64,000 nt of DNA from Gemmatimonadaceae bacterium (lineage in GTDB: Bacteria > Gemmatimonadota > Gemmatimonadetes > Gemmatimonadales > Gemmatimonadaceae): contig DATNEW010000023.1 of assembly GCA_035606695.1 (NCBI GenBank), forward strand, positions 1 to 64,000. Reading direction: 5' to 3'. Position numbers and translations under genes: made by a program. Position 1 is the first letter of the stretch; each line of letters starts with the position of its first letter. The notes under the pieces are model-generated. The model searched no databases. It was not told where the DNA came from and was given only the letters and a program-made list of their open reading frames with translations. Positions 1 to 64,000 of the stretch are shown piece after piece.

Positions 1-205
1 TGATCGTCGCCGTGTACTTCGACGAATCCGAGAAGAACGCCTCTTCGGCCGTCACGAGGTTACGCAGATCCGACTTCATGGCGGTGATGTACGCCTTCGA
101 CTTCGTGTTCGCGAACTTCGGGATCGCGATCGCGGCCAGAATGCCGATGATCACGACGACGATCAGGAGCTCGATGAGCGTGAAACCCTTGCGGAGCTTG
201 AGCAT
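1..205 (-). CDS. Type IV pilin (major pilin-like), N-terminal part only
   Basis: This encodes the N-terminus of a type IV prepilin, and the C-terminal part lies beyond the left edge. It starts MLKLRKG and then FTLIELLIVVVIIGI. That is a short basic leader, a Gly-Phe prepilin peptidase site after residue 7, the conserved Glu at mature position 5, and a hydrophobic helix that serves as membrane anchor and assembly core. After the helix comes IPKFANTKSKAYITAMKSDL, typical of bacterial type IVa and pseudopilins. The ATG at 205 is the only reasonable start; its ribosome-binding site is weak. A sigma-54-like promoter lies upstream, and a PilS/PilR-like pair sits in the neighbouring operon on the same strand. 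Either a major pilin or a minor or pseudopilin is possible without the C-terminus. Confidence 0.9.
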   Translation of the reverse strand, partial: MLKLRKGFTLIELLIVVVIIGILAAIAIPKFANTKSKAYITAMKSDLRNLVTAEEAFFSDSSKYTATI

Positions 206-268
206 GTGTGGAGTCCCGTGAAGTAGGGGAGAAAGGGGCGTTGGTGGGAAGTATCGGCCGCCATTAAG

Positions 269-284
269 GCAACGCCCGGACCGA
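269..284 (-). promoter_or_regulatory. Candidate sigma-54 (-24/-12) promoter for the pilin gene
   Basis: On the minus strand GG at 282-281 and GC at 270-269 are separated by exactly 10 bases (CGGTCCGGGCGTTGCC). The TTGC of the -12 element is intact and the -24 element is a partial match to TGGCAC. A start about 12 bases downstream would leave a leader of roughly 50 nt before the pilin ATG. Pilin genes are classically driven by RpoN with PilR, and a PilR-like activator is encoded nearby. The spacing is observed; the function is inferred. Confidence 0.42.
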
Positions 285-330
285 ACTGCACTAAACATCA
301 TAACTAGCAATGCAACAAGGACTTACAGTG

Positions 331-2142
331 TCAGCGCTGGCCGGAATTGGACGGATTCGATACCGCCTTTTGCACTGTCTGTGGCACTTTGCTAGGGACA
401 CCGACTAATGTCAGCGGACGATTCGCCACCCCGTTGTTCGCAATCCCTTTGTGCTCCGCCCCGCCCCTGGCCTCCGCGGCCTTCGACGAATCCGCAAGAT
501 GACGGATCGACTCGGCGGCCTTCACGCTGCCCCCCGCCTTGATGACGTCCCACGACGCCGCCTTCGCGTCGTCGTAGCGGCCCACGTTCAGCAAGCACAC
601 GGCGAGCGCGGTGTGGCCCAACGGAAAGGTCGGTTGGATTTTTTGAGCAAACTGGTATAACGGGATCGCCGGCTCGCACGCGCCGACCTGGCGATACTGC
701 TCCGCCAGGTTGTACGACAGGAAAGGATCCAACGGGAACAGCGCGATCGCCTTGCGATATTCCTGCTCGCCAAGCCGCTTTCGCTTCTGCTCGAAATCCC
801 ACGCCGCGAGCATGTAGTGCGCGCGGTACGATCGAGGCGAATCCTGCACCGCGTGGTTGAAGAGCGTCTCGTTGTTGTACCACACGCGCGTGCGCAGCGT
901 GCTGCGAACGCCGCCCGCCACAATCGCCGCGACGAGCGCAAGCTGCGCGGCGCGCACGACGCGCACGTCGAACCTGTTCGTCGCGATGAGACGTTCCCGT
1001 ACCGCCACCAGCACGCCACCCAGCGCGAGCATCGCGCCCACGCTCGGCAGAAACAGCGTGCGCTCGGCGAGCACGATACCCGCGGGCAGAATGAAGTTGC
1101 TGGCCGGCAAGAGCGCGGCGCAGATGACACCAATGCCGAATGAAATTGCGGGACGCCGCCGGTGCAGCATGACGGCCAATGCGAGAATTCCAACGAGCAG
1201 CAGGAGCCCCGGCAGCTGCGTGATGCTCACGCCCTGCGCGATGTCGATCTCCGGCGGCCCGTACTCGGAGGAGAGATGCGCCGGCCAATAGAACAACCGC
1301 ACCCACTCCGGGACGACGCCGATCGCCGTGAGCACTCGCTGAAACGCCGTGGTGTGCAGCGTGGCGAACGGCATGAACGGCTGGAATCCCGACAGGTCGT
1401 GATCGGACAGCACGTGCGCGCGAATGCCGATGTAGGCGAGGGCGAACGCCGTCATCGCGAGATAGAACGGCCGAAGCGCCGCGACGCGCTCGCGCCACGG
1501 GCGACGCTCCGCGATCACGGTGAGCTCCGCCAGCCCAAGTATCGCCGGCAGCACCACGCCATTCTCCTTGGAGAAGCATGCGCCGAGATACAGCGCGATG
1601 ACCGCGAAGGCCGTGCGCGTGCGCAGCGCGCCGCGCTGCCGATCGCGGATGTAGATCACGATGGCGGGAATGGTGAACAGCGCGACGAGCAGCTCGCTCT
1701 GACCGACGACATTCCCTACCGCCTCGACGTGCACCGGATGCACTGCGAACAGCGCCGCCGCGACCCACGCCGCCCATCCCGGCAGGAGCTGCCGCGCGAG
1801 CCACAACACCATCACCGAGACCGCGGCGTATAACAAAATGTTCGCCACGTGAAACGGCAGGGGAATTCCGTGGCCGATCGCCGACTCGAGCTTGAACATC
1901 AGAATGGTCAACGGACGATAGCCGTCGCCGCCCCAGTCCTTGGGCCAGTACGACGAGGCGAACACGCGCCACCACTGGTGCAGCCCGTGCGAGAACGGAT
2001 TCAACTCGATGATGTAGCGGTCGTCGTAGGTGAAGAAGTTCACGACGCCGATCGCCGACGACGCCATCGCGAGCAGCGCGATCGCGATGCCCGCCCGTCC
2101 CGGCGCTCCGACACCCCGTCGACCCGTCGCCAGATTCATCAT
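331..2142 (-). CDS. TMTC-like multi-pass GT-C glycosyltransferase with C-terminal TPR repeats
   Basis: A 603-residue integral membrane protein. About ten hydrophobic segments fill residues 15-410, and an Asp-Asp pair (residues 40-41, FFTYDDRY) follows the first helix, where GT-C enzymes of the PMT/TMTC class carry their catalytic acidic motif. Roughly residues 440-560 form TPR-like helical repeats (YRAHYMLAAW, YNLAEQYRQVG, LGHTALAVCLLNVG). This layout matches TMTC-type O-mannosyltransferases, which use a polyprenyl-phosphate sugar and glycosylate exported proteins. The start overlaps the stop of the GT2 gene (ATGA), so it is the last gene of a five-gene operon with the PilS/PilR-like genes. 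Pilin glycosylation is an inference from context; no substrate is shown. Confidence 0.75.
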   Translation of the reverse strand: MMNLATGRRGVGAPGRAGIAIALLAMASSAIGVVNFFTYDDRYIIELNPFSHGLHQWWRVFASSYWPKDWGGDGYRPLTILMFKLESAIGHGIPLPFHVANILLYAAVSVMVLWLARQLLPGWAAWVAAALFAVHPVHVEAVGNVVGQSELLVALFTIPAIVIYIRDRQRGALRTRTAFAVIALYLGACFSKENGVVLPAILGLAELTVIAERRPWRERVAALRPFYLAMTAFALAYIGIRAHVLSDHDLSGFQPFMPFATLHTTAFQRVLTAIGVVPEWVRLFYWPAHLSSEYGPPEIDIAQGVSITQLPGLLLLVGILALAVMLHRRRPAISFGIGVICAALLPASNFILPAGIVLAERTLFLPSVGAMLALGGVLVAVRERLIATNRFDVRVVRAAQLALVAAIVAGGVRSTLRTRVWYNNETLFNHAVQDSPRSYRAHYMLAAWDFEQKRKRLGEQEYRKAIALFPLDPFLSYNLAEQYRQVGACEPAIPLYQFAQKIQPTFPLGHTALAVCLLNVGRYDDAKAASWDVIKAGGSVKAAESIRHLADSSKAAEARGGAEHKGIANNGVANRPLTLVGVPSKVPQTVQKAVSNPSNSGQR

Positions 2143-2924
2143 GAGAAAAGATTGAACTTCGTGATGTGCCAGAACGCGGCGATCCCGTCCTTCCAGCCGA
2201 TCTTCTTCCCCTCGGCGTACGTGCGGCCGGAGTAGCTGATCGGCACCTCGAAGATCCGCGCGCCCGCGTGCGCCAACCGCGCGGTGATCTCCGGCTCGAA
2301 GCCGAATCGATTGGCGGTGAGCTTCGGGAGGAGCGAGCGCGCCAGCTCACCGCGCATGGCCTTGTAGCACGTTTCCATATCGGTGAGGTTGAGATTCGTC
2401 AGCATGTTGCTGTAGGTCGTCAACCAGGAATTGCCGACCGAGTGCCAGTAGTACAGCACGCGGTGTGGTCCGCCGAGGAAGCGCGAGCCGAAGCAGGCGT
2501 CGGCGCGTCCGTCGAGGATGGGCTCGAGCAGCACGGGCCAATCATCGGGATCGTACTCGAGATCGGCGTCCTGCACGATGACGATGTCGCCGGTGCTCAT
2601 CGAGAGCGCCTGGCGAATGGCCGCGCCCTTCCCGCGATTCTCCGGCTGGCGATGAAGCTTGTCGATTCGCCTCTGCGCGAGCAGCGTCTCGAGAATCTGT
2701 TGCGTGCCGTCCGTCGAAAAATCGTCGACGCAAATGATCTCGAGGTGCAGGGGCGTATCGCGCACCTGGTCGACGATCAGATCGATCGTGTCACGCTCGT
2801 TGTAGACCGGAATCAACACCGAGAGGCGGATGTTGTTGGGGTCCATCGGCGTGCGCGGACGAAGCCGCGAGCGCGCGGGATCGTCGAGCGGAGAACGGTT
2901 CGGCGGCATGGAGGACGAGGTCAT
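2139..2924 (-). CDS. GT2 family glycosyltransferase (polyprenyl-phosphate mannose synthase-like)
   Basis: A soluble GT-A fold glycosyltransferase of 261 residues. It has the N-terminal strand LSVLIPVYNERDTID, the VDDFSTDGT motif, ENRGKGAAIRQAL and the metal-binding DAD at residues 119-121 (QDADLEYDP). It ends without the C-terminal membrane helices found in many GT2 enzymes, like soluble dolichol-phosphate mannose synthases. Such enzymes charge a lipid carrier that GT-C membrane transferases then use, which fits the GT-C genes on both sides. The start at 2924 is preferred because it overlaps the upstream stop by ATGA; a later ATG at 2846 would trim a poorly conserved 26-residue leader. The C-terminus overlaps the next gene by 4 bases. 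Confidence 0.85.
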   Translation of the reverse strand: MTSSSMPPNRSPLDDPARSRLRPRTPMDPNNIRLSVLIPVYNERDTIDLIVDQVRDTPLHLEIICVDDFSTDGTQQILETLLAQRRIDKLHRQPENRGKGAAIRQALSMSTGDIVIVQDADLEYDPDDWPVLLEPILDGRADACFGSRFLGGPHRVLYYWHSVGNSWLTTYSNMLTNLNLTDMETCYKAMRGELARSLLPKLTANRFGFEPEITARLAHAGARIFEVPISYSGRTYAEGKKIGWKDGIAAFWHITKFNLFS

Positions 2925-4519
2925 CGAACGAGCGACGAGTAAATCAGGCCGTGCGGCACACTGTCCCGTTTCGCCAGCACCGGCGGTGCGGCGGCGGCCA
3001 TGGCGCGCGCCGCTGCCTCGAGCGAATCGTTCGCGACGATCGCGACGACGCCCACGGGATACGCGACAAGTATCGACCGCAGCGCCGCCTCGGCCGAGCG
3101 TGCCGTGGCGGGCGTAAAGTAGTCCGCCACCGAGAAGCTCGTGGCCGGCACCGCGGCCCGGCCGGTGTACAGGTAGATGGTCGCCTCCGCATTGCTCGAG
3201 ACAACGTCGGAGGGCTTGGTGTAGGCTTGGACCCACATCAGGCTCGGTCCCACGAGCCCCGCGGTTTGGCGCGGAATCGCGGACCACCAGCGGCCGCGGT
3301 AGCCGCGGACGTTGTACGTCGCGTAGCCCGCCAAGACGATGATCCCGGCCGACGCAACGCCGAGCCGCGCGCGCGGCAGCGACCACGCGTCGCGCGCGGC
3401 GCATGCGACGACCAACACGATCAACGGCCACACGCCCCACACGAAGCGCGCGGGTGTGAAGGGCCAGAGCAGCACGATCGATAGGTACGCGGCGATGAAC
3501 GCGACGAGCACGGGCGAGCTCCGGCGCAACCGCCACAGTCCGAAGGCGAACGCGACAACCACGACCGTGGCAACGGCGACGCGCAACGCGATCGCCGGCA
3601 ATCCCGCGGCGCTCACGCCGGCGATCATCGCGAACAATTCGCGGCTCGTTCCGGCCACCGTTCGTGCGGCGAGCGCGAACCATCCGTCGTGCGCCCCGGC
3701 GCTCAACCAGCCGGCGTACGATTCATAGTCGCCGCGCATGGCGACGGGAACGCCGCCGCGATGCGCGCGAACCCACAGCTGCCACGGCAATACCGTCGCG
3801 AGTGAGGTCGCCGCAACGATCGCGAGCGTGCGCCACCGACTGCGCCACGCGAGGACCGCACCGAGTCCGACGACGAACGCCACGCCGTGCGAGCGCACGA
3901 GCATGAGCATGCCCGCGAGCAGCCCGACAACGACCGCGTCGCGCGTCGACGAATCGTCATCCACGACACGCTCGGCCAGCCAGAGCGCGGGAATGAGGAG
4001 CGCCAGAAAGAACATCTCCGACATCACGACGGTGCTGAGCACCAGCGTGGGAACGGCGAGCGCGCCGGCGAGGACCACCGCGCACGCGGCTCGCGCCGAA
4101 AAGTTCAGTCGCCGCCGCGCGAAATGGGTGAGCGTCGCCGCGGCCAGCGCGAGGAGCAACGCATTCACGAACTTGAATGCGATGACGTTTTCCGGAAACG
4201 ACGGCACGAGGCGCCACACGAGCGCCAGGAGCGCCGGATACCCCGGCGGAAAGTGCGTGGCCGCCGGCGCGCCGGGAACGTTGATCCACCGATAGCCGTG
4301 GCCGGTTGCCAGCGCCTTGGCGAGCAGCACGTACATCGCGTCATCGTGCACGGCCCCGACCGGCACGCCGTCCATGGCGAACACGCCAACGAGCAGCACC
4401 AGGGCGCCCGTGAGGACTGGCAGCAACACCGGCCAATCCGCGACGCGGTCGGCCAACCGCTCGCCGGTCAGCGCGTGTCGCGGCGCGGCGACGCCGCTCA
4501 CGCCGTCGACACCGCTCAT
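2921..4519 (-). CDS. GT-C family (ArnT/PMT-like) membrane glycosyltransferase
   Basis: A 532-residue multi-pass membrane protein. The first helix (about 31-50) is followed by a DD pair at residues 59-60 (GAVHDDAMY) in the first large loop and by FPPGYPALLALVW, as in PMT_2/ArnT-like transferases that use polyprenyl-phosphate sugars. About ten more hydrophobic segments follow, and a C-terminal soluble domain (about 410-532) contains a SNAEATIYLYTGR stretch. The ATG at 4519 overlaps the stop of the sigma-54 activator gene (ATGA), which decides the start. With the neighbouring GT2 enzyme it forms a plausible lipid-linked sugar transfer pathway at the membrane. Acceptor and sugar are unknown. Confidence 0.78.
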   Translation of the reverse strand: MSGVDGVSGVAAPRHALTGERLADRVADWPVLLPVLTGALVLLVGVFAMDGVPVGAVHDDAMYVLLAKALATGHGYRWINVPGAPAATHFPPGYPALLALVWRLVPSFPENVIAFKFVNALLLALAAATLTHFARRRLNFSARAACAVVLAGALAVPTLVLSTVVMSEMFFLALLIPALWLAERVVDDDSSTRDAVVVGLLAGMLMLVRSHGVAFVVGLGAVLAWRSRWRTLAIVAATSLATVLPWQLWVRAHRGGVPVAMRGDYESYAGWLSAGAHDGWFALAARTVAGTSRELFAMIAGVSAAGLPAIALRVAVATVVVVAFAFGLWRLRRSSPVLVAFIAAYLSIVLLWPFTPARFVWGVWPLIVLVVACAARDAWSLPRARLGVASAGIIVLAGYATYNVRGYRGRWWSAIPRQTAGLVGPSLMWVQAYTKPSDVVSSNAEATIYLYTGRAAVPATSFSVADYFTPATARSAEAALRSILVAYPVGVVAIVANDSLEAAARAMAAAAPPVLAKRDSVPHGLIYSSLVR

Positions 4520-5889
4520 GCCTCGACTCCGTAGCGCGAGAGCTTGCGGTAGAGCGTCGACGGGTCGATGCCCAGCACTTCGGCGGCGCGCGATTTGTTG
4601 CCGCTTTCGCTCTGGAGGACCCACATGATGTACGCCCGCTCCACGGCCTCGAGCGTCGGATTCGGCGGCGTGCGCGTCGAGACCAGCGGCTCGGCGCGGC
4701 GCTCGGTGATGCGCTCCGGCAGCGCGGACGGGCGGATTTCCTCCTCCGGCGTCAGGATTATAGAACGCTCAAGAGCATTCTCTAATTCCCGGACGTTGCC
4801 CGGCCACGCGTACTCGACGAGCTGCTCCAGCGCCTCGTCGGCGATCCGCTTCGGCGCCTCGTTGCGCGCCGCCGCGATGCGGTGCAGAAAATGTTCGGCC
4901 AGGAGCGGAATGTCGTCCCGGCGCTGCCGCAGCGGCGGCAGATGCAGCGCGATGACGTTGAGCCGGTAATAGAGATCGCTGCGGAAATTGCCGGCGCGAA
5001 TCTCTTCGTCCAGATCGCGGTTCGTCGCCGCGACGACGCGCGTGTCCACCGGCACCGCTTCCGTCGAGCCGACCGGAATCACTTCCCGATGCTGCAGAGC
5101 GCGCAACAGCTTCACCTGCGTCGCCGGCGTCGTTTCACCGATTTCGTCCAGGAAGAAAGTGCCTTTCGACGACGCGCCGAACAGACCGATCTTGTCGCGC
5201 ACCGCGCCCGTGAACGAGCCCTTGGTGTGGCCGAACAATTCGCTCTCGAGCAGACTCTCCGGAAGCGCGCCGCAGTTGATCGACAGAAACGGCCCCTCGG
5301 AACGCGCCGACAGCTCGTGGATGTAGCGCGCGATCACCTCCTTACCAGTGCCCGACTCGCCTTGCAGGAGCACGGTCGAATCAGTCGGCGCGACGGTCTC
5401 GACGAGCCGCAGAATGTCGAGCCACGACTTGCTCGTCCCCACGGGACGAGTCAGGCCGTTTCGCTCGGCACGCTTGATCGCCTGCTTGAGCGACTTGTTC
5501 TCGACGCGAAGCTTGCGGTGCTCCGACGCGCGCTTGAGGATCGCGACCAGCTCGTCGTTGCGGAACGGTTTCTGGATGTAATAGAAGGCGCCTTCGTTCA
5601 CCGCCTGCATGGCCGATTGCAGCGTCGCTTGCGCCGTCATGAGAATGACCGGCACGTCGGGATCGGCGGAGCGCGCGGCGGCGAGGATCTCGACCCCGGT
5701 CACGTTCGGCATGCGGATGTCGGTGAGCACGATGTCGGGCCGAATCTCGCCAATACGATCGAGGCCCGCGCGTCCACCATGCGCGAGATGCGGTGTGAAG
5801 CCCTCGTTCCGCAGGAGAATGTTGAGCGAATCGAGAATGCCCGTCTCGTCGTCCACGACGAGCACGCTCGGTTTGACGGCGTCGGTCAT
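4516..5889 (-). CDS. PilR/NtrC-type sigma-54 activating response regulator
   Basis: A 457-residue response regulator with three domains. The receiver (residues 7-120) has acidic D13/D14, phospho-acceptor D57 (LTDIRMP) and K107. The AAA+ sigma-54 interaction domain has Walker A GESGTGKE at 177-184, the sigma-54 contact loop GSFTGA at 224-229 (Ser replaces the usual Ala) and Walker B FFLDEIGE near 246. A Fis-type helix-turn-helix is near 432-455 (NKSRAAEVLGIDPSTLYRKL). The gene overlaps the sensor kinase upstream and the GT-C gene downstream by 4 bases each. The nearby pilin gene with a sigma-54-like promoter makes a PilR role the best guess; a more general NtrC-family regulator remains possible. 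Confidence 0.9.
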   Translation of the reverse strand: MTDAVKPSVLVVDDETGILDSLNILLRNEGFTPHLAHGGRAGLDRIGEIRPDIVLTDIRMPNVTGVEILAAARSADPDVPVILMTAQATLQSAMQAVNEGAFYYIQKPFRNDELVAILKRASEHRKLRVENKSLKQAIKRAERNGLTRPVGTSKSWLDILRLVETVAPTDSTVLLQGESGTGKEVIARYIHELSARSEGPFLSINCGALPESLLESELFGHTKGSFTGAVRDKIGLFGASSKGTFFLDEIGETTPATQVKLLRALQHREVIPVGSTEAVPVDTRVVAATNRDLDEEIRAGNFRSDLYYRLNVIALHLPPLRQRRDDIPLLAEHFLHRIAAARNEAPKRIADEALEQLVEYAWPGNVRELENALERSIILTPEEEIRPSALPERITERRAEPLVSTRTPPNPTLEAVERAYIMWVLQSESGNKSRAAEVLGIDPSTLYRKLSRYGVEA

Positions 5890-7583
5890 GAGAGGCTCCC
5901 TGCGGGAATGCCGGCGGGCTGCGTACGCGGCAGCACCACGGTGAATCGGGTGCCGCGCGCGCTGCTGTCGACGAAGACCAGGCCGCGGTGCGCCTCGATG
6001 GCGCGGTGCACGACGGCGAGCCCCAGCCCGCTGCCGTTTGCTTTCGTGGTGAAGAACGGATCGAACATGCGATCGCGAATGTCCGTCGGAATGCCGGAGC
6101 CCGCGTCGCTGACGCGGAGCGAGACGGCATCGCCGTCGAACGGATTGGCGAGCGTGAGCGAGTCGGCGCTGCCGCGCGACACTTCGATGCGCACTTCGCT
6201 GCGCGGCGGCGCGGCCTGCACGGCGTTCAGCGCGAGGTTGAACACCGCGCGGTGCAGCAGATCCTCATCGCCTTCGATCTCGAGCCGGTCGTCCTGCGGC
6301 ACGACGCACGTCACGGTGACGGACGCGTCGCGGTCGGGATGGGTCGAGACGAGACTCGCCGCACCCTGCGCGACGGACGCGAGATCGACCGGCCGCACGC
6401 GCGCCACGTGCACGCGCGCGAAATCGAGAAACTCCGACAACAAGCGCGACAGGCGATCGGATTCGCGCATCACCAACACCGTGAGCGTTTTCTGATCGTC
6501 GCCCACGCTCGGCATGCGCGAGATCTGCTCCACCGCGCTGCGAATGGACGCCAGCGGATTCTTGATCTCGTGCGCGAGCGACGCGCTCAGCTCCGCGATG
6601 CCTTCCAGCCGTTGGGCGCGGAGACGCAGCGCGTCCATGCGCTTTTGATCCGAGATGTCCTGGAAGATCGCGGTGGCGGTGCGGCCCGCGCCCGTATCGT
6701 CGTGTTCCGTATAGGTCGTTGTAACGCCGATCGGATACCGTTTTGACACCGTCGAGATGACCGCTTCGCCGCGCGTCGTTCGCTGCTTGGTCTTCGCCGC
6801 ACGCACGACCGCTTCTGCCAGCTCCGGCGCGACGCCCCCAATGGTGGAAACGATGGGCTCGCCGAAGTGATCGATCAGATCGACGCCCAGCAGGTGCTCG
6901 GCCATCGGGTTGGCGTAGAGCAGCCGGCCTTCGACGTCCACCGTGACGACGCCGCTTCGAATGTTGCGCAGAATGTCTTCGGCCTGGAGCGCGGACTGCT
7001 CGAGCGCGGCGACGAGCAGGTCCTTGCCTTCCCCGCTCTCCTTGAGTTGCGCCGACAGGTAGCGGATGCCGAGTGCGACGAGGGCGAACACGCTGAGCTG
7101 AAGCCAGACGGCGGGCTCGACCCCCTGCGGCGTGCGGAAAAACAGCACGACGTCGGCGAAGTACAGCACGAGCGACAGCGCCGCGATGAGGAGACCGCCG
7201 CCCATGGGCAGCAGCAGCGACGCGGTGGCGATCACGAGGATGTAGACCGCGGAGAACGGCGACGTGTTGCCGCCCGTCACGTGAATCACGGCGGTCACGA
7301 GCAGGACGTCGAACGCCGCCTGGGCGTACAGGAACGTGGGGCCGAGCCGCTTTCGATATATTTCGGCGTATCCCGCGGAGATTACCGTCATGACCGTGGA
7401 CAACGCGAAGGCGAGCGACGCGACCAGCGTCTGGCTGGCATCGACAGCCGTCCAGTTCCCGACCGCGGCGATGAAGATCGCGCTGGCGAGGCACAGACGT
7501 CCGATGAAGACCCAGCGGAGGAAACGCCGCGGGTCGAGAATTGCCTTCAGGGCGGGCGCCGACGGTCGTGAAGGGAGTCGCAC
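5886..7583 (-). CDS. PilS-like membrane sensor histidine kinase
   Basis: A 565-residue kinase. About six membrane helices fill residues 20-180 with almost no periplasmic domain, as in PilS. A PAS domain (about 200-315) has the typical IRSGVVTVDVEGRLLYANP start. The HisKA box has the phospho-acceptor near H338 (SLAHEIKNPLASIRSAV), and an HATPase domain follows with an N box (LNAVQAA), DAGSGIP and a GSGLGLAVVHR G2 box. The start appears to be GTG at 7583, since no in-frame ATG precedes the first helix. The stop overlaps the response regulator start (ATGA), so the pair is co-translated. The divergent neighbour is arfB, 158 bases away. Confidence 0.88.
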   Translation of the reverse strand: MRLPSRPSAPALKAILDPRRFLRWVFIGRLCLASAIFIAAVGNWTAVDASQTLVASLAFALSTVMTVISAGYAEIYRKRLGPTFLYAQAAFDVLLVTAVIHVTGGNTSPFSAVYILVIATASLLLPMGGGLLIAALSLVLYFADVVLFFRTPQGVEPAVWLQLSVFALVALGIRYLSAQLKESGEGKDLLVAALEQSALQAEDILRNIRSGVVTVDVEGRLLYANPMAEHLLGVDLIDHFGEPIVSTIGGVAPELAEAVVRAAKTKQRTTRGEAVISTVSKRYPIGVTTTYTEHDDTGAGRTATAIFQDISDQKRMDALRLRAQRLEGIAELSASLAHEIKNPLASIRSAVEQISRMPSVGDDQKTLTVLVMRESDRLSRLLSEFLDFARVHVARVRPVDLASVAQGAASLVSTHPDRDASVTVTCVVPQDDRLEIEGDEDLLHRAVFNLALNAVQAAPPRSEVRIEVSRGSADSLTLANPFDGDAVSLRVSDAGSGIPTDIRDRMFDPFFTTKANGSGLGLAVVHRAIEAHRGLVFVDSSARGTRFTVVLPRTQPAGIPAGSLS

Positions 7584-7741
7584 GAGAGAGGTAGGGAGAG
7601 TCGCAAACTGCGAGAACTCGGCGACATCGAAGAGTCTTGCATTCTGCTAGGAAAAGGACGAGGTCTGGGGAGCACGGTCACGCCTCGGGACATCATCGCG
7701 ACAGTGCCTCGCACCGGACCCAGATCGTGGAGACCGTGCCG

Positions 7742-8173
7742 ATGGATGAGACGACCTTCCTGAACGTCAGCCCCGCGCTGGCCATTCCTCGCTCAGAGCT
7801 TCAATACCGCGCGTCGCGGGCGGGCGGGCCCGGAGGCCAGCATGTGAACACTTCGTCGACGCGCATCGAGCTGCTGTGGGACCTGAACGCGTCGCGGGCG
7901 GTGACCGACGACGAGCGGGAGCGGCTCCGCCACCGCCTGGCCGCGCGGCTCGATTCGGACGGAATGGTGCGCGTGGTGGCCAGCGATCGCCGGAGCCAGG
8001 GCCAGAATCGCCAGGCGGCCGACGAGCGGCTGGCGGCGCTCATCAAGCACGCGCTGCACGTTCCGAAGAAGCGGAAGCCGACCAAGCCGACGCGCGCCGC
8101 CAAGGAGCGGCGGATCAGCGAGAAGAAAAAGCTGTCGGAGAAGAAGAAGAACCGGCGGGTCGAGCTGGACTAG
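7742..8173 (+). CDS. arfB: Peptidyl-tRNA hydrolase ArfB (YaeJ/ICT1-type ribosome rescue factor)
   Basis: A 143-residue protein, close to the 140 residues of E. coli ArfB. Residues 10-110 form the release-factor domain with the catalytic GGQ at 31-33 (RAGGPGGQHVNTSSTR). The C-terminal tail (residues 105-143) is a strongly basic Lys/Arg extension (KKRKPTKPTR, EKKKLSEKKKNRR). In the family this tail enters the empty mRNA channel of stalled ribosomes, letting GGQ hydrolyse the trapped peptidyl-tRNA. The ATG at 7742 gives the usual MDE..FLNVSPALAIPRSEL start. It is monocistronic and convergent with the TPR gene. A hairpin follows the stop. Confidence 0.93.
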   Translation: MDETTFLNVSPALAIPRSELQYRASRAGGPGGQHVNTSSTRIELLWDLNASRAVTDDERERLRHRLAARLDSDGMVRVVASDRRSQGQNRQAADERLAALIKHALHVPKKRKPTKPTRAAKERRISEKKKLSEKKKNRRVELD

Positions 8174-8224
8174 TCGGAACCGAGAGCTCCTTCGCTTCAC
8201 TCAGGATGACAGATCTGTTCCGAC
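8173..8224. terminator. Hairpin between convergent genes, containing half of a GTCATCC repeat
   Basis: GTCGGAAC at 8173-8180 and GTTCCGAC at 8217-8224 form a perfect 8-bp stem. The loop contains TCAGGATGAC (8201-8210), one end of the repeat seen complete at 39512 and 52190. It spans the stops of both convergent genes and could end transcription from either side. There is no clear T-run, so efficiency is uncertain. Confidence 0.4.
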
Positions 8225-8860
8225 GTGCCGCTGCTTGAGCGTCGCGAGCGCATCTCGCGCGTTTTCGGCCGCCGGAGAGCCCGGATATTTGTCGATCAGC
8301 TTCCGTAGCTCGACGAGTGCCTTGCCGGGTTCGTTGAGCGGGCCGGTATAGAGATCGGTCAGGCGATTGGTGACGTACACGAACTGCCCGGCCGTGACGG
8401 CGGGAATGCGCTGCGCCTCGCGAAACAGCTCGGCCGCGCGAACGAAGTTGCGCTTGTCACGCGCGTAGAGCTCCGCCGCTTTCACGCGCGGGTCGAACTC
8501 GTCCGGCTTCTCGGCGATCACCGCCTCGAACGACTCGAGCGCTTCGTCGGTCTTGCCTTGCATGACGAGTGCTTGCTGATACGAGTACTGCTCCACGTAC
8601 GGCGTGCTCGTGCCGTCGACCATGAAGCGCTTGTAGGTGTCGCCGGCGGCGTTGCTCAGGCCAATCGCGAACCACCCGGTGCCGATGCCCGCGACGATCG
8701 CGGCGAGCAGGGCGATCAGCATGCCGAGGCCCTCGTACATCAGCACGCCGAGGATGAGGCCAAATGAGATGAGGCAGTACGGGGCGACGCGAACGAGGGC
8801 TGCGCCTTCCGGCCCATATCGGTCCATCACCGTCGGCTTGTATTCCTTTGGTTCAGCCAT
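8201..8860 (-). CDS. Membrane-anchored TPR-containing protein of unknown function
   Basis: A 219-residue protein. A short cytoplasmic head (MAEPKEYKPTVMDRYG) precedes two adjacent hydrophobic helices (about 24-44 and 45-68). The remainder is soluble and helical with TPR-like pairs, for example YQQALVMQGKTDEALESFEA (about 94-113) and AAELYARDKRNFVRAAELFR. The last repeat (KALVELRKLIDKYPGSPAAE) resembles the tol-pal-system or YfgC-type repeat motif. It probably scaffolds a protein complex at the membrane, but no partner can be named. ATG at 8860 is the only start ahead of the helices. It is transcribed alone. Confidence 0.75.
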   Translation of the reverse strand: MAEPKEYKPTVMDRYGPEGAALVRVAPYCLISFGLILGVLMYEGLGMLIALLAAIVAGIGTGWFAIGLSNAAGDTYKRFMVDGTSTPYVEQYSYQQALVMQGKTDEALESFEAVIAEKPDEFDPRVKAAELYARDKRNFVRAAELFREAQRIPAVTAGQFVYVTNRLTDLYTGPLNEPGKALVELRKLIDKYPGSPAAENARDALATLKQRHVGTDLSS

Positions 8861-9024
8861 GGTCCGGGTGCAGGGAAGTCGCGGGGTGGCGTGTCAATGC
8901 TAAGGATCGGGCGGTCCGGCGTTACCGGCGAGACACGATCGAACGAAGGACGGCTAATTCCGCCGAATGTATCGAGATGCGGCGAACCCAACTGCACCTT
9001 GACGGGATTCTCGGGCTAGCTAGT

Positions 9025-9109
9025 CCTTCATCTTGAAGGGGCACGTCCCTTGCCCGCCAAGCGAGGGTCGGTCCTGACCAGTCTGGTCGAAGGACCCGAA
9101 AGACTTTTT
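9025..9109 (+). promoter_or_regulatory. Structured leader with three hairpins upstream of the metalloprotease gene
   Basis: Three inverted repeats lie in series: CCTTCA/TGAAGG (9025-9039), AAGGG/CCCTT (9036-9051) and the strongest, GGTCC..GACCAG/CTGGTC..GGACC (9070-9096). The first two overlap, so they could be alternative structures. A T5 run at 9105-9109 follows the third. No plus-strand gene ends upstream, so this is more likely an operator or attenuator in the leader of the gene starting at 9137 than a terminator. Confidence 0.35.
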
Positions 9110-9136
9110 GCTGCGGCTTGGGCCGCGGGACAATAC

Positions 9137-12100
9137 ATGGCTCGACTTCGTTTGCGCTGGGCAGCCGCCTTGGCTTCGCTCACGCCGCTGCTGCTGTTGG
9201 GCGTTTCCACGAGCGTCGGCGCGCAAGGGTACTTCGGACGCAACAAGGTCCAGTACGAGAACTTCGACTGGAAGATCCTCAAGTCCGAGCACTTCGACAA
9301 CTTCTTCTATCCCGCGGAATCCGTGATGGTGCACGACGCGGGACGGATGGCCGAGCGATGGTACTCGCGTCACTCGGACACGTTCCGGCATGCGTTCGAT
9401 CGCAAGGAGCTCGTCTTCTATGCGGATCAGCCGGACTTCCAGCAAACGAACGTCATCTCGGAGCAGCTCGAGGAAGGCACGGGCGGCGTCACCGAGTCGA
9501 ATCGCACGCGCGTGATCATGCCCTTCACGGGCTATTACAAGGATGAGGATCACGTGCTCGGCCACGAGCTGGTGCACGTGTTCCAGTACAACATCGCGGA
9601 AGGCACGCCGGGCGGCGGCTTGATGCGGCTGGACGCGCTGCCGCTCTGGCTGATCGAGGGCATGGCCGAATACTTCTCGCTCGGCCGCAACGATCCGCTC
9701 ACCGCGCTGTGGATGCGCGACGCGGTGATGCGCGACAAGTTCCCGACGATCAAGCAGCTGACGACGGATCCGCGCTTCTTCCCGTATCGCTACGGGCAAG
9801 CGTTGTGGGCGTATGTGGGCGGACGCTGGGGCGATCGCGCGATCGTCGAGGTGTATCGGACCGCGCTCCGTCTGGGCTGGGATCAGGCGCTCGTGCGCGT
9901 GCTTGGCGAGAATCAGGATTCGCTTTCGAAGGACTGGGCGGCGGCCAACAAGGCGATGTATCTGCCTCAGCTGGCGGGCCGCACGCATCCGGATTCGACG
10001 GGAACGACGCTGATCGGCAACGCGAAGGGCGGGCCCGGCTACAACCTGTCGCCGACCATCAGCCCGGACGGCAAGTTGTTCGCGTTCTTCTCGAGCAAGA
10101 AGAACCTCTTCGGCATCGACCTGCTCGTGGGCGACGCGCAGACCGGGCGGATCATCAAGACGTTGGGCGGGCCGCAGAGCGACTCGCACTTCGACGCCAT
10201 CAGCTGGACGCAGTCGGCCGGCGACTGGTCGCCGGACAGCAAGCACTTTGCGTTCATCGTGTATGCGGAGGGCAATCAGGAGATCGCGATTCTGAACACG
10301 CAGTCGACGAACGTCGAGCGGCGTATCAAGCTGCCGGGGATCGGCTCGGTGATGCACATCTCGTGGTCGCCGGACGGCAAGTCGCTCGTCTTCACCGGCC
10401 AGGCGGGCGGCATTAGCGATCTTTATTTATTGGACTTAAATGCCGGTACGGTGCGGCAGCTCACGAACGACAAGTACGCCGACTATCAGCCGACGTTCTC
10501 GCCGGACGGCAAGACGATCGCGTTCTCGACCGATCGTGGTCCGGAGACCGACTTCGACAAGCTGCAGGATTCGCAGCTCCAGCTGGCGACGTACGACCTC
10601 GCGACGGGGCGGATCTCGGTCTTCTCGCCGTTCGCGCACGGCAAGCATCTCAATCCGCAGTTCTCGCCCGACGGAAAGGACCTGTTCTTCATCTCGGATC
10701 AGGACGGGTTCCCGGACGTCTACCGGTTGAACCTCGAGTCCAAGGAAGTCTTCCGCGTGACGCACGTCGCAACGGGCGTCAACGGATTGACGACGTATTC
10801 CCCGTGTCTCTCCGTCTCACGGACGACGGGACGCATGCTGTTCAACACGTTCTACGATCAGGGCAACGAGATTCGGGCGCTCGACGCTTCGCAGACGGTC
10901 GGCACGCCGGTCGTCGCGGCGTCGGTGGCTGAAGGCTCCATGCTGCCGCCGCCGCAGGTCACGCGCAGTCTCGTCACTGGCTATCTCGCCGACGCGACGT
11001 CCGGTTTGCCGAGTGGCAGTGACTTCACCGTCGAGCCGTATCACTCGTCGTTCTCGCTCGACGCCATCGGCCAGCCGAGCCTGGGCGTGGTGGCCGGTGG
11101 TCCGTTCGGCACCGGTGTGGCGGGCGGCGTGTCGATGATCTTCGGCGATCAGTTGAGCGACCGGCAGATCTTTGCGGCCATTCAGGCGAACGGCACGGTG
11201 AAGGACATCGGCGGCGCGCTCCAGTACTACAACATGAAGAAGCGATGGAACTGGGGCGTCGGACTCGAACACGTTCCGTATCTCACGGGCGGCGTCTATC
11301 TCACGGACACGACGCTCGATGCCGGTGGAGGGAATAGCGTCGCGGGGTACAACGTCAACCAGTTGCTGCAACGCATTTACATCGATCAAGCCGCGATCTT
11401 CACGCAGTATCCCTTCTCGACGACGCGACGATTCGAGTTCACGGCGAACGTGACGCACTACGGCTTCGACACGGAGCTCTTCCAAACCGTGTTCGTGGGC
11501 AACACGATCGTCGACGAGCGAACGACGACGCTCCAGAACCAGTACAAACCGGTGCTGTTCGCCGAACCGTCGGTGGCGCTGGTCGGTGACAACGCGTTCG
11601 ACGCATTCACGTCGCCCGTGCAGGGCGAACGATTCCGATTGCAGTACACGCCGACCTTCGGGTCGGTGACCTATCAAACCGCGTTGGCCGACTATCGGCG
11701 ATACTTGTTCTTCCGGCCGTTCACGCTCGCGTTCCGCGGGCTGTCGCTCGGTCGATACGGCAGCGGCGCCGAAGACGTGAACACGACGTGGCCGATTTAT
11801 CTCGGTGAAGAAACGCTGATGCGCGGGTACGGCTACGGCTCGTTCACGAGCGACGAGTGCAGCAGCAGCACCGCCGGGACGCCCGCGAACAACGCGAACA
11901 CACAGGGTTGCCCGGCGTTCGAGCGGTTGTTCGGCAGCAAGGTCGCCGTCGTGAACACGGAGTTCCGCATTCCGCTGTTCGGCGTCGAAGGCTTCGGTCT
12001 CGTGAACTTCCCGTTCCTGCCGACTGAAGTGTCGCCGTTCTTCGATGCCGGCGTGTCGTACACGAATGCGCAGAGTCCGGACTTCCGCTTCTCGTCGTCG

Positions 12101-12319
12101 GGCGACAAGCCGGTCTCATGTCCGGTGGCCGCGTCGAGCGCGCAGGCGCAGGCGCAGTCGTTCTATCCCTGCGCCGATCGCATTCCGGTGTTCAGCACCG
12201 GCGTGTCGTTCCGGTTCAACTTGATGGGGTACGCGATCATGGAAGCGTACGCGGCGCATCCGTTCCAGAGACCCAAGAAAAATTGGGTTTGGGGAGTCCA
12301 GTTGGCGCCGGGATGGTAG
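9137..12319 (+). CDS. Exported metalloprotease-like / TolB-like propeller / outer-membrane barrel fusion
   Basis: A 1060-residue exported protein. A signal peptide ends at SVGAQ (residue 30). Residues 40-290 form a gluzincin (peptidase MA-like) domain with HELVH at 143-147 and a downstream IEGMAEYF (E174). Residues about 310-620 carry WD40/TolB-like propeller blades (SPTISPDGKLFAF, ISWSPDGKSLVF, PTFSPDGKTIAFSTD, NPQFSPDGKDLFF). The last 400 residues are rich in alternating aromatic strands resembling a surface-antigen (BamA/Omp85-like) barrel and end in GVQLAPGW. The ATG at 9137 starts the signal peptide. It probably sits in the outer membrane with the protease domain in the periplasm or at the surface. 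The substrate is unknown. Confidence 0.82.
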   Translation: MARLRLRWAAALASLTPLLLLGVSTSVGAQGYFGRNKVQYENFDWKILKSEHFDNFFYPAESVMVHDAGRMAERWYSRHSDTFRHAFDRKELVFYADQPDFQQTNVISEQLEEGTGGVTESNRTRVIMPFTGYYKDEDHVLGHELVHVFQYNIAEGTPGGGLMRLDALPLWLIEGMAEYFSLGRNDPLTALWMRDAVMRDKFPTIKQLTTDPRFFPYRYGQALWAYVGGRWGDRAIVEVYRTALRLGWDQALVRVLGENQDSLSKDWAAANKAMYLPQLAGRTHPDSTGTTLIGNAKGGPGYNLSPTISPDGKLFAFFSSKKNLFGIDLLVGDAQTGRIIKTLGGPQSDSHFDAISWTQSAGDWSPDSKHFAFIVYAEGNQEIAILNTQSTNVERRIKLPGIGSVMHISWSPDGKSLVFTGQAGGISDLYLLDLNAGTVRQLTNDKYADYQPTFSPDGKTIAFSTDRGPETDFDKLQDSQLQLATYDLATGRISVFSPFAHGKHLNPQFSPDGKDLFFISDQDGFPDVYRLNLESKEVFRVTHVATGVNGLTTYSPCLSVSRTTGRMLFNTFYDQGNEIRALDASQTVGTPVVAASVAEGSMLPPPQVTRSLVTGYLADATSGLPSGSDFTVEPYHSSFSLDAIGQPSLGVVAGGPFGTGVAGGVSMIFGDQLSDRQIFAAIQANGTVKDIGGALQYYNMKKRWNWGVGLEHVPYLTGGVYLTDTTLDAGGGNSVAGYNVNQLLQRIYIDQAAIFTQYPFSTTRRFEFTANVTHYGFDTELFQTVFVGNTIVDERTTTLQNQYKPVLFAEPSVALVGDNAFDAFTSPVQGERFRLQYTPTFGSVTYQTALADYRRYLFFRPFTLAFRGLSLGRYGSGAEDVNTTWPIYLGEETLMRGYGYGSFTSDECSSSTAGTPANNANTQGCPAFERLFGSKVAVVNTEFRIPLFGVEGFGLVNFPFLPTEVSPFFDAGVSYTNAQSPDFRFSSSGDKPVSCPVAASSAQAQAQSFYPCADRIPVFSTGVSFRFNLMGYAIMEAYAAHPFQRPKKNWVWGVQLAPGW

Positions 12320-12338
12320 TCGGCGCGCGCTCGACCAC

Positions 12339-14621
12339 CTACCACGAGTACAATGCTCGATACAGCGCGCGATTTCTCTGCACGGTACGCACGTAATCGC
12401 GCGTCTCGACGAACGGAATGCGCTCCGCGAACATCTCCGCATCATCCACTCCGGGCTTCGCCGCCCATCGCGTGACGCGCGAGCCGCCCGCGTTGTACGC
12501 CGCCAGCACGCGCGCGATCGTTCCGTACTGCTTCACCGCTCCGGCAAGATGCTCGGTGCCGAGTTGCAAGTTGGCGTCGGGATCGAACAGCAGCGCTGGA
12601 TACCAAACCGGGAAACCGAGCGAGTGCGCGACGTCTTCGCCAACGGACGGCAGCACTTGCATGAGACCGCGCGCGCCCGCGACCGACACGGCATGCGCGT
12701 TGAAGTTCGACTCCTGCCGAATGAGGCCCGCGACGAGTAACGGATCGAGATCGTGCGCCTTCGCGTCGCGAAGCAGTTCGTCGCGGTCGAGCACCGGATA
12801 GAGCAGGCGGTACGCGCGCGCGTCGCGTTGTCCCGATTCGATGAGCTTCTGCGCGAGCCGAATGGCGCGCGACGGTTGGCCGTGCAAGAGAAACGCGTGC
12901 GCGGTCGCCGCGAGCCGCTCGGGCGACGACGACGCGGCTTCATCGAGCGCGTCGTACTCGAATCGCGCCTCGACGTCCATGCCGAGCCGCTCGAGCAGCG
13001 CGATGCGCTTGAACGCGCTGTCGATCGCAGGAAAAGCGGCGAATGAATCCGCACGCGCCGCCGGCGTCCACGCCGCTTGCTTCAGCCGCTCGGCGCCGAG
13101 GGACGCGTAGTAGGACGTCGGCGATTGTGCGATTACTTCACGCCAACGCGTATTGGCCAACGTTGAATTCCCCGTCGTGGCATAGGCGCGGCCGCTCCAG
13201 TAGCGCGCGGCGGTCGCATCATCCGCGTTGGGTGAGAGCGTCCAGACCGAATCGAATTCCGCGGCGGCCGCGTGTGCATTGCCCTGCACCATCGCGAGCA
13301 GCGCCGCATCAAATCGCGCGTTGGATGCGCGGTTGCTCGTCGGATAGTGAACGTACAACTGCTGATAGTATGCGCGTGCCTGTTGATCGTTGCCGTCATC
13401 AGTGGCGAGATCGGCAAGGAGATAGAGTGCGGAGCTCGCCGCGCCCGTATCGTTCGGAAATTTGGCGATGACGTCGCGCAGGGCCGCGCGAGTCGCATCC
13501 GCCGTTCCGGACGTGAGCAGCACTCGTGCGCGCTGATAGTCGGCCTGCCCGGCGAGTGGCCCTTCAACGAGCGCCAACTGCGCGAGCGCATCACGCGAGC
13601 GATTCACACGCGCGAGCACCTGCGCATAGAGCATGCGGTCGTTCGGCGTGGTGAGCGCGGGTTGCGAGAGCGCGTGCTCGAACGCGGCGACCGCGCGCGC
13701 CGGCGGTCCGGACACGGCGGCGCTGCGAGCGATCACAAGCTCCTGCGGCGGCGAGAGCGACGAAAACGCCTTGTCGAGTACATCGACCGCGGCCTTGGCG
13801 TCGGCGCTGCCAGGGTGCATTCGAATGAACGACAGCAACTCGTCGCGCACGGCGGCGCGTCTGACGGTGTCGGGCGCCACGGACATCCTCAGCCGCAGCG
13901 CGGAGACCGTCGCACCCAACGCCGCATAGCGCGCCGCGGCGCCCAAGGCATCTTCGTAGCGTTCGCGCGTTTGCGCTTCGGTCCACGGTACGCGAGCGCG
14001 CGCGGCCGGAAGCGTGATACTCGCATACGATTTCGCGCGGTCGGCCGAGTCGCGCTCGACGCCGGCGACGCGCAGAGCGAGCCAATCATGCAGGGGCCGT
14101 AGCGCCGCGGCCGCGCGCGCGTACATGACGGCGGCGCTATCGAAGTAGTTGCCGCGCTCCAGCGCGCGCGCGAGCAACACGCTTCGGACGGCGCGCGTGT
14201 CGGGCGTCGTCGCGTCTCGTAGCGCCGCTTCCGCATTCGTCAGCGCGAGCGTATCGACGCCGCGCTCCAGCGCGGAGCGTGCAAGAAGCTCGCGGCCTTC
14301 GCCGTTGTTCTCAGTGTCGAGCCACGTCTCGTGCGCGAGCAGTTTGTCAACCTCAACCCAGCCGTCCCACCCCGCGGCGGCACGCGCCGCAACGAGCAGC
14401 GTAGCCGGTGTGCGGCGCGCCGGTGACTTCAGCACGGGACCGAGTAACTGCGTCGCGCGCCACGGATGCCCGCTGTCGATCAAGGCCTGCGCGGGGCGGA
14501 GCGCGCTATCGCTCGAGACGTTCTGTGCCGAGGAGTGAGAGACGTCGCCGGACGCGCTCGCTTCGTGTTCCGAGGAGCAGGACGACAAGACTACGAACGC
14601 GGCGAGGAAGAGACGCATCAT
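12339..14621 (-). CDS. Lytic transglycosylase lipoprotein (Slt70-like: helical repeats plus SLT domain)
   Basis: A 760-residue protein with a lipoprotein signal (MMRLFLAAFVVLSSCSS, lipobox Cys at 15). A long alpha-helical superhelix of TPR-like repeats (residues 40-600) resembles the doughnut domain of Slt70. The C-terminal SLT domain (about 615-760) has catalytic Glu637 (RQESNFN), the GLMQVLPS motif and AYNAGG. It would cleave peptidoglycan glycan strands with formation of 1,6-anhydro ends, from the periplasmic face of the outer membrane. ATG at 14621 or 14618 are equivalent starts. It ends 19 bases from the convergent metalloprotease gene with no visible terminator between. Confidence 0.88.
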   Translation of the reverse strand: MMRLFLAAFVVLSSCSSEHEASASGDVSHSSAQNVSSDSALRPAQALIDSGHPWRATQLLGPVLKSPARRTPATLLVAARAAAGWDGWVEVDKLLAHETWLDTENNGEGRELLARSALERGVDTLALTNAEAALRDATTPDTRAVRSVLLARALERGNYFDSAAVMYARAAAALRPLHDWLALRVAGVERDSADRAKSYASITLPAARARVPWTEAQTRERYEDALGAAARYAALGATVSALRLRMSVAPDTVRRAAVRDELLSFIRMHPGSADAKAAVDVLDKAFSSLSPPQELVIARSAAVSGPPARAVAAFEHALSQPALTTPNDRMLYAQVLARVNRSRDALAQLALVEGPLAGQADYQRARVLLTSGTADATRAALRDVIAKFPNDTGAASSALYLLADLATDDGNDQQARAYYQQLYVHYPTSNRASNARFDAALLAMVQGNAHAAAAEFDSVWTLSPNADDATAARYWSGRAYATTGNSTLANTRWREVIAQSPTSYYASLGAERLKQAAWTPAARADSFAAFPAIDSAFKRIALLERLGMDVEARFEYDALDEAASSSPERLAATAHAFLLHGQPSRAIRLAQKLIESGQRDARAYRLLYPVLDRDELLRDAKAHDLDPLLVAGLIRQESNFNAHAVSVAGARGLMQVLPSVGEDVAHSLGFPVWYPALLFDPDANLQLGTEHLAGAVKQYGTIARVLAAYNAGGSRVTRWAAKPGVDDAEMFAERIPFVETRDYVRTVQRNRALYRALYSW

Positions 14622-14653
14622 CGTACGTGGAAAATATCACGAACCATACCGGG

Positions 14654-14882
14654 GACCACGGAACTGGGACGGCGACGTTCACGGATCGGCACGGAGAGGG
14701 CGTGAAGTGCAGTTGACAGCAGTGGGCTTGTGGTCTTCAAAGCAAGAAAAGGAAAAACCCTCGGCCGCTTCAATGCTGAAGCGAGCCGAGGGATTTTTCT
14801 TACTTGCTGTCAGCGGCAGTTCACGGCCGTTGACGCCGTCTCCGTGCCTGTCCGTGAACGTCGCTGTTTCAGGTCCGTGGCC
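14654..14882. repeat. Large imperfect inverted repeat centred on a terminator
   Basis: The left arm (14654-14772) and the inverted right arm (14777-14882) align along most of their length. Shared blocks are CCACGGA, GCGACGTTCACGGA, GGCACGGAGA, GGCGT, TGACAGCA and CCCTCGGC..CGCTTCA. The best-conserved outer blocks are 14671-14703 against 14833-14865. The left arm has about 25 extra bases near 14725-14750. The inner 40 bases form the terminator described separately. No coding potential is seen in this 273-base gap. It could be a degenerate miniature element or a long RNA hairpin. Confidence 0.7.
14753..14798. terminator. Bidirectional intrinsic terminator downstream of the S9 peptidase gene
   Basis: CCCTCGGC (14758-14765) and CGCTTCA (14766-14772) pair with TGAAGCG (14777-14783) and GCCGAGGG (14785-14792) around an ATGC loop, giving a 15-bp stem with one bulge. 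A5 precedes it and T5 follows at 14794-14798, so it can act on either strand. The gene it would end is the minus-strand S9 peptidase, whose stop is about 100 bases away. Confidence 0.85.
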
Positions 14883-14894
14883 GAGATTCTGCGG

Positions 14895-17168
14895 CTACTT
14901 CTTGGCAGTGCCTGCCTGCACCGCCTCGTTGGGCTTGTCCACCAGCCAGTAGTCGAACCACTGCCTGAGCCGGCTCAGACGATCGACGAGCAGCCACGGC
15001 TCGCCCGTCCGCGACAGATCGTGATTCGACCGCGGATACCGCACGAACTCCACCGGTACATTCTGCTTCTTGAGCGCCATGAACCACAATTCCGCGTTTC
15101 CGATCGGTGTGCGGAAATCCTCTTCGCTCTGCACGAGCAGCGTGGGCGTCTTCACCTTCTTCACGTACCGAATTGGCGAGAGCGTGTCGTACATCACCTG
15201 ATTTTCCCACGGCTTGCCGAAGAACTCACCCTCCGTCAGGCCCTGCGCATCCGACGCACCGTACCAGTACGTCCATTCGCTGATCATGCGATCGGCTTCC
15301 GCCGCCTTGAACCGATTGGTCTTCGTCGTCACCCATGCCGTCATGAAGCCGCCGTACGAGCCGCCCGTCACGCCCATACGCGTGGAGTCCACATCGGGAC
15401 GCTTGGCCACGATGTTGACCGCGCGCATGAGATCATCGAAATCCCGGCCGCCCCAGTCGCCGCGGCTCGCATACGTGAACTCGGTGTTCGTGCCGCTCGA
15501 TCCGCGCGGATTCGTGAACAGCACCATGAATCCGGCGCCGGCGAGACTCTGGAACTCGTCGAACCACCCTTCGTTGTAGTCCGAGTGCGGTCCACCGTGG
15601 ATGTACAGCACGACAGGGTACTTCTTCGACGCCGTATAGCCGGGTGGCTTCATGAGCCACGACTCGACGTCCAGACCACCGATGCCTTTCGTGACGAAAC
15701 GCTCGGCGTCCGCCCACTCGACTTCCGAGTTCAGCTTGTCGTTGAACGCGGTGAGCTTGCGCTCGCCGCTGCCGTCGGCGTTCGCGATGAACAACTCTGT
15801 CGGATGCGTGAGGTCCGTCGCGACGAAGACGATGTGCTTCTCGTCCGCATCGTACGTCGCGTTGTTGATCACGCGACGGCCGCCGAGAACGGTCGTGATT
15901 TTCTTCGTCGCTGGATCGATGGTGTACACGCCGCGGCTTCCGCCGGTCGACGTGATCATCGCGATCTCGCCATTCTTCAACCAGCGAATCTGCCCAGGCT
16001 CGTATCCCCAGCTGCCGAGAACGTCCTGCGGCTTGCCGCCGCCGGCGTCGACCACGAACAAGCGCTGGTTCTTGAAGCGCCCCAGCTGACCGACGAACGC
16101 AATGCGCTTCGAGTCCGGCGACCATTGGAGGTTCGTCTCGTTGCCCGCGTACTCGATTTTTCGCGGCGCGCATTCGGCACTCTGTGCTTCGCACGCCGCG
16201 ACGGGCAGCACGAAGATCTCGGTGTCGTTGCGGGGCATCTCGTCGCGTTTGCGATCCGGTGCCAGCTTCGCGATCGAATCACGCTCGGCCGTCACCGCGG
16301 AGTCGGAACGCAACTTCGCGTCGGCGGTAAACGCAATCCACTTCCCGTCAGGCGACACGACGACGTCGCGGTGCGAGTAGTTGGTGTTCGTGATCTGCTT
16401 CGGCGCGCCGCCTGCGCGAACGATTTCAATCTGCGCGGGACGCGGCGTATTGACGCGCGGCGCCGTGCGCGGACCGGGAATGAATTCGTGCAAGCCGTTC
16501 GACTTGTAGAGCATCTCGTCGATCTGCCGCCCATCGAAGCGCGCCGGATTCTCAGGCTTCGTGATCGCGTTGTAGGGCGGACGCGCGATCGGCTTCATAT
16601 GAGCGAAAGGATCGTTCGGCAGCGCATCGCTGGTCGAGTCCTGCGCGGCGCCACCGCGTCCTCCGCCGCCGCGTCCACCTCGACCAAAACCACCATTGCC
16701 GGTCACGCGCACCGAGAAGCTCTTGTCCGCGGGCTGCGAGCCCGACTCGAACTGCGGCGCGCGTTCAGGCTGAAACGCTTCGCCCGACGGCTGATCCATG
16801 CGCAACGCCCAATTGGTGCCGCGCGTCTCCGGGCGCTCCGAGGTGAAATACAGAATCTTGCCGTCGTCGGAGAATCGCGGAGCGCTGCTCTCGAATGACG
16901 GCGAAGTGTATCGCATCGCCGGTCCGCCCTGCGTTGGCACCACCCAGACTTCCGAGTGGCGGCGATTCTCCGCTTCGCGCACAGTCGTCACGGTAAAAGC
17001 GATCTTGCCGCCGTCGGGCGAAAGGGCCGGCGCGGCAACTGTCGTGACCTTGTACCAGTCCGCGGGAGTGAACGCGTGTCGTGCCTGTTGTACTTGTTGC
17101 ACTTGTTGCGCGAAAGCGGTCGCGGGCAGCAGTGCCACCGTCGCGGCGGTGGAGAAACGGAGGGACAT
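14895..17168 (-). CDS. S9 family prolyl oligopeptidase (dipeptidyl/acylaminoacyl peptidase-like), exported
   Basis: A 757-residue exported peptidase. A signal peptide ends at TAFAQ (about 21). A WD40/TolB-like propeller fills residues 30-490 (LSPDGGKIAFTV, WSPDSKRIAFVG), interrupted by a glycine-rich low-complexity insert near 160-175. The alpha/beta-hydrolase domain (about 500-740) has the nucleophile motif GGSYGGFMT (Ser604), Asp684 (SEEDFRTP) and His716 (SNHDLS). Family members trim short peptides in the periplasm, the propeller limiting access. ATG at 17168 fits the signal peptide. Transcription likely ends at the strong hairpin at 14753-14798. The GGDEF gene upstream is 60 bases away on the same strand. 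Confidence 0.92.
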   Translation of the reverse strand: MSLRFSTAATVALLPATAFAQQVQQVQQARHAFTPADWYKVTTVAAPALSPDGGKIAFTVTTVREAENRRHSEVWVVPTQGGPAMRYTSPSFESSAPRFSDDGKILYFTSERPETRGTNWALRMDQPSGEAFQPERAPQFESGSQPADKSFSVRVTGNGGFGRGGRGGGGRGGAAQDSTSDALPNDPFAHMKPIARPPYNAITKPENPARFDGRQIDEMLYKSNGLHEFIPGPRTAPRVNTPRPAQIEIVRAGGAPKQITNTNYSHRDVVVSPDGKWIAFTADAKLRSDSAVTAERDSIAKLAPDRKRDEMPRNDTEIFVLPVAACEAQSAECAPRKIEYAGNETNLQWSPDSKRIAFVGQLGRFKNQRLFVVDAGGGKPQDVLGSWGYEPGQIRWLKNGEIAMITSTGGSRGVYTIDPATKKITTVLGGRRVINNATYDADEKHIVFVATDLTHPTELFIANADGSGERKLTAFNDKLNSEVEWADAERFVTKGIGGLDVESWLMKPPGYTASKKYPVVLYIHGGPHSDYNEGWFDEFQSLAGAGFMVLFTNPRGSSGTNTEFTYASRGDWGGRDFDDLMRAVNIVAKRPDVDSTRMGVTGGSYGGFMTAWVTTKTNRFKAAEADRMISEWTYWYGASDAQGLTEGEFFGKPWENQVMYDTLSPIRYVKKVKTPTLLVQSEEDFRTPIGNAELWFMALKKQNVPVEFVRYPRSNHDLSRTGEPWLLVDRLSRLRQWFDYWLVDKPNEAVQAGTAKK

Positions 17169-17228
17169 CAGAGGGACTCCGAGGGTGGGGAATTTTGAAC
17201 GGGGACGGGACCCGGGCCCCGTCTTGTA

Positions 17229-18527
17229 TTAACGCACCGCTGTGACAGACGTTGGCGGTAACGCGCCGGCGATTGTGTGGCGGGGATCGCTCTTGCGGCG
17301 GCTCTTGTCGGCGTACATGGCGCGATCGGCGTGCTCGATGGCCAGCGCGAGCTCCTCGGAGCTTGGAAAATCGGCGGCGCCCAGACTGACGGCGAGCCGA
17401 ATCCGCTGCGCGGTGGGACCCGCAAGCACGGGCTCCGCGGCCTCGACGACGTTACGTATGCGTTCGATGACGTCGTTCGCGTGCGCGGACGGGACGATGA
17501 GCAGAAACTCGTCGCCGCCCCAGCGATACAACTTGTCGTAAGGGCGCAGTGTCGATCGCAACACGTCGGCGCAGCGTCGCAACAGCTGATCGCCCGCTGA
17601 ATGGCCGTGTTCATCGTTCACAGTTTTCAGATTATCCAGATCGGCGAGCACCACGGTGCCGAACGTCGCGCGCACCATGTCGAGGCCGACGCCCTCGGCG
17701 AATGCGCGGCGATTCATCGAATCGGTGAGCGAATCGTAGAGCGCCGCGCGGCGCAGCTGATCGTGCGTCACCTGCAACTCCGCTTGCGCGTCATCCATCT
17801 GCCGCTTGGCGTCCTCCATCAGGATCAACACCATCGAATAGCCGAGGAGGATGTTGGCCGCGAGATCGAAGTAGGTGTTGAAGCTGACGACGACACTCAC
17901 CGCTTGGGGGAGAATCGAGTCGCTGTTCCGAATCGCCACGCCGAAGGCGCCCGCATACATCAGCCACAACAAACCAAGGAACGCGAAGCACGCTCCGGTC
18001 GCTGAATTGCCGAACGTTTTCCGGCGACGCGGAAGCCACAGCAGCGCCGATGCACAATATCCAAGCGCGGGGACGGCGATCGCGCTTTGCCAGATCACCA
18101 TCTCGTTCAGGCCGTGTCGCGATGCGAGGGTCGACGCGATCGCGAACACGAGCGCGATGACCCACAACCGTCGCGTGGTGGCGACGCTGCTTCCCGTTCC
18201 GGCGACGTACATCAGCGTGCCGCGCAGAAAGAGAATGAATCCCATCCCTTTCGCGAACTGATACACGAAGTATGAGGCGCGCACGACGGGATGTGTTTCC
18301 GCGAGCGTGCTGCCGGCAATCGCCGGCACGACCACCAGTCGAATCGCCAATGCGGCGATCGCGACCGAGAACGCCAGCCAGGCCGACATCCACGCGCCGA
18401 AGTACGCGCGGCGCAGCACGAAGCGCCGGAGCATCACGAACAGCGCGACGAGCATCAGCGCGCCGCCAAACTGCACGAGGACGCCGAGGAACGACAGCAC
18501 GGGAAATGTCTGCGACGGTGGCTGCAT
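17229..18527 (-). CDS. Membrane-bound diguanylate cyclase (GGDEF)
   Basis: A 432-residue protein with about seven hydrophobic helices in residues 10-230 and no recognisable ligand domain. A short coiled segment (MDDAQAELQVTHDQL) leads to a C-terminal GGDEF domain (about 265-410). The active-site GGDEF at 337-341 is intact (RWGGDEFLLIVP), so it should make cyclic-di-GMP from two GTP. An RxxD product-inhibition site (RPYD, 328-331) sits five residues before it, so feedback control is expected. No EAL domain is present. ATG at 18527 starts just before the first helix. It could be co-transcribed with the S9 peptidase gene 60 bases downstream. Confidence 0.92.
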   Translation of the reverse strand: MQPPSQTFPVLSFLGVLVQFGGALMLVALFVMLRRFVLRRAYFGAWMSAWLAFSVAIAALAIRLVVVPAIAGSTLAETHPVVRASYFVYQFAKGMGFILFLRGTLMYVAGTGSSVATTRRLWVIALVFAIASTLASRHGLNEMVIWQSAIAVPALGYCASALLWLPRRRKTFGNSATGACFAFLGLLWLMYAGAFGVAIRNSDSILPQAVSVVVSFNTYFDLAANILLGYSMVLILMEDAKRQMDDAQAELQVTHDQLRRAALYDSLTDSMNRRAFAEGVGLDMVRATFGTVVLADLDNLKTVNDEHGHSAGDQLLRRCADVLRSTLRPYDKLYRWGGDEFLLIVPSAHANDVIERIRNVVEAAEPVLAGPTAQRIRLAVSLGAADFPSSEELALAIEHADRAMYADKSRRKSDPRHTIAGALPPTSVTAVR

Positions 18528-18703
18528 GCGGCGTCAGCGCCGGAGGGAGGATTGAAGCAGCGACCTAACTTGCCGCCGTGCGCGACGCTCGTCCAGAGTG
18601 ATCCTCGAGCGAGAACGCAATCCACCGCTACGATATGCGCGCATTTTCGTATACAGTATTCACCGATCGCGAGTGCACCGCACCCTCGAGATTCGAGAAT
18701 ACT

Positions 18704-18747
18704 AAAAAAAACAACGACCTGAAGCCGAAGCTCCAGATCGTTGTTTT
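18704..18747 (-). terminator. Strong intrinsic terminator after the LTXXQ-type gene
   Basis: Arms AAAACAACGA (18708-18717) and TCGTTGTTTT (18738-18747) are perfectly complementary. Inside them is a second stem closed by CGAA on the plus strand, which is a TTCG tetraloop on the minus strand. On the minus strand the stem is followed by T8 (18711-18704). It lies about 60 bases after the stop of the gene at 18809. The rest of the gap 18528-18808 shows no gene. Confidence 0.88.
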
Positions 18748-18808
18748 CATCGCCGCGGAGGAGGAGACGTGCCCACCCGCACGCCCGAGCTCACTCTCGC
18801 GAGCGGAA

Positions 18809-19309
18809 TTACCCCTTGCGGCCGCCTTTCGCTGCGCGCTGTGCGACTCGCTGTTCGACCTTCGTCACGTTCGCGTCGAACTTGGCGCGGTTGTCCGGCG
18901 ACAGTGCGTTGCGAAGATCGTTACGCTCGGCATCGCGGAGCTTCTTGGCCTGCCCGCGCTGCGCGCTGGACTGCGCCCACAGATTCTTCATCGCCGCGGT
19001 GTCGCCGCGCTGACGCGCCTGGCGCGCCTGCTCGATCTGCGGCTTGAACTGCGCGCGCAACGCTTTCATCTGCGGCGCGTACTTCTGCCGGACGGCCTTG
19101 ACGTTCGCCTTCTCGGCGTCGCTGAGCTTGATGTTCTTGAAGAGCTGACGATCGCCTCGCTTGGCGAACTTGCCGCGATGGCCCTTTCCGGCGCGCGCGT
19201 GCTGTTGCGGAACCTGCGCCGGCGTCTGCGTGGGAGCCTGCGCACCTGCAACCGCAGCTCCGCCCAACGCGACGAGCGCGGCGATCAGAGTCGAACGAAA
19301 CTGAGACAT
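18809..19309 (-). CDS. Periplasmic LTXXQ/Spy-CpxP-like helical protein
   Basis: A 166-residue exported protein. The signal peptide MSQFRSTLIAALVALGGAAVAGAQ is followed by a Gln/Pro/Thr-rich linker. A highly basic helical domain then contains FKNIKLSDAEKANVKAVRQK and a second copy-like stretch (LSPDNRAKFDANVTKVEQ), the spacing expected of LTXXQ-repeat proteins. Relatives such as Spy and CpxP bind unfolded periplasmic proteins, and metal-resistance relatives exist. The sequence is rich in Arg, Lys, Ala and Gln with no Cys. ATG at 19309 begins the signal peptide; a longer reading frame upstream has no export signal. It is followed by a strong terminator. Confidence 0.7.
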   Translation of the reverse strand: MSQFRSTLIAALVALGGAAVAGAQAPTQTPAQVPQQHARAGKGHRGKFAKRGDRQLFKNIKLSDAEKANVKAVRQKYAPQMKALRAQFKPQIEQARQARQRGDTAAMKNLWAQSSAQRGQAKKLRDAERNDLRNALSPDNRAKFDANVTKVEQRVAQRAAKGGRKG

Positions 19310-19430
19310 GATTACTTCTCCAGATGTTTGTGGACTACATCTGGGTAGACGCTGGTGGCTCGGTGGCGTTAAGGCTGGTTGCTGGCAACGGCCGAGGCCG
19401 GCGCTGCGAGCCTGCTTCGAGATCAACAAG

Positions 19431-19526
19431 AAAAAAAGACCAGATCCGACCGGATCTGACGAAATCTGGAAATCCCGAACGCCAAGAGGAGCTCGCTCCG
19501 ATCTGGTCAGATCTTGTCAGAACTCG
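19431..19526 (-). terminator. Terminator for ridA, made of GATCTGAC repeat units
   Basis: On the minus strand an arm at 19526-19497 (containing GACAAGATCTGACCAGATC) pairs imperfectly with an arm at 19472-19438 that contains the same GATCTGAC core inverted. It ends in a T7 run at 19437-19431. About 23 of 31 positions match. It follows the ridA stop by about 55 bases. The same core builds the terminator at 36502-36604. The rest of the gap 19310-19580 shows no gene. Confidence 0.65.
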
Positions 19527-19580
19527 TCGTTGTTCCTTGTTGTCTCTTCTCGGATCTCGTCTCGCGAGACCAAGCTGTCT

Positions 19581-19982
19581 CTACACCGACGCCATATACG
19601 CGACGGCGCTGATCTCAACCATGATCCCCCGCAGATTCGCTCCCAACGCCGTTCGCGTCGGATACGGCTCCGGCATCAACTCCTTGTACGCCGCATTGAA
19701 ACGGCCCCAGTCATCGATGTCGGCGAGATACACGATGATCGACACAATGTCCGACAGCTCCGCGCCCGCCGCCTGCAGCGCCCGCTCGACGTTCTTGATC
19801 ACCTGGCGCGTCTGCGACTCCACATCGTTGCCAACGAGCTCGCCCGTCACCGGATCGCGCGGCACCTGGCCCGATACGAACACGAACGGCCCGGCCTTCG
19901 CTGCGGGGGAATAGGCACCGGCCGGCGGCGGCACGTCTCCGCCGAGTCGCACCGGTTGCCACTGCCGCTCGCGTTGTGTCAT
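19581..19982 (-). CDS. RidA family protein (reactive enamine/imine deaminase)
   Basis: A 133-residue YjgF/YER057c/UK114-fold protein, the usual family length. It has PPPAGAYSPAAKAGPFVFVSGQ near the N-terminus, the helix TRQVIKNVERALQAAGAELSD, and the C-terminal YPTRTALGANLRGIMVEISAVA with the conserved Arg that binds the substrate carboxylate in true RidA proteins. RidA hydrolyses 2-aminoacrylate and related enamines released by PLP dehydratases, preventing enzyme damage. It is divergent from a PLP enzyme of the D-serine dehydratase/D-threonine aldolase family only 31 bases away, a logical source of such intermediates. That link is an inference. ATG at 19982. Confidence 0.9.
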   Translation of the reverse strand: MTQRERQWQPVRLGGDVPPPAGAYSPAAKAGPFVFVSGQVPRDPVTGELVGNDVESQTRQVIKNVERALQAAGAELSDIVSIIVYLADIDDWGRFNAAYKELMPEPYPTRTALGANLRGIMVEISAVAYMASV

Positions 19983-20013
19983 TTACGTCTCCACTGAAAG
20001 AGGTCGGATCCAC

Positions 20014-21126
20014 ATGTCGTTGACGCTCGCCGAACTCGAGACTCCGGTTCCCGTCGTGGATCTCGATCGGCTCGCCACAAATCTCGACCGCGCGGCCGCA
20101 TATGCAACCGCGCACGGTCTGGCGCTGCGCCCGCACATCAAGACGCACAAGTCGCCGCGGCTCGCGGCGGAGCAGATTCGCCGCGGCGCGGTCGGCGTCA
20201 CGTGCGCCACGCCGTTCGAGGCCGAAGTGATGAGCGAGGTGTGCGCCGACATTCTCGTCGCGTATCCGCCCGTCGGCAAGCAGCGCGCGACCCGACTGGC
20301 GGCGCTGCCCACTTCAGTTCAGCTCACCGTGGCGCTCGACTCGCCGCGTGCCATCGAAGACATCGCCGAGGCAGCGCGCGCGGCTGATCGCACGATCGGC
20401 GTGCTGGTCGAGCTCGATCTCGGCATGCATCGCGTCGGCACGCCGAACGTGGACGAGGCCATCGCTCTGGCGCGCACCGTGTGCTCGCATCCGCCGCTCG
20501 ACTTCGCGGGCATTGCCTTCTATCCCGGCCATGTGCGCGAGGCGGTGGATCGCCAGCAACCGAAGCTCGACGACTTGAGCTCCGCGTTGTCCGGCGCGCT
20601 CGACGCGTTCGAGCGCGCCGGCGTGCGACCGCGCGTCGTCAGCGGCGGCTCGACGCCGACGCTCTGGCACACGCACGAGATGCGCGGCGTGACCGAGTTC
20701 CGTCCCGGCACGTACGTCTACAACGATCGCACGACCGCCGCGATCGGCGCGTGCGCGTGGGATGATTGCGCGCTCACCGTGCTCGCGACGGTCGTCAGCA
20801 CCGCGGTGCCCAACCAAGCCGTCGTCGACGCGGGGACCAAATCACTCGGCCGCGAACCGATGCGCGGCACCGACACCGCCGACGGGTTCGGCGCCCTGCT
20901 CGATCACCCCGACGTCGTGGTCAAGAGCATGTCCGAGGAGCACGGCATTCTCGATCTCTCGCAGACGAATTGGCGGCCCGCCGTCGGCGACAGGGTCCGA
21001 ATCGTGCCCAATCACGTGTGCATCGTCGTCCATCTCAACGACGTCATCGCCGGCATTCGCGGTGACGCCGTCGAAACGACATGGCCCGTCGCGGCGCGCA
21101 GCCGCGGCTATCACATCGAGACATAG
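20014..21126 (+). CDS. Fold-type III PLP enzyme: D-serine dehydratase / D-threonine aldolase family
   Basis: A 370-residue enzyme. The N-terminal alanine-racemase-like barrel starts TPVPVVDLDRLATNLDRAAA and carries RPHIKTHKSP; the PLP lysine is one of the two Lys in IKTHK (residues 43 and 46). The C-terminal beta domain ends with PNHVCIVVHLND, whose His334 and Cys336 match the metal-binding His-x-Cys of this metal-dependent family. It would either deaminate D-serine to pyruvate or split D-threonine to glycine and acetaldehyde; sequence reading alone does not decide. The divergent ridA neighbour favours a dehydratase that releases aminoacrylate. It converges with the efflux operon across a 64-base gap containing only a weak hairpin. 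Confidence 0.85.
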   Translation: MSLTLAELETPVPVVDLDRLATNLDRAAAYATAHGLALRPHIKTHKSPRLAAEQIRRGAVGVTCATPFEAEVMSEVCADILVAYPPVGKQRATRLAALPTSVQLTVALDSPRAIEDIAEAARAADRTIGVLVELDLGMHRVGTPNVDEAIALARTVCSHPPLDFAGIAFYPGHVREAVDRQQPKLDDLSSALSGALDAFERAGVRPRVVSGGSTPTLWHTHEMRGVTEFRPGTYVYNDRTTAAIGACAWDDCALTVLATVVSTAVPNQAVVDAGTKSLGREPMRGTDTADGFGALLDHPDVVVKSMSEEHGILDLSQTNWRPAVGDRVRIVPNHVCIVVHLNDVIAGIRGDAVETTWPVAARSRGYHIET

Positions 21127-21190
21127 GCGCAGCGAATGAGGCGCAAGCATCTTCGGTTCGGCAGCGGAGATGGGCGCTTGAGTCGCGGCG

Positions 21191-22840
21191 CTAATGCGCC
21201 ATGCCGCCCGAGCCTCTGCCCTTCCCCGTCTTGAACAGCAGCATCAGCGGCAACGCGCCAACGAGAATCGCCCCACTGATCAAATAAATCCGGGAGAACG
21301 CCAGCACGCTCGCCTGGGCCTGGATCTGACGGTCGATGACCGCCAACGCCTCCGTTCGCGCGATGATGGGATTCACACCGCGCGAGATGAGCCCTTGCGT
21401 CACCTGATACAGCCGGCCGAGCGACGTCGGATCCATCGTCGTAACGTGCTCGGTGAGCAACGCCTTCTTCTCGACGGTGAAGCGCGTCAGCAGCGTCGCC
21501 ATGATCGCGATGCCGAGCGATCCGCCGAGCTGGCGCGTGAGATTGAACATGCCCGTGCCCTGCGCCAACTCGCTGACCTTGAGCTCGGCCATCGTCGCGC
21601 TGGTCAGCGGCACGAAGATGAGCCCCATACCCACGCCGCGCATGATCAGCGGCCAGAACGTCTCCGCCGGTCCGCTGACGAGCGTCATGCGCGCCAGCAT
21701 CCACATCGCGATGAAGAACAGCACCGCGCCGACCGTGACCGTCGCGCGCGCATCCAGGCGATTTGCGTTCTTGCCGACGAACGCCATCGTCACCGCCGAC
21801 GCGATGGCACCGGGCAGAATCACGAGGCCGGTCTGATTCGCCGACAGCCCATGCAGCGCCTGAAGAAAGATGGGCAGCACGAAGATCGAGCCGAAGAGCG
21901 CCAGGCCCAGCGCGGCGGCGAAGCTCACACCGGCGGCGAGCTGCCGGCTTTTGAGAACTCTAAAGTTTATGATCGGCTCGTCGATCGTCAACTCGCGCCA
22001 GACGAGCGCCACGAACGAGACGACGGAGGCGACCGCCAGCCCCGTGACCAGCCGCGAGTCGAACCAATCGTAGCGGTCGCCCTTTTCCAGCATGAACTGG
22101 AGCGAGCCCACGCCGACCGCGAGCAGGATGAAGCCGAGAAAGTCGATCGTACGCGCCCGTTCCTGGTGCGCGGCGTCGTGCACGTACGTGATCACCATGA
22201 TCGCCGCCAGAATGCCGAGCGGGACGTTGATGTAGAAGATCCACGGCCAGTTGTAGTTGTCGACGATGTAGCCGCCGAGCGTTGGGCCGATCGTCGGACC
22301 GACCATGACGCCGATGCCGAACATCGCCTGGCCGATGCCGATCTCCTCCGGCGGGAACGCTTCGAAGAGCGTCGCCTGCGACGTCGACAGCAGCGCGCCA
22401 CCGCCAAGCCCTTGAATGACACGCCAGAACACGAGACCGCCCAGCGAGGTCGCCGCGCCGCAGAAGAACGACGCGGTGACGAACAACATGATCGACGTCG
22501 CGAGATACTTCTTGCGGCCGAAGTACGCGCTCAGCCACCCCGACATCGGGATCACGATCACGTTGGCGATGATGTAGCCGGTCGACACCCACGAGATCTC
22601 GTCGAGCGTTGCGCCGAGATTCCCCATCATGTGGGGAATGGCGACGTTGACGATCGACGTGTCGATCAGCTCGAGCACCGACGCGAGCGTCACCGCGATC
22701 GCGATCAGATATTTGTATTTGTATTTGTCGTCGGCGCCCACCGTCGCATCCGGCGGCGCATACACCGGCGCGGTGATCGCGGCGGTGCCGCGAGGGCCCG
22801 CCGTGATCACCGCGTTCGATCCATCAGACAGCTCGCTCAT
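21191..22840 (-). CDS. EmrB/QacA-type (DHA2) MFS drug exporter
   Basis: A 549-residue inner-membrane transporter with about fourteen hydrophobic helices, as in DHA2 proteins. Typical motifs are LDTSIVNVAIPHM-like (here LIDTSIVNVAIPHM) in helix 1, the loop motif GWLSAYFGRKKYL after helix 2, and FWRVIQGLGGGALLS and GPTIGPTLGGYIVD in helices 4-5. A soluble N-terminal tail (1-42) contains a (KY)3 tract encoded by three 6-base repeats. It is the third structural gene after tolC-like and HlyD genes, together forming a tripartite pump that exports hydrophobic drugs across both membranes. It probably shares the TetR-controlled promoter at about 26180. Confidence 0.92.
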   Translation of the reverse strand: MSELSDGSNAVITAGPRGTAAITAPVYAPPDATVGADDKYKYKYLIAIAVTLASVLELIDTSIVNVAIPHMMGNLGATLDEISWVSTGYIIANVIVIPMSGWLSAYFGRKKYLATSIMLFVTASFFCGAATSLGGLVFWRVIQGLGGGALLSTSQATLFEAFPPEEIGIGQAMFGIGVMVGPTIGPTLGGYIVDNYNWPWIFYINVPLGILAAIMVITYVHDAAHQERARTIDFLGFILLAVGVGSLQFMLEKGDRYDWFDSRLVTGLAVASVVSFVALVWRELTIDEPIINFRVLKSRQLAAGVSFAAALGLALFGSIFVLPIFLQALHGLSANQTGLVILPGAIASAVTMAFVGKNANRLDARATVTVGAVLFFIAMWMLARMTLVSGPAETFWPLIMRGVGMGLIFVPLTSATMAELKVSELAQGTGMFNLTRQLGGSLGIAIMATLLTRFTVEKKALLTEHVTTMDPTSLGRLYQVTQGLISRGVNPIIARTEALAVIDRQIQAQASVLAFSRIYLISGAILVGALPLMLLFKTGKGRGSGGMAH

Positions 22841-22880
22841 GGCAATCGTGCGCGAGGGTTCACGTTAGCACATTAGCCGA

Positions 22881-24011
22881 TCAGCACTTGCCGGCGGGCA
22901 GCTTCGTATCGACGTGAATGTTCACCGACATGCCGGGGCGCAGCGGCATCGACGGACCGAGATCCTTCGTCACCTTCACGCGCACCGGCACGCGCTGTAC
23001 GACTTTCGTGAAGTTCCCCGTCGCGTTGTCGGGCGGCAGCAGCGCGAACTTCGAGCCCGTCGCGGCGCTCACACTCTCGACGCAGCCGAGCACCGTGCCC
23101 TTGTACGCGTCGACTTCGATCTCGACCGGCTGGCCGACGCGAATGTCGGCGAGCTGCGTCTCCTTGAAGTTGGCCGTGATGAACGCGCCAGTATCCGAAA
23201 CGACGGTGAGCAGCGGCTGTCCGACTTGCACGAGCTGTCCCGGCTCGACCTGCTTGCGCGAGACGATCCCCGCGACCGGGGCGAGGACATTGGTGTAGCT
23301 GAGCTGAAGCGCCGCATTGTCGCGCGCGGCCTGCGCCGACTGCAAACGGGCACTCGCCAACCGCACCCCCGCCTGCGCGCTCGCGACCGTTCCACCGGCC
23401 GCGGCCTGTTGGCGTTCCATCGCAACGACGTTCGCGTTCGCCGCTTCAGACGCCGCGCGCGCCGCATCGAGCTGCATCTTCGAGATGACCTGCTTGGCCG
23501 CCAGATCCTCCATGCGCGCCAGATCCTGTCGCGCCTTGGTCGCATTCGCGCGCGCCGCGGTGATCTGCGCGCTCAGCGACGCCTGCTGTCCCGACGCCTG
23601 CTGCACTGCTGCTTCAGCTTGACCTGCGGCGCCACCACCGCCCGCCGACGCGCGCGCCGCGGCCAGGTCGGCCTCGGCCTGCGCGAGCCGCGTGCGATAC
23701 TCCGACGGATCGATCGTCACCAGCAGCGACTCGGCGCGCACGTGGTCGTTGTCGCTGACGGTCACCTTCTGCACGTAGCCGCTGACTTTCGCGAGCACGG
23801 GCACGATGTGGCCGTCGACCGCCGCGTCGTCGGTCGATTCGTGGCTGCGGCCGTAGCTCCACTGCTTGAATGCCCAGAGCAGTCCGAGCGCGACGAGAAC
23901 GAGGACGATCGGAAGAACGATGCGTCGCTTGCCGCTCTTCGGTTCGGGTGCGTCCGGCGCGCCGCCGGGCATGTCGCGGGAATCAACGTCTTGCTTGAGT
24001 GCTGTTGCCAT
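22881..24011 (-). CDS. HlyD/EmrA-type membrane fusion protein
   Basis: A 376-residue periplasmic adaptor. A short cytoplasmic head precedes one helix at about residues 29-46 (IVLPIVLVLVALGLLWAF). The first lipoyl half follows (VDGHIVPVLAKVSGYVQKV), then a long coiled-coil hairpin rich in Ala, Gln and Arg (about 110-245), then the second lipoyl half (YTNVLAPVAGIVSRK) and a beta-barrel domain (FITANFKETQLADIRVGQPVEIEVD). It connects the EmrB-like pump to the TolC-like channel encoded on either side. ATG at 24011. The gaps to its neighbours are 30 and 40 bases, consistent with one operon. Confidence 0.92.
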   Translation of the reverse strand: MATALKQDVDSRDMPGGAPDAPEPKSGKRRIVLPIVLVLVALGLLWAFKQWSYGRSHESTDDAAVDGHIVPVLAKVSGYVQKVTVSDNDHVRAESLLVTIDPSEYRTRLAQAEADLAAARASAGGGGAAGQAEAAVQQASGQQASLSAQITAARANATKARQDLARMEDLAAKQVISKMQLDAARAASEAANANVVAMERQQAAAGGTVASAQAGVRLASARLQSAQAARDNAALQLSYTNVLAPVAGIVSRKQVEPGQLVQVGQPLLTVVSDTGAFITANFKETQLADIRVGQPVEIEVDAYKGTVLGCVESVSAATGSKFALLPPDNATGNFTKVVQRVPVRVKVTKDLGPSMPLRPGMSVNIHVDTKLPAGKC

Positions 24012-24041
24012 GATCGGAACCGTGTGAGGTCGGAGTGCGGT

Positions 24042-25433
24042 TTATCGAAGTTGTGAGACCGTGCCCTCGGCTCGCGCCAGGGAGACACGGGCGTTCTGAA
24101 ATGCGGTCAGCGCGTCGACCAACCCGGTGCGCGCGTTGTTGAGCGTCAGCGATGCCGTGATCACGTCCGCGTTCCCGGCAACGCCGGCACGAAAGCGTTC
24201 GCGCGCCTGCTCGACTTCCTGTTCGGCGAGCTGCTGGCGCTCGCGCGCCGCGTCTACCGCTTCGCGCGCCGACGCGATGTCGAGCAGCGCGCCGCGGACG
24301 TCGACCTGCACTTGTTGGCGCAGATCGCGGCGACGCACGTCGATCTCGCGCGCGACGGCCTCTTGCTCCTGCGTCTGCGCCTCGCGACGTCCGCCCTCGA
24401 ACACCGACCAGTTCACCTGAATGCCGTACGTGTAGGTATTGAGCAAATGCGCGAAGCCGAGTCCCGTCGGCCCATCGTTGCCGAACACACCAACGGTCGG
24501 CAGCGCGCGCGCACGAATCGCCGCGATCTGCTGCTGCGCGGCCGCGAGCTGCAAATCGGCGGCGCGAATCTCCGGCCGCAGACGCATCGCCGTATCGACG
24601 GCGGCGGCTTCGTTCACTACACCGGGCAGCTCGAGCGACGACAGCGAGTCCGTGAGAATGAGCGGCGTGTCGAGCGGAAGATTCAGCGCCCGCAACAAGT
24701 CGAGCCGCGAACGGTCGCGATCGTTGCGCGCCGCAATGAGCTGCGCGCGCGCCGAGGCAAGCTGCGATTGCGCGCGCGTGACGTCGAGCGCCACGCCCAC
24801 GCCGGCAGTGAGCTGATCGCGGGCGATTCTCAAGAGATCGGACGCCAGCGTGGAGTCGGCGATGCGCGCCGACAGCGCGGCGTCGGATCGAACCACACGC
24901 ACGTACGTGGCGGCGGCGTTCGTCGCCGCCTGCTGCGCCGCGGTCTGCACGTCGGCACCCGCCGCGGTCGCGCTGGCTCGCGCTGCAACCACCTGCCCTC
25001 GCGCCGCGGGGTTGAACAGCGTCTGCGACGCCTGTGCACGGAAATCGTAGAACTTCACCGGCCCGATGATCTGGCCGTTGGGATTGAGCAGCGGCGGCTG
25101 ACCGGGCTGCGCCGGGAAGTTGAAGCCGAAACTCGCGCTGTTGAGCGTGTGGCTCGTCCAGTTGGGAATGGCGTCGATCTGCGGCATCAATTGCGCGCGC
25201 GCTTCACCGACACGCGCTTGCGCTTCTTCGACGCGCGCTTCGGCCGATTGCACGCCTGCCGTCTGCGCCGCGGCCAATCGCGCGGCGTCACCGAGCGTCA
25301 AGCGGCGCGGCGGCGGCATCTGTTCGGCGCCGGTCTGCGCTTCGGCGATGCGCACCGCAAACGCAAGCAGCGCCGCGATGAGCGAGAGGAATGCACCCAG
25401 TCGTACGACTTTCGGAAAGCAGTTGATGTTCAT
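24042..25433 (-). CDS. TolC family outer-membrane efflux protein
   Basis: A 463-residue protein with a signal peptide (MNINCFPKVV to AEAQ) and the tandem OEP architecture of TolC: two similar halves of strands plus long helices. Each half has Ala/Arg/Gln-rich coiled coil (ARVEEAQARVGEARAQLMPQ in the first, RERQQLAEQEVEQARERFRAG in the second) and short barrel strands (GFNFPAQPGQ, YTYGIQVNWSVFEGG). It would form the outer-membrane channel and periplasmic tunnel of the efflux pump. ATG at 25433 overlaps the tetR stop by 4 bases (ATGA), which decides the start against a longer frame with no export signal. Confidence 0.9.
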   Translation of the reverse strand: MNINCFPKVVRLGAFLSLIAALLAFAVRIAEAQTGAEQMPPPRRLTLGDAARLAAAQTAGVQSAEARVEEAQARVGEARAQLMPQIDAIPNWTSHTLNSASFGFNFPAQPGQPPLLNPNGQIIGPVKFYDFRAQASQTLFNPAARGQVVAARASATAAGADVQTAAQQAATNAAATYVRVVRSDAALSARIADSTLASDLLRIARDQLTAGVGVALDVTRAQSQLASARAQLIAARNDRDRSRLDLLRALNLPLDTPLILTDSLSSLELPGVVNEAAAVDTAMRLRPEIRAADLQLAAAQQQIAAIRARALPTVGVFGNDGPTGLGFAHLLNTYTYGIQVNWSVFEGGRREAQTQEQEAVAREIDVRRRDLRQQVQVDVRGALLDIASAREAVDAARERQQLAEQEVEQARERFRAGVAGNADVITASLTLNNARTGLVDALTAFQNARVSLARAEGTVSQLR

Positions 25434-26131
25434 CGTGAAGTCGGGCCGTTGGTCGAGCGCCGCTCGGTCGCCGGCGAACTGCTGGCCGGCCCGTGCGGAC
25501 GAATCGCGTAGAGGTAGAACTGCATCATTTCGTCGAGCACCTGGTCGTCGGTCTTCGCCGCGACGGGCGCGAAGCATTCACGATGTCCGCACCACACGCC
25601 GTGCATGACGAACGGCGCCATGAGCATACGAGCGGCAACGAACGGATCCACGTCGCGAAACTCACCGGCTTCGGTGCCGCGCTGAATGATCGACGCGATG
25701 AGCTTGTGCCCGCGCGAGATCACTTCTTCCGCGTAGAAACGCGCGAGATCTGGAAAACTACGGATCTCGGCGTGAATGAGACGGAAGAGCGGCGCGAACT
25801 GCGCCGAGCGGATGAACGCCCAGTACTTCCGCATGAATTCGGTGAGTGCTTCGGTCGGCGACTTGTTCCCGGCGCCGAACTCACGCTCGCCTTCCTCGAG
25901 CTGCGTGACGATCAGTTGGCGCACCATCTCCCGAAACAGCTCTTCCTTGTTGGGGAAGTAGAGATAGATGGTGCCCTTGGAGAGTCCGGCCCGCTTGGCG
26001 ATGTCATCCAGGCGCGCGTTCGCGAGTCCGTGTTCGCCAAAGACCTCGAGGGCGGCGGCAAGGATCTGCCGCGGCCGCTCCTCGGGGAGTCGGCGCCAAC
26101 GTGGCTCGGTTTGAACGGGCTGAGCTGCCAT
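25430..26131 (-). CDS. TetR family repressor of the efflux operon
   Basis: A 233-residue TetR protein. The N-terminal helix-turn-helix (about 20-66) reads RQILAAALEVFGEHGLANA, LDDIAKRAGLSKGTIYLYFPNKEELF, a near-perfect family signature. The C-terminal ligand domain is helical, as in AcrR-type regulators that sense lipophilic drugs. It is the first gene of the tolC-hlyD-emrB operon and overlaps tolC by ATGA. The palindrome ACTGACGGGTCAGT about 40 bases upstream of its ATG is the likely operator, implying autorepression and control of the whole pump. ATG at 26131. Confidence 0.92.
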   Translation of the reverse strand: MAAQPVQTEPRWRRLPEERPRQILAAALEVFGEHGLANARLDDIAKRAGLSKGTIYLYFPNKEELFREMVRQLIVTQLEEGEREFGAGNKSPTEALTEFMRKYWAFIRSAQFAPLFRLIHAEIRSFPDLARFYAEEVISRGHKLIASIIQRGTEAGEFRDVDPFVAARMLMAPFVMHGVWCGHRECFAPVAAKTDDQVLDEMMQFYLYAIRPHGPASSSPATERRSTNGPTSR

Positions 26132-26173
26132 GGATGAGGGAGAGCGGCCGTCGGGGGAAATCGGACGAAAATA

Positions 26174-26187
26174 ACTGACGGGTCAGT
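26174..26187. promoter_or_regulatory. Palindromic operator for the TetR repressor
   Basis: ACTGAC and GTCAGT flank a GG centre, a perfect 6-2-6 inverted repeat that extends imperfectly to ATAACTGAC/GTCAGTAAT. It lies 43 bases upstream of the tetR ATG in an AT-richer patch that probably holds the -10 region. Size and symmetry fit AcrR/TetR-type operators. Confidence 0.7.
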
Positions 26188-26216
26188 AATATAGGGATTT
26201 TGGCGGGAGATGCAAT

Positions 26217-26352
26217 GGGGGCGGGACGCATGGGCGCATAGGCGTATGGGCGTATGGGCGCATGGAAAGCAACAAAAAAGCGACGAGCAGTCGCTCGTCG
26301 CTACCGCGTCCGGCGCCCATACGCCCATGCCCCTACACCCCCATACGCCCGC
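26217..26352. repeat. Inverted G-rich minisatellite arms flanking a terminator
   Basis: The left arm (26217-26264) is G-rich with units of GGGCGTAT and GGGCGCAT. The right arm (26312-26352) is its C-rich inverse. The core ATGGGCGTATGGGCGC (26246-26261) is perfectly inverted at 26313-26328. Each arm has four or more G-runs on one strand with short loops, so G-quadruplex formation is possible. A terminator hairpin sits at the centre. No gene is seen between 26132 and 26352. Confidence 0.65.
26274..26302 (-). terminator. Intrinsic terminator for the lipoprotein gene
   Basis: AGCGACGAGC (26279-26288) and GCTCGTCGCT (26293-26302) form a perfect 10-bp stem with an AGTC loop. On the minus strand it is followed by T6 (26279-26274). 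It lies about 50 bases after the stop of the gene at 26353. Confidence 0.85.
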
Positions 26353-26772
26353 CTACCTTCGATACACAATCACATCAAAGTCCCACGACGTCAGCGTCTT
26401 GTCGTCAGTGACATCCAGGAACGTTGGACTGCTCCCGTCGCGCGGCGTCAGCAGCAGCGTGTTCTGGAAGTGCAGGAAGCTTCCGACGACCGTGTCGACG
26501 TAGACCTTGACTCCGCCCGCGCCGCGGGTGCGAATCGTCACGATGTCGCGGAACGATGCATCTTCCTCGAGCTCCAACGCGCCGGCGAGTACGTCGACAC
26601 CAGTCGACCCTTGCTGGCCGATCTGCATGGGAAGGTTGAATCCGTCGACGGTCGCGATGTTGTATTGGCCGATCACCGCGTCGGGTGCAATCACCGCATT
26701 GGGCGCCATAGGTGCGTCCTTCGCGCAGGCGAACACACTCGCCACCGCGAGGCTCAACAAGATCCGCCGCAT
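26353..26772 (-). CDS. Hypothetical lipoprotein
   Basis: A 139-residue exported protein I do not recognise. It begins MRRILLSLAVASVFACAKD, a short signal with Cys16 in a plausible lipobox (VFAC). The mature part is acidic to neutral and looks all-beta, with strands such as DGFNLPMQIGQ, GALELEEDASFRDIVTIRT and GVKVYVDTVVGSFLHFQNTLLL. The pattern recalls small lipocalin-like beta proteins that Gemmatimonadota carry in many copies, but no motif confirms it. ATG at 26772. It appears to be a single-gene unit ending at the terminator near 26290. Confidence 0.6.
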   Translation of the reverse strand: MRRILLSLAVASVFACAKDAPMAPNAVIAPDAVIGQYNIATVDGFNLPMQIGQQGSTGVDVLAGALELEEDASFRDIVTIRTRGAGGVKVYVDTVVGSFLHFQNTLLLTPRDGSSPTFLDVTDDKTLTSWDFDVIVYRR

Positions 26773-26870
26773 TCGACCACCCCTCCCCTCGGCACCCGCC
26801 GTTGTGTTCGGGATAAGGCAAGCGGCGAGCCGCGAAGTTCCCGCCGCGGCGAACCGTCGTGTTTGAACCC

Positions 26871-28316
26871 CTAGCGGCCGTCGGGCGTCACACGAGTGAA
26901 CTCGATGCCGCGCGCGCGACCCGCGTCGACCGTGAACGAAGTGATCGAAGTGATCGAAGTGATCGACGGCGGATGCGCGCCTGCGTCGAAGTGCAGCGTC
27001 ATTCCGGCGGCGCGAAACGTTTGCCGGTCGGTCGCGCGAAGCGTATCCGGCGCCGAGCGCGCCCGGCGCAACACGAGCGTGCTGCCCGCGCGCTCGAGGC
27101 GGAACGTCGCATCGAGCTCGTCGGAGTAGTAGCGGCCCGTAAGCTCATCAAGCTCCGCCGCACCGATCGCCGGCAACGCCTGCTGTGCCGCACCGGCGCG
27201 CGTCCCCGCGGCGCGCGGTGCAGGCTTCGGCGCGGTGAACGCGCCGGCCAGTACCACGTCGGCGACGCTCAGCGCCAAGCCCGCGGCGTCGGCCGTGCTG
27301 ACGTTGCACATCGTGGCGACGCTCGTGTGCTGCGCGGGAAAGCGCGCGATGTCGGTGCGATATCCGCCGGTGCTTCCCGAATGCTCGACGAGGGTGAGCC
27401 CGCGATACGCCTTCACCTCGAGCCCGAACGCGTACGGCAGCGTCGTGCCGTCGTTCAGCACACCCCGTTGCAGCTGGCGCGCCAGGAACCCGGGCCCGCC
27501 CACGCGCCCTGCATAAAAATTCTCATCCCACTTCTGTAAATCCTCGATCGTCGTCATCAATCCACCCTGCCCGACGATGTCGTTCGCCCACACATCCATT
27601 TTCCACCCACCGCCCCGTACCGGCGCGTAGGCGATCACGCGCCCCGGAACAGGCTCGTTGTGATCGTCATGAAACTGCGAGTGCGTCATGCCCAACGGCC
27701 CGAAGAGCTGCTCGGCCGCAAACTGGCGGAGCGACTGCCCCGTGACCCGCTGCACCACGACGCCCAGCAGCACGTACCCCGTGTTGCTGTAGTTGTATTC
27801 GGCGCCCGGATCGAAGTTCAAGTGCCGCTGCCGCGAGGCGAGACGGAGAATGTCGTCCACCGTGTACCCATCGTCGTTGCGCATGTCGGCCGTCTGCACC
27901 AGCGTCCAGAAGTCGCGCACCCCGCTCGTGTGGTGCACGAGCTGGTCGATCGTGATCGGCTTGCCGTAGTCGCGCAGCTCGGGGACGTATGTGTGCACCT
28001 CGTCGTCCAGGCGCAGCTTGCCTTGCTCGACGAGCAGCGCGATCGCCGCCGCGGTGAACTGCTTCGACACCGAGCCCATGATGAACGGCGACGTCGGCGT
28101 GATCGGCACGCCGTATTCGATGTTGGCCGAGCCGTAGCCTTTCTCGAAGGCGATGCGCCCATTCTGGTACACGCCGACCGCGCACCCCGGTGCGTCGGCG
28201 CGCGCGTAGCGGCTGAAGACGGCATCGATCTTCGACCCGGCTGAATCCGGCAACGTCGATTGCGCGCTCGCGGTGAACGCGGCGGCACAGAGCATCACGA
28301 TGGCACGGCGAAACAT
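26871..28316 (-). CDS. Exported serine hydrolase, beta-lactamase/AmpC-EstB (S12) family
   Basis: A 481-residue exported protein. A signal peptide ends near TASAQ (19). The beta-lactamase-fold domain (about 25-360) has the nucleophile tetrad SVSK at 82-85, the YSN motif at 176-178 and HSGSTGG near the third active-site position. The C-terminal domain (about 385-481) is a lipocalin-like beta region (LTGRYYSDELDATFRLER) often fused to S12 hydrolases. Family members are D-aminopeptidases, esterases or penicillin-binding-like enzymes, so a resistance role should not be assumed. Near the end, three 9-base repeats (26939-26963) encode a SIT repeat. ATG at 28316. Confidence 0.88.
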   Translation of the reverse strand: MFRRAIVMLCAAAFTASAQSTLPDSAGSKIDAVFSRYARADAPGCAVGVYQNGRIAFEKGYGSANIEYGVPITPTSPFIMGSVSKQFTAAAIALLVEQGKLRLDDEVHTYVPELRDYGKPITIDQLVHHTSGVRDFWTLVQTADMRNDDGYTVDDILRLASRQRHLNFDPGAEYNYSNTGYVLLGVVVQRVTGQSLRQFAAEQLFGPLGMTHSQFHDDHNEPVPGRVIAYAPVRGGGWKMDVWANDIVGQGGLMTTIEDLQKWDENFYAGRVGGPGFLARQLQRGVLNDGTTLPYAFGLEVKAYRGLTLVEHSGSTGGYRTDIARFPAQHTSVATMCNVSTADAAGLALSVADVVLAGAFTAPKPAPRAAGTRAGAAQQALPAIGAAELDELTGRYYSDELDATFRLERAGSTLVLRRARSAPDTLRATDRQTFRAAGMTLHFDAGAHPPSITSITSITSFTVDAGRARGIEFTRVTPDGR

Positions 28317-28391
28317 TTCCCACTCGGCGTTGGCGTGCTCGATTGTCTCACGAATGCTCGCCGGACGCAATCCACTCGCTAGAATTCGTGC

Positions 28392-28793
28392 ATGGCCGAC
28401 GACCTCACCGCCGTTCGCATCGACAAGTGGCTGTGGGCCGCCCGGTTCTTCAAGACGCGGTCGCTGGCGACCGACGCGGTCGCGGGCGGCAAGGTGGAAG
28501 TGAATGGCGAGCGCGCCAAAGCCGCGAAGAGTGTCAAGCCCGGCGATGAGATCCGCCTTCGCGTCGGTCCCTATGAGCATATTCTAATAGTCCGCGCGCT
28601 CGGCGAGCGCCGCGGCCCCGCGTCGGTGGCGCAGTCACTGTACGAAGAGACGCCGGCCAGCCGCGAGGCGCGCGACAAACTCTCGGCGCAGCTCAAGATG
28701 GCGCCCGGCGGTTTCGTCTACGAGGAGAAGGGCCGGCCGACGAAGAAGGATCGCCGCGATCTGTCGCGCTTCATCGACCGCCGCCGCGGCTGA
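28392..28793 (+). CDS. hslR: Hsp15-like S4-domain RNA-binding protein
   Basis: A 133-residue protein matching Hsp15 in length and layout. The S4 domain at residues 8-60 reads RIDKWLWAARFFKTRSLATDAV, GGKVEVNGERAKAAKSVKPGDEI. A middle segment (ERRGPASVAQSLYEET) and a basic C-terminus (RPTKKDRRDLSRF) follow, as in the E. coli protein. Hsp15 binds 50S subunits that carry a nascent chain with tRNA after premature dissociation and helps recycle them. ATG at 28392 is clear. The last 23 bases overlap the 3' end of the convergent esterase gene. Confidence 0.9.
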   Translation: MADDLTAVRIDKWLWAARFFKTRSLATDAVAGGKVEVNGERAKAAKSVKPGDEIRLRVGPYEHILIVRALGERRGPASVAQSLYEETPASREARDKLSAQLKMAPGGFVYEEKGRPTKKDRRDLSRFIDRRRG

Positions 28794-29475
28794 CCGGCAC
28801 CAGCTCCGCGAACACGCCGCGGCTGATCGCGTGCCCGCCGTCGAAGCGAATGATCTCGCGCGGAATGCCCGCCGCGTCGAGCCGCGCGAGCTCAGCCGTC
28901 AGCATATCCTCGTTCACGTACTGGTCGCGCGTCCCGAGGACAATGGTCAGCGGGACGTGACGAAGCGCCGAGTGGCCGTGCGTGAGGTCGCTGTCGGGTG
29001 GCAAGAGGCCGCCCCACACCACCAGCCGCGCGGCGCGCACGCGACCGTGCGTCACCCAGCGCGTGGCCGTCGCCGTGCCCTGTGAAAATCCGAGCACGTT
29101 GATGGCCGCGTCCGGCGCAAGCATTGGCGCGATCTCTTCAGCCAGGGCGTCGAGATACTCGACATAGTCCGCGACTTCGGACTCCCGGTCCTCGCGCGTC
29201 ATCCACGTCGCGCCGACGGGCCGTTCGGCCGCCGGCGCCTTGCTCGGACTGACGAGGTAGAAGCGATTCATCGCCTCGGGCGCGACCAGGAGAACGTCGT
29301 CTCCGCCAAGATCGGCGAAGTAGCGGATGAACTCGCCTGCCAGCTGTCCGTACCCGTGCAGCAGGAACCACACGGCGGCGAAACCGCCGCGCTCGGCACC
29401 CAGCGTGTAGTATCGCGCCGTGCGCTGAACGCGGACGTGATGGACGTGCGGATGCACGGCGCGTGGACCGCTCAT
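28771..29475 (-). CDS. Alpha/beta-hydrolase, phospholipase/carboxylesterase-like
   Basis: A 234-residue cytosolic hydrolase. It has the oxyanion strand WFLLHGYGQLAGEF, the nucleophile elbow GFSQG (LGFSQGTATATRW), an acid in GTRDQYV and His in GGHAISRG. This order matches the dienelactone-hydrolase/carboxylesterase YpfH type. Substrates are probably short acyl esters. ATG at 29475 is preferred; a longer frame upstream adds 20 residues with no homology signal. Its 3' end overlaps hslR by 23 bases on the opposite strand, so each transcript runs antisense into the other. Confidence 0.82.
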   Translation of the reverse strand: MSGPRAVHPHVHHVRVQRTARYYTLGAERGGFAAVWFLLHGYGQLAGEFIRYFADLGGDDVLLVAPEAMNRFYLVSPSKAPAAERPVGATWMTREDRESEVADYVEYLDALAEEIAPMLAPDAAINVLGFSQGTATATRWVTHGRVRAARLVVWGGLLPPDSDLTHGHSALRHVPLTIVLGTRDQYVNEDMLTAELARLDAAGIPREIIRFDGGHAISRGVFAELVPVSRGGGR

Positions 29476-29565
29476 CGCCACAAGATAGCGTCCCAGCTTC
29501 GTTCGACTGCCGTGTATCTGGAGCTTTCGATACACTGCGTTAAGATATGTTTATATGGGAGCCTC

Positions 29566-29961
29566 ATGACATCGCCCGTCTCAGCCGACCTTCGGGCGTT
29601 TCTGCACGAATACGTGAAATCCGTCGAGCAGGCGGAGATTCTCCTGCTCCTGTTTCGCACGTCGCCGCGCGAATGGAATGCCGTGAAGGTCGGTCGCGAG
29701 CTGCGCGTGGACGCCGTATCGGCGGCTCGGCGGCTGAGCGACCTGCATCTCGGCGGACTCCTGTCGGCGCGAAGCGACGAGGATGCGCTCCTCTATTGGT
29801 ACGAGGGAGCGTATGATCCGCTCGTTCGTGAGTTGAGTGTCGAGTTGTCCGAGCGTCCGACGGCGGTGATCAGCGCGATCTACGCGCCGGCGCCGGCGGC
29901 AAATGAGGTGCGCGCGTTCGCCGACGCATTCCGCATCCGCGCCAAGGGAGATTCGACATGA
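29566..29961 (+). CDS. Small winged-helix-like protein, first gene of a three-gene operon
   Basis: A 131-residue soluble protein. The central part reads as a winged helix: ILLLLFRTSPREWNAVKVGREL, then DAVSAARRLSDLHLGGLLSA as a possible recognition helix, then a wing (SDEDALLYWYEG). The C-terminal half is helical. No enzyme motif is seen. A DNA-binding or adaptor role is possible. An AT-rich stretch just upstream (TAAGATATGTTTATAT, about 29541-29556) could be its promoter. The stop overlaps the ATG of the next gene (ATGA), so it is translationally coupled to two small membrane proteins. It is divergent from the esterase gene, 90 bases away. Confidence 0.65.
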   Translation: MTSPVSADLRAFLHEYVKSVEQAEILLLLFRTSPREWNAVKVGRELRVDAVSAARRLSDLHLGGLLSARSDEDALLYWYEGAYDPLVRELSVELSERPTAVISAIYAPAPAANEVRAFADAFRIRAKGDST

Positions 29962-30218
29962 TCGCGCGGGCAATTTACATCCTCTGCGCGCTCACGAGCC
30001 TCGCGTGCGCGGTGCTGCTGCTTCGCGGCTTCGTTCGCTCGCGTGCGCGGCTGCTCCTGTGGAGCGGTCTGTGCTTCACGTTCCTGTGTCTGAACAACGT
30101 GCTGCTGTACGTCGACGTCGAGGTGATGACGCAGGTCGACTTGTCGCTTCTGCGAACGATTCCCGTCGTCATCGCGCTCGGCTTGTTGCTCTATGGCCTG
30201 ATCTGGGAGGTCAAATGA
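29958..30218 (+). CDS. Small membrane protein, DUF5985-like (first copy)
   Basis: An 86-residue protein with three hydrophobic helices: residues 2-22 (IARAIYILCALTSLACAVLL), about 31-52 (LLLWSGLCFTFLCLNNVLLYV) and about 63-82 (LRTIPVVIALGLLLYGLIW). Between the first two lies a basic loop (RGFVRSRAR). It resembles, from memory, the DUF5985 group of tiny membrane proteins that occur in pairs; that assignment needs a profile search. ATG overlaps the upstream stop and its own stop overlaps the next start, both as ATGA. Function is unknown. Confidence 0.7.
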   Translation: MIARAIYILCALTSLACAVLLLRGFVRSRARLLLWSGLCFTFLCLNNVLLYVDVEVMTQVDLSLLRTIPVVIALGLLLYGLIWEVK

Positions 30219-30481
30219 ATCAGGTCCTGTCCGGCGTGATCATCGCCGGCTACGCGGCGGCGGGCCTGTTCTTTCTGCGTTTCTGGCGCGACACGCACGA
30301 CCGGCTCTTCGCGATCTTCGCCACGTCGTTCTGGTTGCTGTGCGTGCAGCGGATCTTGCTCGCGCTCCGCACACCCGGAATCAGCGGCGAGAACGTCGCG
30401 TACCTCTATCTGGTGCGACTGGCGGCCTTTGTGCTGTTGCTCGTCGGCATCATCGACAAGAACCGAAAAAGCGCGAACTAG
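30215..30481 (+). CDS. Small membrane protein, DUF5985-like (second copy)
   Basis: An 88-residue protein with three helices: residues 3-22 (QVLSGVIIAGYAAAGLFFL), about 31-52 (LFAIFATSFWLLCVQRILLAL) and about 64-82 (YLYLVRLAAFVLLLVGIID). The topology and the Leu-Cys-x2-(N/R) pattern in helix 2 match the upstream protein, so the two are probably diverged duplicates acting as a heterodimer. It ends in a basic tail (KNRKSAN). The start overlaps the previous stop (ATGA). It is convergent with the Ctp protease gene, only 7 bases away. Confidence 0.7.
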   Translation: MNQVLSGVIIAGYAAAGLFFLRFWRDTHDRLFAIFATSFWLLCVQRILLALRTPGISGENVAYLYLVRLAAFVLLLVGIIDKNRKSAN

Positions 30482-30488
30482 AGAACTC

Positions 30489-32069
30489 TTATTTCGCGCC
30501 TTTCGGTTCCGGCGCCGCGGCGAGGAGCTGTGCCTGCGTGGTGCTCTTCTGCAGCAGCTCGACGGCCTTCAGCAACTGATGATCTTCGTTCAGCGTGCGC
30601 TGCTTGGCGACCGCGTCGCCGAAGGACATGCGCGCCACCCGCTGCGTGAGGTCGCGGGTCAGGAACTCGCGCTCGCCCGCATCGTAGCGTGCGTCGAGCT
30701 TGACGCCGGCCGCGCCCAGGCGACGCATCAGCTCCGTCGACCATGCGTCGGGCGTCGTGAAGTTTTTCGGCACCGTTCCCTTGAGCTCCAGCGCGTAGTT
30801 CTGCACGACCGTGTTGATGGCCTGCCCTTGTGGTGCCGCGGCGCGCAGGAAGTCGCGTTCGACGGCGGGGAGCGTGTCGTCGGCGACGACGATGTCCGGT
30901 CGAATACCACCACCGCCGAATACCACGCGCCCGGCGTCCGACTTGAACATCGGCCGCGTCATGTTCGCGGCGGCGAGCGAATCCGGATGCACTTCGACGA
31001 ACTCGCCCGAGGGAAGCAGCTTGCGCTCGCGGTGAATCGACCGGCCGCTCGGCGTATACCACTTTCCGGTGGTGAGCTTGAGCTGATAGCCGTTCTGCAG
31101 CGAGTACACGGACTGCACCAGGCCTTTGCCGAACGACGTCGTGCCGAGTACGAGGGCGCGATCGTGATCCTGCAGCGCGCCCGCGACGATCTCCGTCGCC
31201 GACGCCGAGCCGCCGTCGATCAACACGACGAGCGGAATCTTGTCGGAGAGATGGCGGCCATTCGATCGAGCGGTTTCCGTGGGCTGATTGCGCGCCCGCA
31301 CGCTGACGATATCCTGCCCTTCGCGCAGGAACAGGCTGGCCGTGCTGAGCGCCTGATCGACGATGCCGCCGCCGTTGTCCCGCATGTCGAGGACGAGGCT
31401 CGTCGCGCCCTGCTTGACGAGCGAGTCGACGGCGTTGGCGACTTCGTCCGCCGCGTTCTCGTTGAATGTTTGCAGCGGGATGTAGCCGACGTGATTGGAG
31501 ATGATCGTCGCGAAGTTGACCGCCGGCACATGCACCACGCGCCGGGTGAATTGCAGCTTGATCGGCTCGGCGACGCCGGGTCGCCCGTACGTCACGGCGA
31601 CCTTCGAGCCTGGGGTCCCGCGCAGCAGGTCGGAGACCGCCTCGAACGAAATGCCGGCGGTGTGCGTCGTATCGACTTGCAGCACGTGATCGCCCTCGCG
31701 CACGCCGGCTTCTTCCGCGGGCGTGTTCGGAAAGACGCGATCGACCACGATCACGCCGGGCGACGGGTTGCCGAGCAGCATGCCGGTGCCGCCGTAGCGG
31801 CCGCCCGTCTGGCGATTGAAGTTCTCTGATTCCTTCGGCGGCAGGAGCTCGCTGTAGGGATCGTTCAGCTCGCGCACCAACCCCTTGGCCGCCTTTTCAT
31901 AGGCCAGGCCGGCCGGCAGGGTGTCGACGTAGGTGTTGCGCACGAGCGACAGCACCTGGTCGAAGAGAACGGCGTTGGAGCGTGCCGGGGCTTCCTGCAG
32001 CAGGAAGCCGCCCGCGACGATCGGGACGACGAGCAACGTCGCCACCGCGGCGGTGCGAAAACGAGGCAT
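30489..32069 (-). CDS. C-terminal processing protease (S41, CtpA/Prc family) with PDZ domain
   Basis: A 526-residue exported protease. An N-terminal membrane signal (residues 5-25) is followed by the CTP N-terminal helical region, a PDZ domain (about 88-175, GVIVVDRVFPNTPAEEAGVREGD) and the S41 core with the Ser-Lys dyad. Ser290 lies in GGSASATEI and Lys315 in SFGKG. A long C-terminal extension (about 400-526) is rich in helix and includes PDIVVADDTLPAVERDFL. The PDZ domain recognises hydrophobic C-termini, and family members process or degrade envelope proteins such as peptidoglycan hydrolases. ATG at 32069. The small gene upstream on the same strand is 17 bases away. Confidence 0.92.
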   Translation of the reverse strand: MPRFRTAAVATLLVVPIVAGGFLLQEAPARSNAVLFDQVLSLVRNTYVDTLPAGLAYEKAAKGLVRELNDPYSELLPPKESENFNRQTGGRYGGTGMLLGNPSPGVIVVDRVFPNTPAEEAGVREGDHVLQVDTTHTAGISFEAVSDLLRGTPGSKVAVTYGRPGVAEPIKLQFTRRVVHVPAVNFATIISNHVGYIPLQTFNENAADEVANAVDSLVKQGATSLVLDMRDNGGGIVDQALSTASLFLREGQDIVSVRARNQPTETARSNGRHLSDKIPLVVLIDGGSASATEIVAGALQDHDRALVLGTTSFGKGLVQSVYSLQNGYQLKLTTGKWYTPSGRSIHRERKLLPSGEFVEVHPDSLAAANMTRPMFKSDAGRVVFGGGGIRPDIVVADDTLPAVERDFLRAAAPQGQAINTVVQNYALELKGTVPKNFTTPDAWSTELMRRLGAAGVKLDARYDAGEREFLTRDLTQRVARMSFGDAVAKQRTLNEDHQLLKAVELLQKSTTQAQLLAAAPEPKGAK

Positions 32070-32086
32070 GAGGGTTTTCTAAATAG

Positions 32087-32443
32087 TCAGGAATTCGGTC
32101 CGGCCGCCGACGCGGTCTGGGCCACGACGCGTTCCGCATGCGGACACACGCGCTTGTGCGTGTGCGACGCGGCGGCGGTATCGCGCGGCGCGTGGCCGGG
32201 CGCGTAGAGGATTCGCCCGCGCTCGAGACGCGCGCCACGGCGGCCGTTCAGCAATGAATCCATGCGCGCCGCGCTCGTCGGCGCGACTGGCGCCGAGGGA
32301 ATGGGGAGGACGCCGCCCTTCCCCGGACCATGCTTGATGGGATCGGGATGGGTCGGGCCGACGACGATCAGCATCATCGGCGCGACGGCGAGCAGTTGCG
32401 TGCGCCGCATCTGTCGCCGAAGGCGTTCGATCGTTCCGATCAT
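32087..32443 (-). CDS. Hypothetical small protein with N-terminal membrane segment
   Basis: A 118-residue reading frame I do not recognise. It begins MIGTIERLRRQMRRTQLLAVAPMMLIVVG, a basic head and one hydrophobic stretch that could be a signal anchor. A Pro/Gly/His/Arg-rich segment without clear secondary structure follows. Evidence that it is real is its position 17 bases before the Ctp protease gene on the same strand, the plausible signal and the lack of a better frame. A longer start at 32563 is possible. The 197 bases upstream (32444-32640) contain the 10-base palindrome CTGTATACAG at 32527 but no other gene. Confidence 0.42.
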   Translation of the reverse strand: MIGTIERLRRQMRRTQLLAVAPMMLIVVGPTHPDPIKHGPGKGGVLPIPSAPVAPTSAARMDSLLNGRRGARLERGRILYAPGHAPRDTAAASHTHKRVCPHAERVVAQTASAAGPNS

Positions 32444-32640
32444 GAGCCACACTCCCCATGGTTCCGTGCGTCGGCTTGGACGCGCTTCCGCTCGGAATGC
32501 TGCATGTACGGCTATATCGAGAACTACTGTATACAGACTAAGAATCGTCGACACGCTTGTCAACGAAATAACTGGTCTGCTACCGACGGTTCGTCACAGC
32601 GTAACGCCTTGTCATCACGAACTTTACGAAAAGCGAACAA

Positions 32641-33849
32641 CTATTTCGCCGGCGTCATCTTCCAGATGCCGTTAACCATGTCGGACGCGTAAACGTTCCC
32701 GCCCGTCCACTCGACTCCCCATACGTAGACGCCGCGATTCTGTTCCAGGAGGCCGACCGCGAGCTCGCGGCCCATGGCCTTGAGATCGCACCGCGTAATG
32801 TTCGCCTGCACGTTGAAGTTCGACGCGCCCGGACAGCTGCTCAAATCGCCGTGGACGTCGATCGCGCGCACGCCGCCGTTGTAATACGCGGCATACAGCA
32901 CCGCATTCTTCTCGTCGATCGAAAAGTTGTGCGTGCCCGCACCGTCGACGTGGTAGAAGCCGATCTCCTTGGGCGATGCAAAGCTGCTCACATCGACGAC
33001 GTGAATGTCGCCGATCGAAGAGCTGCCAATGCTGCCCGGTCCTTCCTCGCCGACGAACGCAAAGCGCTTCCCGCCCTGGGCGTCGTGGAACCACCAGACG
33101 TTGTGCACCTCGCCGCCGACCGTGCGCACGTTGCCGAGCACTTTCGGATTGTCCGGCGTGCCGCCCTGGCCGCCGCCGCCGATATCCCAGATATCGAGAC
33201 CGTCGTTCCACAGCGCGAGAAAGAGTATGCCGTCGCGAATGAACGTGTCATGCACGTACGGGTTGCCGATCACGCGCGTGAAGATCTCACGCGGATTCGC
33301 CGGATCGCTCAGATCGACGATCACCAGTCGCGCCGGCGTCAGGTTCAACGGATCGATCGACAGAAAGCCGTACAGCTTGCCGTTCACACGGCCGAACTTC
33401 GCCGTATGCACGCCGGGATTCGTGTTCGCCGTGCTGTAGCGGGCCACCTGCACCGGCTTGCGAGGATTCGAGATGTCATACAGCACGATCGCGCCGCCGG
33501 TACGCTCGGTCGCGACCATCAGCAGCGTGCTGTCGTCGCTCACCTGTACGTCGCCGAGCGTGGATGCGCCGGCGACGATCAGCGAGTCGGTGAGGATCGG
33601 CGTCGCGCCGCTCACGTCCCAAATGTCGACCTTGTTGCCCAGCGTGGGCCGCGAACCCCACGTCGTGGTATAGGCCGTCGAGCCCTTCACCGCGATCTCG
33701 GCCGTGTATCGTGCGGTCTCCGAGCCCATGCCGAGGACTTTCAGGGGCGCGTCCAACGCGGTCGGGGAGGTTCCGGTGCGCGGCACCGTCACGTTGTCGC
33801 TCGAGCACCCGGCCGCGAGCACCAGCACGCCGGCAATTAGAATTCTCAT
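32641..33849 (-). CDS. LVIVD-repeat beta-propeller lipoprotein
   Basis: A 402-residue lipoprotein. The signal MRILIAGVLVLAAGCSSDN places the lipid-anchored Cys at 15. The mature part has repeated LVIVD-type blades: IWDVSGATPIL, VLYDISNPRKPVQVARY, LVIVDLSDPANPREIF, IWDIGGGGQGG and VVDVSSFASPKEIGFYHVDG. LVIVD proteins are surface or periplasmic propellers of unknown function. ATG at 33849 is chosen because it starts the lipoprotein signal; an upstream ATG at 33867 is closer to the next gene's stop. It lies 5 bases after the outer-membrane protein gene on the same strand, so the two are probably one operon. Confidence 0.85.
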   Translation of the reverse strand: MRILIAGVLVLAAGCSSDNVTVPRTGTSPTALDAPLKVLGMGSETARYTAEIAVKGSTAYTTTWGSRPTLGNKVDIWDVSGATPILTDSLIVAGASTLGDVQVSDDSTLLMVATERTGGAIVLYDISNPRKPVQVARYSTANTNPGVHTAKFGRVNGKLYGFLSIDPLNLTPARLVIVDLSDPANPREIFTRVIGNPYVHDTFIRDGILFLALWNDGLDIWDIGGGGQGGTPDNPKVLGNVRTVGGEVHNVWWFHDAQGGKRFAFVGEEGPGSIGSSSIGDIHVVDVSSFASPKEIGFYHVDGAGTHNFSIDEKNAVLYAAYYNGGVRAIDVHGDLSSCPGASNFNVQANITRCDLKAMGRELAVGLLEQNRGVYVWGVEWTGGNVYASDMVNGIWKMTPAK

Positions 33850-33854
33850 ATTAC

Positions 33855-35141
33855 CTACAGACGGCATCGGTCACTGCCCATCGATGGTTGAGTGTGCTGC
33901 ATTCCGCTCATGTCTTGCATTCCCGCCATGCCTTGCATCGCCATCGCGACCGGGAGCGCCACGCCGTACCGGCCCATCCGGTCGTGCATCCCGCTCGCCC
34001 CGGCGTGCAGTCGCACGCCAGCCGACAGCATCCAGAGGTGCGATGTCCCGTAACGCGCCACCGGATCGAATAGTCCGCCCGGATGCCCACGCGCCGCCGT
34101 GATGTACGCCACCTCCACGAATGGACGGCCGCTCAACCAACCCGAACGCAATGCGGGCGACGACACGGCCCCCGTGAGAATAGTCCATCGCGACTCGCCA
34201 AGGTTCGACAAGTCCGACGGCGGCCGCGGCGTTCGAAACGGATCGAGCGTCGGCTCCTCTTCAGGACGATCCGTCCGCTCCCAACGTCCCGAGAGAATCG
34301 CCCCGGCGCGACAGACCGATCCTTCGCCGAGCACGCTGCCGAGGCGGTTGACGGTAACGCCGCGGTCGCGCTCGTCGGTGTGCGACCACTCCGCCATTCC
34401 GTACACACCGTTGTCGCCCGAGACCCGCTCGTAACGCGCCGTGACGCTGTGCTTCCACTGATCGAGCCCGCCACCCGCGCGGACTTCTGGAGAGCGTACG
34501 CTCGCCAGGCTTCCGCTCACTTCGAGCGCATTCAACGGCAGCACGGTCAATCGCGTGGACCACGAGTCGCCGAAGCGCGCGAGATTTGGCGGAGCGCCGG
34601 GACCAAGCGGCTCGTCGCCGTTGAAGGTGCCAACTTCGAGCATGGTTTTTCGGTAGCGAAGGGCGCCGACGCCGACAATCCGCTCGAGCACCTGCGACAG
34701 ATGATGGTTGACCGGATACTTCTCGATCGGCCGCACCATCGGATCGTCGCTGCCGAACGGGGCGAAGCCGCGCCCGCCGAACACCGAGAATGAAAAATCG
34801 CGCGTCGCGGTGACGTCGCGCCCGGCAAGCAGCTCGTGCACGTACGCGTGCGGATGCCGGCGGTCGACGTAGCCTTCGCCGTACGCGCCGGTCGTCAGCT
34901 CGCCGCGCTCGAGCGTGAGCCCCTCGAGATTGAGCGTACCGATGCCGGTGAACCCGGCCCACGAAGCATGCACCATGATCGCGGGCTGTGTGAGATACGC
35001 CTCGGTGAGGTTGCCGCGCGTCGCGGTCGGCCGCGCCGATGTGATCGTGGGGATGGCTTGCGCCATCACCGAGACGTTCTGCGCGGCGGAGTCGCGCGCG
35101 AAGACGAGCATCGCTACCGTCACAACCAGACTTATGCGCAT
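33855..35141 (-). CDS. Outer-membrane porin-like protein with Met-rich C-terminal tail
   Basis: A 428-residue exported protein with signal MRISLVVTVAMLVFARDSAAQ. The body looks like a beta-barrel: alternating hydrophobic strands, for example ILSGRWERTDRPEE, WTILTGAVSSPALRSG and HLWMLSAGVRLHAG. I cannot assign a solute. The last 50 residues form a Met/His/Gln tail (VAMAMQGMAGMQDM, SGMQHTQPSMG) resembling copper or silver binding tails, an unusual end for a barrel. The start ATG at 35141-35139 shares bases with the start of the divergent MATE gene. It precedes the LVIVD lipoprotein gene by 5 bases. Metal handling is an inference from the tail only. Confidence 0.7.
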   Translation of the reverse strand: MRISLVVTVAMLVFARDSAAQNVSVMAQAIPTITSARPTATRGNLTEAYLTQPAIMVHASWAGFTGIGTLNLEGLTLERGELTTGAYGEGYVDRRHPHAYVHELLAGRDVTATRDFSFSVFGGRGFAPFGSDDPMVRPIEKYPVNHHLSQVLERIVGVGALRYRKTMLEVGTFNGDEPLGPGAPPNLARFGDSWSTRLTVLPLNALEVSGSLASVRSPEVRAGGGLDQWKHSVTARYERVSGDNGVYGMAEWSHTDERDRGVTVNRLGSVLGEGSVCRAGAILSGRWERTDRPEEEPTLDPFRTPRPPSDLSNLGESRWTILTGAVSSPALRSGWLSGRPFVEVAYITAARGHPGGLFDPVARYGTSHLWMLSAGVRLHAGASGMHDRMGRYGVALPVAMAMQGMAGMQDMSGMQHTQPSMGSDRCRL

Positions 35142-36531
35142 GCGTTCAAAAATTAGCGGCGAACACTCGGAGTTGCGGGCGACGGTCGCGCTGGCGGTAC
35201 CCGTGGTGCTCGTGCAGCTCGGCTTCATGGCGATGGGCGTCGTGGATACGCTGATGGTTGGGCGTTTGTCGGCGCGCGCGCTCGCGGCGGTCGCCATCGG
35301 CAATCTCTACTTCTTCAATGTGACCATCTTCGCGTCGGGCACCCTGATGGCGCTCGATCCGATCATCGCGCAGGCCGTCGGCGCGGGGGACGACGAGACC
35401 GTCGCGCGCTCGGCCCAGCGTGGATTGCTGCTCTCGCTCGGGCTGAGTGTGCTGACCATCGTGCCGCTGATTCCGGCACCGCAGGTTCTGACCGCACTGC
35501 GACAACCTGCTGAAATCATTCCCGACGCCGGGCAGTACCTGCGCATCTCGATCGCCGGCGTGGCGCCGTATCTCGCGTTCGTCGTGTTGCGACAGAGTCT
35601 TCAGGCGATGCACCACGTCGCGCCGATCGTGTGGACCGTGGTCGCCGCCAACCTCGCGAACGCCGGATTCAACTGGGTATTCGTGTACGGGCATCTCGGC
35701 AGCCCGGCGATGGGCGTCGCCGGCAGCGCGGTCGCGACGGCGATCGGACGTTGGCTCATGCTCCTGTTTCTTCTCGCGGGCGCCTGGCGCGAGCTCCGGC
35801 CGCATCTCGTGCCGATTCGCCGCGGCATCGCCAACTGGGCTCCGCTGTCGACCATGTTGCGGATCGGCATGCCGATCGGCGGACAGCAGGCGCTCGAAGC
35901 TGGCGCATTCGGAGCGATCGGATTGTTGATGGGTCTCATCGGCACGGTCGCGGTGGCGGCGCATCAAATCGCGATCACGCTCGCGGCGTTCACGTTCATG
36001 GTACCGCTCGGTGTCGGCTCGGCGGCCGCGGTTCGAGTCGGTCACGCCATCGGCGCCGGCGATGAGCCGCGTGCGCGCGCCGCGATTCGTGCGGCCTACC
36101 TCTGCGGCGTCGGCTTCATGACGCTGACGGCGATCGCGTTTCTCACACTGCCGCATCTGCTCGCGGCCGCGTTCACGGGCGATGCACGTGTGATCGCGCT
36201 CGCGTCGACGCTCATTCCCATCGCGGGCTTCTTTCAGGTGTTCGACGGCGGTCAGGCTGTGGGCGCCGGGGTGTTGCGCGGCGCCGGCGATACGACGGCA
36301 CCGTTGCTGGTCATGCTCGCCGCGTACTGGCTGCTCGGTGTTCCAGTGAGCGCGTATCTCGGATTTCGGACGAGCATGGGGCCCGCGGGGCTATGGTGGG
36401 GTTTCGTCTGTTCGCTGGCGGCGGTGGCGCTGTTTCTGTTCGTACGTATTCGTGTGGTGTTTGGGCGTGCCGTGGAGAGAGTCTCGGTCGAGGTTCAACC
36501 GCGCACTACGACAAGGTCTGACCAGATCTGA
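35140..36531 (+). CDS. MATE family efflux transporter
   Basis: A 463-residue inner-membrane protein with twelve predicted helices in two similar halves, typical of MATE/NorM exporters that extrude cationic drugs using H+ or Na+ gradients. Signature stretches are PVVLVQLGFMAMGVVDTLMVGRL in helix 1, GTLMALDPIIAQAVGAGD and the second-half counterpart VPLGVGSAAAVRVGHAIGAGD. ATG at 35140 or 35134 both fit; either overlaps or abuts the divergent porin start, so the promoter must lie inside the neighbouring gene or the true start is further in. The last codons lie in an inverted repeat that also encodes the end of the convergent kinase gene. Confidence 0.9.
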   Translation: MRSKISGEHSELRATVALAVPVVLVQLGFMAMGVVDTLMVGRLSARALAAVAIGNLYFFNVTIFASGTLMALDPIIAQAVGAGDDETVARSAQRGLLLSLGLSVLTIVPLIPAPQVLTALRQPAEIIPDAGQYLRISIAGVAPYLAFVVLRQSLQAMHHVAPIVWTVVAANLANAGFNWVFVYGHLGSPAMGVAGSAVATAIGRWLMLLFLLAGAWRELRPHLVPIRRGIANWAPLSTMLRIGMPIGGQQALEAGAFGAIGLLMGLIGTVAVAAHQIAITLAAFTFMVPLGVGSAAAVRVGHAIGAGDEPRARAAIRAAYLCGVGFMTLTAIAFLTLPHLLAAAFTGDARVIALASTLIPIAGFFQVFDGGQAVGAGVLRGAGDTTAPLLVMLAAYWLLGVPVSAYLGFRTSMGPAGLWWGFVCSLAAVALFLFVRIRVVFGRAVERVSVEVQPRTTTRSDQI

Positions 36532-36604
36532 CAAGATCCGTTTACCGATCTTTTTTTCAGATGCTGTCAGACGTTGTCAGATTTGGTCGTGGTGCCTTTT
36601 TTTT
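36502..36604 (+). terminator. Terminator for the MATE gene inside both convergent coding ends
   Basis: Arms 36502-36540 and 36558-36596 are inverted copies (28 of 39 positions match) with cores TCTGAC repeated twice. The plus-strand hairpin is followed by T8 at 36597-36604. The left arm encodes the end of the MATE protein and the right arm the end of the kinase, so both proteins end in a similar peptide (TTTRSDQI and TTTKSDNV). It shares its core with the ridA terminator. Confidence 0.72.
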
Positions 36605-37124
36605 CGTCTTCGCGCGACAGCGTCGCATCGATAGCGGCCGTCGCGCGGGCGAATCTTTTCTCCGCATCGCCGCTGATCCCGACAAACGGCACTCCGCTCG
36701 CCACGACAGCGCGGCGAAAGAGCTCCTGCATCTCCTCGCGCATGTGTCCACGATCGCGGACGCCGTCGGCGACCCACTCCATGTCGGTCTCGCACAGTAG
36801 GTAAAGATTCGGCGCGCGCACTTTCGCCGCTTCCACGATCCACGGCGGACAGCGGCCGAAGTAATGCTCGCAGTAGACGACGGTACTCAGCAGATCCGTG
36901 TCCTGCACTACGAGTTGCGTCGCCCGCGCGATGTGCTCGTCCTCGAGCGCCATCTGGCCGCGGGCGATGGGGCCATGATCCGCAAAGTCGATGGCGCCGC
37001 CCTTTCGCGTCGCGAACTCACGTACAAACTCTGGCACGAGCTCCGCACCATAGTGCTCGGCCAATCGTGCGGCGAGCGTTGTCTTTCCCGTCGACTCCGA
37101 TCCGGTCAGTACGACGCGAATCAT
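36567..37124 (-). CDS. NadR-like ribosylnicotinamide kinase (stand-alone P-loop kinase domain)
   Basis: A 185-residue P-loop protein equivalent to the C-terminal kinase domain of NadR. It has Walker A GSESTGKTTLA (residues 8-18), EFVREFATRKG with the Asp/Glu-rich substrate region, LVVQDTDLLSTVVYCEHYFG (Walker B-like QDTD) and LYLLCETDMEWVADGVRDR, the NadR lid motif. It would phosphorylate nicotinamide riboside to NMN. There is no N-terminal nucleotidyltransferase or DNA-binding domain, so it is not a bifunctional NadR. ATG at 37124 overlaps the pnuC stop (ATGA), coupling import to phosphorylation. Its 3' end lies in the inverted repeat with the MATE gene. Confidence 0.88.
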   Translation of the reverse strand: MIRVVLTGSESTGKTTLAARLAEHYGAELVPEFVREFATRKGGAIDFADHGPIARGQMALEDEHIARATQLVVQDTDLLSTVVYCEHYFGRCPPWIVEAAKVRAPNLYLLCETDMEWVADGVRDRGHMREEMQELFRRAVVASGVPFVGISGDAEKRFARATAAIDATLSREDEKKGTTTKSDNV

Positions 37125-37738
37125 GCGGGCGTCGCGGTTTGGGTCTGCGCCGCGAGGACGCGCCGCCACGCGACGTAGCCCATCACCGCGAGCACGAAGT
37201 AGCCGATGTAGTTGACCGCCGTCAGGTAGTTTCGCCCGGCGATGAACATCGCGACGTACACCGCGTCGACGACGATCCACAGCGCCCAGTTGTCGATGAG
37301 CTTCTTCGCCAACATCCACTCCGCCACGAGACTCGCAGCAACTGTTGCAGCATCCGTGTACGAGAACGCGTCGCCCGGGAGCCGACGCGTGACGGTGAAC
37401 AGCAGCACCCACGTCGCGACACCGACCGCGATCGACACCATCCACGCACGACGCGAGGCACGCGACACGTGCAACTCGCTACGTGCTCGGCCACCATGCA
37501 GCCATTCGTACCAGCCGTAGATCGACAGCACGAGATAGACGATCTGCAATCCCGCGTTCGCGTAGTACCCTTGCTTCACGAAGAGGAACGCGTACATGGC
37601 GACGTTGACGATTCCAGTCGGCCAGTTCCAAACACTCTCGGGAATCGCCAGGAACACACTGATCAATCCGATCGTCGCGGCGACGAGCTCGAGACAGCTC
37701 ATGCCGTGCGCGGTGAGCCATGTGCAGAGAACGCTCAC
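37121..37738 (-). CDS. pnuC: Nicotinamide riboside transporter PnuC
   Basis: A 205-residue membrane protein with about seven helices. It contains ESVWNWPTGIVNVAMYAFLFVKQGYYANAG (cited here as the WPxG and N-x-Y substrate-site region), LVLSIYGWYEWLHGG and LIDNWALWIVVDAVYVAMF, all hallmarks of PnuC facilitators. It imports unphosphorylated nicotinamide riboside, trapped by the kinase encoded next. The start is read as GTG at 37738, which overlaps the stop of the M28 peptidase gene (GTGA); ATG at 37702 would remove 12 residues and also fit the first helix. No NAD-related riboswitch is seen upstream. Confidence 0.93.
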   Translation of the reverse strand: MSVLCTWLTAHGMSCLELVAATIGLISVFLAIPESVWNWPTGIVNVAMYAFLFVKQGYYANAGLQIVYLVLSIYGWYEWLHGGRARSELHVSRASRRAWMVSIAVGVATWVLLFTVTRRLPGDAFSYTDAATVAASLVAEWMLAKKLIDNWALWIVVDAVYVAMFIAGRNYLTAVNYIGYFVLAVMGYVAWRRVLAAQTQTATPA

Positions 37739-39471
37739 TGGCGAATCTGCCGCAGCGATTCGTCGCCGGCCGTCTTGACCGCCGCTGCAGCATTATCGAT
37801 CGCCGATCGAGTCGCGGCGGAAGAACCGCCGACTTCGATGTCGGCCATCGCACGAATTGCCGCGACGTAATAGTCCGTCCACGTGCGGAGAATGTCTTCT
37901 TCCTTGGCGCGGTCACCGCTCGCCGCGATCGCCGCACGGCTCAGCGTCACTTCGCGATTCAAGCGCGCGATCGCCGCACGCTGCTGCTCGGCGATGAGAT
38001 CGCGCGCCGTTTGGCCGTCGGCGGATGCCAGCGTCAACACGGACACGAGCGCCGCATGTCCCACATGCGTCAACTCGGGGATCGAGACCTTGTCGATCCG
38101 ATCGCCGTCGGTGTGGTAGTACACGTCGGTGAAATGCCAGAAGAGCGCACCCGGTTTCTTGAAGTCGAGAAACGGCGTGTGATCGCTGCCGCCCTCGAAT
38201 GGATTGGTTCGCACCACCCAATCCGTGCCGGCGGCTTCGTCGAGACAGCGCGCCAGCAAATAATCGTTGTAGTAATACGGAACGAGATCCTGTTTCGTCA
38301 GCGGACGGCCGCCCCACTCGCTGTGCTTGTCGTCGCCGCGCGTCCAGATCGCCGAGGGGTCGGGCATCTTCTCGATCAGAAACGTGCCGCCCGTCTTGCT
38401 CGCGTCCTCGCCGGTCATGTCCAGGCTCAAGCCCCAGCGCACGCCACGCGTACGCGTCGAGTCGGCCGCGAGGAAGTTGCGCGTCTGCGCGATCTCGAGA
38501 CCGAACAGCATCGTGATCGTGCGCTTCGGCCGAACGGATCCGTTCCGCACCAGCGTGCCGAGCACGCGGGCCATTTCGCTCAGATCGCCGACGCCCGACG
38601 CGTTGTCGTTGGCGCCGGGCTCCTGCACGTGCGCGCTCAAGACGTAGCGCTCGCCGGGCGCGTCGCTTCCGTGCACCTCGGCGACCAGCGTCAGCTCATC
38701 AGAGGGAAACTGCTTCGTCTTCGTGCGCACGCGAAGCATGACGGGACCTTTCGCCATCGCCTCACGCAGCCGGGTCAGCGCGTCGCGCGAGATCGGCATG
38801 CCCCATGCACGCTTCACCGAGTCGTACGGAATTGAGCCGAACTGAATCGAGTGGGTGTGCACGCCGGGTTGTGTGTACGCCGGCATGTTGTACGCGAGCA
38901 CGCCGACCGCGCCGCGACGTTGCACAGCCTCTGGGAACGCACGCCCGACGTTCGCTTCGACAAGGACGATCTTGCCGGCAACGGACGCGCGGTCGTAATC
39001 GGCCCCGGTTCCCTTCCCGACGTCCACGAGCGGCGCGAGCACGCCGGAATCGGGCGTCGAGAATGAGTTGATCGCCAACATGTTCCGGTTCGTCGCGAAC
39101 GCGAGCACAGGCGTGCGCTCGCCGACGATCGTCACTTCGGCATCCTCCGGATCCCACGCCGGCGCCGATAGCGGCCGATGCTCGATCCGATACGTCAATA
39201 CGGCACCCGGCTTGGCTGCCGCTTCCTCGACGTATCCAGCGGCTTTTAGAGTTTGCTCAACACGGTGGATACTGGCATTGAAGCCCGTGTTGCCAGGCCA
39301 GCGGAAATATTGGTCCATGAACGCCGTCTGGTCGTACGCGCGCTGACCGGAGAAGGCGGGGCGAACGAGCGCGAAATACCGCTTCACCGCCGCGGGCGAC
39401 TCCGGCCGCTGCGCCAACGAGACCGATGCGCCGAGCGTCGCGACGACCGCCAACCGGCAAAAGAACGACAC
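37735..39471 (-). CDS. Exported M28 family metallopeptidase with PA domain
   Basis: A 578-residue exported peptidase. A signal peptide (SFFCRLAVVATLGASVSLAQ) is followed by a PA-like insert (about 130-240, GKIVLVEANVGRAFPEAVQRRGAVGVL) and the M28 zinc domain: HVQEPGANDNASGVGDLSEMARVL, then GLEIAQTRNFL, DMTGED and the last ligand region EGGSDHTPFLDF and HTDGDRIDKV. The usual metal-site His-x-Asp appears as HVQE, a variation worth checking. GTG at 39471 is chosen: GGAG lies 6 bases before it and the signal peptide begins there. An upstream ATG at 39516 would fall inside an interspersed repeat. It overlaps pnuC by 4 bases. Confidence 0.85.
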   Translation of the reverse strand: MSFFCRLAVVATLGASVSLAQRPESPAAVKRYFALVRPAFSGQRAYDQTAFMDQYFRWPGNTGFNASIHRVEQTLKAAGYVEEAAAKPGAVLTYRIEHRPLSAPAWDPEDAEVTIVGERTPVLAFATNRNMLAINSFSTPDSGVLAPLVDVGKGTGADYDRASVAGKIVLVEANVGRAFPEAVQRRGAVGVLAYNMPAYTQPGVHTHSIQFGSIPYDSVKRAWGMPISRDALTRLREAMAKGPVMLRVRTKTKQFPSDELTLVAEVHGSDAPGERYVLSAHVQEPGANDNASGVGDLSEMARVLGTLVRNGSVRPKRTITMLFGLEIAQTRNFLAADSTRTRGVRWGLSLDMTGEDASKTGGTFLIEKMPDPSAIWTRGDDKHSEWGGRPLTKQDLVPYYYNDYLLARCLDEAAGTDWVVRTNPFEGGSDHTPFLDFKKPGALFWHFTDVYYHTDGDRIDKVSIPELTHVGHAALVSVLTLASADGQTARDLIAEQQRAAIARLNREVTLSRAAIAASGDRAKEEDILRTWTDYYVAAIRAMADIEVGGSSAATRSAIDNAAAAVKTAGDESLRQIRQ

Positions 39472-39511
39472 GAGGTGCTCCGATGCGTGGAGGGTGCATG
39501 GGAAACTAGCG

Positions 39512-39611
39512 GTCATCCCGACGAGCGCAGCGAGGAGGGACCTAACGTCCTGACCGAGGGACCGGTCCATCTACCTGGATGAAACATCCCTCGCCCTCGG
39601 CTCGGGATGAC
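39512..39611. repeat. Interspersed palindromic element (GTCATCC family), complete copy
   Basis: GTCATCCCGA (39512-39521) is perfectly inverted at 39602-39611, enclosing 80 bases that include GAGCGCAGCGAGGAGGGA and further inverted stretches (CCCTCG). It fills most of the 176-base divergent gap between the M28 peptidase gene and sua5. The same termini occur at 52190-52276 and, as a half copy, at 8201-8210. Confidence 0.75.
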
Positions 39612-39647
39612 ATGGCGCTGTGACGCATAGCGCTAGCTTTTGACCGC

Positions 39648-40634
39648 ATGCGACGCATCGAGGTCGATCCGCTCCGCCCGGATGAGGCGATCATTCGCGA
39701 CGCCGCGGCGGCGTTGCGGCGCGGTGAGCTCGTGGCATTTCCCACCGAGACGGTCTACGGGCTGGGCGCCAACGCGCTCGACGCCGGCGCGGTCGATCGG
39801 ATTTACGCCGCGAAGGGTCGGCCGAGCTACAACCCATTGATCGTGCATCTCGCGCGCGCTGAAGAGGCGCAAGCAGTCGTGGCCGCATGGCCGCAAGCAG
39901 CGGAGACTTTGGCGCGCGCGTTCTGGCCCGGACCGCTGACGCTCGTGCTGCCGAAGCGCGAGACCGTGCCTGATGCCGTCACCGCCGGTTTGACGTCGGT
40001 CGGCGTTCGCGTCCCCCGACATCCGGTAGCGCACGCGCTGCTCGTCGCCGCGGAGATTCCTGTGGCGGCTCCGAGCGCGAATCGTTCGATGCAGGTTTCG
40101 CCGACGACTGGCGCGCACGTCGAGAAATCGTTGGCGGACGCGCAGGGACTCATCCTGGACGCCGGTTCGACGCCGGTTGGCATCGAGTCGACGGTGGTTG
40201 ACCTCACCGGCGATACGCCAACGCTATTGCGACCGGGTACGATCTCGCTCCCCGAGCTCGAGGCGATCGTCGGGCCGATGCTGATCGCGACCGCGCACGC
40301 CGGAAGCGAAGCGCGACGGTCGCCCGGCATGCTCGACAAACACTACGCGCCGCGCGCACGCGTACTGCTGGTGGATGCGGACGACGTCGGCGTGCGCCTC
40401 GAGCACGAACGCGCGAAGGTGCAGCGGGCCGGCGCGATGATTCTGCGCGCGGACGTCGAGCCGGCGCGGACCACCGTTCGCATGCCGGCGAGTGCCGCCG
40501 CGTACGCATCGCAACTGTACAACACCCTGCACGTGCTCGACGACATGGGCTGCGACGTGATCGTCATCGAGCGGGTGCCCGACGGGCCGGAGTGGTTGGG
40601 CGTCCGCGACCGGCTCGAACGCGCGGCAGGTTGA
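39648..40634 (+). CDS. sua5: L-threonylcarbamoyladenylate synthase (Sua5 type, with C-terminal Sua5 domain)
   Basis: A 328-residue enzyme. The YrdC domain (residues 12-205) has the signature GELVAFPTETVYGLGANAL, YAAKGRPSYNPLIVHL, FWPGPLTLVL, VGVRVPRHP and VAAPSANRSMQVSPTT. The SPGMLDKHYAPRARV linker and a C-terminal Sua5 domain follow, distinguishing it from the short TsaC form. It makes threonylcarbamoyl-AMP from threonine, bicarbonate and ATP for t6A37 modification of ANN-decoding tRNAs. ATG at 39648 is clear. It is transcribed alone and converges with the ADOP permease gene after a 50-base gap that shows nothing else. Confidence 0.94.
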   Translation: MRRIEVDPLRPDEAIIRDAAAALRRGELVAFPTETVYGLGANALDAGAVDRIYAAKGRPSYNPLIVHLARAEEAQAVVAAWPQAAETLARAFWPGPLTLVLPKRETVPDAVTAGLTSVGVRVPRHPVAHALLVAAEIPVAAPSANRSMQVSPTTGAHVEKSLADAQGLILDAGSTPVGIESTVVDLTGDTPTLLRPGTISLPELEAIVGPMLIATAHAGSEARRSPGMLDKHYAPRARVLLVDADDVGVRLEHERAKVQRAGAMILRADVEPARTTVRMPASAAAYASQLYNTLHVLDDMGCDVIVIERVPDGPEWLGVRDRLERAAG

Positions 40635-40684
40635 CGCAGCGATCTCGCGCGCCTAGCGCGTGTAGATCCTCACGCGCCACGCCG

Positions 40685-43369
40685 TCAACTTCGCAGTGCC
40701 GTCAGCGGATCGACGCGAACGGCGCGGCGGAGTGGTAAATAGCACGCCACGCCCGCGATGAAAAACATCACGGCCGTCACGACGCCGAACGACAGTGGAT
40801 CCGCGGCACGCACGCCGTACAACCGGCTCGACATCTCGTACGCGAGCCCCGCGGCGCCGACGAGACCGAGCACCGCGCCCGTCGCGCACAGCTTCATGCC
40901 TTGCCGCAACACCAAGCGCGTCACGTCTCCCCCTTGTGCGCCGAGCGCCACGCGCAAGCCAATTTCATGCGTGCGTTCCGCGACGGCGTGCGAAACCACG
41001 CCATAGAGGCCGAGTCCCGCGAGCACCAACGCCGTGAGTGCGAACAGCGCCATCATACGGAGCACGAAGCGGCGCGCCGCGAGAGAATCCGCCACCACGC
41101 GCTCCAACGACTCCGCTCCGAAGACCGGCAGTGCCTGATTCACACTCTGCACTTCGCCGCGGACCGCGTCGGCGATCGACTCGTCCACGGATCGCCCTCG
41201 CAAAAAGATCGCGAGATGCTTTGCGCTCCGTTGATAGAGGCTCGCGTAGAGCACAGGCTCGCGCGCGGTTTCGATCGCTTCCGTTCGCGCGTCGGCGACG
41301 ATACCGACGACCGTCGCCCATACCAGCGCGCCCGGTGACAGCTTGATGCGCTTCCCGAGCGCGCTCTCGTGCGGCCAGAACCGCTCGGCCATCGATTCGT
41401 TCACGACCGCGACGAGCGGCGATTTGTCGCGGTCGAAGTCGGTGAACAGCCGGCCGCTTCGGAGCGGAAGGTGCAGCACGTCGAAATACTCGGGCGACAC
41501 GACGGCGCCGGTCACCAACGCCGGCGGCTCGCCAGCGTGCCCCTCGACGATGACACTCATGACGTTCTGATCCTGCTCCGGGTGATCGAGCGGAATAGAG
41601 GCGCTTGCGCCAAGCGCCGCGGCCTCCACACCTGGAAGTGTGAGCACGCGACGCCGCACCTCGCGAACGAACGGCGCCTCGGCCGCCGGCGTCGGGTACA
41701 AGTCTTCCTTGTCCTCGTTCGGATATGGCAGCCGCGTTCGTACCACGGTCACGCCGTGCGCGTCGAAGCCAAGCGGCGCACGCGTCAGCTGCATGAAGCT
41801 TCGCACCAACAATCCCGCGGCGACCAGCAACACCGTCGAGAGCGCGATCTGCCCGACGACGAGGAACCGGCGTGTTCGCGCCTGCTCGCGTGAGGCGGTC
41901 GACGCGCGTCCTTCCTGCTTCAGCGTGCGATTGACGTCGAGCCGGCGCACGAACAGCGCCGAGGCCAAGCCGAAGACCACACCGGCGGCGATCGATACAC
42001 CGAATGCGAAGCTGAACGTGGCCCACCCGATGCCGATCTCGCTCGCGCGCGGCAATTCCGCGGGTACGAGGCTCCGGATCTCGGCGCGGGCGATGAAAAG
42101 GATCACCAAGCCGACAAGACCGCCGAGCACCGAGATCGCAACGCTCTCCGTGAGGAGCTGCGCGATCAGCCGCCCAGTCGACGCACCGATCGCTTCGCGC
42201 ACCGCCAACTCTCGGCTACGACTGCTGGCCCGTGCCAGCAGCAAGTTGGCGACATTCGCACAGCCGATCAGCAGCACGAGGGACACCGCACCGAACAAGA
42301 ACAGCAGCGACTGTCGCACATTTCCAACCACGATGTCCTTGAGCGGCACGATGCGAAGGGTCCACTCGGCGCGCGGTGGATAATCCTTGGGATACTGCGC
42401 ACGTAGCGTGTGCACGAGCGCGTCGATTCGCGATTGCGCTTCGGCAAGCGACACGCCGCGCTCGACGCGTGCGAGCACACCGGGAAAGTGTGTTCCCGAC
42501 CGCGTGTAGTTCGTGAGCGGCGGGCCGGCAAAGCCCATCGCGACCCAAACCTCCGTACTGCGCTCTTCGCGCGAGCGACCGGGCGCCTCGAACGTCGGCG
42601 GCATGATGCCGATGATGCGATACGAATCGGAGTCGAGTTGCACGATGCGTCCGAGCGCCGACGGGTCGCGGCCGAACAGGCGCGTCCACACCGCGTCGCT
42701 GATGACCGCCTGTCCGTTGAAGCCGCCGGTGTGATCCGCCGGATCGAACGTCGTGCCGAGTTGCGGCTTCACGCCGAGCAGCGCGAAGTAGTTCGGCGCA
42801 ACGATCGACAAACCGACGTGCTGGGCTCTGGTCAACCCGCCGCCGGTCAGGTTGTTGTCGTCGAACCACACCGGCGAGACCTGCTCGAACGCACCCGAAC
42901 GCTCGAGATCGTGCCACTCCGGCGTCGACATTCCGACATCGCTCGCACCGCTGCCGAGCAGGTCGTCCTGAATTCGCACGAGCTGTTCGGCGTGCGGATA
43001 TGGCAGGGAGCGCAACAACGTGGCGTCGACGACGCCGAAGATGGCCGTCGTCGCGCCGACACCGAACGCGATCGTGAGCGCGGCAACGGTCGTGAAGCCC
43101 CACGACTTCCGCATCATGCGCAAGGAAAATCGAACGTCGTGGCCGAACGCCTCGAGCCATGCGCCGCCGCGGCTCCACTCGTCGCGCGCGGTTTCGCGCA
43201 CGAGCTCGACGTTGCCGAATTCCCGGCGCGCGTGCAGCGCCGCCTCGCGCGGCGACTCGCCGCGCGCGATGAAATCCGCCTGGGCATGCTCGAGGTGCGC
43301 GCGCATCTCGTCGGCAAGCTCGCGCGTCTGGCGCGCGCGGACCCACGGCAGCCAGTCGAACGCACTCAT
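40685..43369 (-). CDS. ADOP-type ABC permease (FtsX/MacB-like, duplicated core)
   Basis: An 894-residue membrane protein of the Acidobacterial/Gemmatimonadal ADOP class. The N-terminal prefix domain (residues 1-75, RQTRELADEMRAHLEHAQAD, REAALHARREFGNVE) is followed by two MacB_PCD-FtsX units. Each has an N-terminal helix (WGFTTVAALTIAFGVGATTAIFG in the first), a large periplasmic domain and three helices (FLFGAVSLVLLIGCANVANLLLAR; MMALFALTALVLAGLGLYGVV and the final LSFGVVTAVMFFIAGVACYLPLRR). No ATPase is fused. Such proteins are thought to work as mechanotransmission pumps for peptides or lipids. ATG at 43369 overlaps the padR stop (ATGA). Confidence 0.9.
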   Translation of the reverse strand: MSAFDWLPWVRARQTRELADEMRAHLEHAQADFIARGESPREAALHARREFGNVELVRETARDEWSRGGAWLEAFGHDVRFSLRMMRKSWGFTTVAALTIAFGVGATTAIFGVVDATLLRSLPYPHAEQLVRIQDDLLGSGASDVGMSTPEWHDLERSGAFEQVSPVWFDDNNLTGGGLTRAQHVGLSIVAPNYFALLGVKPQLGTTFDPADHTGGFNGQAVISDAVWTRLFGRDPSALGRIVQLDSDSYRIIGIMPPTFEAPGRSREERSTEVWVAMGFAGPPLTNYTRSGTHFPGVLARVERGVSLAEAQSRIDALVHTLRAQYPKDYPPRAEWTLRIVPLKDIVVGNVRQSLLFLFGAVSLVLLIGCANVANLLLARASSRSRELAVREAIGASTGRLIAQLLTESVAISVLGGLVGLVILFIARAEIRSLVPAELPRASEIGIGWATFSFAFGVSIAAGVVFGLASALFVRRLDVNRTLKQEGRASTASREQARTRRFLVVGQIALSTVLLVAAGLLVRSFMQLTRAPLGFDAHGVTVVRTRLPYPNEDKEDLYPTPAAEAPFVREVRRRVLTLPGVEAAALGASASIPLDHPEQDQNVMSVIVEGHAGEPPALVTGAVVSPEYFDVLHLPLRSGRLFTDFDRDKSPLVAVVNESMAERFWPHESALGKRIKLSPGALVWATVVGIVADARTEAIETAREPVLYASLYQRSAKHLAIFLRGRSVDESIADAVRGEVQSVNQALPVFGAESLERVVADSLAARRFVLRMMALFALTALVLAGLGLYGVVSHAVAERTHEIGLRVALGAQGGDVTRLVLRQGMKLCATGAVLGLVGAAGLAYEMSSRLYGVRAADPLSFGVVTAVMFFIAGVACYLPLRRAVRVDPLTALRS

Positions 43370-43728
43370 GCTTCGGACCCTTTGGGCGGGCGCATGAGCG
43401 ACGCGATCGCGTCGCTCAGCCGATCCCACTTCGACACCTCGGCGGCGAGACGCGCGCGCCCCTTCGGCGTGAGGCGATACAGCCGCACGCGCCGCCCCTG
43501 GTCGGATACGCCCCATTCGGTTGAGATCACGCGCTGCCTCGTGAGGCGCTGCAGCGCCGGATAGAGTGATCCGGTCTCCACCTGCAGCATGTTGCCCGAG
43601 CCGGCGCGGATCAATTGCACGATCGCGTAGCCGTGGGCGGGGCCCCAGCGGAGCGTTTGCAGCACGATCAGGTCGAGCGTGCCCTGGAGGACCTCGACGC
43701 GGGACGGCGCCGGTAATTTTCGCGGCAT
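43366..43728 (-). CDS. PadR family transcriptional regulator
   Basis: A 120-residue PadR-s1 type repressor. The winged helix at residues 10-90 reads LQGTLDLIVLQTLRWGPAHGYAIVQLI, ETGSLYPALQRLTRQRVIS and RLTPKGRARLAAE, the standard ADOP-associated PadR signature. It overlaps the ADOP permease start by 4 bases and presumably represses the two-gene operon. Repeated CTACAT half-sites directly upstream of its ATG are the likely operator. ATG at 43728. The ligand is unknown. Confidence 0.93.
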   Translation of the reverse strand: MPRKLPAPSRVEVLQGTLDLIVLQTLRWGPAHGYAIVQLIRAGSGNMLQVETGSLYPALQRLTRQRVISTEWGVSDQGRRVRLYRLTPKGRARLAAEVSKWDRLSDAIASLMRPPKGSEA

Positions 43729-43738
43729 GACCCACCGA

Positions 43739-43777
43739 ATGTAGAGTGCCTACATATGATAGGTATGGTGTCTACAT
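43739..43777. promoter_or_regulatory. Candidate PadR operator (ATGTAG/CTACAT half-sites)
   Basis: ATGTAGAGTGCCTACAT at 43739-43755 is a perfect 6-5-6 inverted repeat, and a third half-site CTACAT lies at 43772-43777, 22 bases (about two helical turns) from the second. The region is AT-rich against the local background and sits 11-50 bases upstream of the padR ATG. It should contain the promoter of the padR-permease operon. Confidence 0.65.
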
Positions 43778-43804
43778 ATCTGGCGACCGTCAAGGGGCCG
43801 GCGA

Positions 43805-46800
43805 TTATTTCTTCGCCGCGGTCCGCGTCCGGTCGCGCACGCCGACCGTGTTGTCGGTCGTGATGCGGTCGATCAGCTTGTGCAGCGGGTCGATCCCCGC
43901 GCGATACGGAATCTGATCCACGAACACCGTCACCTTCTGCGGCCCGGTCAGAATGCGGTGCTTCACGAGATACAGCGGCACGCCAACCTTGGAGTCGATC
44001 GTCGGGTCGGGCTTGGCCGGCGCCTTGGCGAACAGGCCGATGTCGATCCAGTCGTCCATCGCCTGCTGCGTCTCTTTGCCGAGACTGTCGGCGCGCACCT
44101 TCTTCGCCGTGACGTACAAATCGACCGCATACTTCCCCGGCGATCCCGCGGGTGCGGCGCTCGCGTTCACGGAATCCGTTTTGAGCTCGTACAGCGTGAT
44201 GTTCTCGAACAGATCGGCGATCAGATACTTGAGGGAATCGGGCGTCGCGGCGCGCAGCGAGTCGACGAGCTCGAGCGACGTCGGATACGGCGGCCCCTTG
44301 AACTTCGTCGCGTTCAGAAAGCCGCGCACCGCGGCGTTCATACGCGCCTCGCCCAGATAATCGCGCAGCGCGTACGTGACGAGCGAGCCCTTGTTGTAAT
44401 GGATGTACGGCTGATTCTCCCCGAGCTCGAGCGGCAACTCCTTGCGCCGCTCCGTCGCGCGGCCGAGGAGATACGAATTCAGCTCGTACTCCAGAAACTT
44501 GCGCATGTTGGCGGGACCGAACTCCTTCTCCATGACCATGAGCGCGGAATACTGCGCCATCGTCTCGGAGAGCATCGTCGAGCCTTGCGCGTCCGCACCG
44601 ACGACTTGATGTGCCCACCACTGGTGCGCCACTTCGTGCGCCGTCACGTAGAACGGGTAATCGACGTCGTCCGGGCTCTCGACGCGCGCGATGAATCCGA
44701 TCGCCTCGGAGAACGGAATGGTGTTCGGCAGCGACTGCGCGAACGTCGCGTAGCGCGGAAACTCCACGATGCGAAGTTGATGATACTGGTACGGAGAGAA
44801 ATTCGTCGTGTAGTAGTCGAGCGATTTCTTCACGGCATCCAGCATCCGGTCCACGTTGTACGCGTGTGAGGGATGATAGAGAATGGCGATGTCCACCGAA
44901 TCGCCCGCCGCGGCGTGCGCGTCCGCCGGCCGCCACGTCGCATGGCGGATCGCGTACCGCGCCGACTGAAACGCCCACAGGTTCAGAATGGGCGCGTCCA
45001 TCTTATAGTGGAAATACCGCCGGCCGTTCGCCGTCCATTCCTTCTGCAAATATCCCGAGGTGAGCGCGGTCTGGTCGAGATCGGTGCTCACGGTGGCGTC
45101 GTAGCTCAGCCAATCGGCGTCGTGACTGATGTAGTTGTTCGCCCACGTGCTGCGATCCGTCGGCGGCCGCATGCGCGGGCGGGGCGGCAAGTGCTCCTTC
45201 TTGCGCGCGTCCTCGTCCTGAATCTCCTCGCGGGCGTCGTAGCCGATCGTCGGCATGAACTGCACGTTCTCGAGAAACGTGCCGTTGCCCGTCACCGCAT
45301 TGTCCCGGATCTCGTTCGTGAATCCGTGATGCACGCGGCCGAGGACGAAGTGCAGCACCGTCGAGTCGCCGGGCGCGAGGGGATGCGCCAGCCGCCAGAT
45401 GTAATAGTTGCGCGGGGCATCGGCGACGACGCGCGTGGCGCCGCCGTCGAAGTCGAACGTGCGGATCTCCAGGTCCTCGTCGATGCCGACGTGGATCGAA
45501 TCGATCGGCGACGCGGTCTTGTTGCGGAGGACGTACTGTCCGGTGACGATCGCGTCGCGCTTCGACGGATAGAGATCGACCGCGAGCGTGATCCCGACGA
45601 TCCTCGGCTGCGGCGCGGTCTCGAACCGCTTGTACAACAGCTCCCGCTGGGCCCGCAAGTGCCGCTCGGCCTTGCTCGATCGCAAGGTATTTAGAATATT
45701 AGTATTATAATATATGAATCCGCCGAGGGCGGCAAACGCGACACCGGCGCCGATCGCGGTGGTGCGTGCCTTGCCCTGGAAGCGCGCCCGTGCCAACCGC
45801 GACCGCACGCCGAACGAGCGCTCCTCGCCGCGCACCCAGTACACGGTGCTCAGCACCAGCAGCAGCACCCCGAACGCGCTCCAGTACAGCTTCCACCACA
45901 GATACGGCCACGCGTACGGCCCCCAGCCGTTCATGTCCGAGTACGCCGAGCCGCTGTCCGACGCGTACTGATACAGGTTGCTCTCGACACCCAGGGCGCC
46001 GAGCAATCCCATGCCGAAAAACAGCAGAATGATCAGGAAGTGGCCGAGGTATTTGTGATTCACGAGCACGTGAACCACCATCGCCAGCACCGCGATCAGC
46101 AGATAGTCGATGAACCGGAAGCCGAGCAGCGACTCGAGGTACAGTGGAATCTCGAAGTGGTAGTAGCCGCGCGCCGCCTGCGTCGCGATGCCCGCCACCA
46201 TCGTCATGCCCAGCATCGCGAGAATCACCGCCGCGAGCGCCGAGAATTTCGCCAGGAACGACACGACGTTCGTCACCGGCGTCGCGTCGTAGATCTGATT
46301 GAGCTTCACGTCGCGCTCGGCCCAGATCAATTCGCCGGAATAGAAGACGATGATCACGAGGATAAACGTCCCGAACGAGCCGCTCAGGATGCTCTCCATC
46401 TGGTACGTCACCGGCCACGTCGTCGTGCCGTACAGCTTGCCCGTCGTGCGTGCGGCGACGATCAGATACAGGAGACCACCGCCGACGATCGCGCCGAAGT
46501 AGCGGCTGCGCACGATACGCCAGAACGATCGCGCGAACACGGATTGGAATTGGACCCAGCGCGCGCCGAGATCGGATCGCTGCGTCACCGACGGCAACGC
46601 GGTGACGCGCAGCGGGGCGACGACGGGCTCCGCGACCGCTTCCTCTTCGACCACTGCGGCCGGCTCGTCGACGGCCGGCATCTCCTGCGGACGCGCCGTG
46701 TCGCCCAACGCATGCGCGAATCGGAACACCGCGAACGAGCCGATGAACAATGCCGCCGCCACGCCGATCCAGAGCAGGCGATTCTCGAGCAGAATCCCCG

Positions 46801-47530
46801 AGATCGGCACGAGCCGCGAATTCTTTTCGGCGATCGACCAGTACTGCGTCAGCAGGTTCGTGGCGCGCAATCCGAATGGATCGAGCAGCGCCGCGAGATC
46901 CTTGTTCTGAATGTCGGTGAGGAGACTTCCCGCCAGCAGATATCCCACCAGCAGCAGCGCGCCGCCGACATAGTTGGGCAGCATCTGTCGGGTCAGCGCC
47001 ACCAGGCCGAAGAACAGCGCCGCCGTCAGCACGACGTTGGGCAGCACGACGCCGAAGTACGGCTGCAGGTACGACATCAGGCGGAACGGTCCCATCTTGT
47101 CCGCGTGCACCCACGGCGACACCGACGCGACGAACGATCCGACGCCGATGCCCGATACGACGAGCATGTTCACGATCAGCGCGCCGGTGTACCGCCCGCC
47201 GAAGAACGCCGCCTTGCTCACCGGCGTCGTATAGAACAGCGGGTCCATGCGGTACTCGTAATCCTTGTACAACGCGTTGCCGGCGAGCGCCGCCGTGATC
47301 GAGACGCCGAACAATGAGAGAATTGGTATGAGCGTCGCGAGCGCGTAGGGCGCGTTCGCCAGCACCTTGCCGCCGCTGCCCAAGGCCACGTTGAACTGGT
47401 CCCACGCCCCGCCGGCGATCAGCATGAACAGGAACGCGATCGCGAAGAAGATGCCGAAATACACCCACGTGGAGATTCGCCGCAGATAGTAGCGAACCTC
47501 CCAGCGGACGATCGCGAGGTAGGCGGTCAT
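43805..47530 (-). CDS. ABC transporter permease fused to an M1 family aminopeptidase
   Basis: A 1241-residue fusion. Residues 1-620 are two ABC-2-like permease halves with about six helices each (YLRRISTWVYFGIFFAIAFLFML at the start and FWRIVRSRYFGAIVGGGLLYLIV for the second). Residues about 630-1190 are an M1 peptidase region: beta domain, then HEVAHQWWAHQ (HExxH at 965-969) with the next zinc Glu at 989 (MLSETMAQY) and the catalytic-domain NKGSLVTYALRDYLGE. The peptidase faces the periplasm. ATG at 47530 overlaps the stop of the ATPase gene (ATGA). The fusion is a known family; whether it exports and cleaves its own peptide is unproven. Confidence 0.92.
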   Translation of the reverse strand: MTAYLAIVRWEVRYYLRRISTWVYFGIFFAIAFLFMLIAGGAWDQFNVALGSGGKVLANAPYALATLIPILSLFGVSITAALAGNALYKDYEYRMDPLFYTTPVSKAAFFGGRYTGALIVNMLVVSGIGVGSFVASVSPWVHADKMGPFRLMSYLQPYFGVVLPNVVLTAALFFGLVALTRQMLPNYVGGALLLVGYLLAGSLLTDIQNKDLAALLDPFGLRATNLLTQYWSIAEKNSRLVPISGILLENRLLWIGVAAALFIGSFAVFRFAHALGDTARPQEMPAVDEPAAVVEEEAVAEPVVAPLRVTALPSVTQRSDLGARWVQFQSVFARSFWRIVRSRYFGAIVGGGLLYLIVAARTTGKLYGTTTWPVTYQMESILSGSFGTFILVIIVFYSGELIWAERDVKLNQIYDATPVTNVVSFLAKFSALAAVILAMLGMTMVAGIATQAARGYYHFEIPLYLESLLGFRFIDYLLIAVLAMVVHVLVNHKYLGHFLIILLFFGMGLLGALGVESNLYQYASDSGSAYSDMNGWGPYAWPYLWWKLYWSAFGVLLLVLSTVYWVRGEERSFGVRSRLARARFQGKARTTAIGAGVAFAALGGFIYYNTNILNTLRSSKAERHLRAQRELLYKRFETAPQPRIVGITLAVDLYPSKRDAIVTGQYVLRNKTASPIDSIHVGIDEDLEIRTFDFDGGATRVVADAPRNYYIWRLAHPLAPGDSTVLHFVLGRVHHGFTNEIRDNAVTGNGTFLENVQFMPTIGYDAREEIQDEDARKKEHLPPRPRMRPPTDRSTWANNYISHDADWLSYDATVSTDLDQTALTSGYLQKEWTANGRRYFHYKMDAPILNLWAFQSARYAIRHATWRPADAHAAAGDSVDIAILYHPSHAYNVDRMLDAVKKSLDYYTTNFSPYQYHQLRIVEFPRYATFAQSLPNTIPFSEAIGFIARVESPDDVDYPFYVTAHEVAHQWWAHQVVGADAQGSTMLSETMAQYSALMVMEKEFGPANMRKFLEYELNSYLLGRATERRKELPLELGENQPYIHYNKGSLVTYALRDYLGEARMNAAVRGFLNATKFKGPPYPTSLELVDSLRAATPDSLKYLIADLFENITLYELKTDSVNASAAPAGSPGKYAVDLYVTAKKVRADSLGKETQQAMDDWIDIGLFAKAPAKPDPTIDSKVGVPLYLVKHRILTGPQKVTVFVDQIPYRAGIDPLHKLIDRITTDNTVGVRDRTRTAAKK

Positions 47531-48444
47531 GCCACGCCCGGCGCGCTGTCGGCGACCGCGCCGGCCCCCGCCGTCAACTGCTGCCTCAGCGCCGCGAAGT
47601 ACACGTCCTCGAGCGTCGCCATCGTCGGCTCGAATTCCGGCCCGGGTTGCGACTCACCGAATACGCGCACCACCGTCTTGCCGCCTGCCAGTTTCGTCGA
47701 GACCACCGAGTAGTCGCGCTGCATGTCGTTCAACTCGGCGCGCGGCACGGCGCGCACCCAGATCTTGCCCCGCACGTTCGCGATCGCCGCCGCGGGCTCG
47801 CCTTCCAGGCGAATCTCGCCGCGATCGATGATCGCCATGCGCGAACACAGATCGCTCACGTCGTCCACGATGTGGGTCGAGAGAATCACCACCGCGCTCT
47901 CGCCGAGCTCGGCGAGCAGATTCAGGAAGCGCACGCGTTCGGCGGGGTCGAGTCCGGCCGTCGGCTCGTCGACGATGATCAGATTCGGGTTGCCGAGCAG
48001 CGCGACGGCGATACCGAACCGTTGGCGCATGCCGCCGGAATAGCTCCCGAGCTGCTTCCGGCGCGCGCTTTCGAGATTCGTCTGCTCGAAGAGCGCGTCG
48101 ACGATGCGCCGTCGCTCGGCACGATCGGTGATGCCCTTGAGCACCGCGAAGTGATCGAGCAGATCCTCGGCCGTGACCTTCGGGTACACGCCGAATTCCT
48201 GCGGCAAGTAGCCCAGGCGACTGCGCACCACCTGCTTGTCGCGCAACACATCGATGTCGCCGAGGCGGGCCGAACCCGCATCGGCTTCCTGTAGCGTCGC
48301 GAGAATGCGCATCAGCGTCGACTTCCCTGCACCGTTCGGTCCGAGCAGCCCGAACATGCCGGGTGGAATCGTCAACGACACGTTGTTCAGAGCGCGCGTG
48401 CCGTTCTCGTACGTCTTCGACAGGCCCTCGATGCGCAATTCCAT
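47527..48444 (-). CDS. ABC transporter ATP-binding protein
   Basis: A 305-residue ATPase of the CcmA/YhaQ type. Walker A is GPNGAGKS (35-42), the Q-loop is YLPQEFGVYPKVTAED, the signature is YSGGMRQR (135-142), Walker B with catalytic Glu is LIIVDEPTAGLDP and the switch His follows in ILSTHIVDDV. The C-terminal 80 residues are an accessory domain (GEIRLEGEPAAAIANVRG, a common family ending). It overlaps the permease/M1 fusion gene and energises that transporter. ATG at 48444. The porin gene upstream ends only 17 bases away on the reverse side of the same strand, so order is porin, ATPase in transcription. Confidence 0.95.
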   Translation of the reverse strand: MELRIEGLSKTYENGTRALNNVSLTIPPGMFGLLGPNGAGKSTLMRILATLQEADAGSARLGDIDVLRDKQVVRSRLGYLPQEFGVYPKVTAEDLLDHFAVLKGITDRAERRRIVDALFEQTNLESARRKQLGSYSGGMRQRFGIAVALLGNPNLIIVDEPTAGLDPAERVRFLNLLAELGESAVVILSTHIVDDVSDLCSRMAIIDRGEIRLEGEPAAAIANVRGKIWVRAVPRAELNDMQRDYSVVSTKLAGGKTVVRVFGESQPGPEFEPTMATLEDVYFAALRQQLTAGAGAVADSAPGVA

Positions 48445-48461
48445 TGTGCGAACTCCCGGCG

Positions 48462-49529
48462 CTACCAGAGCGCCTGAAACGCGAGCAGAGCGAAGGTCCC
48501 GTCGGGAACGGTCGTGATGTTCGGAAAGGTCTGGCGCACGACGTTGAGCGATATCTTCGCCAGGCCGCTCTCGACGAGATAACTCGCGCCAACCGTGATC
48601 TGCCGCTCGAACGCGTTCGAGAGCGTGGTCTCAGCCGTGCGATCTCGATCCCATGAATCGTAGCGTGCGACGAGCTGCACGTCTTTCGTCGGACGCAATG
48701 CGCCGAGTGAATACCACCCAAAGCGACGCAGGAGGCCGTCGCGCGCGGCCATCGTTTCGGCGCGTAGCGTCACGAGCGAATTGCGGTATTGCACTTCGGT
48801 CGCCGCCCGCTGCTTCATTTGCGCAACGGGGCCGCCCTCGAATCCGCCGGTTCCACCGAACTGGAATCCCGGCAGTAGCGGCACGTGATAGACGAGTCGC
48901 GCGAGCAGTGCTTTTTGATCGTTGGCATCGGTGCTGCCTTGATCGTCGCCCATCTCGTTGAACATGCCGACGTGCCCCTCGAATCCCGCCGGGAGCGCGA
49001 CGTTCGCCGAGACGCCGATGTCGCGCACGTCGCCCAGTCCGACCGCACGAGATCGCTCGGCCTCGAAGTTCGCGCGCTCGATCGTCTCGAGGTACGACGC
49101 CGAGGTCGTCGCCTCGAGTCCGAGCGGCACGATCTGCTGTCCGATGTCGACTGACAGGTAGCGATTCGCCAGGTAGGTGAGCGCCGCGTCCTGCAGGATG
49201 CGCGATTTCTGATCGACCGAGACGTTGGTCACGACGGCGGTGTCCGCGACGTCGCCCGTGGCCGTGTTGAGCGAAATCACCTTGGCCGCGTCGAAGGTGA
49301 CGCGCCAGCGGAGCTTTGGCGTGAGGATCCCGTTGAACTTGAAATCGACTTTACGCAGTCGATACCCGTCCTTCGTCAACGGATCGCCGGTGCGATAGTA
49401 AACCTGAATGAAGCCGTGATTCTCAAACGGGGGCAGCGTGCGAAGCGTCGTCGAGTCCTGCGCCGCGACTGCCGCGGCGTTCACGAGACTGCACGATACG
49501 CCAAGAGCCAACACGCGCGCCCATCGCAT
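48462..49529 (-). CDS. Phosphate-selective porin (OprO/P)-like outer-membrane protein
   Basis: A 355-residue exported barrel. The signal MRWARVLALGVSCSLVNAAAVAAQ is followed by a typical OprO/P opening (HGFIQVYYRTGD, LRKVDFKFNGILTPKLRWRV), then DAALTYLANRYLSVDIGQQIVPLG, the plug-side motif RDIGVSANVALPAGFEGHVGMFN, and the closing strand LNVVRQTFPN..FALLAFQALW with a C-terminal aromatic residue, as needed for barrel assembly. Anion (phosphate or polyphosphate) uptake is the family role, not proven here. ATG at 49529 is chosen; 49556 would add 9 residues and also give a signal peptide. It lies upstream of the ABC genes and may share their transcript. Confidence 0.8.
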   Translation of the reverse strand: MRWARVLALGVSCSLVNAAAVAAQDSTTLRTLPPFENHGFIQVYYRTGDPLTKDGYRLRKVDFKFNGILTPKLRWRVTFDAAKVISLNTATGDVADTAVVTNVSVDQKSRILQDAALTYLANRYLSVDIGQQIVPLGLEATTSASYLETIERANFEAERSRAVGLGDVRDIGVSANVALPAGFEGHVGMFNEMGDDQGSTDANDQKALLARLVYHVPLLPGFQFGGTGGFEGGPVAQMKQRAATEVQYRNSLVTLRAETMAARDGLLRRFGWYSLGALRPTKDVQLVARYDSWDRDRTAETTLSNAFERQITVGASYLVESGLAKISLNVVRQTFPNITTVPDGTFALLAFQALW

Positions 49530-49674
49530 GGGCGCGTGGATGAACGAGATGATCATGAACGAATTGATTTCCGTTGAAGGGAGCGCACCGGGGTGCGCTC
49601 GGGCTGGCGAGGAGTATCTTACGAGGCAAACGCTCTCACCGCGACCCATCACACTCTCGACTCGCCTGGTTGAA

Positions 49675-52179
49675 ATGCGCCGGTTGGCTCTTTCGTTCGC
49701 GCTCGCCTCTCTTTCGGCCCTTCCCGCCTGCCAGCGCTCCGGCCAGTCCGCGCCCGGCACCGACTCGCTGTCCACCACACTCGGCTCGCGTCTTTCGACG
49801 GGCGTTCACCTCGATCCCGCGGCGCCACTCGCCGAAGTCGGACCGATGGTCCTGACCATGCGGCTGGCACCGGAACGCGATCGCGTCGTCCTGTCGATGA
49901 GCGGCTACGCGAAGCAAGGCATTCAAGTCGTGGACGTCGCATCCGGCCGCGTGTTGCAAGACCTTCGGCAACCCGCGGCGTTCGTCGGCCTTGCCTTCTC
50001 GCCGGATGGCCGGACGCTGTACGCCTCGGGCGGCAATCAGGACGTCGTCTATCGCTACGCGTGGGCGAACGGCGCCGCGACGTTGCGTGACAGCCTCGTG
50101 TTGGCACACAAGCCGAATCCGCGCTCGCCGGGCAAACGGTATCCGGCCGGCATCGCCGTCGATCCGCATGGAACGATGCTGTACGTCGCCGAGAATCTCG
50201 CGGACTCGCTCGCGGTGATCGACCTGTCGAGCGGCGAAGTCGTGCAGCGTTTTCCGACAGGCTCCTATCCGTACGACGTCGTCGCCGATGCCGCCGGCAA
50301 CGTGTACGTCTCGACGTGGGGCGGCAATACGGTCGCGCAGTTCTCCACGACGACGAACGGCTGGCTCGCGGCGAAAGGCATGATGACTGTCGCGCGGCAT
50401 CCGTCATCCCTGCTGTTGAATGCCGATGCGTCCCGGCTGTTCGTGGTTTCGGGAAGCACCGATCAAGTCGCGGTGGTGGACACGCGCTCGAGAATGGTGG
50501 TCGCTCGGCTGGCGGATCCGCCACCGTCGGGTCCGGATGAAGGGGCAACGCCGAATGCGCTCTCGTTGTCGGCCGACGGCACGCGTCTCTTCGTCGCGGA
50601 AGGAGACGCGAACGCGATCGGCGTCATCAATCTCTCCGCGGCCACTTCGGGTGTTTCGAATGCGCACGGCGACGATCGTCTCGCCGGCCGCATTCCAACG
50701 GGCTGGTATCCGACCGCGGTCATGCCGGTTGGCGATGCGCTCGTCGCGATCAGCGCGAAAGGCAAAGGCTCGGGTCCCAACCCGACTGGACCGCAGCCGC
50801 AGTCCGCGCTGGTGAATCAGGCACGCGGATCGACACACATCTTCGCCACGTTACGCGGTGGCTACATGCGCGTTCCGCTTGCCGAAACGGTTGGTCCGGC
50901 GCTCGCGTCGTACACGGCGCGCGTGACGAAGGCGAATGGATGGAACGCGCATGCGAAGACCTTCCAGTACCCGCCGTTCAAGCACGTCGTCTACATCATC
51001 AAAGAGAATCGCACCTACGATCAGATTCTTGGCGACGACCGGCAAGGCGACGGCGATTCGTCGTTGATGTTCTTCGGTCCGAGCGTGTCGCCAAACCACC
51101 ATGCGCTCGCCGATCGATTCGGGTTGTTCGATCGCTTCTTCGTGAACGCCGAAGTGAGCGCCGACGGCCACAACTGGTCGACGGCCGCGTACGCGACGGA
51201 CTATCTCGAGAAGACCGTGCAGTCGAACTACTCGGCGCGCGGCCGCACGTACGATTACGAAGGGACCAATCACGGATTCGGCACGGCGAGCATTCCGAAC
51301 GACGACGTCAACGAGCCCGCCGCCGGCTACCTGTGGGATCTCGCGGTCAAGAAAGGCATCACGCTGCGGAACTACGGCGAGTTCGTGCAGCCGGAGACGC
51401 GCGCGCGTTCCGAGCGGGAGGAAGGCGACGGGCGAGGACCTCAGGTCTATCGCGGCGTCAAGCCCGCGCTCGTGGCGACGTCGAATCCCCAATATCCAAA
51501 CTTCAATCTGAGCATTCGCGACCAGCACCGCGCCGACATCTGGATTGCCGAGCTGCAGGAGTACGCGAAGACCAACTCGATGCCGGCGCTGGAGATCGTC
51601 CGCCTGCCGAACGATCACACGTCGGGCGCCGCCGTCGGTGCGCCGACGCCGCGCGCCCACTTCGCCGACAACGACCTGGCGCTCGGCCGCATGATCGAGG
51701 CGCTGAGTCGCTCGCCCTTCTGGGGCAGCACGGTCGTGTTCGTGCTGGAAGACGACGCGCAGAATGGTCCCGATCACGTCGATGGTCACCGCTCGCCATT
51801 CTTCGTCGTGTCGGCGTACAACCGGCCGGGCGTCGAGCATCGGTTCACGAACACCACCGATGTGCTGCGCACGATCGAGGAGATCCTGGGCCTGCAATCG
51901 ATGTCGCACTTCGACTACTTCGGCCGGCCGCTGCATGACGTGTGGGCGAGCACGCCGGATGTGCGGCCGTATGTCGCGCTCACGCCGGCGCAGTCGCTCG
52001 ACGAGGTGAATCAGCGCAATGCGCCGGGTGCGAAGGAATCCGCGCATCTCGACCTCCACGTCGAGGACGCGGTCGACGACGCGAAGTTCAATCAGATTTT
52101 GTGGAAGGCCATCAAGGGGCCGGATGTGCCGTATCCGGGCACGCGGCGCGCGAGCGCGAAGGAGCTGAAGGGTCCGTAA
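49675..52179 (+). CDS. Beta-propeller plus phosphoesterase (phospholipase C-like) lipoprotein
   Basis: An 834-residue exported protein. The signal MRRLALSFALASLSALPACQ places the lipid Cys at 19. Residues 50-410 form a YVTN-type beta-propeller (FSPDGRTLYASGGNQ, GTMLYVAENLADSLAVIDLSSGE, DASRLFVVSGSTDQVAVVDTRS). Residues about 440-800 are a phosphoesterase domain: HVVYIIKENRTYDQILGD with the metal-site Glu-Asn, DRFFVNAEVSADGHNW, RLPNDHTSGA and VFVLEDDAQNGPDHVDGHRSPFFV. Relatives are acid phosphatases or phospholipase C enzymes. ATG at 49675 starts the lipobox. It is divergent from the OprO/P-like porin gene (146-base gap); joint phosphate scavenging is a reasonable inference. Confidence 0.87.
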   Translation: MRRLALSFALASLSALPACQRSGQSAPGTDSLSTTLGSRLSTGVHLDPAAPLAEVGPMVLTMRLAPERDRVVLSMSGYAKQGIQVVDVASGRVLQDLRQPAAFVGLAFSPDGRTLYASGGNQDVVYRYAWANGAATLRDSLVLAHKPNPRSPGKRYPAGIAVDPHGTMLYVAENLADSLAVIDLSSGEVVQRFPTGSYPYDVVADAAGNVYVSTWGGNTVAQFSTTTNGWLAAKGMMTVARHPSSLLLNADASRLFVVSGSTDQVAVVDTRSRMVVARLADPPPSGPDEGATPNALSLSADGTRLFVAEGDANAIGVINLSAATSGVSNAHGDDRLAGRIPTGWYPTAVMPVGDALVAISAKGKGSGPNPTGPQPQSALVNQARGSTHIFATLRGGYMRVPLAETVGPALASYTARVTKANGWNAHAKTFQYPPFKHVVYIIKENRTYDQILGDDRQGDGDSSLMFFGPSVSPNHHALADRFGLFDRFFVNAEVSADGHNWSTAAYATDYLEKTVQSNYSARGRTYDYEGTNHGFGTASIPNDDVNEPAAGYLWDLAVKKGITLRNYGEFVQPETRARSEREEGDGRGPQVYRGVKPALVATSNPQYPNFNLSIRDQHRADIWIAELQEYAKTNSMPALEIVRLPNDHTSGAAVGAPTPRAHFADNDLALGRMIEALSRSPFWGSTVVFVLEDDAQNGPDHVDGHRSPFFVVSAYNRPGVEHRFTNTTDVLRTIEEILGLQSMSHFDYFGRPLHDVWASTPDVRPYVALTPAQSLDEVNQRNAPGAKESAHLDLHVEDAVDDAKFNQILWKAIKGPDVPYPGTRRASAKELKGP

Positions 52180-52189
52180 GACCCCTGAG

Positions 52190-52276
52190 GTCATCCTGAG
52201 GAGCGTAGCGACGAAGGACCCCTATCCGTGGCGGTAAGGGGTCCTTTCACTTCGCTGCGCTCAGCGTCAGGATGAC
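52190..52276. repeat. Interspersed palindromic element (GTCATCC family) acting as a hairpin
   Basis: GTCATCCTGA (52190-52199) is perfectly inverted at 52267-52276. An inner pair AAGGACCCCT and AGGGGTCCTT adds another perfect 10-bp stem, and GAGCGTAGCGA pairs with the inverse of GCGCAGCG on the other side, so nearly the whole 87 bases fold back. It lies between the convergent phosphoesterase and infA genes and may stop transcription from both sides. Confidence 0.8.
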
Positions 52277-52284
52277 AGACTACT

Positions 52285-52506
52285 TCACGTCTTGTGTCTG
52301 AAGATGATTCGCCCGCGCGTCAAATCGTACGGCGACACTTCGATCGTCACGCGATCGCCTTGCAGCACGCGAATGCGAAACCGGCGCATGTTGCCGCCGA
52401 GCGTGGCGAGCACATTGTGTCCATTGGTGAGCTGAACGCGGAAGGTTGCATTGGGCAACACTTCCGTGACCTGCCCTTCGAGCTGAATTGGTTCTTCCTT
52501 GGCCAT
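52285..52506 (-). CDS. infA: Translation initiation factor IF-1
   Basis: A 73-residue S1/OB-fold protein. It starts [26 protein letters not shown] and has [34 protein letters not shown], which is IF-1 throughout. IF-1 binds the A site of the 30S subunit with IF-2 and IF-3. The usual H-I-S-G-K-M-R segment reads T-L-G-G-N-M-R, a moderate divergence. It stands alone, not in the rpmJ/secY cluster, so a second infA elsewhere is possible. The ATG has no Shine-Dalgarno sequence; a TATACT box 9 bases upstream suggests a leaderless transcript. Confidence 0.93.
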
Positions 52507-52514
52507 GGGGGAGA

Positions 52515-52520
52515 AGTATA
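52515..52520 (-). promoter_or_regulatory. Candidate -10 box of infA (leaderless transcript)
   Basis: TATACT on the minus strand ends 8 bases before the infA ATG, which places the expected start of transcription at or next to the ATG. No good -35 is visible at 17 bases. The gap has no ribosome-binding site. Leaderless initiation is an inference. Confidence 0.35.
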
Positions 52521-52550
52521 CCCGCAAGGATGAGCTAGCGCGACTGCGAT

Positions 52551-52574
52551 GGGGGTTGGGCGATGGGCGTTGGG
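52551..52574 (+). repeat. G-quadruplex-capable array, left flank of the four-helix-bundle gene
   Basis: Four G-runs (52551-52555, 52558-52560, 52565-52567, 52572-52574) with loops TT, CGAT and CGTT. This satisfies the four-run, short-loop pattern for an intramolecular G-quadruplex on the plus strand. It is the inverse of the array at 53026-53056. Confidence 0.65.
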
Positions 52575-52660
52575 CGCTAGTGATGTCGTGCGGAATGAAA
52601 TGGTAGCACACGGACGCAACGACGCGTGCAGTATCATCCGTGCGCCCTCGCCAACGTGGA

Positions 52661-53023
52661 ATGCGGGCTTTCCGCAAGATCGAAGCGTGGCAGAAAGGGA
52701 TGGATCTCATCACAGAGATCTACCGCCTCACTCGTCGGTTTCCGCGCGAAGAGTTGTTTTGCCTGACGTTTCAACTTCGCAAAGCAGCGCTACGGATTCC
52801 GTCATGCATCGCCGAAGGCACCGAGCGCGATACGGCGGCGGACCGGCGACATTTCCTCACCGTCGCTCGCGGCTCCGTCGCAGAAATTGAAACACAGCTC
52901 GAGGCGGCGGTGCGACTCGAGTACGTCGAACTCGGCGATCTCGACGACGTACTCGAATTGACCGACCACCTCGGCGGCATGCTGACCAATCTTCGACGGA
53001 ACATCCGCGACCGTCCGCTCTGA
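52661..53023 (+). CDS. Four-helix-bundle protein (S23/Avd-like, TIGR02436 type)
   Basis: A 120-residue helical protein. It has the family signature [25 protein letters not shown] at the N-terminus, then [53 protein letters not shown] in order (shown in pieces: [32 protein letters not shown]), then a last helix [15 protein letters not shown]. Family members were first seen in 23S rRNA intervening sequences and resemble Avd of diversity-generating retroelements, forming pentameric barrels that bind nucleic acid. No reverse transcriptase is nearby. ATG at 52661 is preferred over 52640. The stop abuts a C-rich array, and an inverted G-rich array lies upstream. Confidence 0.88.
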
Positions 53024-53025
53024 CG

Positions 53026-53056
53026 CCCAACGCCCAACGCCCAACGCCCAACGCCC
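53026..53056 (-). repeat. G-quadruplex-capable array, right flank of the four-helix-bundle gene
   Basis: Five CCC runs at 7-base spacing (53026, 53033, 53040, 53047, 53054) with AACG loops. On the minus strand this is GGGCGTT repeated, a textbook G3N4 quadruplex. It begins three bases after the stop of the gene at 52661-53023 and reaches to within seven bases of the next convergent stop. Confidence 0.75.
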
Positions 53057-53062
53057 AACGCG

Positions 53063-53569
53063 CTACGGCTTCTTCGTCTTGTCGACGTTATTCCCGATCA
53101 CGCCGCCGAGAATACCACCAACCGCGGCGCCGATGATGCCACCCTTCACCTTGCTGCGGCTCGTCGTCGCGCCGATCACTGCGCCCGCCGCGGCGCCGAT
53201 CGCCGCATCACGCTGCGTGTGCTTCACGACCGTCGGACTCGGAGCCGGTGCCGGCGTATAGCTGCCGCTGCTCGATCCAACGCTGCCGCTGCTCGACGAA
53301 CCACTGGAACGATGACGCGTCGCGGTATGCGTGACCGGCGCACGGGAAACCTCACCGCTCGACGTGCGCGCGGTGGTTGCCGGCGCTGCCGCGAGTCCCT
53401 GCGCGCGCTCCGCCGCCGAAATGCTGTCCAACGGCTGGAAATTCTTCTGCTGCGCCGCCAGCGACAGGTCGGTGTTCAGCGCGGTGTCCGCGGGACGATT
53501 GTTGTTTCGGCCGCACGCGGCGGCCGTCACCAGCACGGCAAGCGCGATGGCCGAGAAACTTCGGTTCAT
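53063..53569 (-). CDS. Glycine-zipper (2TM) lipoprotein
   Basis: A 168-residue lipoprotein. The signal MNRSFSAIALAVLVTAAACGR puts the lipid Cys at 19. A low-complexity Ser/Gly/Thr/Pro linker (about 75-115) leads to a C-terminal glycine-zipper domain with two short hydrophobic hairpins: DAAIGAAAGAVIGATTS and GGIIGAAVGGILGGVIGN. Such domains insert in the outer membrane in SlyB/OsmB-type proteins linked to envelope stress. ATG at 53569 starts the lipobox; a frame start at 53602 has no function. It is a single-gene unit, 93 bases from the histidine kinase stop. Confidence 0.8.
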   Translation of the reverse strand: MNRSFSAIALAVLVTAAACGRNNNRPADTALNTDLSLAAQQKNFQPLDSISAAERAQGLAAAPATTARTSSGEVSRAPVTHTATRHRSSGSSSSGSVGSSSGSYTPAPAPSPTVVKHTQRDAAIGAAAGAVIGATTSRSKVKGGIIGAAVGGILGGVIGNNVDKTKKP

Positions 53570-53662
53570 GAGAGGGCCTCCCCTTGTGGGACGAAGGTGC
53601 AATTGTGCCTTTGGAAGGCACGGCTCGTGCCAACTGTACCGAGACAGAGCACTTCGACGAGC

Positions 53663-55363
53663 TCAGGCGCGCGCGACGGCGCGAACAACGGTCTCGTTCG
53701 CTTCCTGCAGCGTCCGGCCAAGCGCTCGGCAACTGATCTCTTCGGACTGCTCGATGAACCGCTGCACGATCGACAGCGCTTCAACCACGGTCGCGTCCGG
53801 TACGGCGTGCATGCGCCGCCGAATGGCGCGTTCGATTTCCTCGTTCAGAATCTTCCATTCCCGCTTGAGCATCTCGTGCGTCCAGCCCAGCCGCGCCCGC
53901 TGTGCGCCGTGCCGCTCGGCAACCAGACGCTGGATGTCGCCGCCGTCGGCGATCAGCGTCGACGGCTGCCCCGACGTTTCATCCAGCGCGATCAGCAGCG
54001 CACCCACGTCCGCCACGTACGTGCCGATGTGATCCGCGATCTGCGCGAAGCCAAGCGACGACACCCGCGGCGTGAAGGATTCGTTGCGCAGCCGATTCAC
54101 GAACGCGCTGAGCAACGGCTCCAGCTCGCGCACCAGCGCCTCGCCGATTTCGGCGAGACCCGCAAGGCGGGCGGGACTGTCCGGTGTCTCAGCAACGAGC
54201 TTCGACTTGTCACGGGCCAACTGCGAGGCCGTCGGCAGCCACAAGGTGAACGTCGAGCCGACGCCGACTTCGCTTCTGACGGTGAGATCGCCCTTCATGA
54301 GCCGCGCGAGCCGGCGGCTGATCGTGAGACCCAAACCAGATCCATCGTTCTGCCGCGTGTGCCCCGACTCGACCTGCACGAACGGGTCGAAGATCGTGAG
54401 CAAGTGGTCGCGGGGAATGCCACAGCCGGTGTCCGTCACGCGCAGAAACACCCACGGTCCGCCGACGAGCCGCGCCTCGGAATCAGGACGCTTGGTCACA
54501 CCGCACTCCACGGTGATCGCGCCTCCGGCTTCCGTGAATTTGACGGCGTTGTTGAGCAGATTCACGAGCACCTGCCGGACCCGATCCTCGTCGCCCTCGT
54601 ACATCGCGTCCACGTCGCCAAGGCATTGTGCCGTCAGCCGAATCCCGCGCGATTCCGCGACCGGCTGAATGAGCGACAGGGCCGCGTCGGCCGTCGACCC
54701 GACGCGCGCGATCGTCAGTTGCACCGAGAGACGCCCGGCCTCGACCTTCGAGAGATCGAGCACCTCGTTCACCAGTCCAAGGAGATGCCGGCCACTCGTT
54801 CGAATACGCGACACCTGCTGGCGCTGGTCGGCATTGAGCGGCCCCGAGATCCCAAGCTCGAGCAGATCCGAGTAGCCGATCACCGCGTTGAGCGGCGTAC
54901 GCAGCTCGTGGCTCATCACCGCGAGGAATTCGGATTTTGCCTGGCTCGCGGCTTCCGCTTCGGCACGCGCGATCCGCTCCCGCTCGAGTTGCTGCGCTTT
55001 TTCCTCGGCGCGTTTGCGGTCGGTGATGTCACGCAGCGACAGGAGTCGCGTCGGCTGCCCCTGCCACTGAATGTCGACGACGCGCAGCTCGGCCGCGACG
55101 ATGCCGCCGCCGGGTTGAACGACTTCGATTTCCGCCGTCTCACCCGCCGCCGCGGGAAATCCGAACGGCGTGCCTTCGAGCGACTCCGTTGGACGTCCGA
55201 AGAGACGGGCCGCCGCCGGGTTGGCGAAACAAATGACTCCGTCCAGACCGACAATGATGATCCCGTCCGCGATGCGCTCGACGATTTCACGCAAGCGCTC
55301 CTGATCGGACCTTCTTCCTCGACGGGCACCCGGTGCCGGACGCTGCTCGTTCACTTGCTCCAT
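53663..55363 (-). CDS. PAS-domain sensor histidine kinase with C-terminal RsbRD-like domain
   Basis: A 566-residue soluble kinase. The N-terminal PAS domain (about 22-115, LREIVERIADGIIIVGLDGVICFANPAAARLFG) is followed by a coiled linker (KRAEEKAQQLERERIARAEAE). HisKA has the phospho-acceptor H152 (MSHELRTPLNAVIGYSDLL). HATPase (about 255-395) has LLNNAVKFTEAGG, DTGCGIP and GSGLGLTISRRL. The C-terminal 160 residues resemble the RsbRD sensor fold (LVRELEPLLSAFVNRLRNE, IADHIGTYVADVGALLIAL). No receiver domain is present. It is divergent from kaiB, 60 or more bases away, and is the obvious candidate for a KaiC-linked output or input kinase, like SasA in role but not in domains. Confidence 0.85.
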   Translation of the reverse strand: MEQVNEQRPAPGARRGRRSDQERLREIVERIADGIIIVGLDGVICFANPAAARLFGRPTESLEGTPFGFPAAAGETAEIEVVQPGGGIVAAELRVVDIQWQGQPTRLLSLRDITDRKRAEEKAQQLERERIARAEAEAASQAKSEFLAVMSHELRTPLNAVIGYSDLLELGISGPLNADQRQQVSRIRTSGRHLLGLVNEVLDLSKVEAGRLSVQLTIARVGSTADAALSLIQPVAESRGIRLTAQCLGDVDAMYEGDEDRVRQVLVNLLNNAVKFTEAGGAITVECGVTKRPDSEARLVGGPWVFLRVTDTGCGIPRDHLLTIFDPFVQVESGHTRQNDGSGLGLTISRRLARLMKGDLTVRSEVGVGSTFTLWLPTASQLARDKSKLVAETPDSPARLAGLAEIGEALVRELEPLLSAFVNRLRNESFTPRVSSLGFAQIADHIGTYVADVGALLIALDETSGQPSTLIADGGDIQRLVAERHGAQRARLGWTHEMLKREWKILNEEIERAIRRRMHAVPDATVVEALSIVQRFIEQSEEISCRALGRTLQEANETVVRAVARA

Positions 55364-55375
55364 TCCGATGAACCT

Positions 55376-55397
55376 TGGGCTACGTTCGCGGAGCCCA
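55376..55397. promoter_or_regulatory. Inverted repeat between the kinase gene and kaiB
   Basis: TGGGCT (55376-55381) and AGCCCA (55392-55397) form a 6-bp inverted repeat with a 10-base spacer, directly upstream of the kinase ATG (55363) in the divergent control region shared with kaiB. Half-site spacing fits a dimeric regulator. No -10 box is convincing. Confidence 0.35.
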
Positions 55398-55422
55398 GTA
55401 ATTCAAAGAGTGTGCCCCACGC

Positions 55423-55827
55423 TTGAGGCGGTTTTTGCGCGGCATTTCGCGCCGGAGGTCTGGCGTCACCGCTCGACGGCGGCGAGTTTGTACCCTCGCC
55501 GGCCCGGCCGGCCGTCAATCGGGGGACCTCCTGAACCAATACGTTCTCAAGCTGTATGTCAGCGGATCGAGCAGCCGCGCACAAACGGCGATCGCCAACC
55601 TGCGCCGCATTTGCGAATTCGAGCTGCACGGCCAATACGCGCTCGAGATCATCGATGTGCTCGAGCATCCGCAGGTCGCCGAGGATGACAAGATCCTCGC
55701 GACGCCCACGCTGATCAAACAGCTGCCGCCGCCGCTGCGTCGCGTGATCGGCGATCTGTCCGACAAGGACAAAGTGCTGCTCGGACTCGAGGTGCGTCCG
55801 ACGCTCGACGGCCCCGCCAACGACTGA
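55423..55827 (+). CDS. kaiB: Circadian clock protein KaiB (start uncertain)
   Basis: The KaiB domain covers 55540-55810: [68 protein letters not shown] in order (quoted in parts: [39 protein letters not shown]), ending VLLGLEVRP. These are the cyanobacterial KaiB signature stretches. KaiB binds the KaiC CI ring. No ATG lies upstream in frame: TTG at 55423 or 55435 would add a basic 40-residue tail, while CTG at 55531, after GGGGGA, matches the expected 98-residue length. kaiC follows after 9 bases. No kaiA is seen. Confidence 0.9.
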
Positions 55828-55836
55828 CGATTCAGA

Positions 55837-57432
55837 ATGAGCAATCCGATTTCCATGGAGCCGATCGAGAAGCTCCGTACCGGCATTCCCAGCTTCGACA
55901 TCATCGCGAAGGGCGGCCTCCCGATCAACCGGACCACGTTGGTGGCCGGCACCGCGGGCAGCGGCAAAACGGTGTTCGCGGTCCAGTTTCTCGCGTCGGG
56001 CATTCGCGACCAGAACGAGCCCGGTGTCTTCGTGACGTTCGAGGAATCCGCTGAAGACATTCGCAAGAACATGCGGAGCTTCGGTTGGGACCTGGCCGAG
56101 TGGGAGCGGCAGGGCCGCCTCGCGTTCGTTGACGCCTCACCCGATCCGGGCGTCGAGATCGTCGAGAGTGGCGCGTTCGATCTCGGCGCGCTGCTCGCGC
56201 GCGTCGAGCATGCGGTCCGCAAAGTCAACGCGAAGCGCGTCGCCGTCGATTCGATCGGCGCGGTGTTTACACAGTTCTCTGATCAGTCGATGGTGCGGCG
56301 AGAGCTGTTCCGCATCGCATCCGCGCTCAAGGCCCTGGGCGTCACGGCAATTCTGACGGCGGAGCGCACGTCGGATTACGGGCCGATCGCCCGCTTCGGC
56401 GTCGAGGAGTTCATCGCCGACAACGTGATGGTGCTCCGCAACGTCCTCGAAGACGAAACGCGCCGCCGCACGATCGAGATTCTCAAGTTCCGCGGCACCG
56501 ACCACCAAAAGGGTGAATATCCATTCACCATCGTGCCGGGCGTCGGGTTGGTCATCATCCCGCTGTCGGCCATTCAGCTCAAGCAGCGCTCATCCGACGT
56601 GCGCATCTCGTCGGGCAGCGCGGAGCTCGACGAGATGTGCGGCGGCGGCTTCTTCCGCGATTCCGTGATTCTCGTGTCGGGCGCCACCGGGACCGGCAAG
56701 ACGCTCACCGTGACGCAGTTCCTCAAGGGCGGCGCCGACGCCGGTGAGCGCTGTCTCCTGCTCGCGTTCGAGGAAAGCCGCGAGCAGTTGTTCCGCAACG
56801 CGCGCGGCTGGGGCGTGAGCTTCGAGCAGATGGAGCGCGATGGGTCGCTGCGTCTCGTGTGCGACTACCCCGAGGTGGCGACGCTCGAGGATTGGCTGCT
56901 CAACATCCAGGGCATCATCGAGCAATTCCAGCCGAAGCGCGTGGCGCTCGACAGCTTGTCGGCTCTCGAGCGCGTGGGCTCGATCAAAGCGTATCGCGAA
57001 TTCGTCATCGGCTTGACGTCGTTCATCAAGCATCAGGAGATCACGGGCCTCTTCACGTCGACGACGCCGACGTTGATGGGCGGCGCGTCGATCACGGAAG
57101 GACACATCTCCACGCTGACCGACTCGATCATCCTGCTTCGCTACGTCGAGATGTTCGGCGACATGCGCCGCGGCCTGACGGTCCTCAAGATGCGCGGCTC
57201 GGCGCACGACAAAGGCATTCGCGAGTTCAACATCGACCGGAACGGCATGCACCTTGGCCGCCCGTTCCGGAACGTCACCGGCATTCTCGCGGGCACACCG
57301 GTCCACATCTCGCCCGGGGATCTCGAGCGAATCTGGTCGCAGTTCGACGCAGAAGCTTCCGACCGCCCGCGCGGCGAGCCCGCTCCCGATTCAGGCGCAC
57401 GCCGCCGTCGAAGCGATAACCCGCGCTCCTGA
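55837..57432 (+). CDS. kaiC: Circadian clock ATPase/kinase KaiC (two-domain)
   Basis: A 531-residue duplicated RecA-like ATPase, close to cyanobacterial KaiC length. The CI domain has Walker A GTAGSGKT (38-45) and catalytic FEE (68-70). The CII domain has Walker A GATGTGKT (282-289) and FEE (311-313). The autophosphorylation pair is present as Ser425-Thr426 in ASITEGHISTLTDS, with a Thr at 420 where a third site is known. Downstream, LKMRGSAHDKGIREFNI matches the interdomain contact region. It ends with a charged disordered tail. All residues for ATPase, kinase and phosphatase cycling appear intact, without KaiA. It forms an operon with kaiB. Confidence 0.95.
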   Translation: MSNPISMEPIEKLRTGIPSFDIIAKGGLPINRTTLVAGTAGSGKTVFAVQFLASGIRDQNEPGVFVTFEESAEDIRKNMRSFGWDLAEWERQGRLAFVDASPDPGVEIVESGAFDLGALLARVEHAVRKVNAKRVAVDSIGAVFTQFSDQSMVRRELFRIASALKALGVTAILTAERTSDYGPIARFGVEEFIADNVMVLRNVLEDETRRRTIEILKFRGTDHQKGEYPFTIVPGVGLVIIPLSAIQLKQRSSDVRISSGSAELDEMCGGGFFRDSVILVSGATGTGKTLTVTQFLKGGADAGERCLLLAFEESREQLFRNARGWGVSFEQMERDGSLRLVCDYPEVATLEDWLLNIQGIIEQFQPKRVALDSLSALERVGSIKAYREFVIGLTSFIKHQEITGLFTSTTPTLMGGASITEGHISTLTDSIILLRYVEMFGDMRRGLTVLKMRGSAHDKGIREFNIDRNGMHLGRPFRNVTGILAGTPVHISPGDLERIWSQFDAEASDRPRGEPAPDSGARRRRSDNPRS

Positions 57433-57452
57433 GAACGCGCGTCACAGAGTAG

Positions 57453-57947
57453 TCAGGTAGTCGGGCCGCGTCCTTTGCGTCGCGGCGCGACTTCGGCGCG
57501 CGTGCACAGCGCGACGAGCTCCGCGTCCGCCAACTCGGACCAGCCCTCCGGAATCGGCGCCAGGCGACGCGTCTCCATTCCGCAGTCGAAGGCCAGCCAG
57601 CCCTTCGTGTATGGCTCGCGCAACGGCGAACGCTCGGTCGTCGCGGTCGAAGGATACACGGCGAAGACCACCCAGCGTACGCCGACGCCGTCCTGAATTT
57701 CGCGCGGGGCGTGACTGCTGCTCGAGCTCTCGTCCTCGAGCTCGCGCGCACGGCCGAGCCGGCGGCGGACCGAGACCGCTTCCTTCGCTGCCTCGTTCGC
57801 GATCGCCAGCACTTCCTCGATGCGAATCAGCTCGCCCGTGTCGGCATCACCGAGATCGGCATTGCAGGCGTCTTCCAGCGCCGACTGCAACGTCTCCTGC
57901 GCGCGTGCGAGCTTCGGTCGCAAGCCTTGCGGATCATCAGGTGCCAT
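57453..57947 (-). CDS. Hypothetical protein, convergent with kaiC
   Basis: A 164-residue soluble protein I do not recognise. The N-terminal 70 residues are helical and charged (LRPKLARAQETLQSALEDACN, EEVLAIANEAAKEAVSVRRRL). A Ser tract (EDESSSSSH) leads to a compact beta region: GVRWVVFAVYPS, TKGWLAFDCGMETRRLAPIPEGWSELADAELVALC. The W-L-x-F followed by R-x-L-x-P-x-P-x-W-x-x-L pattern recurs in small Gemmatimonadal proteins and suggests a shared regulatory module. ATG at 57947 is clear. It is convergent with kaiC (20-base gap) and 72 bases from the next gene on its strand. Confidence 0.6.
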   Translation of the reverse strand: MAPDDPQGLRPKLARAQETLQSALEDACNADLGDADTGELIRIEEVLAIANEAAKEAVSVRRRLGRARELEDESSSSSHAPREIQDGVGVRWVVFAVYPSTATTERSPLREPYTKGWLAFDCGMETRRLAPIPEGWSELADAELVALCTRAEVAPRRKGRGPTT

Positions 57948-58019
57948 GTGCCAATACCGATCGAGTCAATGCGAACACGGCGGCAATAAACGAACCAGCG
58001 CGATTGCCGCGTTGGCGTG

Positions 58020-58664
58020 CTACGACCGTACGCAGCGCGACAGTTGAAGCTCCAACGCGCTCGCCGTTGCCTGCCGAATTTCCATTTCGCCCAATCCGCA
58101 CTCCAGGGCTTCGCCGACTTCGCTCACGAAGACGCGCACGGTGATCGTATCGCCGTCCGACGCACGGCGATCGTTCGATACGCGCCGATCGTACACCATC
58201 CAACGACACCCGTCCGTGTCGCGAAGAATCCTGGTGCCGTCCGGCGCAACGAGCGCCTCACTCGGGGCCGAGCGCCGTTCCGCACCGCGCCGGCTCTGCG
58301 TGCCAATCGCGACGTCGAGCGCGCGCGCCAATTGATCGGCCGTCGGCGGCATCGTGAACCACGGAATGCGCCGTCCCGCCGCGATCTCGGCAATGCGCCG
58401 CGCTGCCGATTCCGGACCGAACACCGCGACCCCGATGTCCCACTTCGCCGCCGCGGCGAAGAAAAGGTCCGACTCCGCCGCGCTCAGCGACGCGTCGATG
58501 ATCACCGCGGCGATCGGCCGCGTACGCTCGAGCGCATCGCTCGGCACCTCGTTGGGATTGGCGAACACGGGAGTTCTCCCGGTCGTCTCCACGAGCATGC
58601 CGATCAGCGCCGCGACGACGGGACCGTCGGCGAGTACAAGGACGCGGTTGAGCGTTTGAGGCAT
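58020..58664 (-). CDS. Hypothetical protein with degenerate receiver-like N-terminus
   Basis: A 214-residue soluble protein. The first 125 residues have the alternating strand-helix pattern of a receiver domain (RVLVLADGPVVAALIGMLVE, AAVIIDASLSAAESDLF, IGVAVFGPE, IPWFTMPPTADQLARALDVA) but lack the conserved acidic pocket and phospho-acceptor Asp arrangement. The C-terminal part contains CRWMVYDRRVSNDRR and DTITVRVFVSEVGEALECGL, distantly like the beta region of the preceding protein. ATG at 58664 is preferred over TTG at 58673. It may belong with the kinase/Kai group, but that is only proximity. The divergent gene is the TPP-controlled receptor. Confidence 0.58.
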   Translation of the reverse strand: MPQTLNRVLVLADGPVVAALIGMLVETTGRTPVFANPNEVPSDALERTRPIAAVIIDASLSAAESDLFFAAAAKWDIGVAVFGPESAARRIAEIAAGRRIPWFTMPPTADQLARALDVAIGTQSRRGAERRSAPSEALVAPDGTRILRDTDGCRWMVYDRRVSNDRRASDGDTITVRVFVSEVGEALECGLGEMEIRQATASALELQLSRCVRS

Positions 58665-58759
58665 CTGTCCCAATGATAACGCGGGTTAAGCCTCATAGGA
58701 TTGCATAATCCGCGCGCGCGCGAATTTCCTTACGCCGGGGGCAACAGTCATTAGGTTTT

Positions 58760-58845
58760 CCCGGTGACCGGGGTGCCTGCCCACAAAGGGCGCAGGCTGA
58801 GAGAGTCCCGCAGAACCTGATCCGGTTCGTACCGGCGTAGGGAGT
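58760..58845 (+). promoter_or_regulatory. TPP riboswitch (THI box)
   Basis: The conserved aptamer is complete. GGGGTGCC lies near 58770, and a P3 arm GCCTGC/GCAGGC encloses 58776-58797. GGCTGAGAGAG follows at 58796-58806. ACCTGATCCGG lies near 58815, a CCGG/CCGG arm at 58822-58834, and GCGTAGGGA at the 3' end. The GGAG at 58841-58844 is both part of the aptamer's 3' side and the Shine-Dalgarno of the gene at 58851 (6-base spacing). Binding of thiamine pyrophosphate should therefore block translation directly, with no separate expression platform. Confidence 0.95.
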
Positions 58846-58850
58846 CAGAC

Positions 58851-60956
58851 ATGAATCGCATTTCGTTGCCGGCGCACACGCGCCGTGGCGGCGCGACGAT
58901 CCTCGTCGCGCTCGGTTTCCTTCTCGTCCATAGCTCCAACTCGCTTCGCGCCCAAGCGGCCCGCACGGGACGCGACTCGACGCACGCGGACAGCTCGCGC
59001 GTGCAGCGACTGGAGCGCGTGATGATCTCAGCCATGCGCGGCGCGGGGCTCGCCCCGATCTCGCAAAAGACACTCACCAGCGAGGACATTCGACCGCGGT
59101 ACTTCGGGCAGGACGTACCGCTGGTGCTGCAAGGCGCCGCGCCGTCGCTGACGGCGTACGCCGAGACGGGAAACTACTGGGGATACAGTTACATCAGACT
59201 GCGCGGCATCGATCAGTCGCGCATCAACCTCACGCTCGACGGCATTCCGCTCAACGATCCGGAAGATCAGGTCCTGTACTTCGCCGATTTCCCCGATCTC
59301 ACGAATAGCCTCGCCACGGTGCAGGTGCAGCGCGGCGTCGGCACGAGCAGCAACGGGACGGCCGCGTACGCGGGATCGATCAACATGGAAACGATTCCCC
59401 TCGCCGGCGCCGAGCGCGGCGGCAACGTGCAATTGTCCGGCGGATCGTTTGGCTCGAAGCGCGTGAGCGCGTCGTACGCGAGCGGTCTCTTGCCGAGCCG
59501 TTTCGCCTGGTACGCGCGCTTGTCGGATCTGCGAACGGACGGCTACCGCTATCACTCGGGCGTCGAAGGAAAATCGGCCTTCGCCAGCGGCGGATACTTT
59601 GGCGACCGCGACATCGTGAAGGTCATGGCGACGACCGGCACCATGCGTGACACGATGGCGTATCTTGCCGTCGCGCAGTCGGATCTCGACACGAACCGGC
59701 GCATCAATCCGCTCACGCCGCGCGAGCGCGACGGCTTCAGCGAGCGTCTCGCCTCGATCGCGTACACGCGCCTGCTCGGCGCGTCGTCCTCGCTGTCGAC
59801 GACGTTGTACCGCATCTCGTCGGCCGGCGACTACGACGTCCTGATCGATTCGCTCGACAACTTCAATCTGCGCTTCGTGTGGTACGGGCTCACGAGCAAC
59901 TGGACGATGCGCGGCGACGCGTGGCGGATGGACGTCGGCGTGAACGCCAACACCTATGCGCGCGATCACTCCGAATACGATCGCCCGAACCTGACGACGC
60001 CGGTGTACCTGAACACCGGCCACAAGCAGGACGCGGGCGCGTTTGCGAAGCTGGCCTACACGGCCGGCGCCGCGACGTTGTTCGGCGACCTGCAGGCGCG
60101 TCACGCGCGCTTTCGCTATTCGCCCGACGTGAACTCGGGCGTCGGCGGACAGTCCGTCGATTGGACGTTCGTGAATCCAAAAGCCGGCGTGAGCTACGCG
60201 GCCCTTCCGTCGCTGTCGTTCACGGCGTCCTACGGGCGCAACACGCGCGAGCCGGCGCGCACCGACATGCTCGCCGGCGCCGACAACATCGACGCGTCGA
60301 ACGTCGCGGAAATCGGCAGCTTCAGCCGCGTGAAGCCGGAGACGGTGCACGACGTCGAGGTCGGGGCGAACTATCACGCCGCGGCACTCGATCTCCAGGC
60401 GAACGTCTACGACATGAACTTCCGCAACGAGATCGCGCCGATCGGTGCGCTGACGGTGATCGGCACGCCGCTGCGCAAGAATGTAGCGGCGAGTTATCGC
60501 CGGGGCGTCGAAGCGGACGTGACCTATCGCGGCATTCAACGCATCACGCTCAGCGCGAACGCGACGGCGAGCATGAATCGCATTCGCGACTATGTGGATT
60601 CGAGCGGTGATACGCCGGTCGCGTATCACAACGTGGAGCCGCTGCTCACGCCGCGCTTCCAGACGTTCGAGCGGGCCGCGTTCGCCGCGACCCGCGACGT
60701 GTCGCTCGCGCTCGAGACACGCTATCAGGGCCGCTCATTCCTGGAGAACACGAGCGATCCCCGCTTCGTGCTCCCCGCCGCCTTCAATCTCGACGGCACG
60801 CTGGGCTGGCAGCGTGGCCGCTACGAGATCCAGGCGCGCGGCAACAATCTCACGAACAGCAAGAAGTTCGGGAGCGGATATGCGGGAGACGGCGTGTCGT
60901 TTTTTTATGTGTTGCCGCCTAGGAATTTGTTTGTGACCGCGGGGCTGAGGTTTTGA
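58851..60956 (+). CDS. TonB-dependent receptor, probably for thiamine compounds
   Basis: A 701-residue outer-membrane receptor. A signal peptide ends near NSLRAQA (36). The plug domain (about 55-190) has LTSEDIRPRYFGQDVPLVLQ, YSYIRLRGIDQSRINLTLDGIPLNDPEDQ and VQVQRGVGTSSNGTAAYAGSINMET. A 22-strand barrel follows, with the C-terminal strand PPRNLFVTAGLRF ending in Phe. Substrate is inferred from the TPP riboswitch 6 bases upstream: when thiamine pyrophosphate is plentiful, translation is shut off. This parallels riboswitch-controlled thiamine receptors in Bacteroidota. ATG at 58851 has GGAG at the right distance. No thiamine permease is adjacent. Confidence 0.93.
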   Translation: MNRISLPAHTRRGGATILVALGFLLVHSSNSLRAQAARTGRDSTHADSSRVQRLERVMISAMRGAGLAPISQKTLTSEDIRPRYFGQDVPLVLQGAAPSLTAYAETGNYWGYSYIRLRGIDQSRINLTLDGIPLNDPEDQVLYFADFPDLTNSLATVQVQRGVGTSSNGTAAYAGSINMETIPLAGAERGGNVQLSGGSFGSKRVSASYASGLLPSRFAWYARLSDLRTDGYRYHSGVEGKSAFASGGYFGDRDIVKVMATTGTMRDTMAYLAVAQSDLDTNRRINPLTPRERDGFSERLASIAYTRLLGASSSLSTTLYRISSAGDYDVLIDSLDNFNLRFVWYGLTSNWTMRGDAWRMDVGVNANTYARDHSEYDRPNLTTPVYLNTGHKQDAGAFAKLAYTAGAATLFGDLQARHARFRYSPDVNSGVGGQSVDWTFVNPKAGVSYAALPSLSFTASYGRNTREPARTDMLAGADNIDASNVAEIGSFSRVKPETVHDVEVGANYHAAALDLQANVYDMNFRNEIAPIGALTVIGTPLRKNVAASYRRGVEADVTYRGIQRITLSANATASMNRIRDYVDSSGDTPVAYHNVEPLLTPRFQTFERAAFAATRDVSLALETRYQGRSFLENTSDPRFVLPAAFNLDGTLGWQRGRYEIQARGNNLTNSKKFGSGYAGDGVSFFYVLPPRNLFVTAGLRF

Positions 60957-60960
60957 GGGA

Positions 60961-61176
60961 GTGAGGCCCGTGCGCGCTTCGCGCGCGCGGATGGTGTGGG
61001 CCGCGGGCCGAGGGCCGCGAGGGTGAGGCCGGCGCTCCGCGTCGATGGTGAGGCCCGCCCTGCGCGCGGATGGTGAGAGCAAACAGCGCTCTTCGCAGTT
61101 GCCTCGCGGCGCAGCCGCGGCCATCCCCTCGCGGCGCAGCCGCGGCCATCCCCTCGCGGTGCAGCCGCGGCCATCC
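60961..61176. repeat. Cluster of hairpin-forming tandem repeats
   Basis: Two repeat types lie between the receptor gene and the copper protein gene. First, GTGAGGCC begins degenerate units at 60961, 61023 and 61048, each followed by a CG-rich hairpin such as GCGCGC-TTC-GCGCGC and then GGATGGTG or GATGGTG. Second, three 25-base units at 61102-61126, 61127-61151 and 61152-61176 each contain CGCGGC-GCA-GCCGCG (one variant base in the third). No gene is seen in this 270-base gap. The hairpins may end receptor transcription. Confidence 0.8.
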
Positions 61177-61226
61177 CCCACGGTACGCATCGTGCCGCTA
61201 GCACTTCCGTCAACGCGGAGAACTCC

Positions 61227-61601
61227 ATGGAACAACAAGACATCGGCGCGCAAGCGCACGACGATCTTCAGGAATGCATCGAAGAATGCCTCAACTGCCA
61301 CGCCGTCTGTACACTCACGCTGCAGCACTGCATCGCCAGCGGCGGCGGCGAGCTCACTGACGTCCACCTCATCGGCATCCTGCTGGACTGCGCCGAGATC
61401 GCACAGACGAGCGCCAACTTCATGCTGCGCGGTTCGCCCTACCACGTCATCACCTGCGGCGCGTGCGCCGAGCTCTGCCGCGCCTGCGAGGAAGCGTGCC
61501 GAGGCGTGGCGGGCGACGAACAGCTCGGCCATTGCGCGGATGTGTGCGCTTCGTGCGCCGAAACATGCGATCGCATGGCGAAAATGGGGAGCGACGAGTA
61601 A
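61227..61601 (+). CDS. Four-helix-bundle copper storage-like protein (DUF326/Csp3 type), cytosolic
   Basis: A 124-residue protein with fifteen cysteines arranged along helices: CIEECLNCHAVC, CGACAELCRACEEAC and CADVCASCAETC. This is the DUF326 four-helix pattern in which Cys line the core and bind many Cu(I) ions. No signal peptide is present, so it resembles cytosolic Csp3 rather than exported Csp1. It also has His in the CHAVC, QHC and GHC contexts. ATG at 61227 has GGAGAA 6 bases upstream. The following gene starts 20 bases later on the same strand. Role: copper buffering or sequestration, by family. Confidence 0.88.
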   Translation: MEQQDIGAQAHDDLQECIEECLNCHAVCTLTLQHCIASGGGELTDVHLIGILLDCAEIAQTSANFMLRGSPYHVITCGACAELCRACEEACRGVAGDEQLGHCADVCASCAETCDRMAKMGSDE

Positions 61602-61621
61602 GCGGTGGGGTACCACCAACC

Positions 61622-62128
61622 ATGCGAAATCACCTCCGAATCACCCTGACCGCCGCCGTCGCCGCGATCTTCGTTGCGATACCCGCAGTGCCCGCCGCGC
61701 TCCACGCGCAGGCGTCGCAGCGCGGTCAGCCGCGCACGCCCTTCGGCACATCCGACCTGGGCAAGCTGCACTGGCTCCAAGGCGATTGGGCAGGATCGTC
61801 CACCGACGAAGCACCGCTCTACGCACGCTACACGTTCACGAATGACTCGACGGTGGACATCACGTACTATCGCGACGCGGGGTTCAGCCAGCCCGCCAGC
61901 ACCGGCCGACTCTATCTCTCGGTCGGCCGGCTGTACACGGCGTACGGCCCGGCTCGATGGGGCGCATCGCGCGTCGACAGCACCGGCGTCGTGTTCGTTC
62001 CGCAGGTCAACGTGCGCAGCAGCCTGTCGTGGCAGTTCCTTTCGCCCGACGAATGGACCGCGACGCAACGCAGCGGCGTCGGCGGGCACGAGCACGTCAC
62101 GGTCTACCACATGAAGCGCGTCCGGTAG
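61622..62128 (+). CDS. Hypothetical exported protein with WLxGxW motif
   Basis: A 168-residue exported protein. A signal peptide ends near AALHAQ (30). The mature part starts with LGKLHWLQGDWAGSS, a motif seen in DUF6265-type and lipocalin-like proteins that open with the sequence WLxGxW. An all-beta stretch follows (ARYTFTNDSTVDITYYRD, RLYLSVGRLYTAYGP, GVVFVPQVNVRSSLSWQFLSPDEWTAT). It probably forms a small beta-barrel binding a hydrophobic ligand, but the ligand is unknown. ATG at 61622, 20 bases after the copper protein gene, so co-transcription is likely. Confidence 0.65.
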   Translation: MRNHLRITLTAAVAAIFVAIPAVPAALHAQASQRGQPRTPFGTSDLGKLHWLQGDWAGSSTDEAPLYARYTFTNDSTVDITYYRDAGFSQPASTGRLYLSVGRLYTAYGPARWGASRVDSTGVVFVPQVNVRSSLSWQFLSPDEWTATQRSGVGGHEHVTVYHMKRVR

Positions 62129-62185
62129 CGTCGCACCGCGGGTTCCTGTCGTCCGATTTGGGCGCTCCTCTTGCACTGAACGACT

Positions 62186-63091
62186 ATGATGTCGTCGGAG
62201 AGCGCCACCCCAATCCCTGTCAGCAGCGAGCCCGCGCCGGCCGCCGAGCGGCGGGCCTCGCCGGACCGCCGCGCCGAGCCCGGTCCCGATCGTCGCGCGC
62301 CTCGCCGCCCGGCGTGGCTGCAATGGGCAACCGTCGCCGGCCGCGACGTCGGGATCATCGTGCTCACGGTCGGCACGATCGTGTTCTCCGTGCGCCACAT
62401 GAATCCGATCTTCGCCGGCCAGCCCACCGTCGCCGAAGCGCTGACGCGCGCCGTACCCATCGCGAAATCGATCCTGCCCCCGACGCCGAAAGACACGAGC
62501 AAGCTCGCGCAACTCGTGTCGTCGCCGCAGTTCGAAGCCGATCGCCGCAAGTTCTCCGAGGATCTCGTCAAGACCGGGCGCATGAGCCAGGCGCGCGCCG
62601 ACTCGATCTCCTATTACGCCGTGCGCGAAGCGTACGTCGACGGCATTCCGCCCGCGGTCGTATTCGGCGTGATGCTCACCGAGAACGCACTGTTCGTCAG
62701 CAAGGCGATGTCGAACGTCGGCGCCGTGGGACTGATGCAGGTGTACCCCAAAGTGTGGCTCAAGGCGCTGAGCGCGAAGTTCGGCACCGACCTCGCATCG
62801 GACTCGACCAACCTCAAGTACGGCATCTTCATTCTCCGCCAATACATCAAGTCCGACTCCGGCGCGGTGACATCGAAGGCGCTGACGCAGGGCCTGCTGC
62901 ACTACAACGGCTGCGTGCACGGAACCAACACGCCGAACTGCGCGACGTATCCGTCGAAGGTAAAGACCTACGTCGAGAAGGCAGGCACGTCGCTCTGCGG
63001 CGACAAGGGATTCTTCGACTGCATCGCCAAGCCGTTCATCGCGGGGTTGTTCGGCAAGCGCGGGGACGCCGGCACCGCGGCAACCCAGTAG
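62186..63091 (+). CDS. Membrane-anchored lytic transglycosylase-like protein
   Basis: A 301-residue protein. An Arg/Pro/Ala-rich cytoplasmic head (1-42, with RRASPDRRAEPGPDRRAPRR) precedes one membrane helix at about 50-69. The periplasmic part has a helical linker and an SLT-like domain (about 150-270) with catalytic Glu166 (LTENALF), GAVGLMQVYP at 179-188, NLKYGIFILRQYI and GLLHYNGCVHG. This gives the order E, GLMQ, YN of goose-type/SLT lysozymes. Four Cys in the C-terminal half may form disulfides. ATG at 62186 (a second ATG follows directly). It should cleave peptidoglycan near the inner membrane. Confidence 0.8.
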   Translation: MMSSESATPIPVSSEPAPAAERRASPDRRAEPGPDRRAPRRPAWLQWATVAGRDVGIIVLTVGTIVFSVRHMNPIFAGQPTVAEALTRAVPIAKSILPPTPKDTSKLAQLVSSPQFEADRRKFSEDLVKTGRMSQARADSISYYAVREAYVDGIPPAVVFGVMLTENALFVSKAMSNVGAVGLMQVYPKVWLKALSAKFGTDLASDSTNLKYGIFILRQYIKSDSGAVTSKALTQGLLHYNGCVHGTNTPNCATYPSKVKTYVEKAGTSLCGDKGFFDCIAKPFIAGLFGKRGDAGTAATQ

Positions 63092-63109
63092 GCATCGCGC
63101 TTGTTTAAG

Positions 63110-63136
63110 TTTTGTCCAGGTATTCTCTGGACAAAA
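63110..63136. promoter_or_regulatory. Perfect palindromic operator upstream of the CarH-like regulator
   Basis: TTTTGTCCAG (63110-63119) and CTGGACAAAA (63127-63136) are exact inverse copies around GTATTCT. The TATTCT inside the spacer resembles a -10 box. It ends 17 bases before the ATG at 63154. MerR-family repressors of the CarA/CarH type bind palindromes overlapping their target promoters, so autorepression is likely. Confidence 0.75.
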
Positions 63137-63153
63137 CCTGGGCAACGGAGCCG

Positions 63154-64000
63154 ATGCCGCCCGAGATTCCCCGCCATCCCATCCGCGTCGTCGTCGAGCG
63201 CACCGGACTGACGGCCGCCACGGTACGTGCGTGGGAGCGACGGTACCGCGCGGTCGCGCCCACGCGCACGGAAGGCGCGCAGCGCCTCTACACCGATCAC
63301 GACATTCAGCGGCTGCAACTCATCGCGCGCCTCGCGGCGATGGGAAATTCCCTCGCTGACCTCGGCGCCGCGTCGACGACGACGCTCTCGCGCATGGCGC
63401 GCCAGGCGCTCGAGCCGCCCTCGGGCGATGCCGCCGTCATCGCGCAGGCTTCGCGCGCCGCGGCGATCGTGACGCGCTTGCTCGACGATACGCGCGCGCT
63501 CGATGCGCCCGCGTTGCGCGCGCGGCTGTCCGAGACGATCGTATCGTTCGGCACGCTCACGGCCCTCGACACGGTGGTCGCCCCGTACCTCGATCAGGTC
63601 GGCGTAGCCTGGGCGTGCCGCGAGATCAGCGTGGCGCAGGAGCATCTTGCCTCGGCCGTCGTGCGCGACGTACTCGGCGCATTGCTGCAGCATGCGCCGA
63701 TTCCCGACGATGCACCGGTCATGGTCGCGACGACGCTCGCCGACGAGCTGCACGAGTTCGGCGCGATGATGGCGGCCGTCGTCGCGGCGTCGCGCGAGTG
63801 GCGAGTCGTCTATCTCGGACCGAACCTGCCGGGGACGGAGATCGGCACGCTGGCGCGCGACGCGGGAGCGCGCGCGGTCACGATCGGCATCGTGATGCCG
63901 CAGCCGACTCGCTCCGTGCGCGACGAGCTGGGCGACCTTCGGCGCGCGGTCGGCCGGCGCACCGCCGTGTTCGCGGGCGGCGCGGCGGCGGCGGACCATC
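63154..64000 (+). CDS. CarH-like MerR family regulator with cobalamin-binding domain (C-terminal end cut)
   Basis: At least 282 residues, running off the right edge near the expected end. The N-terminal MerR winged helix (about 8-75) reads RVVVERTGLTAATVRAWERRY and RLYTDHDIQRL. The middle four-helix domain has the photoreceptor motif W-x9-E-H (W153, E163-H164: VAWACREISVAQEH). The Rossmann-like B12 domain has E-x-H-x-x-G with lower-ligand His200 (DELHEFG) and LGPNLPGTEI. CarH is a tetrameric repressor that binds adenosylcobalamin in the dark and releases DNA in light, usually controlling carotenoid genes. The residue after W153 is Ala rather than the His of Thermus CarH. Confidence 0.88.
   Translation, partial: MPPEIPRHPIRVVVERTGLTAATVRAWERRYRAVAPTRTEGAQRLYTDHDIQRLQLIARLAAMGNSLADLGAASTTTLSRMARQALEPPSGDAAVIAQASRAAAIVTRLLDDTRALDAPALRARLSETIVSFGTLTALDTVVAPYLDQVGVAWACREISVAQEHLASAVVRDVLGALLQHAPIPDDAPVMVATTLADELHEFGAMMAAVVAASREWRVVYLGPNLPGTEIGTLARDAGARAVTIGIVMPQPTRSVRDELGDLRRAVGRRTAVFAGGAAAADH

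Follow-up and report, generated by a model that had tools for sequence, protein, structure and literature searches.

The window, a 64,000-nucleotide stretch of DNA from a Gemmatimonadaceae genome, contains an S23/Avd-like four-helix-bundle (4HB) gene that sits inside inverted arrays of GGGCGTT-type heptamers (Table 1). An earlier note on this DNA had described a 4HB gene bracketed by inverted arrays, and the window sequence confirms this arrangement. The note placed the right array three bases past the stop codon, but the array actually starts directly at the stop (53024). The gene product is 120 aa long when translated from the ATG at 52661 and 127 aa from an alternative GTG at 52640. Read as ACGCCCA, the right arm consists of 5.6 copies, of which 4 are exact. 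The neighbors of the cassette are an IF-1 gene and a glycine-zipper gene, and the location is not a 23S rRNA gene. Beside IF-1, at 52180-52280, lies a palindromic element, TCATCCTGAGGAGCGTAGCGACGAAGGACC, together with an inverted counterpart.

Table 1. Coordinates of the cassette, its parts and a gene-less array pair in the window.
Feature	Position	Strand	Description
Left arm, G-rich heptamer array	52546..52576	+	About 4 units GGGGGTT/GGGCGAT/GGGCGTT, GCGATGGGGGTTGGGCGATGGGCGTTGGGCG; left cassette end
S23/Avd-like 4HB gene	52661..53023	+	ATG at 52661; TGA stop at 53021-53023
Right arm, inverted heptamer array	53024..53061	-	GGGCGTT on the minus strand; right cassette end
Whole inserted cassette (arm, gene, arm)	52546..53061	+	Ends located only to within tens of bases
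Gene-less inverted array pair	26224..26350	.	Octamer GGGCGTAT; terminator-like hairpin inside

The window 4HB protein was matched to PF05635 (E=3e-30, 104.9 bits, cut-off 33.8) and to the TIGR02436 four helix bundle profile (E=7e-29, 100.3 bits, cut-off 24). The match to the DGR Avd profile was weak (E=5e-6, 26.8 bits) and far under its 80-bit cut-off. The closest solved relative is 2GSC (E=3e-24), and the AlphaFold model of the window protein (pLDDT 95.9) aligns to it with a TM of 0.93. Other structure matches of the model were 2RLD, the DGR Avd 4DWL (TM 0.76), and the DGR RNP entries 8UB7/8UBE. 2GSC and 2RLD, the two nearest structures, each contain five chains, and the Xanthomonas protein is described as a toroidal homopentamer (PMC4990558). 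The dN/dS of the 4HB protein is 0.06-0.21, a range indicating that it is under purifying selection. No known catalytic domain is encoded in the cassette, and the protein fold is a four-helix bundle, not a Y1 tyrosine transposase. A recurring partner gene, including a reverse transcriptase, was absent beside the cassettes in 80 loci. The neighbors that did repeat were rejected as a conserved partner and are accounted for by accBC/carAB synteny or by ordinary families. In the predicted fold of the cassette RNA, the arms pair as a closing stem (z -6.3).

Single GGGCGTT words are at chance level in the window, with 15 found, 10.7 expected and no enrichment. Arrays are far above chance genome-wide: a three-unit pattern with ≤2 mismatches gave 254 matches, compared to 0 for the reversed control. 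The arrays are not private to the gene; they form a dispersed family across the window genome, often as gene-less inverted pairs. Many of the dispersed pairs have a terminator-like hairpin between their arrays, and some are located within coding sequences. GGGCGNT arrays are apparently within coding sequences, possibly in linkers, in L008, L012, and L034 (around 1501), and the host genes appear by eye to be mutS2-like, methionine-synthesis-like, and acyl-CoA-ligase-like. The octamer pair in Table 1 is a candidate non-autonomous relative. A TetR-like gene and a small lipoprotein-like gene flank this pair.

The window site was compared with five sister genomes of the genus (G001-G005). In each of them the IF-1 and glycine-zipper genes are adjacent, and the spacer is 81-149 bp compared to 556 bp in the window. 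Neither the 4HB gene nor the arrays are present in this spacer in any of the 5 sisters. The arm-gene-arm unit is an insertion, because all five sisters have the same adjacent neighbors without the gene or the arrays. Five parallel losses would be a much less likely account of this pattern. Matches to GGGCGNT arrays numbered 188 in the window genome; four sisters had none and the fifth had 6. There was no obvious target-site duplication or defined cut site here or at the accB-accC site described below, the empty-site spacers being too divergent to give exact ends, and no excision product was identified. Several of the genomes compared are drafts or MAGs.

The association of the gene with arms was surveyed in the genus using an arm score, obtained by reverse-complementing the right flank and aligning it locally with the left flank. 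Six genomes carry 4-9 4HB family members each. The inverted-arm score was ≥50 in 15 of 26 4HB loci and ≥34 in 21 of 26, whereas none of 28 PadR control genes reached 50. The arm unit is specific to the locus; the units include GGGCGTT, GGGCGTCA, the 13-mer CGAACCGAAAGAG, GGTAGGCCG, TTTAGGG-like repeats, and others. The 13-mer is also present elsewhere in the window genome as a gene-less inverted pair. Three armless loci (L004, L059, and L060; genes at about 1441-1887) form one group of very similar 4HB proteins from three genus genomes. The armless L004 gene is possibly a domesticated copy, perhaps with a cellular job. This gene adjoins what reads as atpA.

The cross-phylum set consisted of 80 loci picked by protein motif alone, of which 72 were usable, from about 20 phyla. 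Matched inverted arms (score ≥34) were found at 51 of the 72 homologues compared to 7 of 432 control intervals from the same loci. In a set of 95 loci, a period of 7 or 14 was found in 39 of 46 left arrays and 42 of 51 right arrays, and the median array length was 4.6 units. The arrays have a strand bias in gene orientation, with left arrays G>C by 38:6 and right arrays G<C by 45:6. For 63 loci, none of the 95 right arms matched the left arm better than the locus's own. The PadR and same-locus controls, together with the reversed patterns and arm permutation, rule out chance or a GC-rich intergenic background. Two plasmids of Calothrix brevissima (L196 and L197) have near-identical 4HB regions and were considered as a recent cassette transposition. 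This candidate was rejected; the plasmids give no evidence of cassette movement because what they share is a segment of about 3.5 kb that includes an integrase and other genes. Within this segment, from a single strain, the 4HB gene is bracketed by GGGTGTA arms.

The accB-accC site was surveyed in 60 Xanthomonadaceae genomes. The spacer is cleanly empty (3-12 bp) in about 24 of the 60 and holds an arm-4HB-arm unit (about 430-490 bp) in 15. Gene-less inverted-array hairpins are clear at this site in G056 and G041, and a third candidate, G050, is doubtful with an arm score of 20. The cassette state is scattered over the accBC tree, where the parsimony count is 11 changes and a minimum of 7 is forced by supported branches. 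The sisters G081 and G029 have accB and accC that are 98-99% identical and sequence that is identical up to the insert. Their inserts are only 65% identical and have arms of the GGGAATC and GGGATTC type. Ordinary homologous recombination could produce such differing cassettes at accB-accC. The two arms covary across species: left-right scores are 43-49 within the same type, for three main types, and 22-24 between different types. At carA-carB, a second site, the arms are GGGGACC.

In several accBC copies, the 4HB frame continues through the right arm into accC, and the 4HB gene may be translationally coupled to accC. The frame is open across the right array (ESPIPNPESH) and extends about 10 nt into accC in L230, L233, and L252. 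Palindromes resembling the element beside IF-1 in the window also occur in some accB-accC spacers (L242 and L251). It seems that small elements of several kinds enter the accB-accC spacer.

The dispersed arrays of a genome were compared to the arms of its 4HB genes. GGGAATC or GGGATTC arrays (GGGAWTC, ≥10 matches) are found in 13 of the 15 genomes with an accBC cassette and in 6 of the 45 others (Fisher p=4e-7 without phylogenetic correction). G056 has a 4HB gene with GGGCTCA arms, and its gene-less hairpin at accB-accC also consists of GGGCTCA. Arms were then compared across four genomes of one bacterial family in samples of 240-320 kb. The gene-less inverted pairs matched the arm unit of the 4HB gene in their own genome only (2, 2, 0, and 3 pairs), giving 7 on-diagonal and 0 off-diagonal pairs; G060 is weak in this test, with its pairs visible only under a looser criterion. 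The four-genome test is small and is limited to longer arrays and inverted pairs because short 14-mer matches were no more common than in the reversed-arm control. The earlier note proposed that arrays occurring equally often beside unrelated genes would count against its reading. Arrays do literally occur beside unrelated genes, but the sampled ones carry the genome's own 4HB-arm unit, a pattern that fits non-autonomous derivatives of the cassette.

We consider it likely that the arm-gene-arm unit is a one-gene mobile cassette of about 0.5 kb that is ended by the arrays, whose protein binds the arrays and whose DNA is copied by host enzymes. Genome comparison, the source of all the evidence here, makes the mobility of the cassette well supported. 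The comparisons show that otherwise conserved sites hold the whole cassette or none of it, and that its versions differ at the same site in sisters. They also show that the two arms of a cassette keep matching even as their unit differs from lineage to lineage, and that gene-less inverted pairs built from the cassette's unit are dispersed in the genome that carries it. The mobile cassette suggested in the earlier note is supported by the empty sites in all five sisters, by the matched inverted arrays that bracket homologues across phyla, and by the different cassettes at one site in sister species.

The 4HB protein probably recognizes its array ends. It would bind the arrays as single-stranded or hairpin DNA, or as their RNA. 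The bound protein, which is a five-fold ring in the closest solved relative, could hold both ends close to each other, leaving the copying or pasting of the unit to the host's replication or repair enzymes. The protein would act in cis for its own cassette and in trans for the gene-less pairs. In RNA, the arms would form a stem around the gene, resembling that of 23S rRNA intervening sequences with a gene of this family, which may render insertions inside operons tolerable.

An unlikely alternative is that the arrays came first. The host, by slippage or hairpin-templated copying, or some other element would make the pairs, and the 4HB gene would be a passenger homing into the loop. Gene-less pairs are common, including the two at accB-accC, and dispersed arrays were seen in four genomes where no 4HB was found (G035, G055, G063, and G072). 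Heptamer arrays are also slippage-prone by an argument made in a published report (PMC4692102). However, the gene and arrays are jointly absent in the five sisters at the window site and in the approximately 24 genomes with an empty accB-accC spacer, nearly every Xanthomonadaceae 4HB checked has arms, and the sampled pairs share their own genome's 4HB-arm unit.

A distinctly less probable alternative is an autoregulated unit, in which a 4HB ring on its own array RNA or DNA controls itself or the operon, and mobility is incidental and occurs via recombination. The closing RNA stem, the purifying selection on the protein, the overlap of the accBC 4HB frame with the accC start, and arms that are still matched in vertically related copies all point in this direction. 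Autoregulation leaves unexplained why gene-less pairs of the same unit are dispersed, why one site is occupied only patchily, and why there are so many host contexts. It is very improbable that the protein recognizes the G-quadruplex structure of the ends, which the earlier note had made their defining feature: both window arrays fit the G4 motif (G3+N1-7), and array oligonucleotides from Xanthomonas and Nostoc fold into G4 in vitro (PMC4692102), but the motif is in both arms at only 14 of 69 matched-arm loci, neither arm contains GGG at 7 of the 69 (for example, the AT-rich Adhaeribacter or Balneolaceae units), and L003 is bracketed by the 13-mer with few G-tracts.

The proposed mobile cassette resembles several known systems. 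The 23S rRNA intervening sequences of Leptospira and Coxiella likewise have a single PF05635 ORF, inverted ends, and a predicted closing RNA stem, and those with an S23 ORF have long been regarded as suspected remnants of a mobile element (PMC4990558). They reside within rRNA genes and are described as ending in terminal inverted repeats, whereas the cassette has tandem-array ends with a locus-specific unit, intergenic or operon sites, several copies per genome, and gene-less relatives. RAYT/REPIN systems also have dispersed extragenic inverted pairs that share the repeat flanking one gene in the same genome (PMC3116915). RAYT is an IS200/IS605-type tyrosine transposase, whereas no catalytic fold is known for the 4HB protein, and REPs are imperfect palindromes, whereas the cassette repeats are tandem heptamer arrays. 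The DGR Avd protein has the same fold as the 4HB protein, but the cassettes lack a neighboring reverse transcriptase and the Avd score is below the cut-off. PF05635 genes have been noted as Avd-like (PMC10053308).

The STRR heptamers (GGGAATC in Xanthomonas and GGGGA(C/T)T in Nostoc) are the same kind of array and often occur as inverted convergent pairs, with 70-75 such pairs per Xanthomonas genome (PMC4692102). GGGAATC, the STRR of Xanthomonas, is an arm unit of 4HB cassettes in Xanthomonadaceae. The STRR authors (Rehm et al.) leave the role of the arrays open, and the text searched links no gene to them and does not mention 4HB (PMC4692102). In the open-licence literature, we found no paper that joins this protein family to tandem arrays or describes the cassette.

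The mobile cassette joins two old puzzles, the role of S23/PF05635 proteins outside rRNA and retroelements and the origin of dispersed bacterial short tandem repeats. It predicts that the dispersed arrays derive from a one-gene cassette, as its ends and as copies lacking the gene. We put forward a broader proposal tentatively, as one that could well be right but falls somewhat short of likely. Across most phyla, there would be mobile DNA without a transposase or recombinase in which a ring-forming 4HB protein recognizes lineage-specific tandem-array ends and mobilizes its own cassette along with gene-less pairs, while an unknown copying process creates and matches new arm units. The STRRs of Xanthomonas, Nostoc, and others, as well as the 23S intervening sequences, would be its footprints. 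If array-ended DNA is mobilized without a transposase, this would be an unusual transposition route. Genes annotated as 23S_rRNA_IVP (PF05635) have been noted in cas loci and operons (PMC3936711), and the cassette may explain those in cas operons, which could be insertions rather than CRISPR parts.

The window also contains tandem repeats of another kind. Three near-perfect copies of a 25-bp unit, CCTCGCGGCGCAGCCGCGGCCATCC, are found at 61018-61178, and another 25-bp array lies just upstream.
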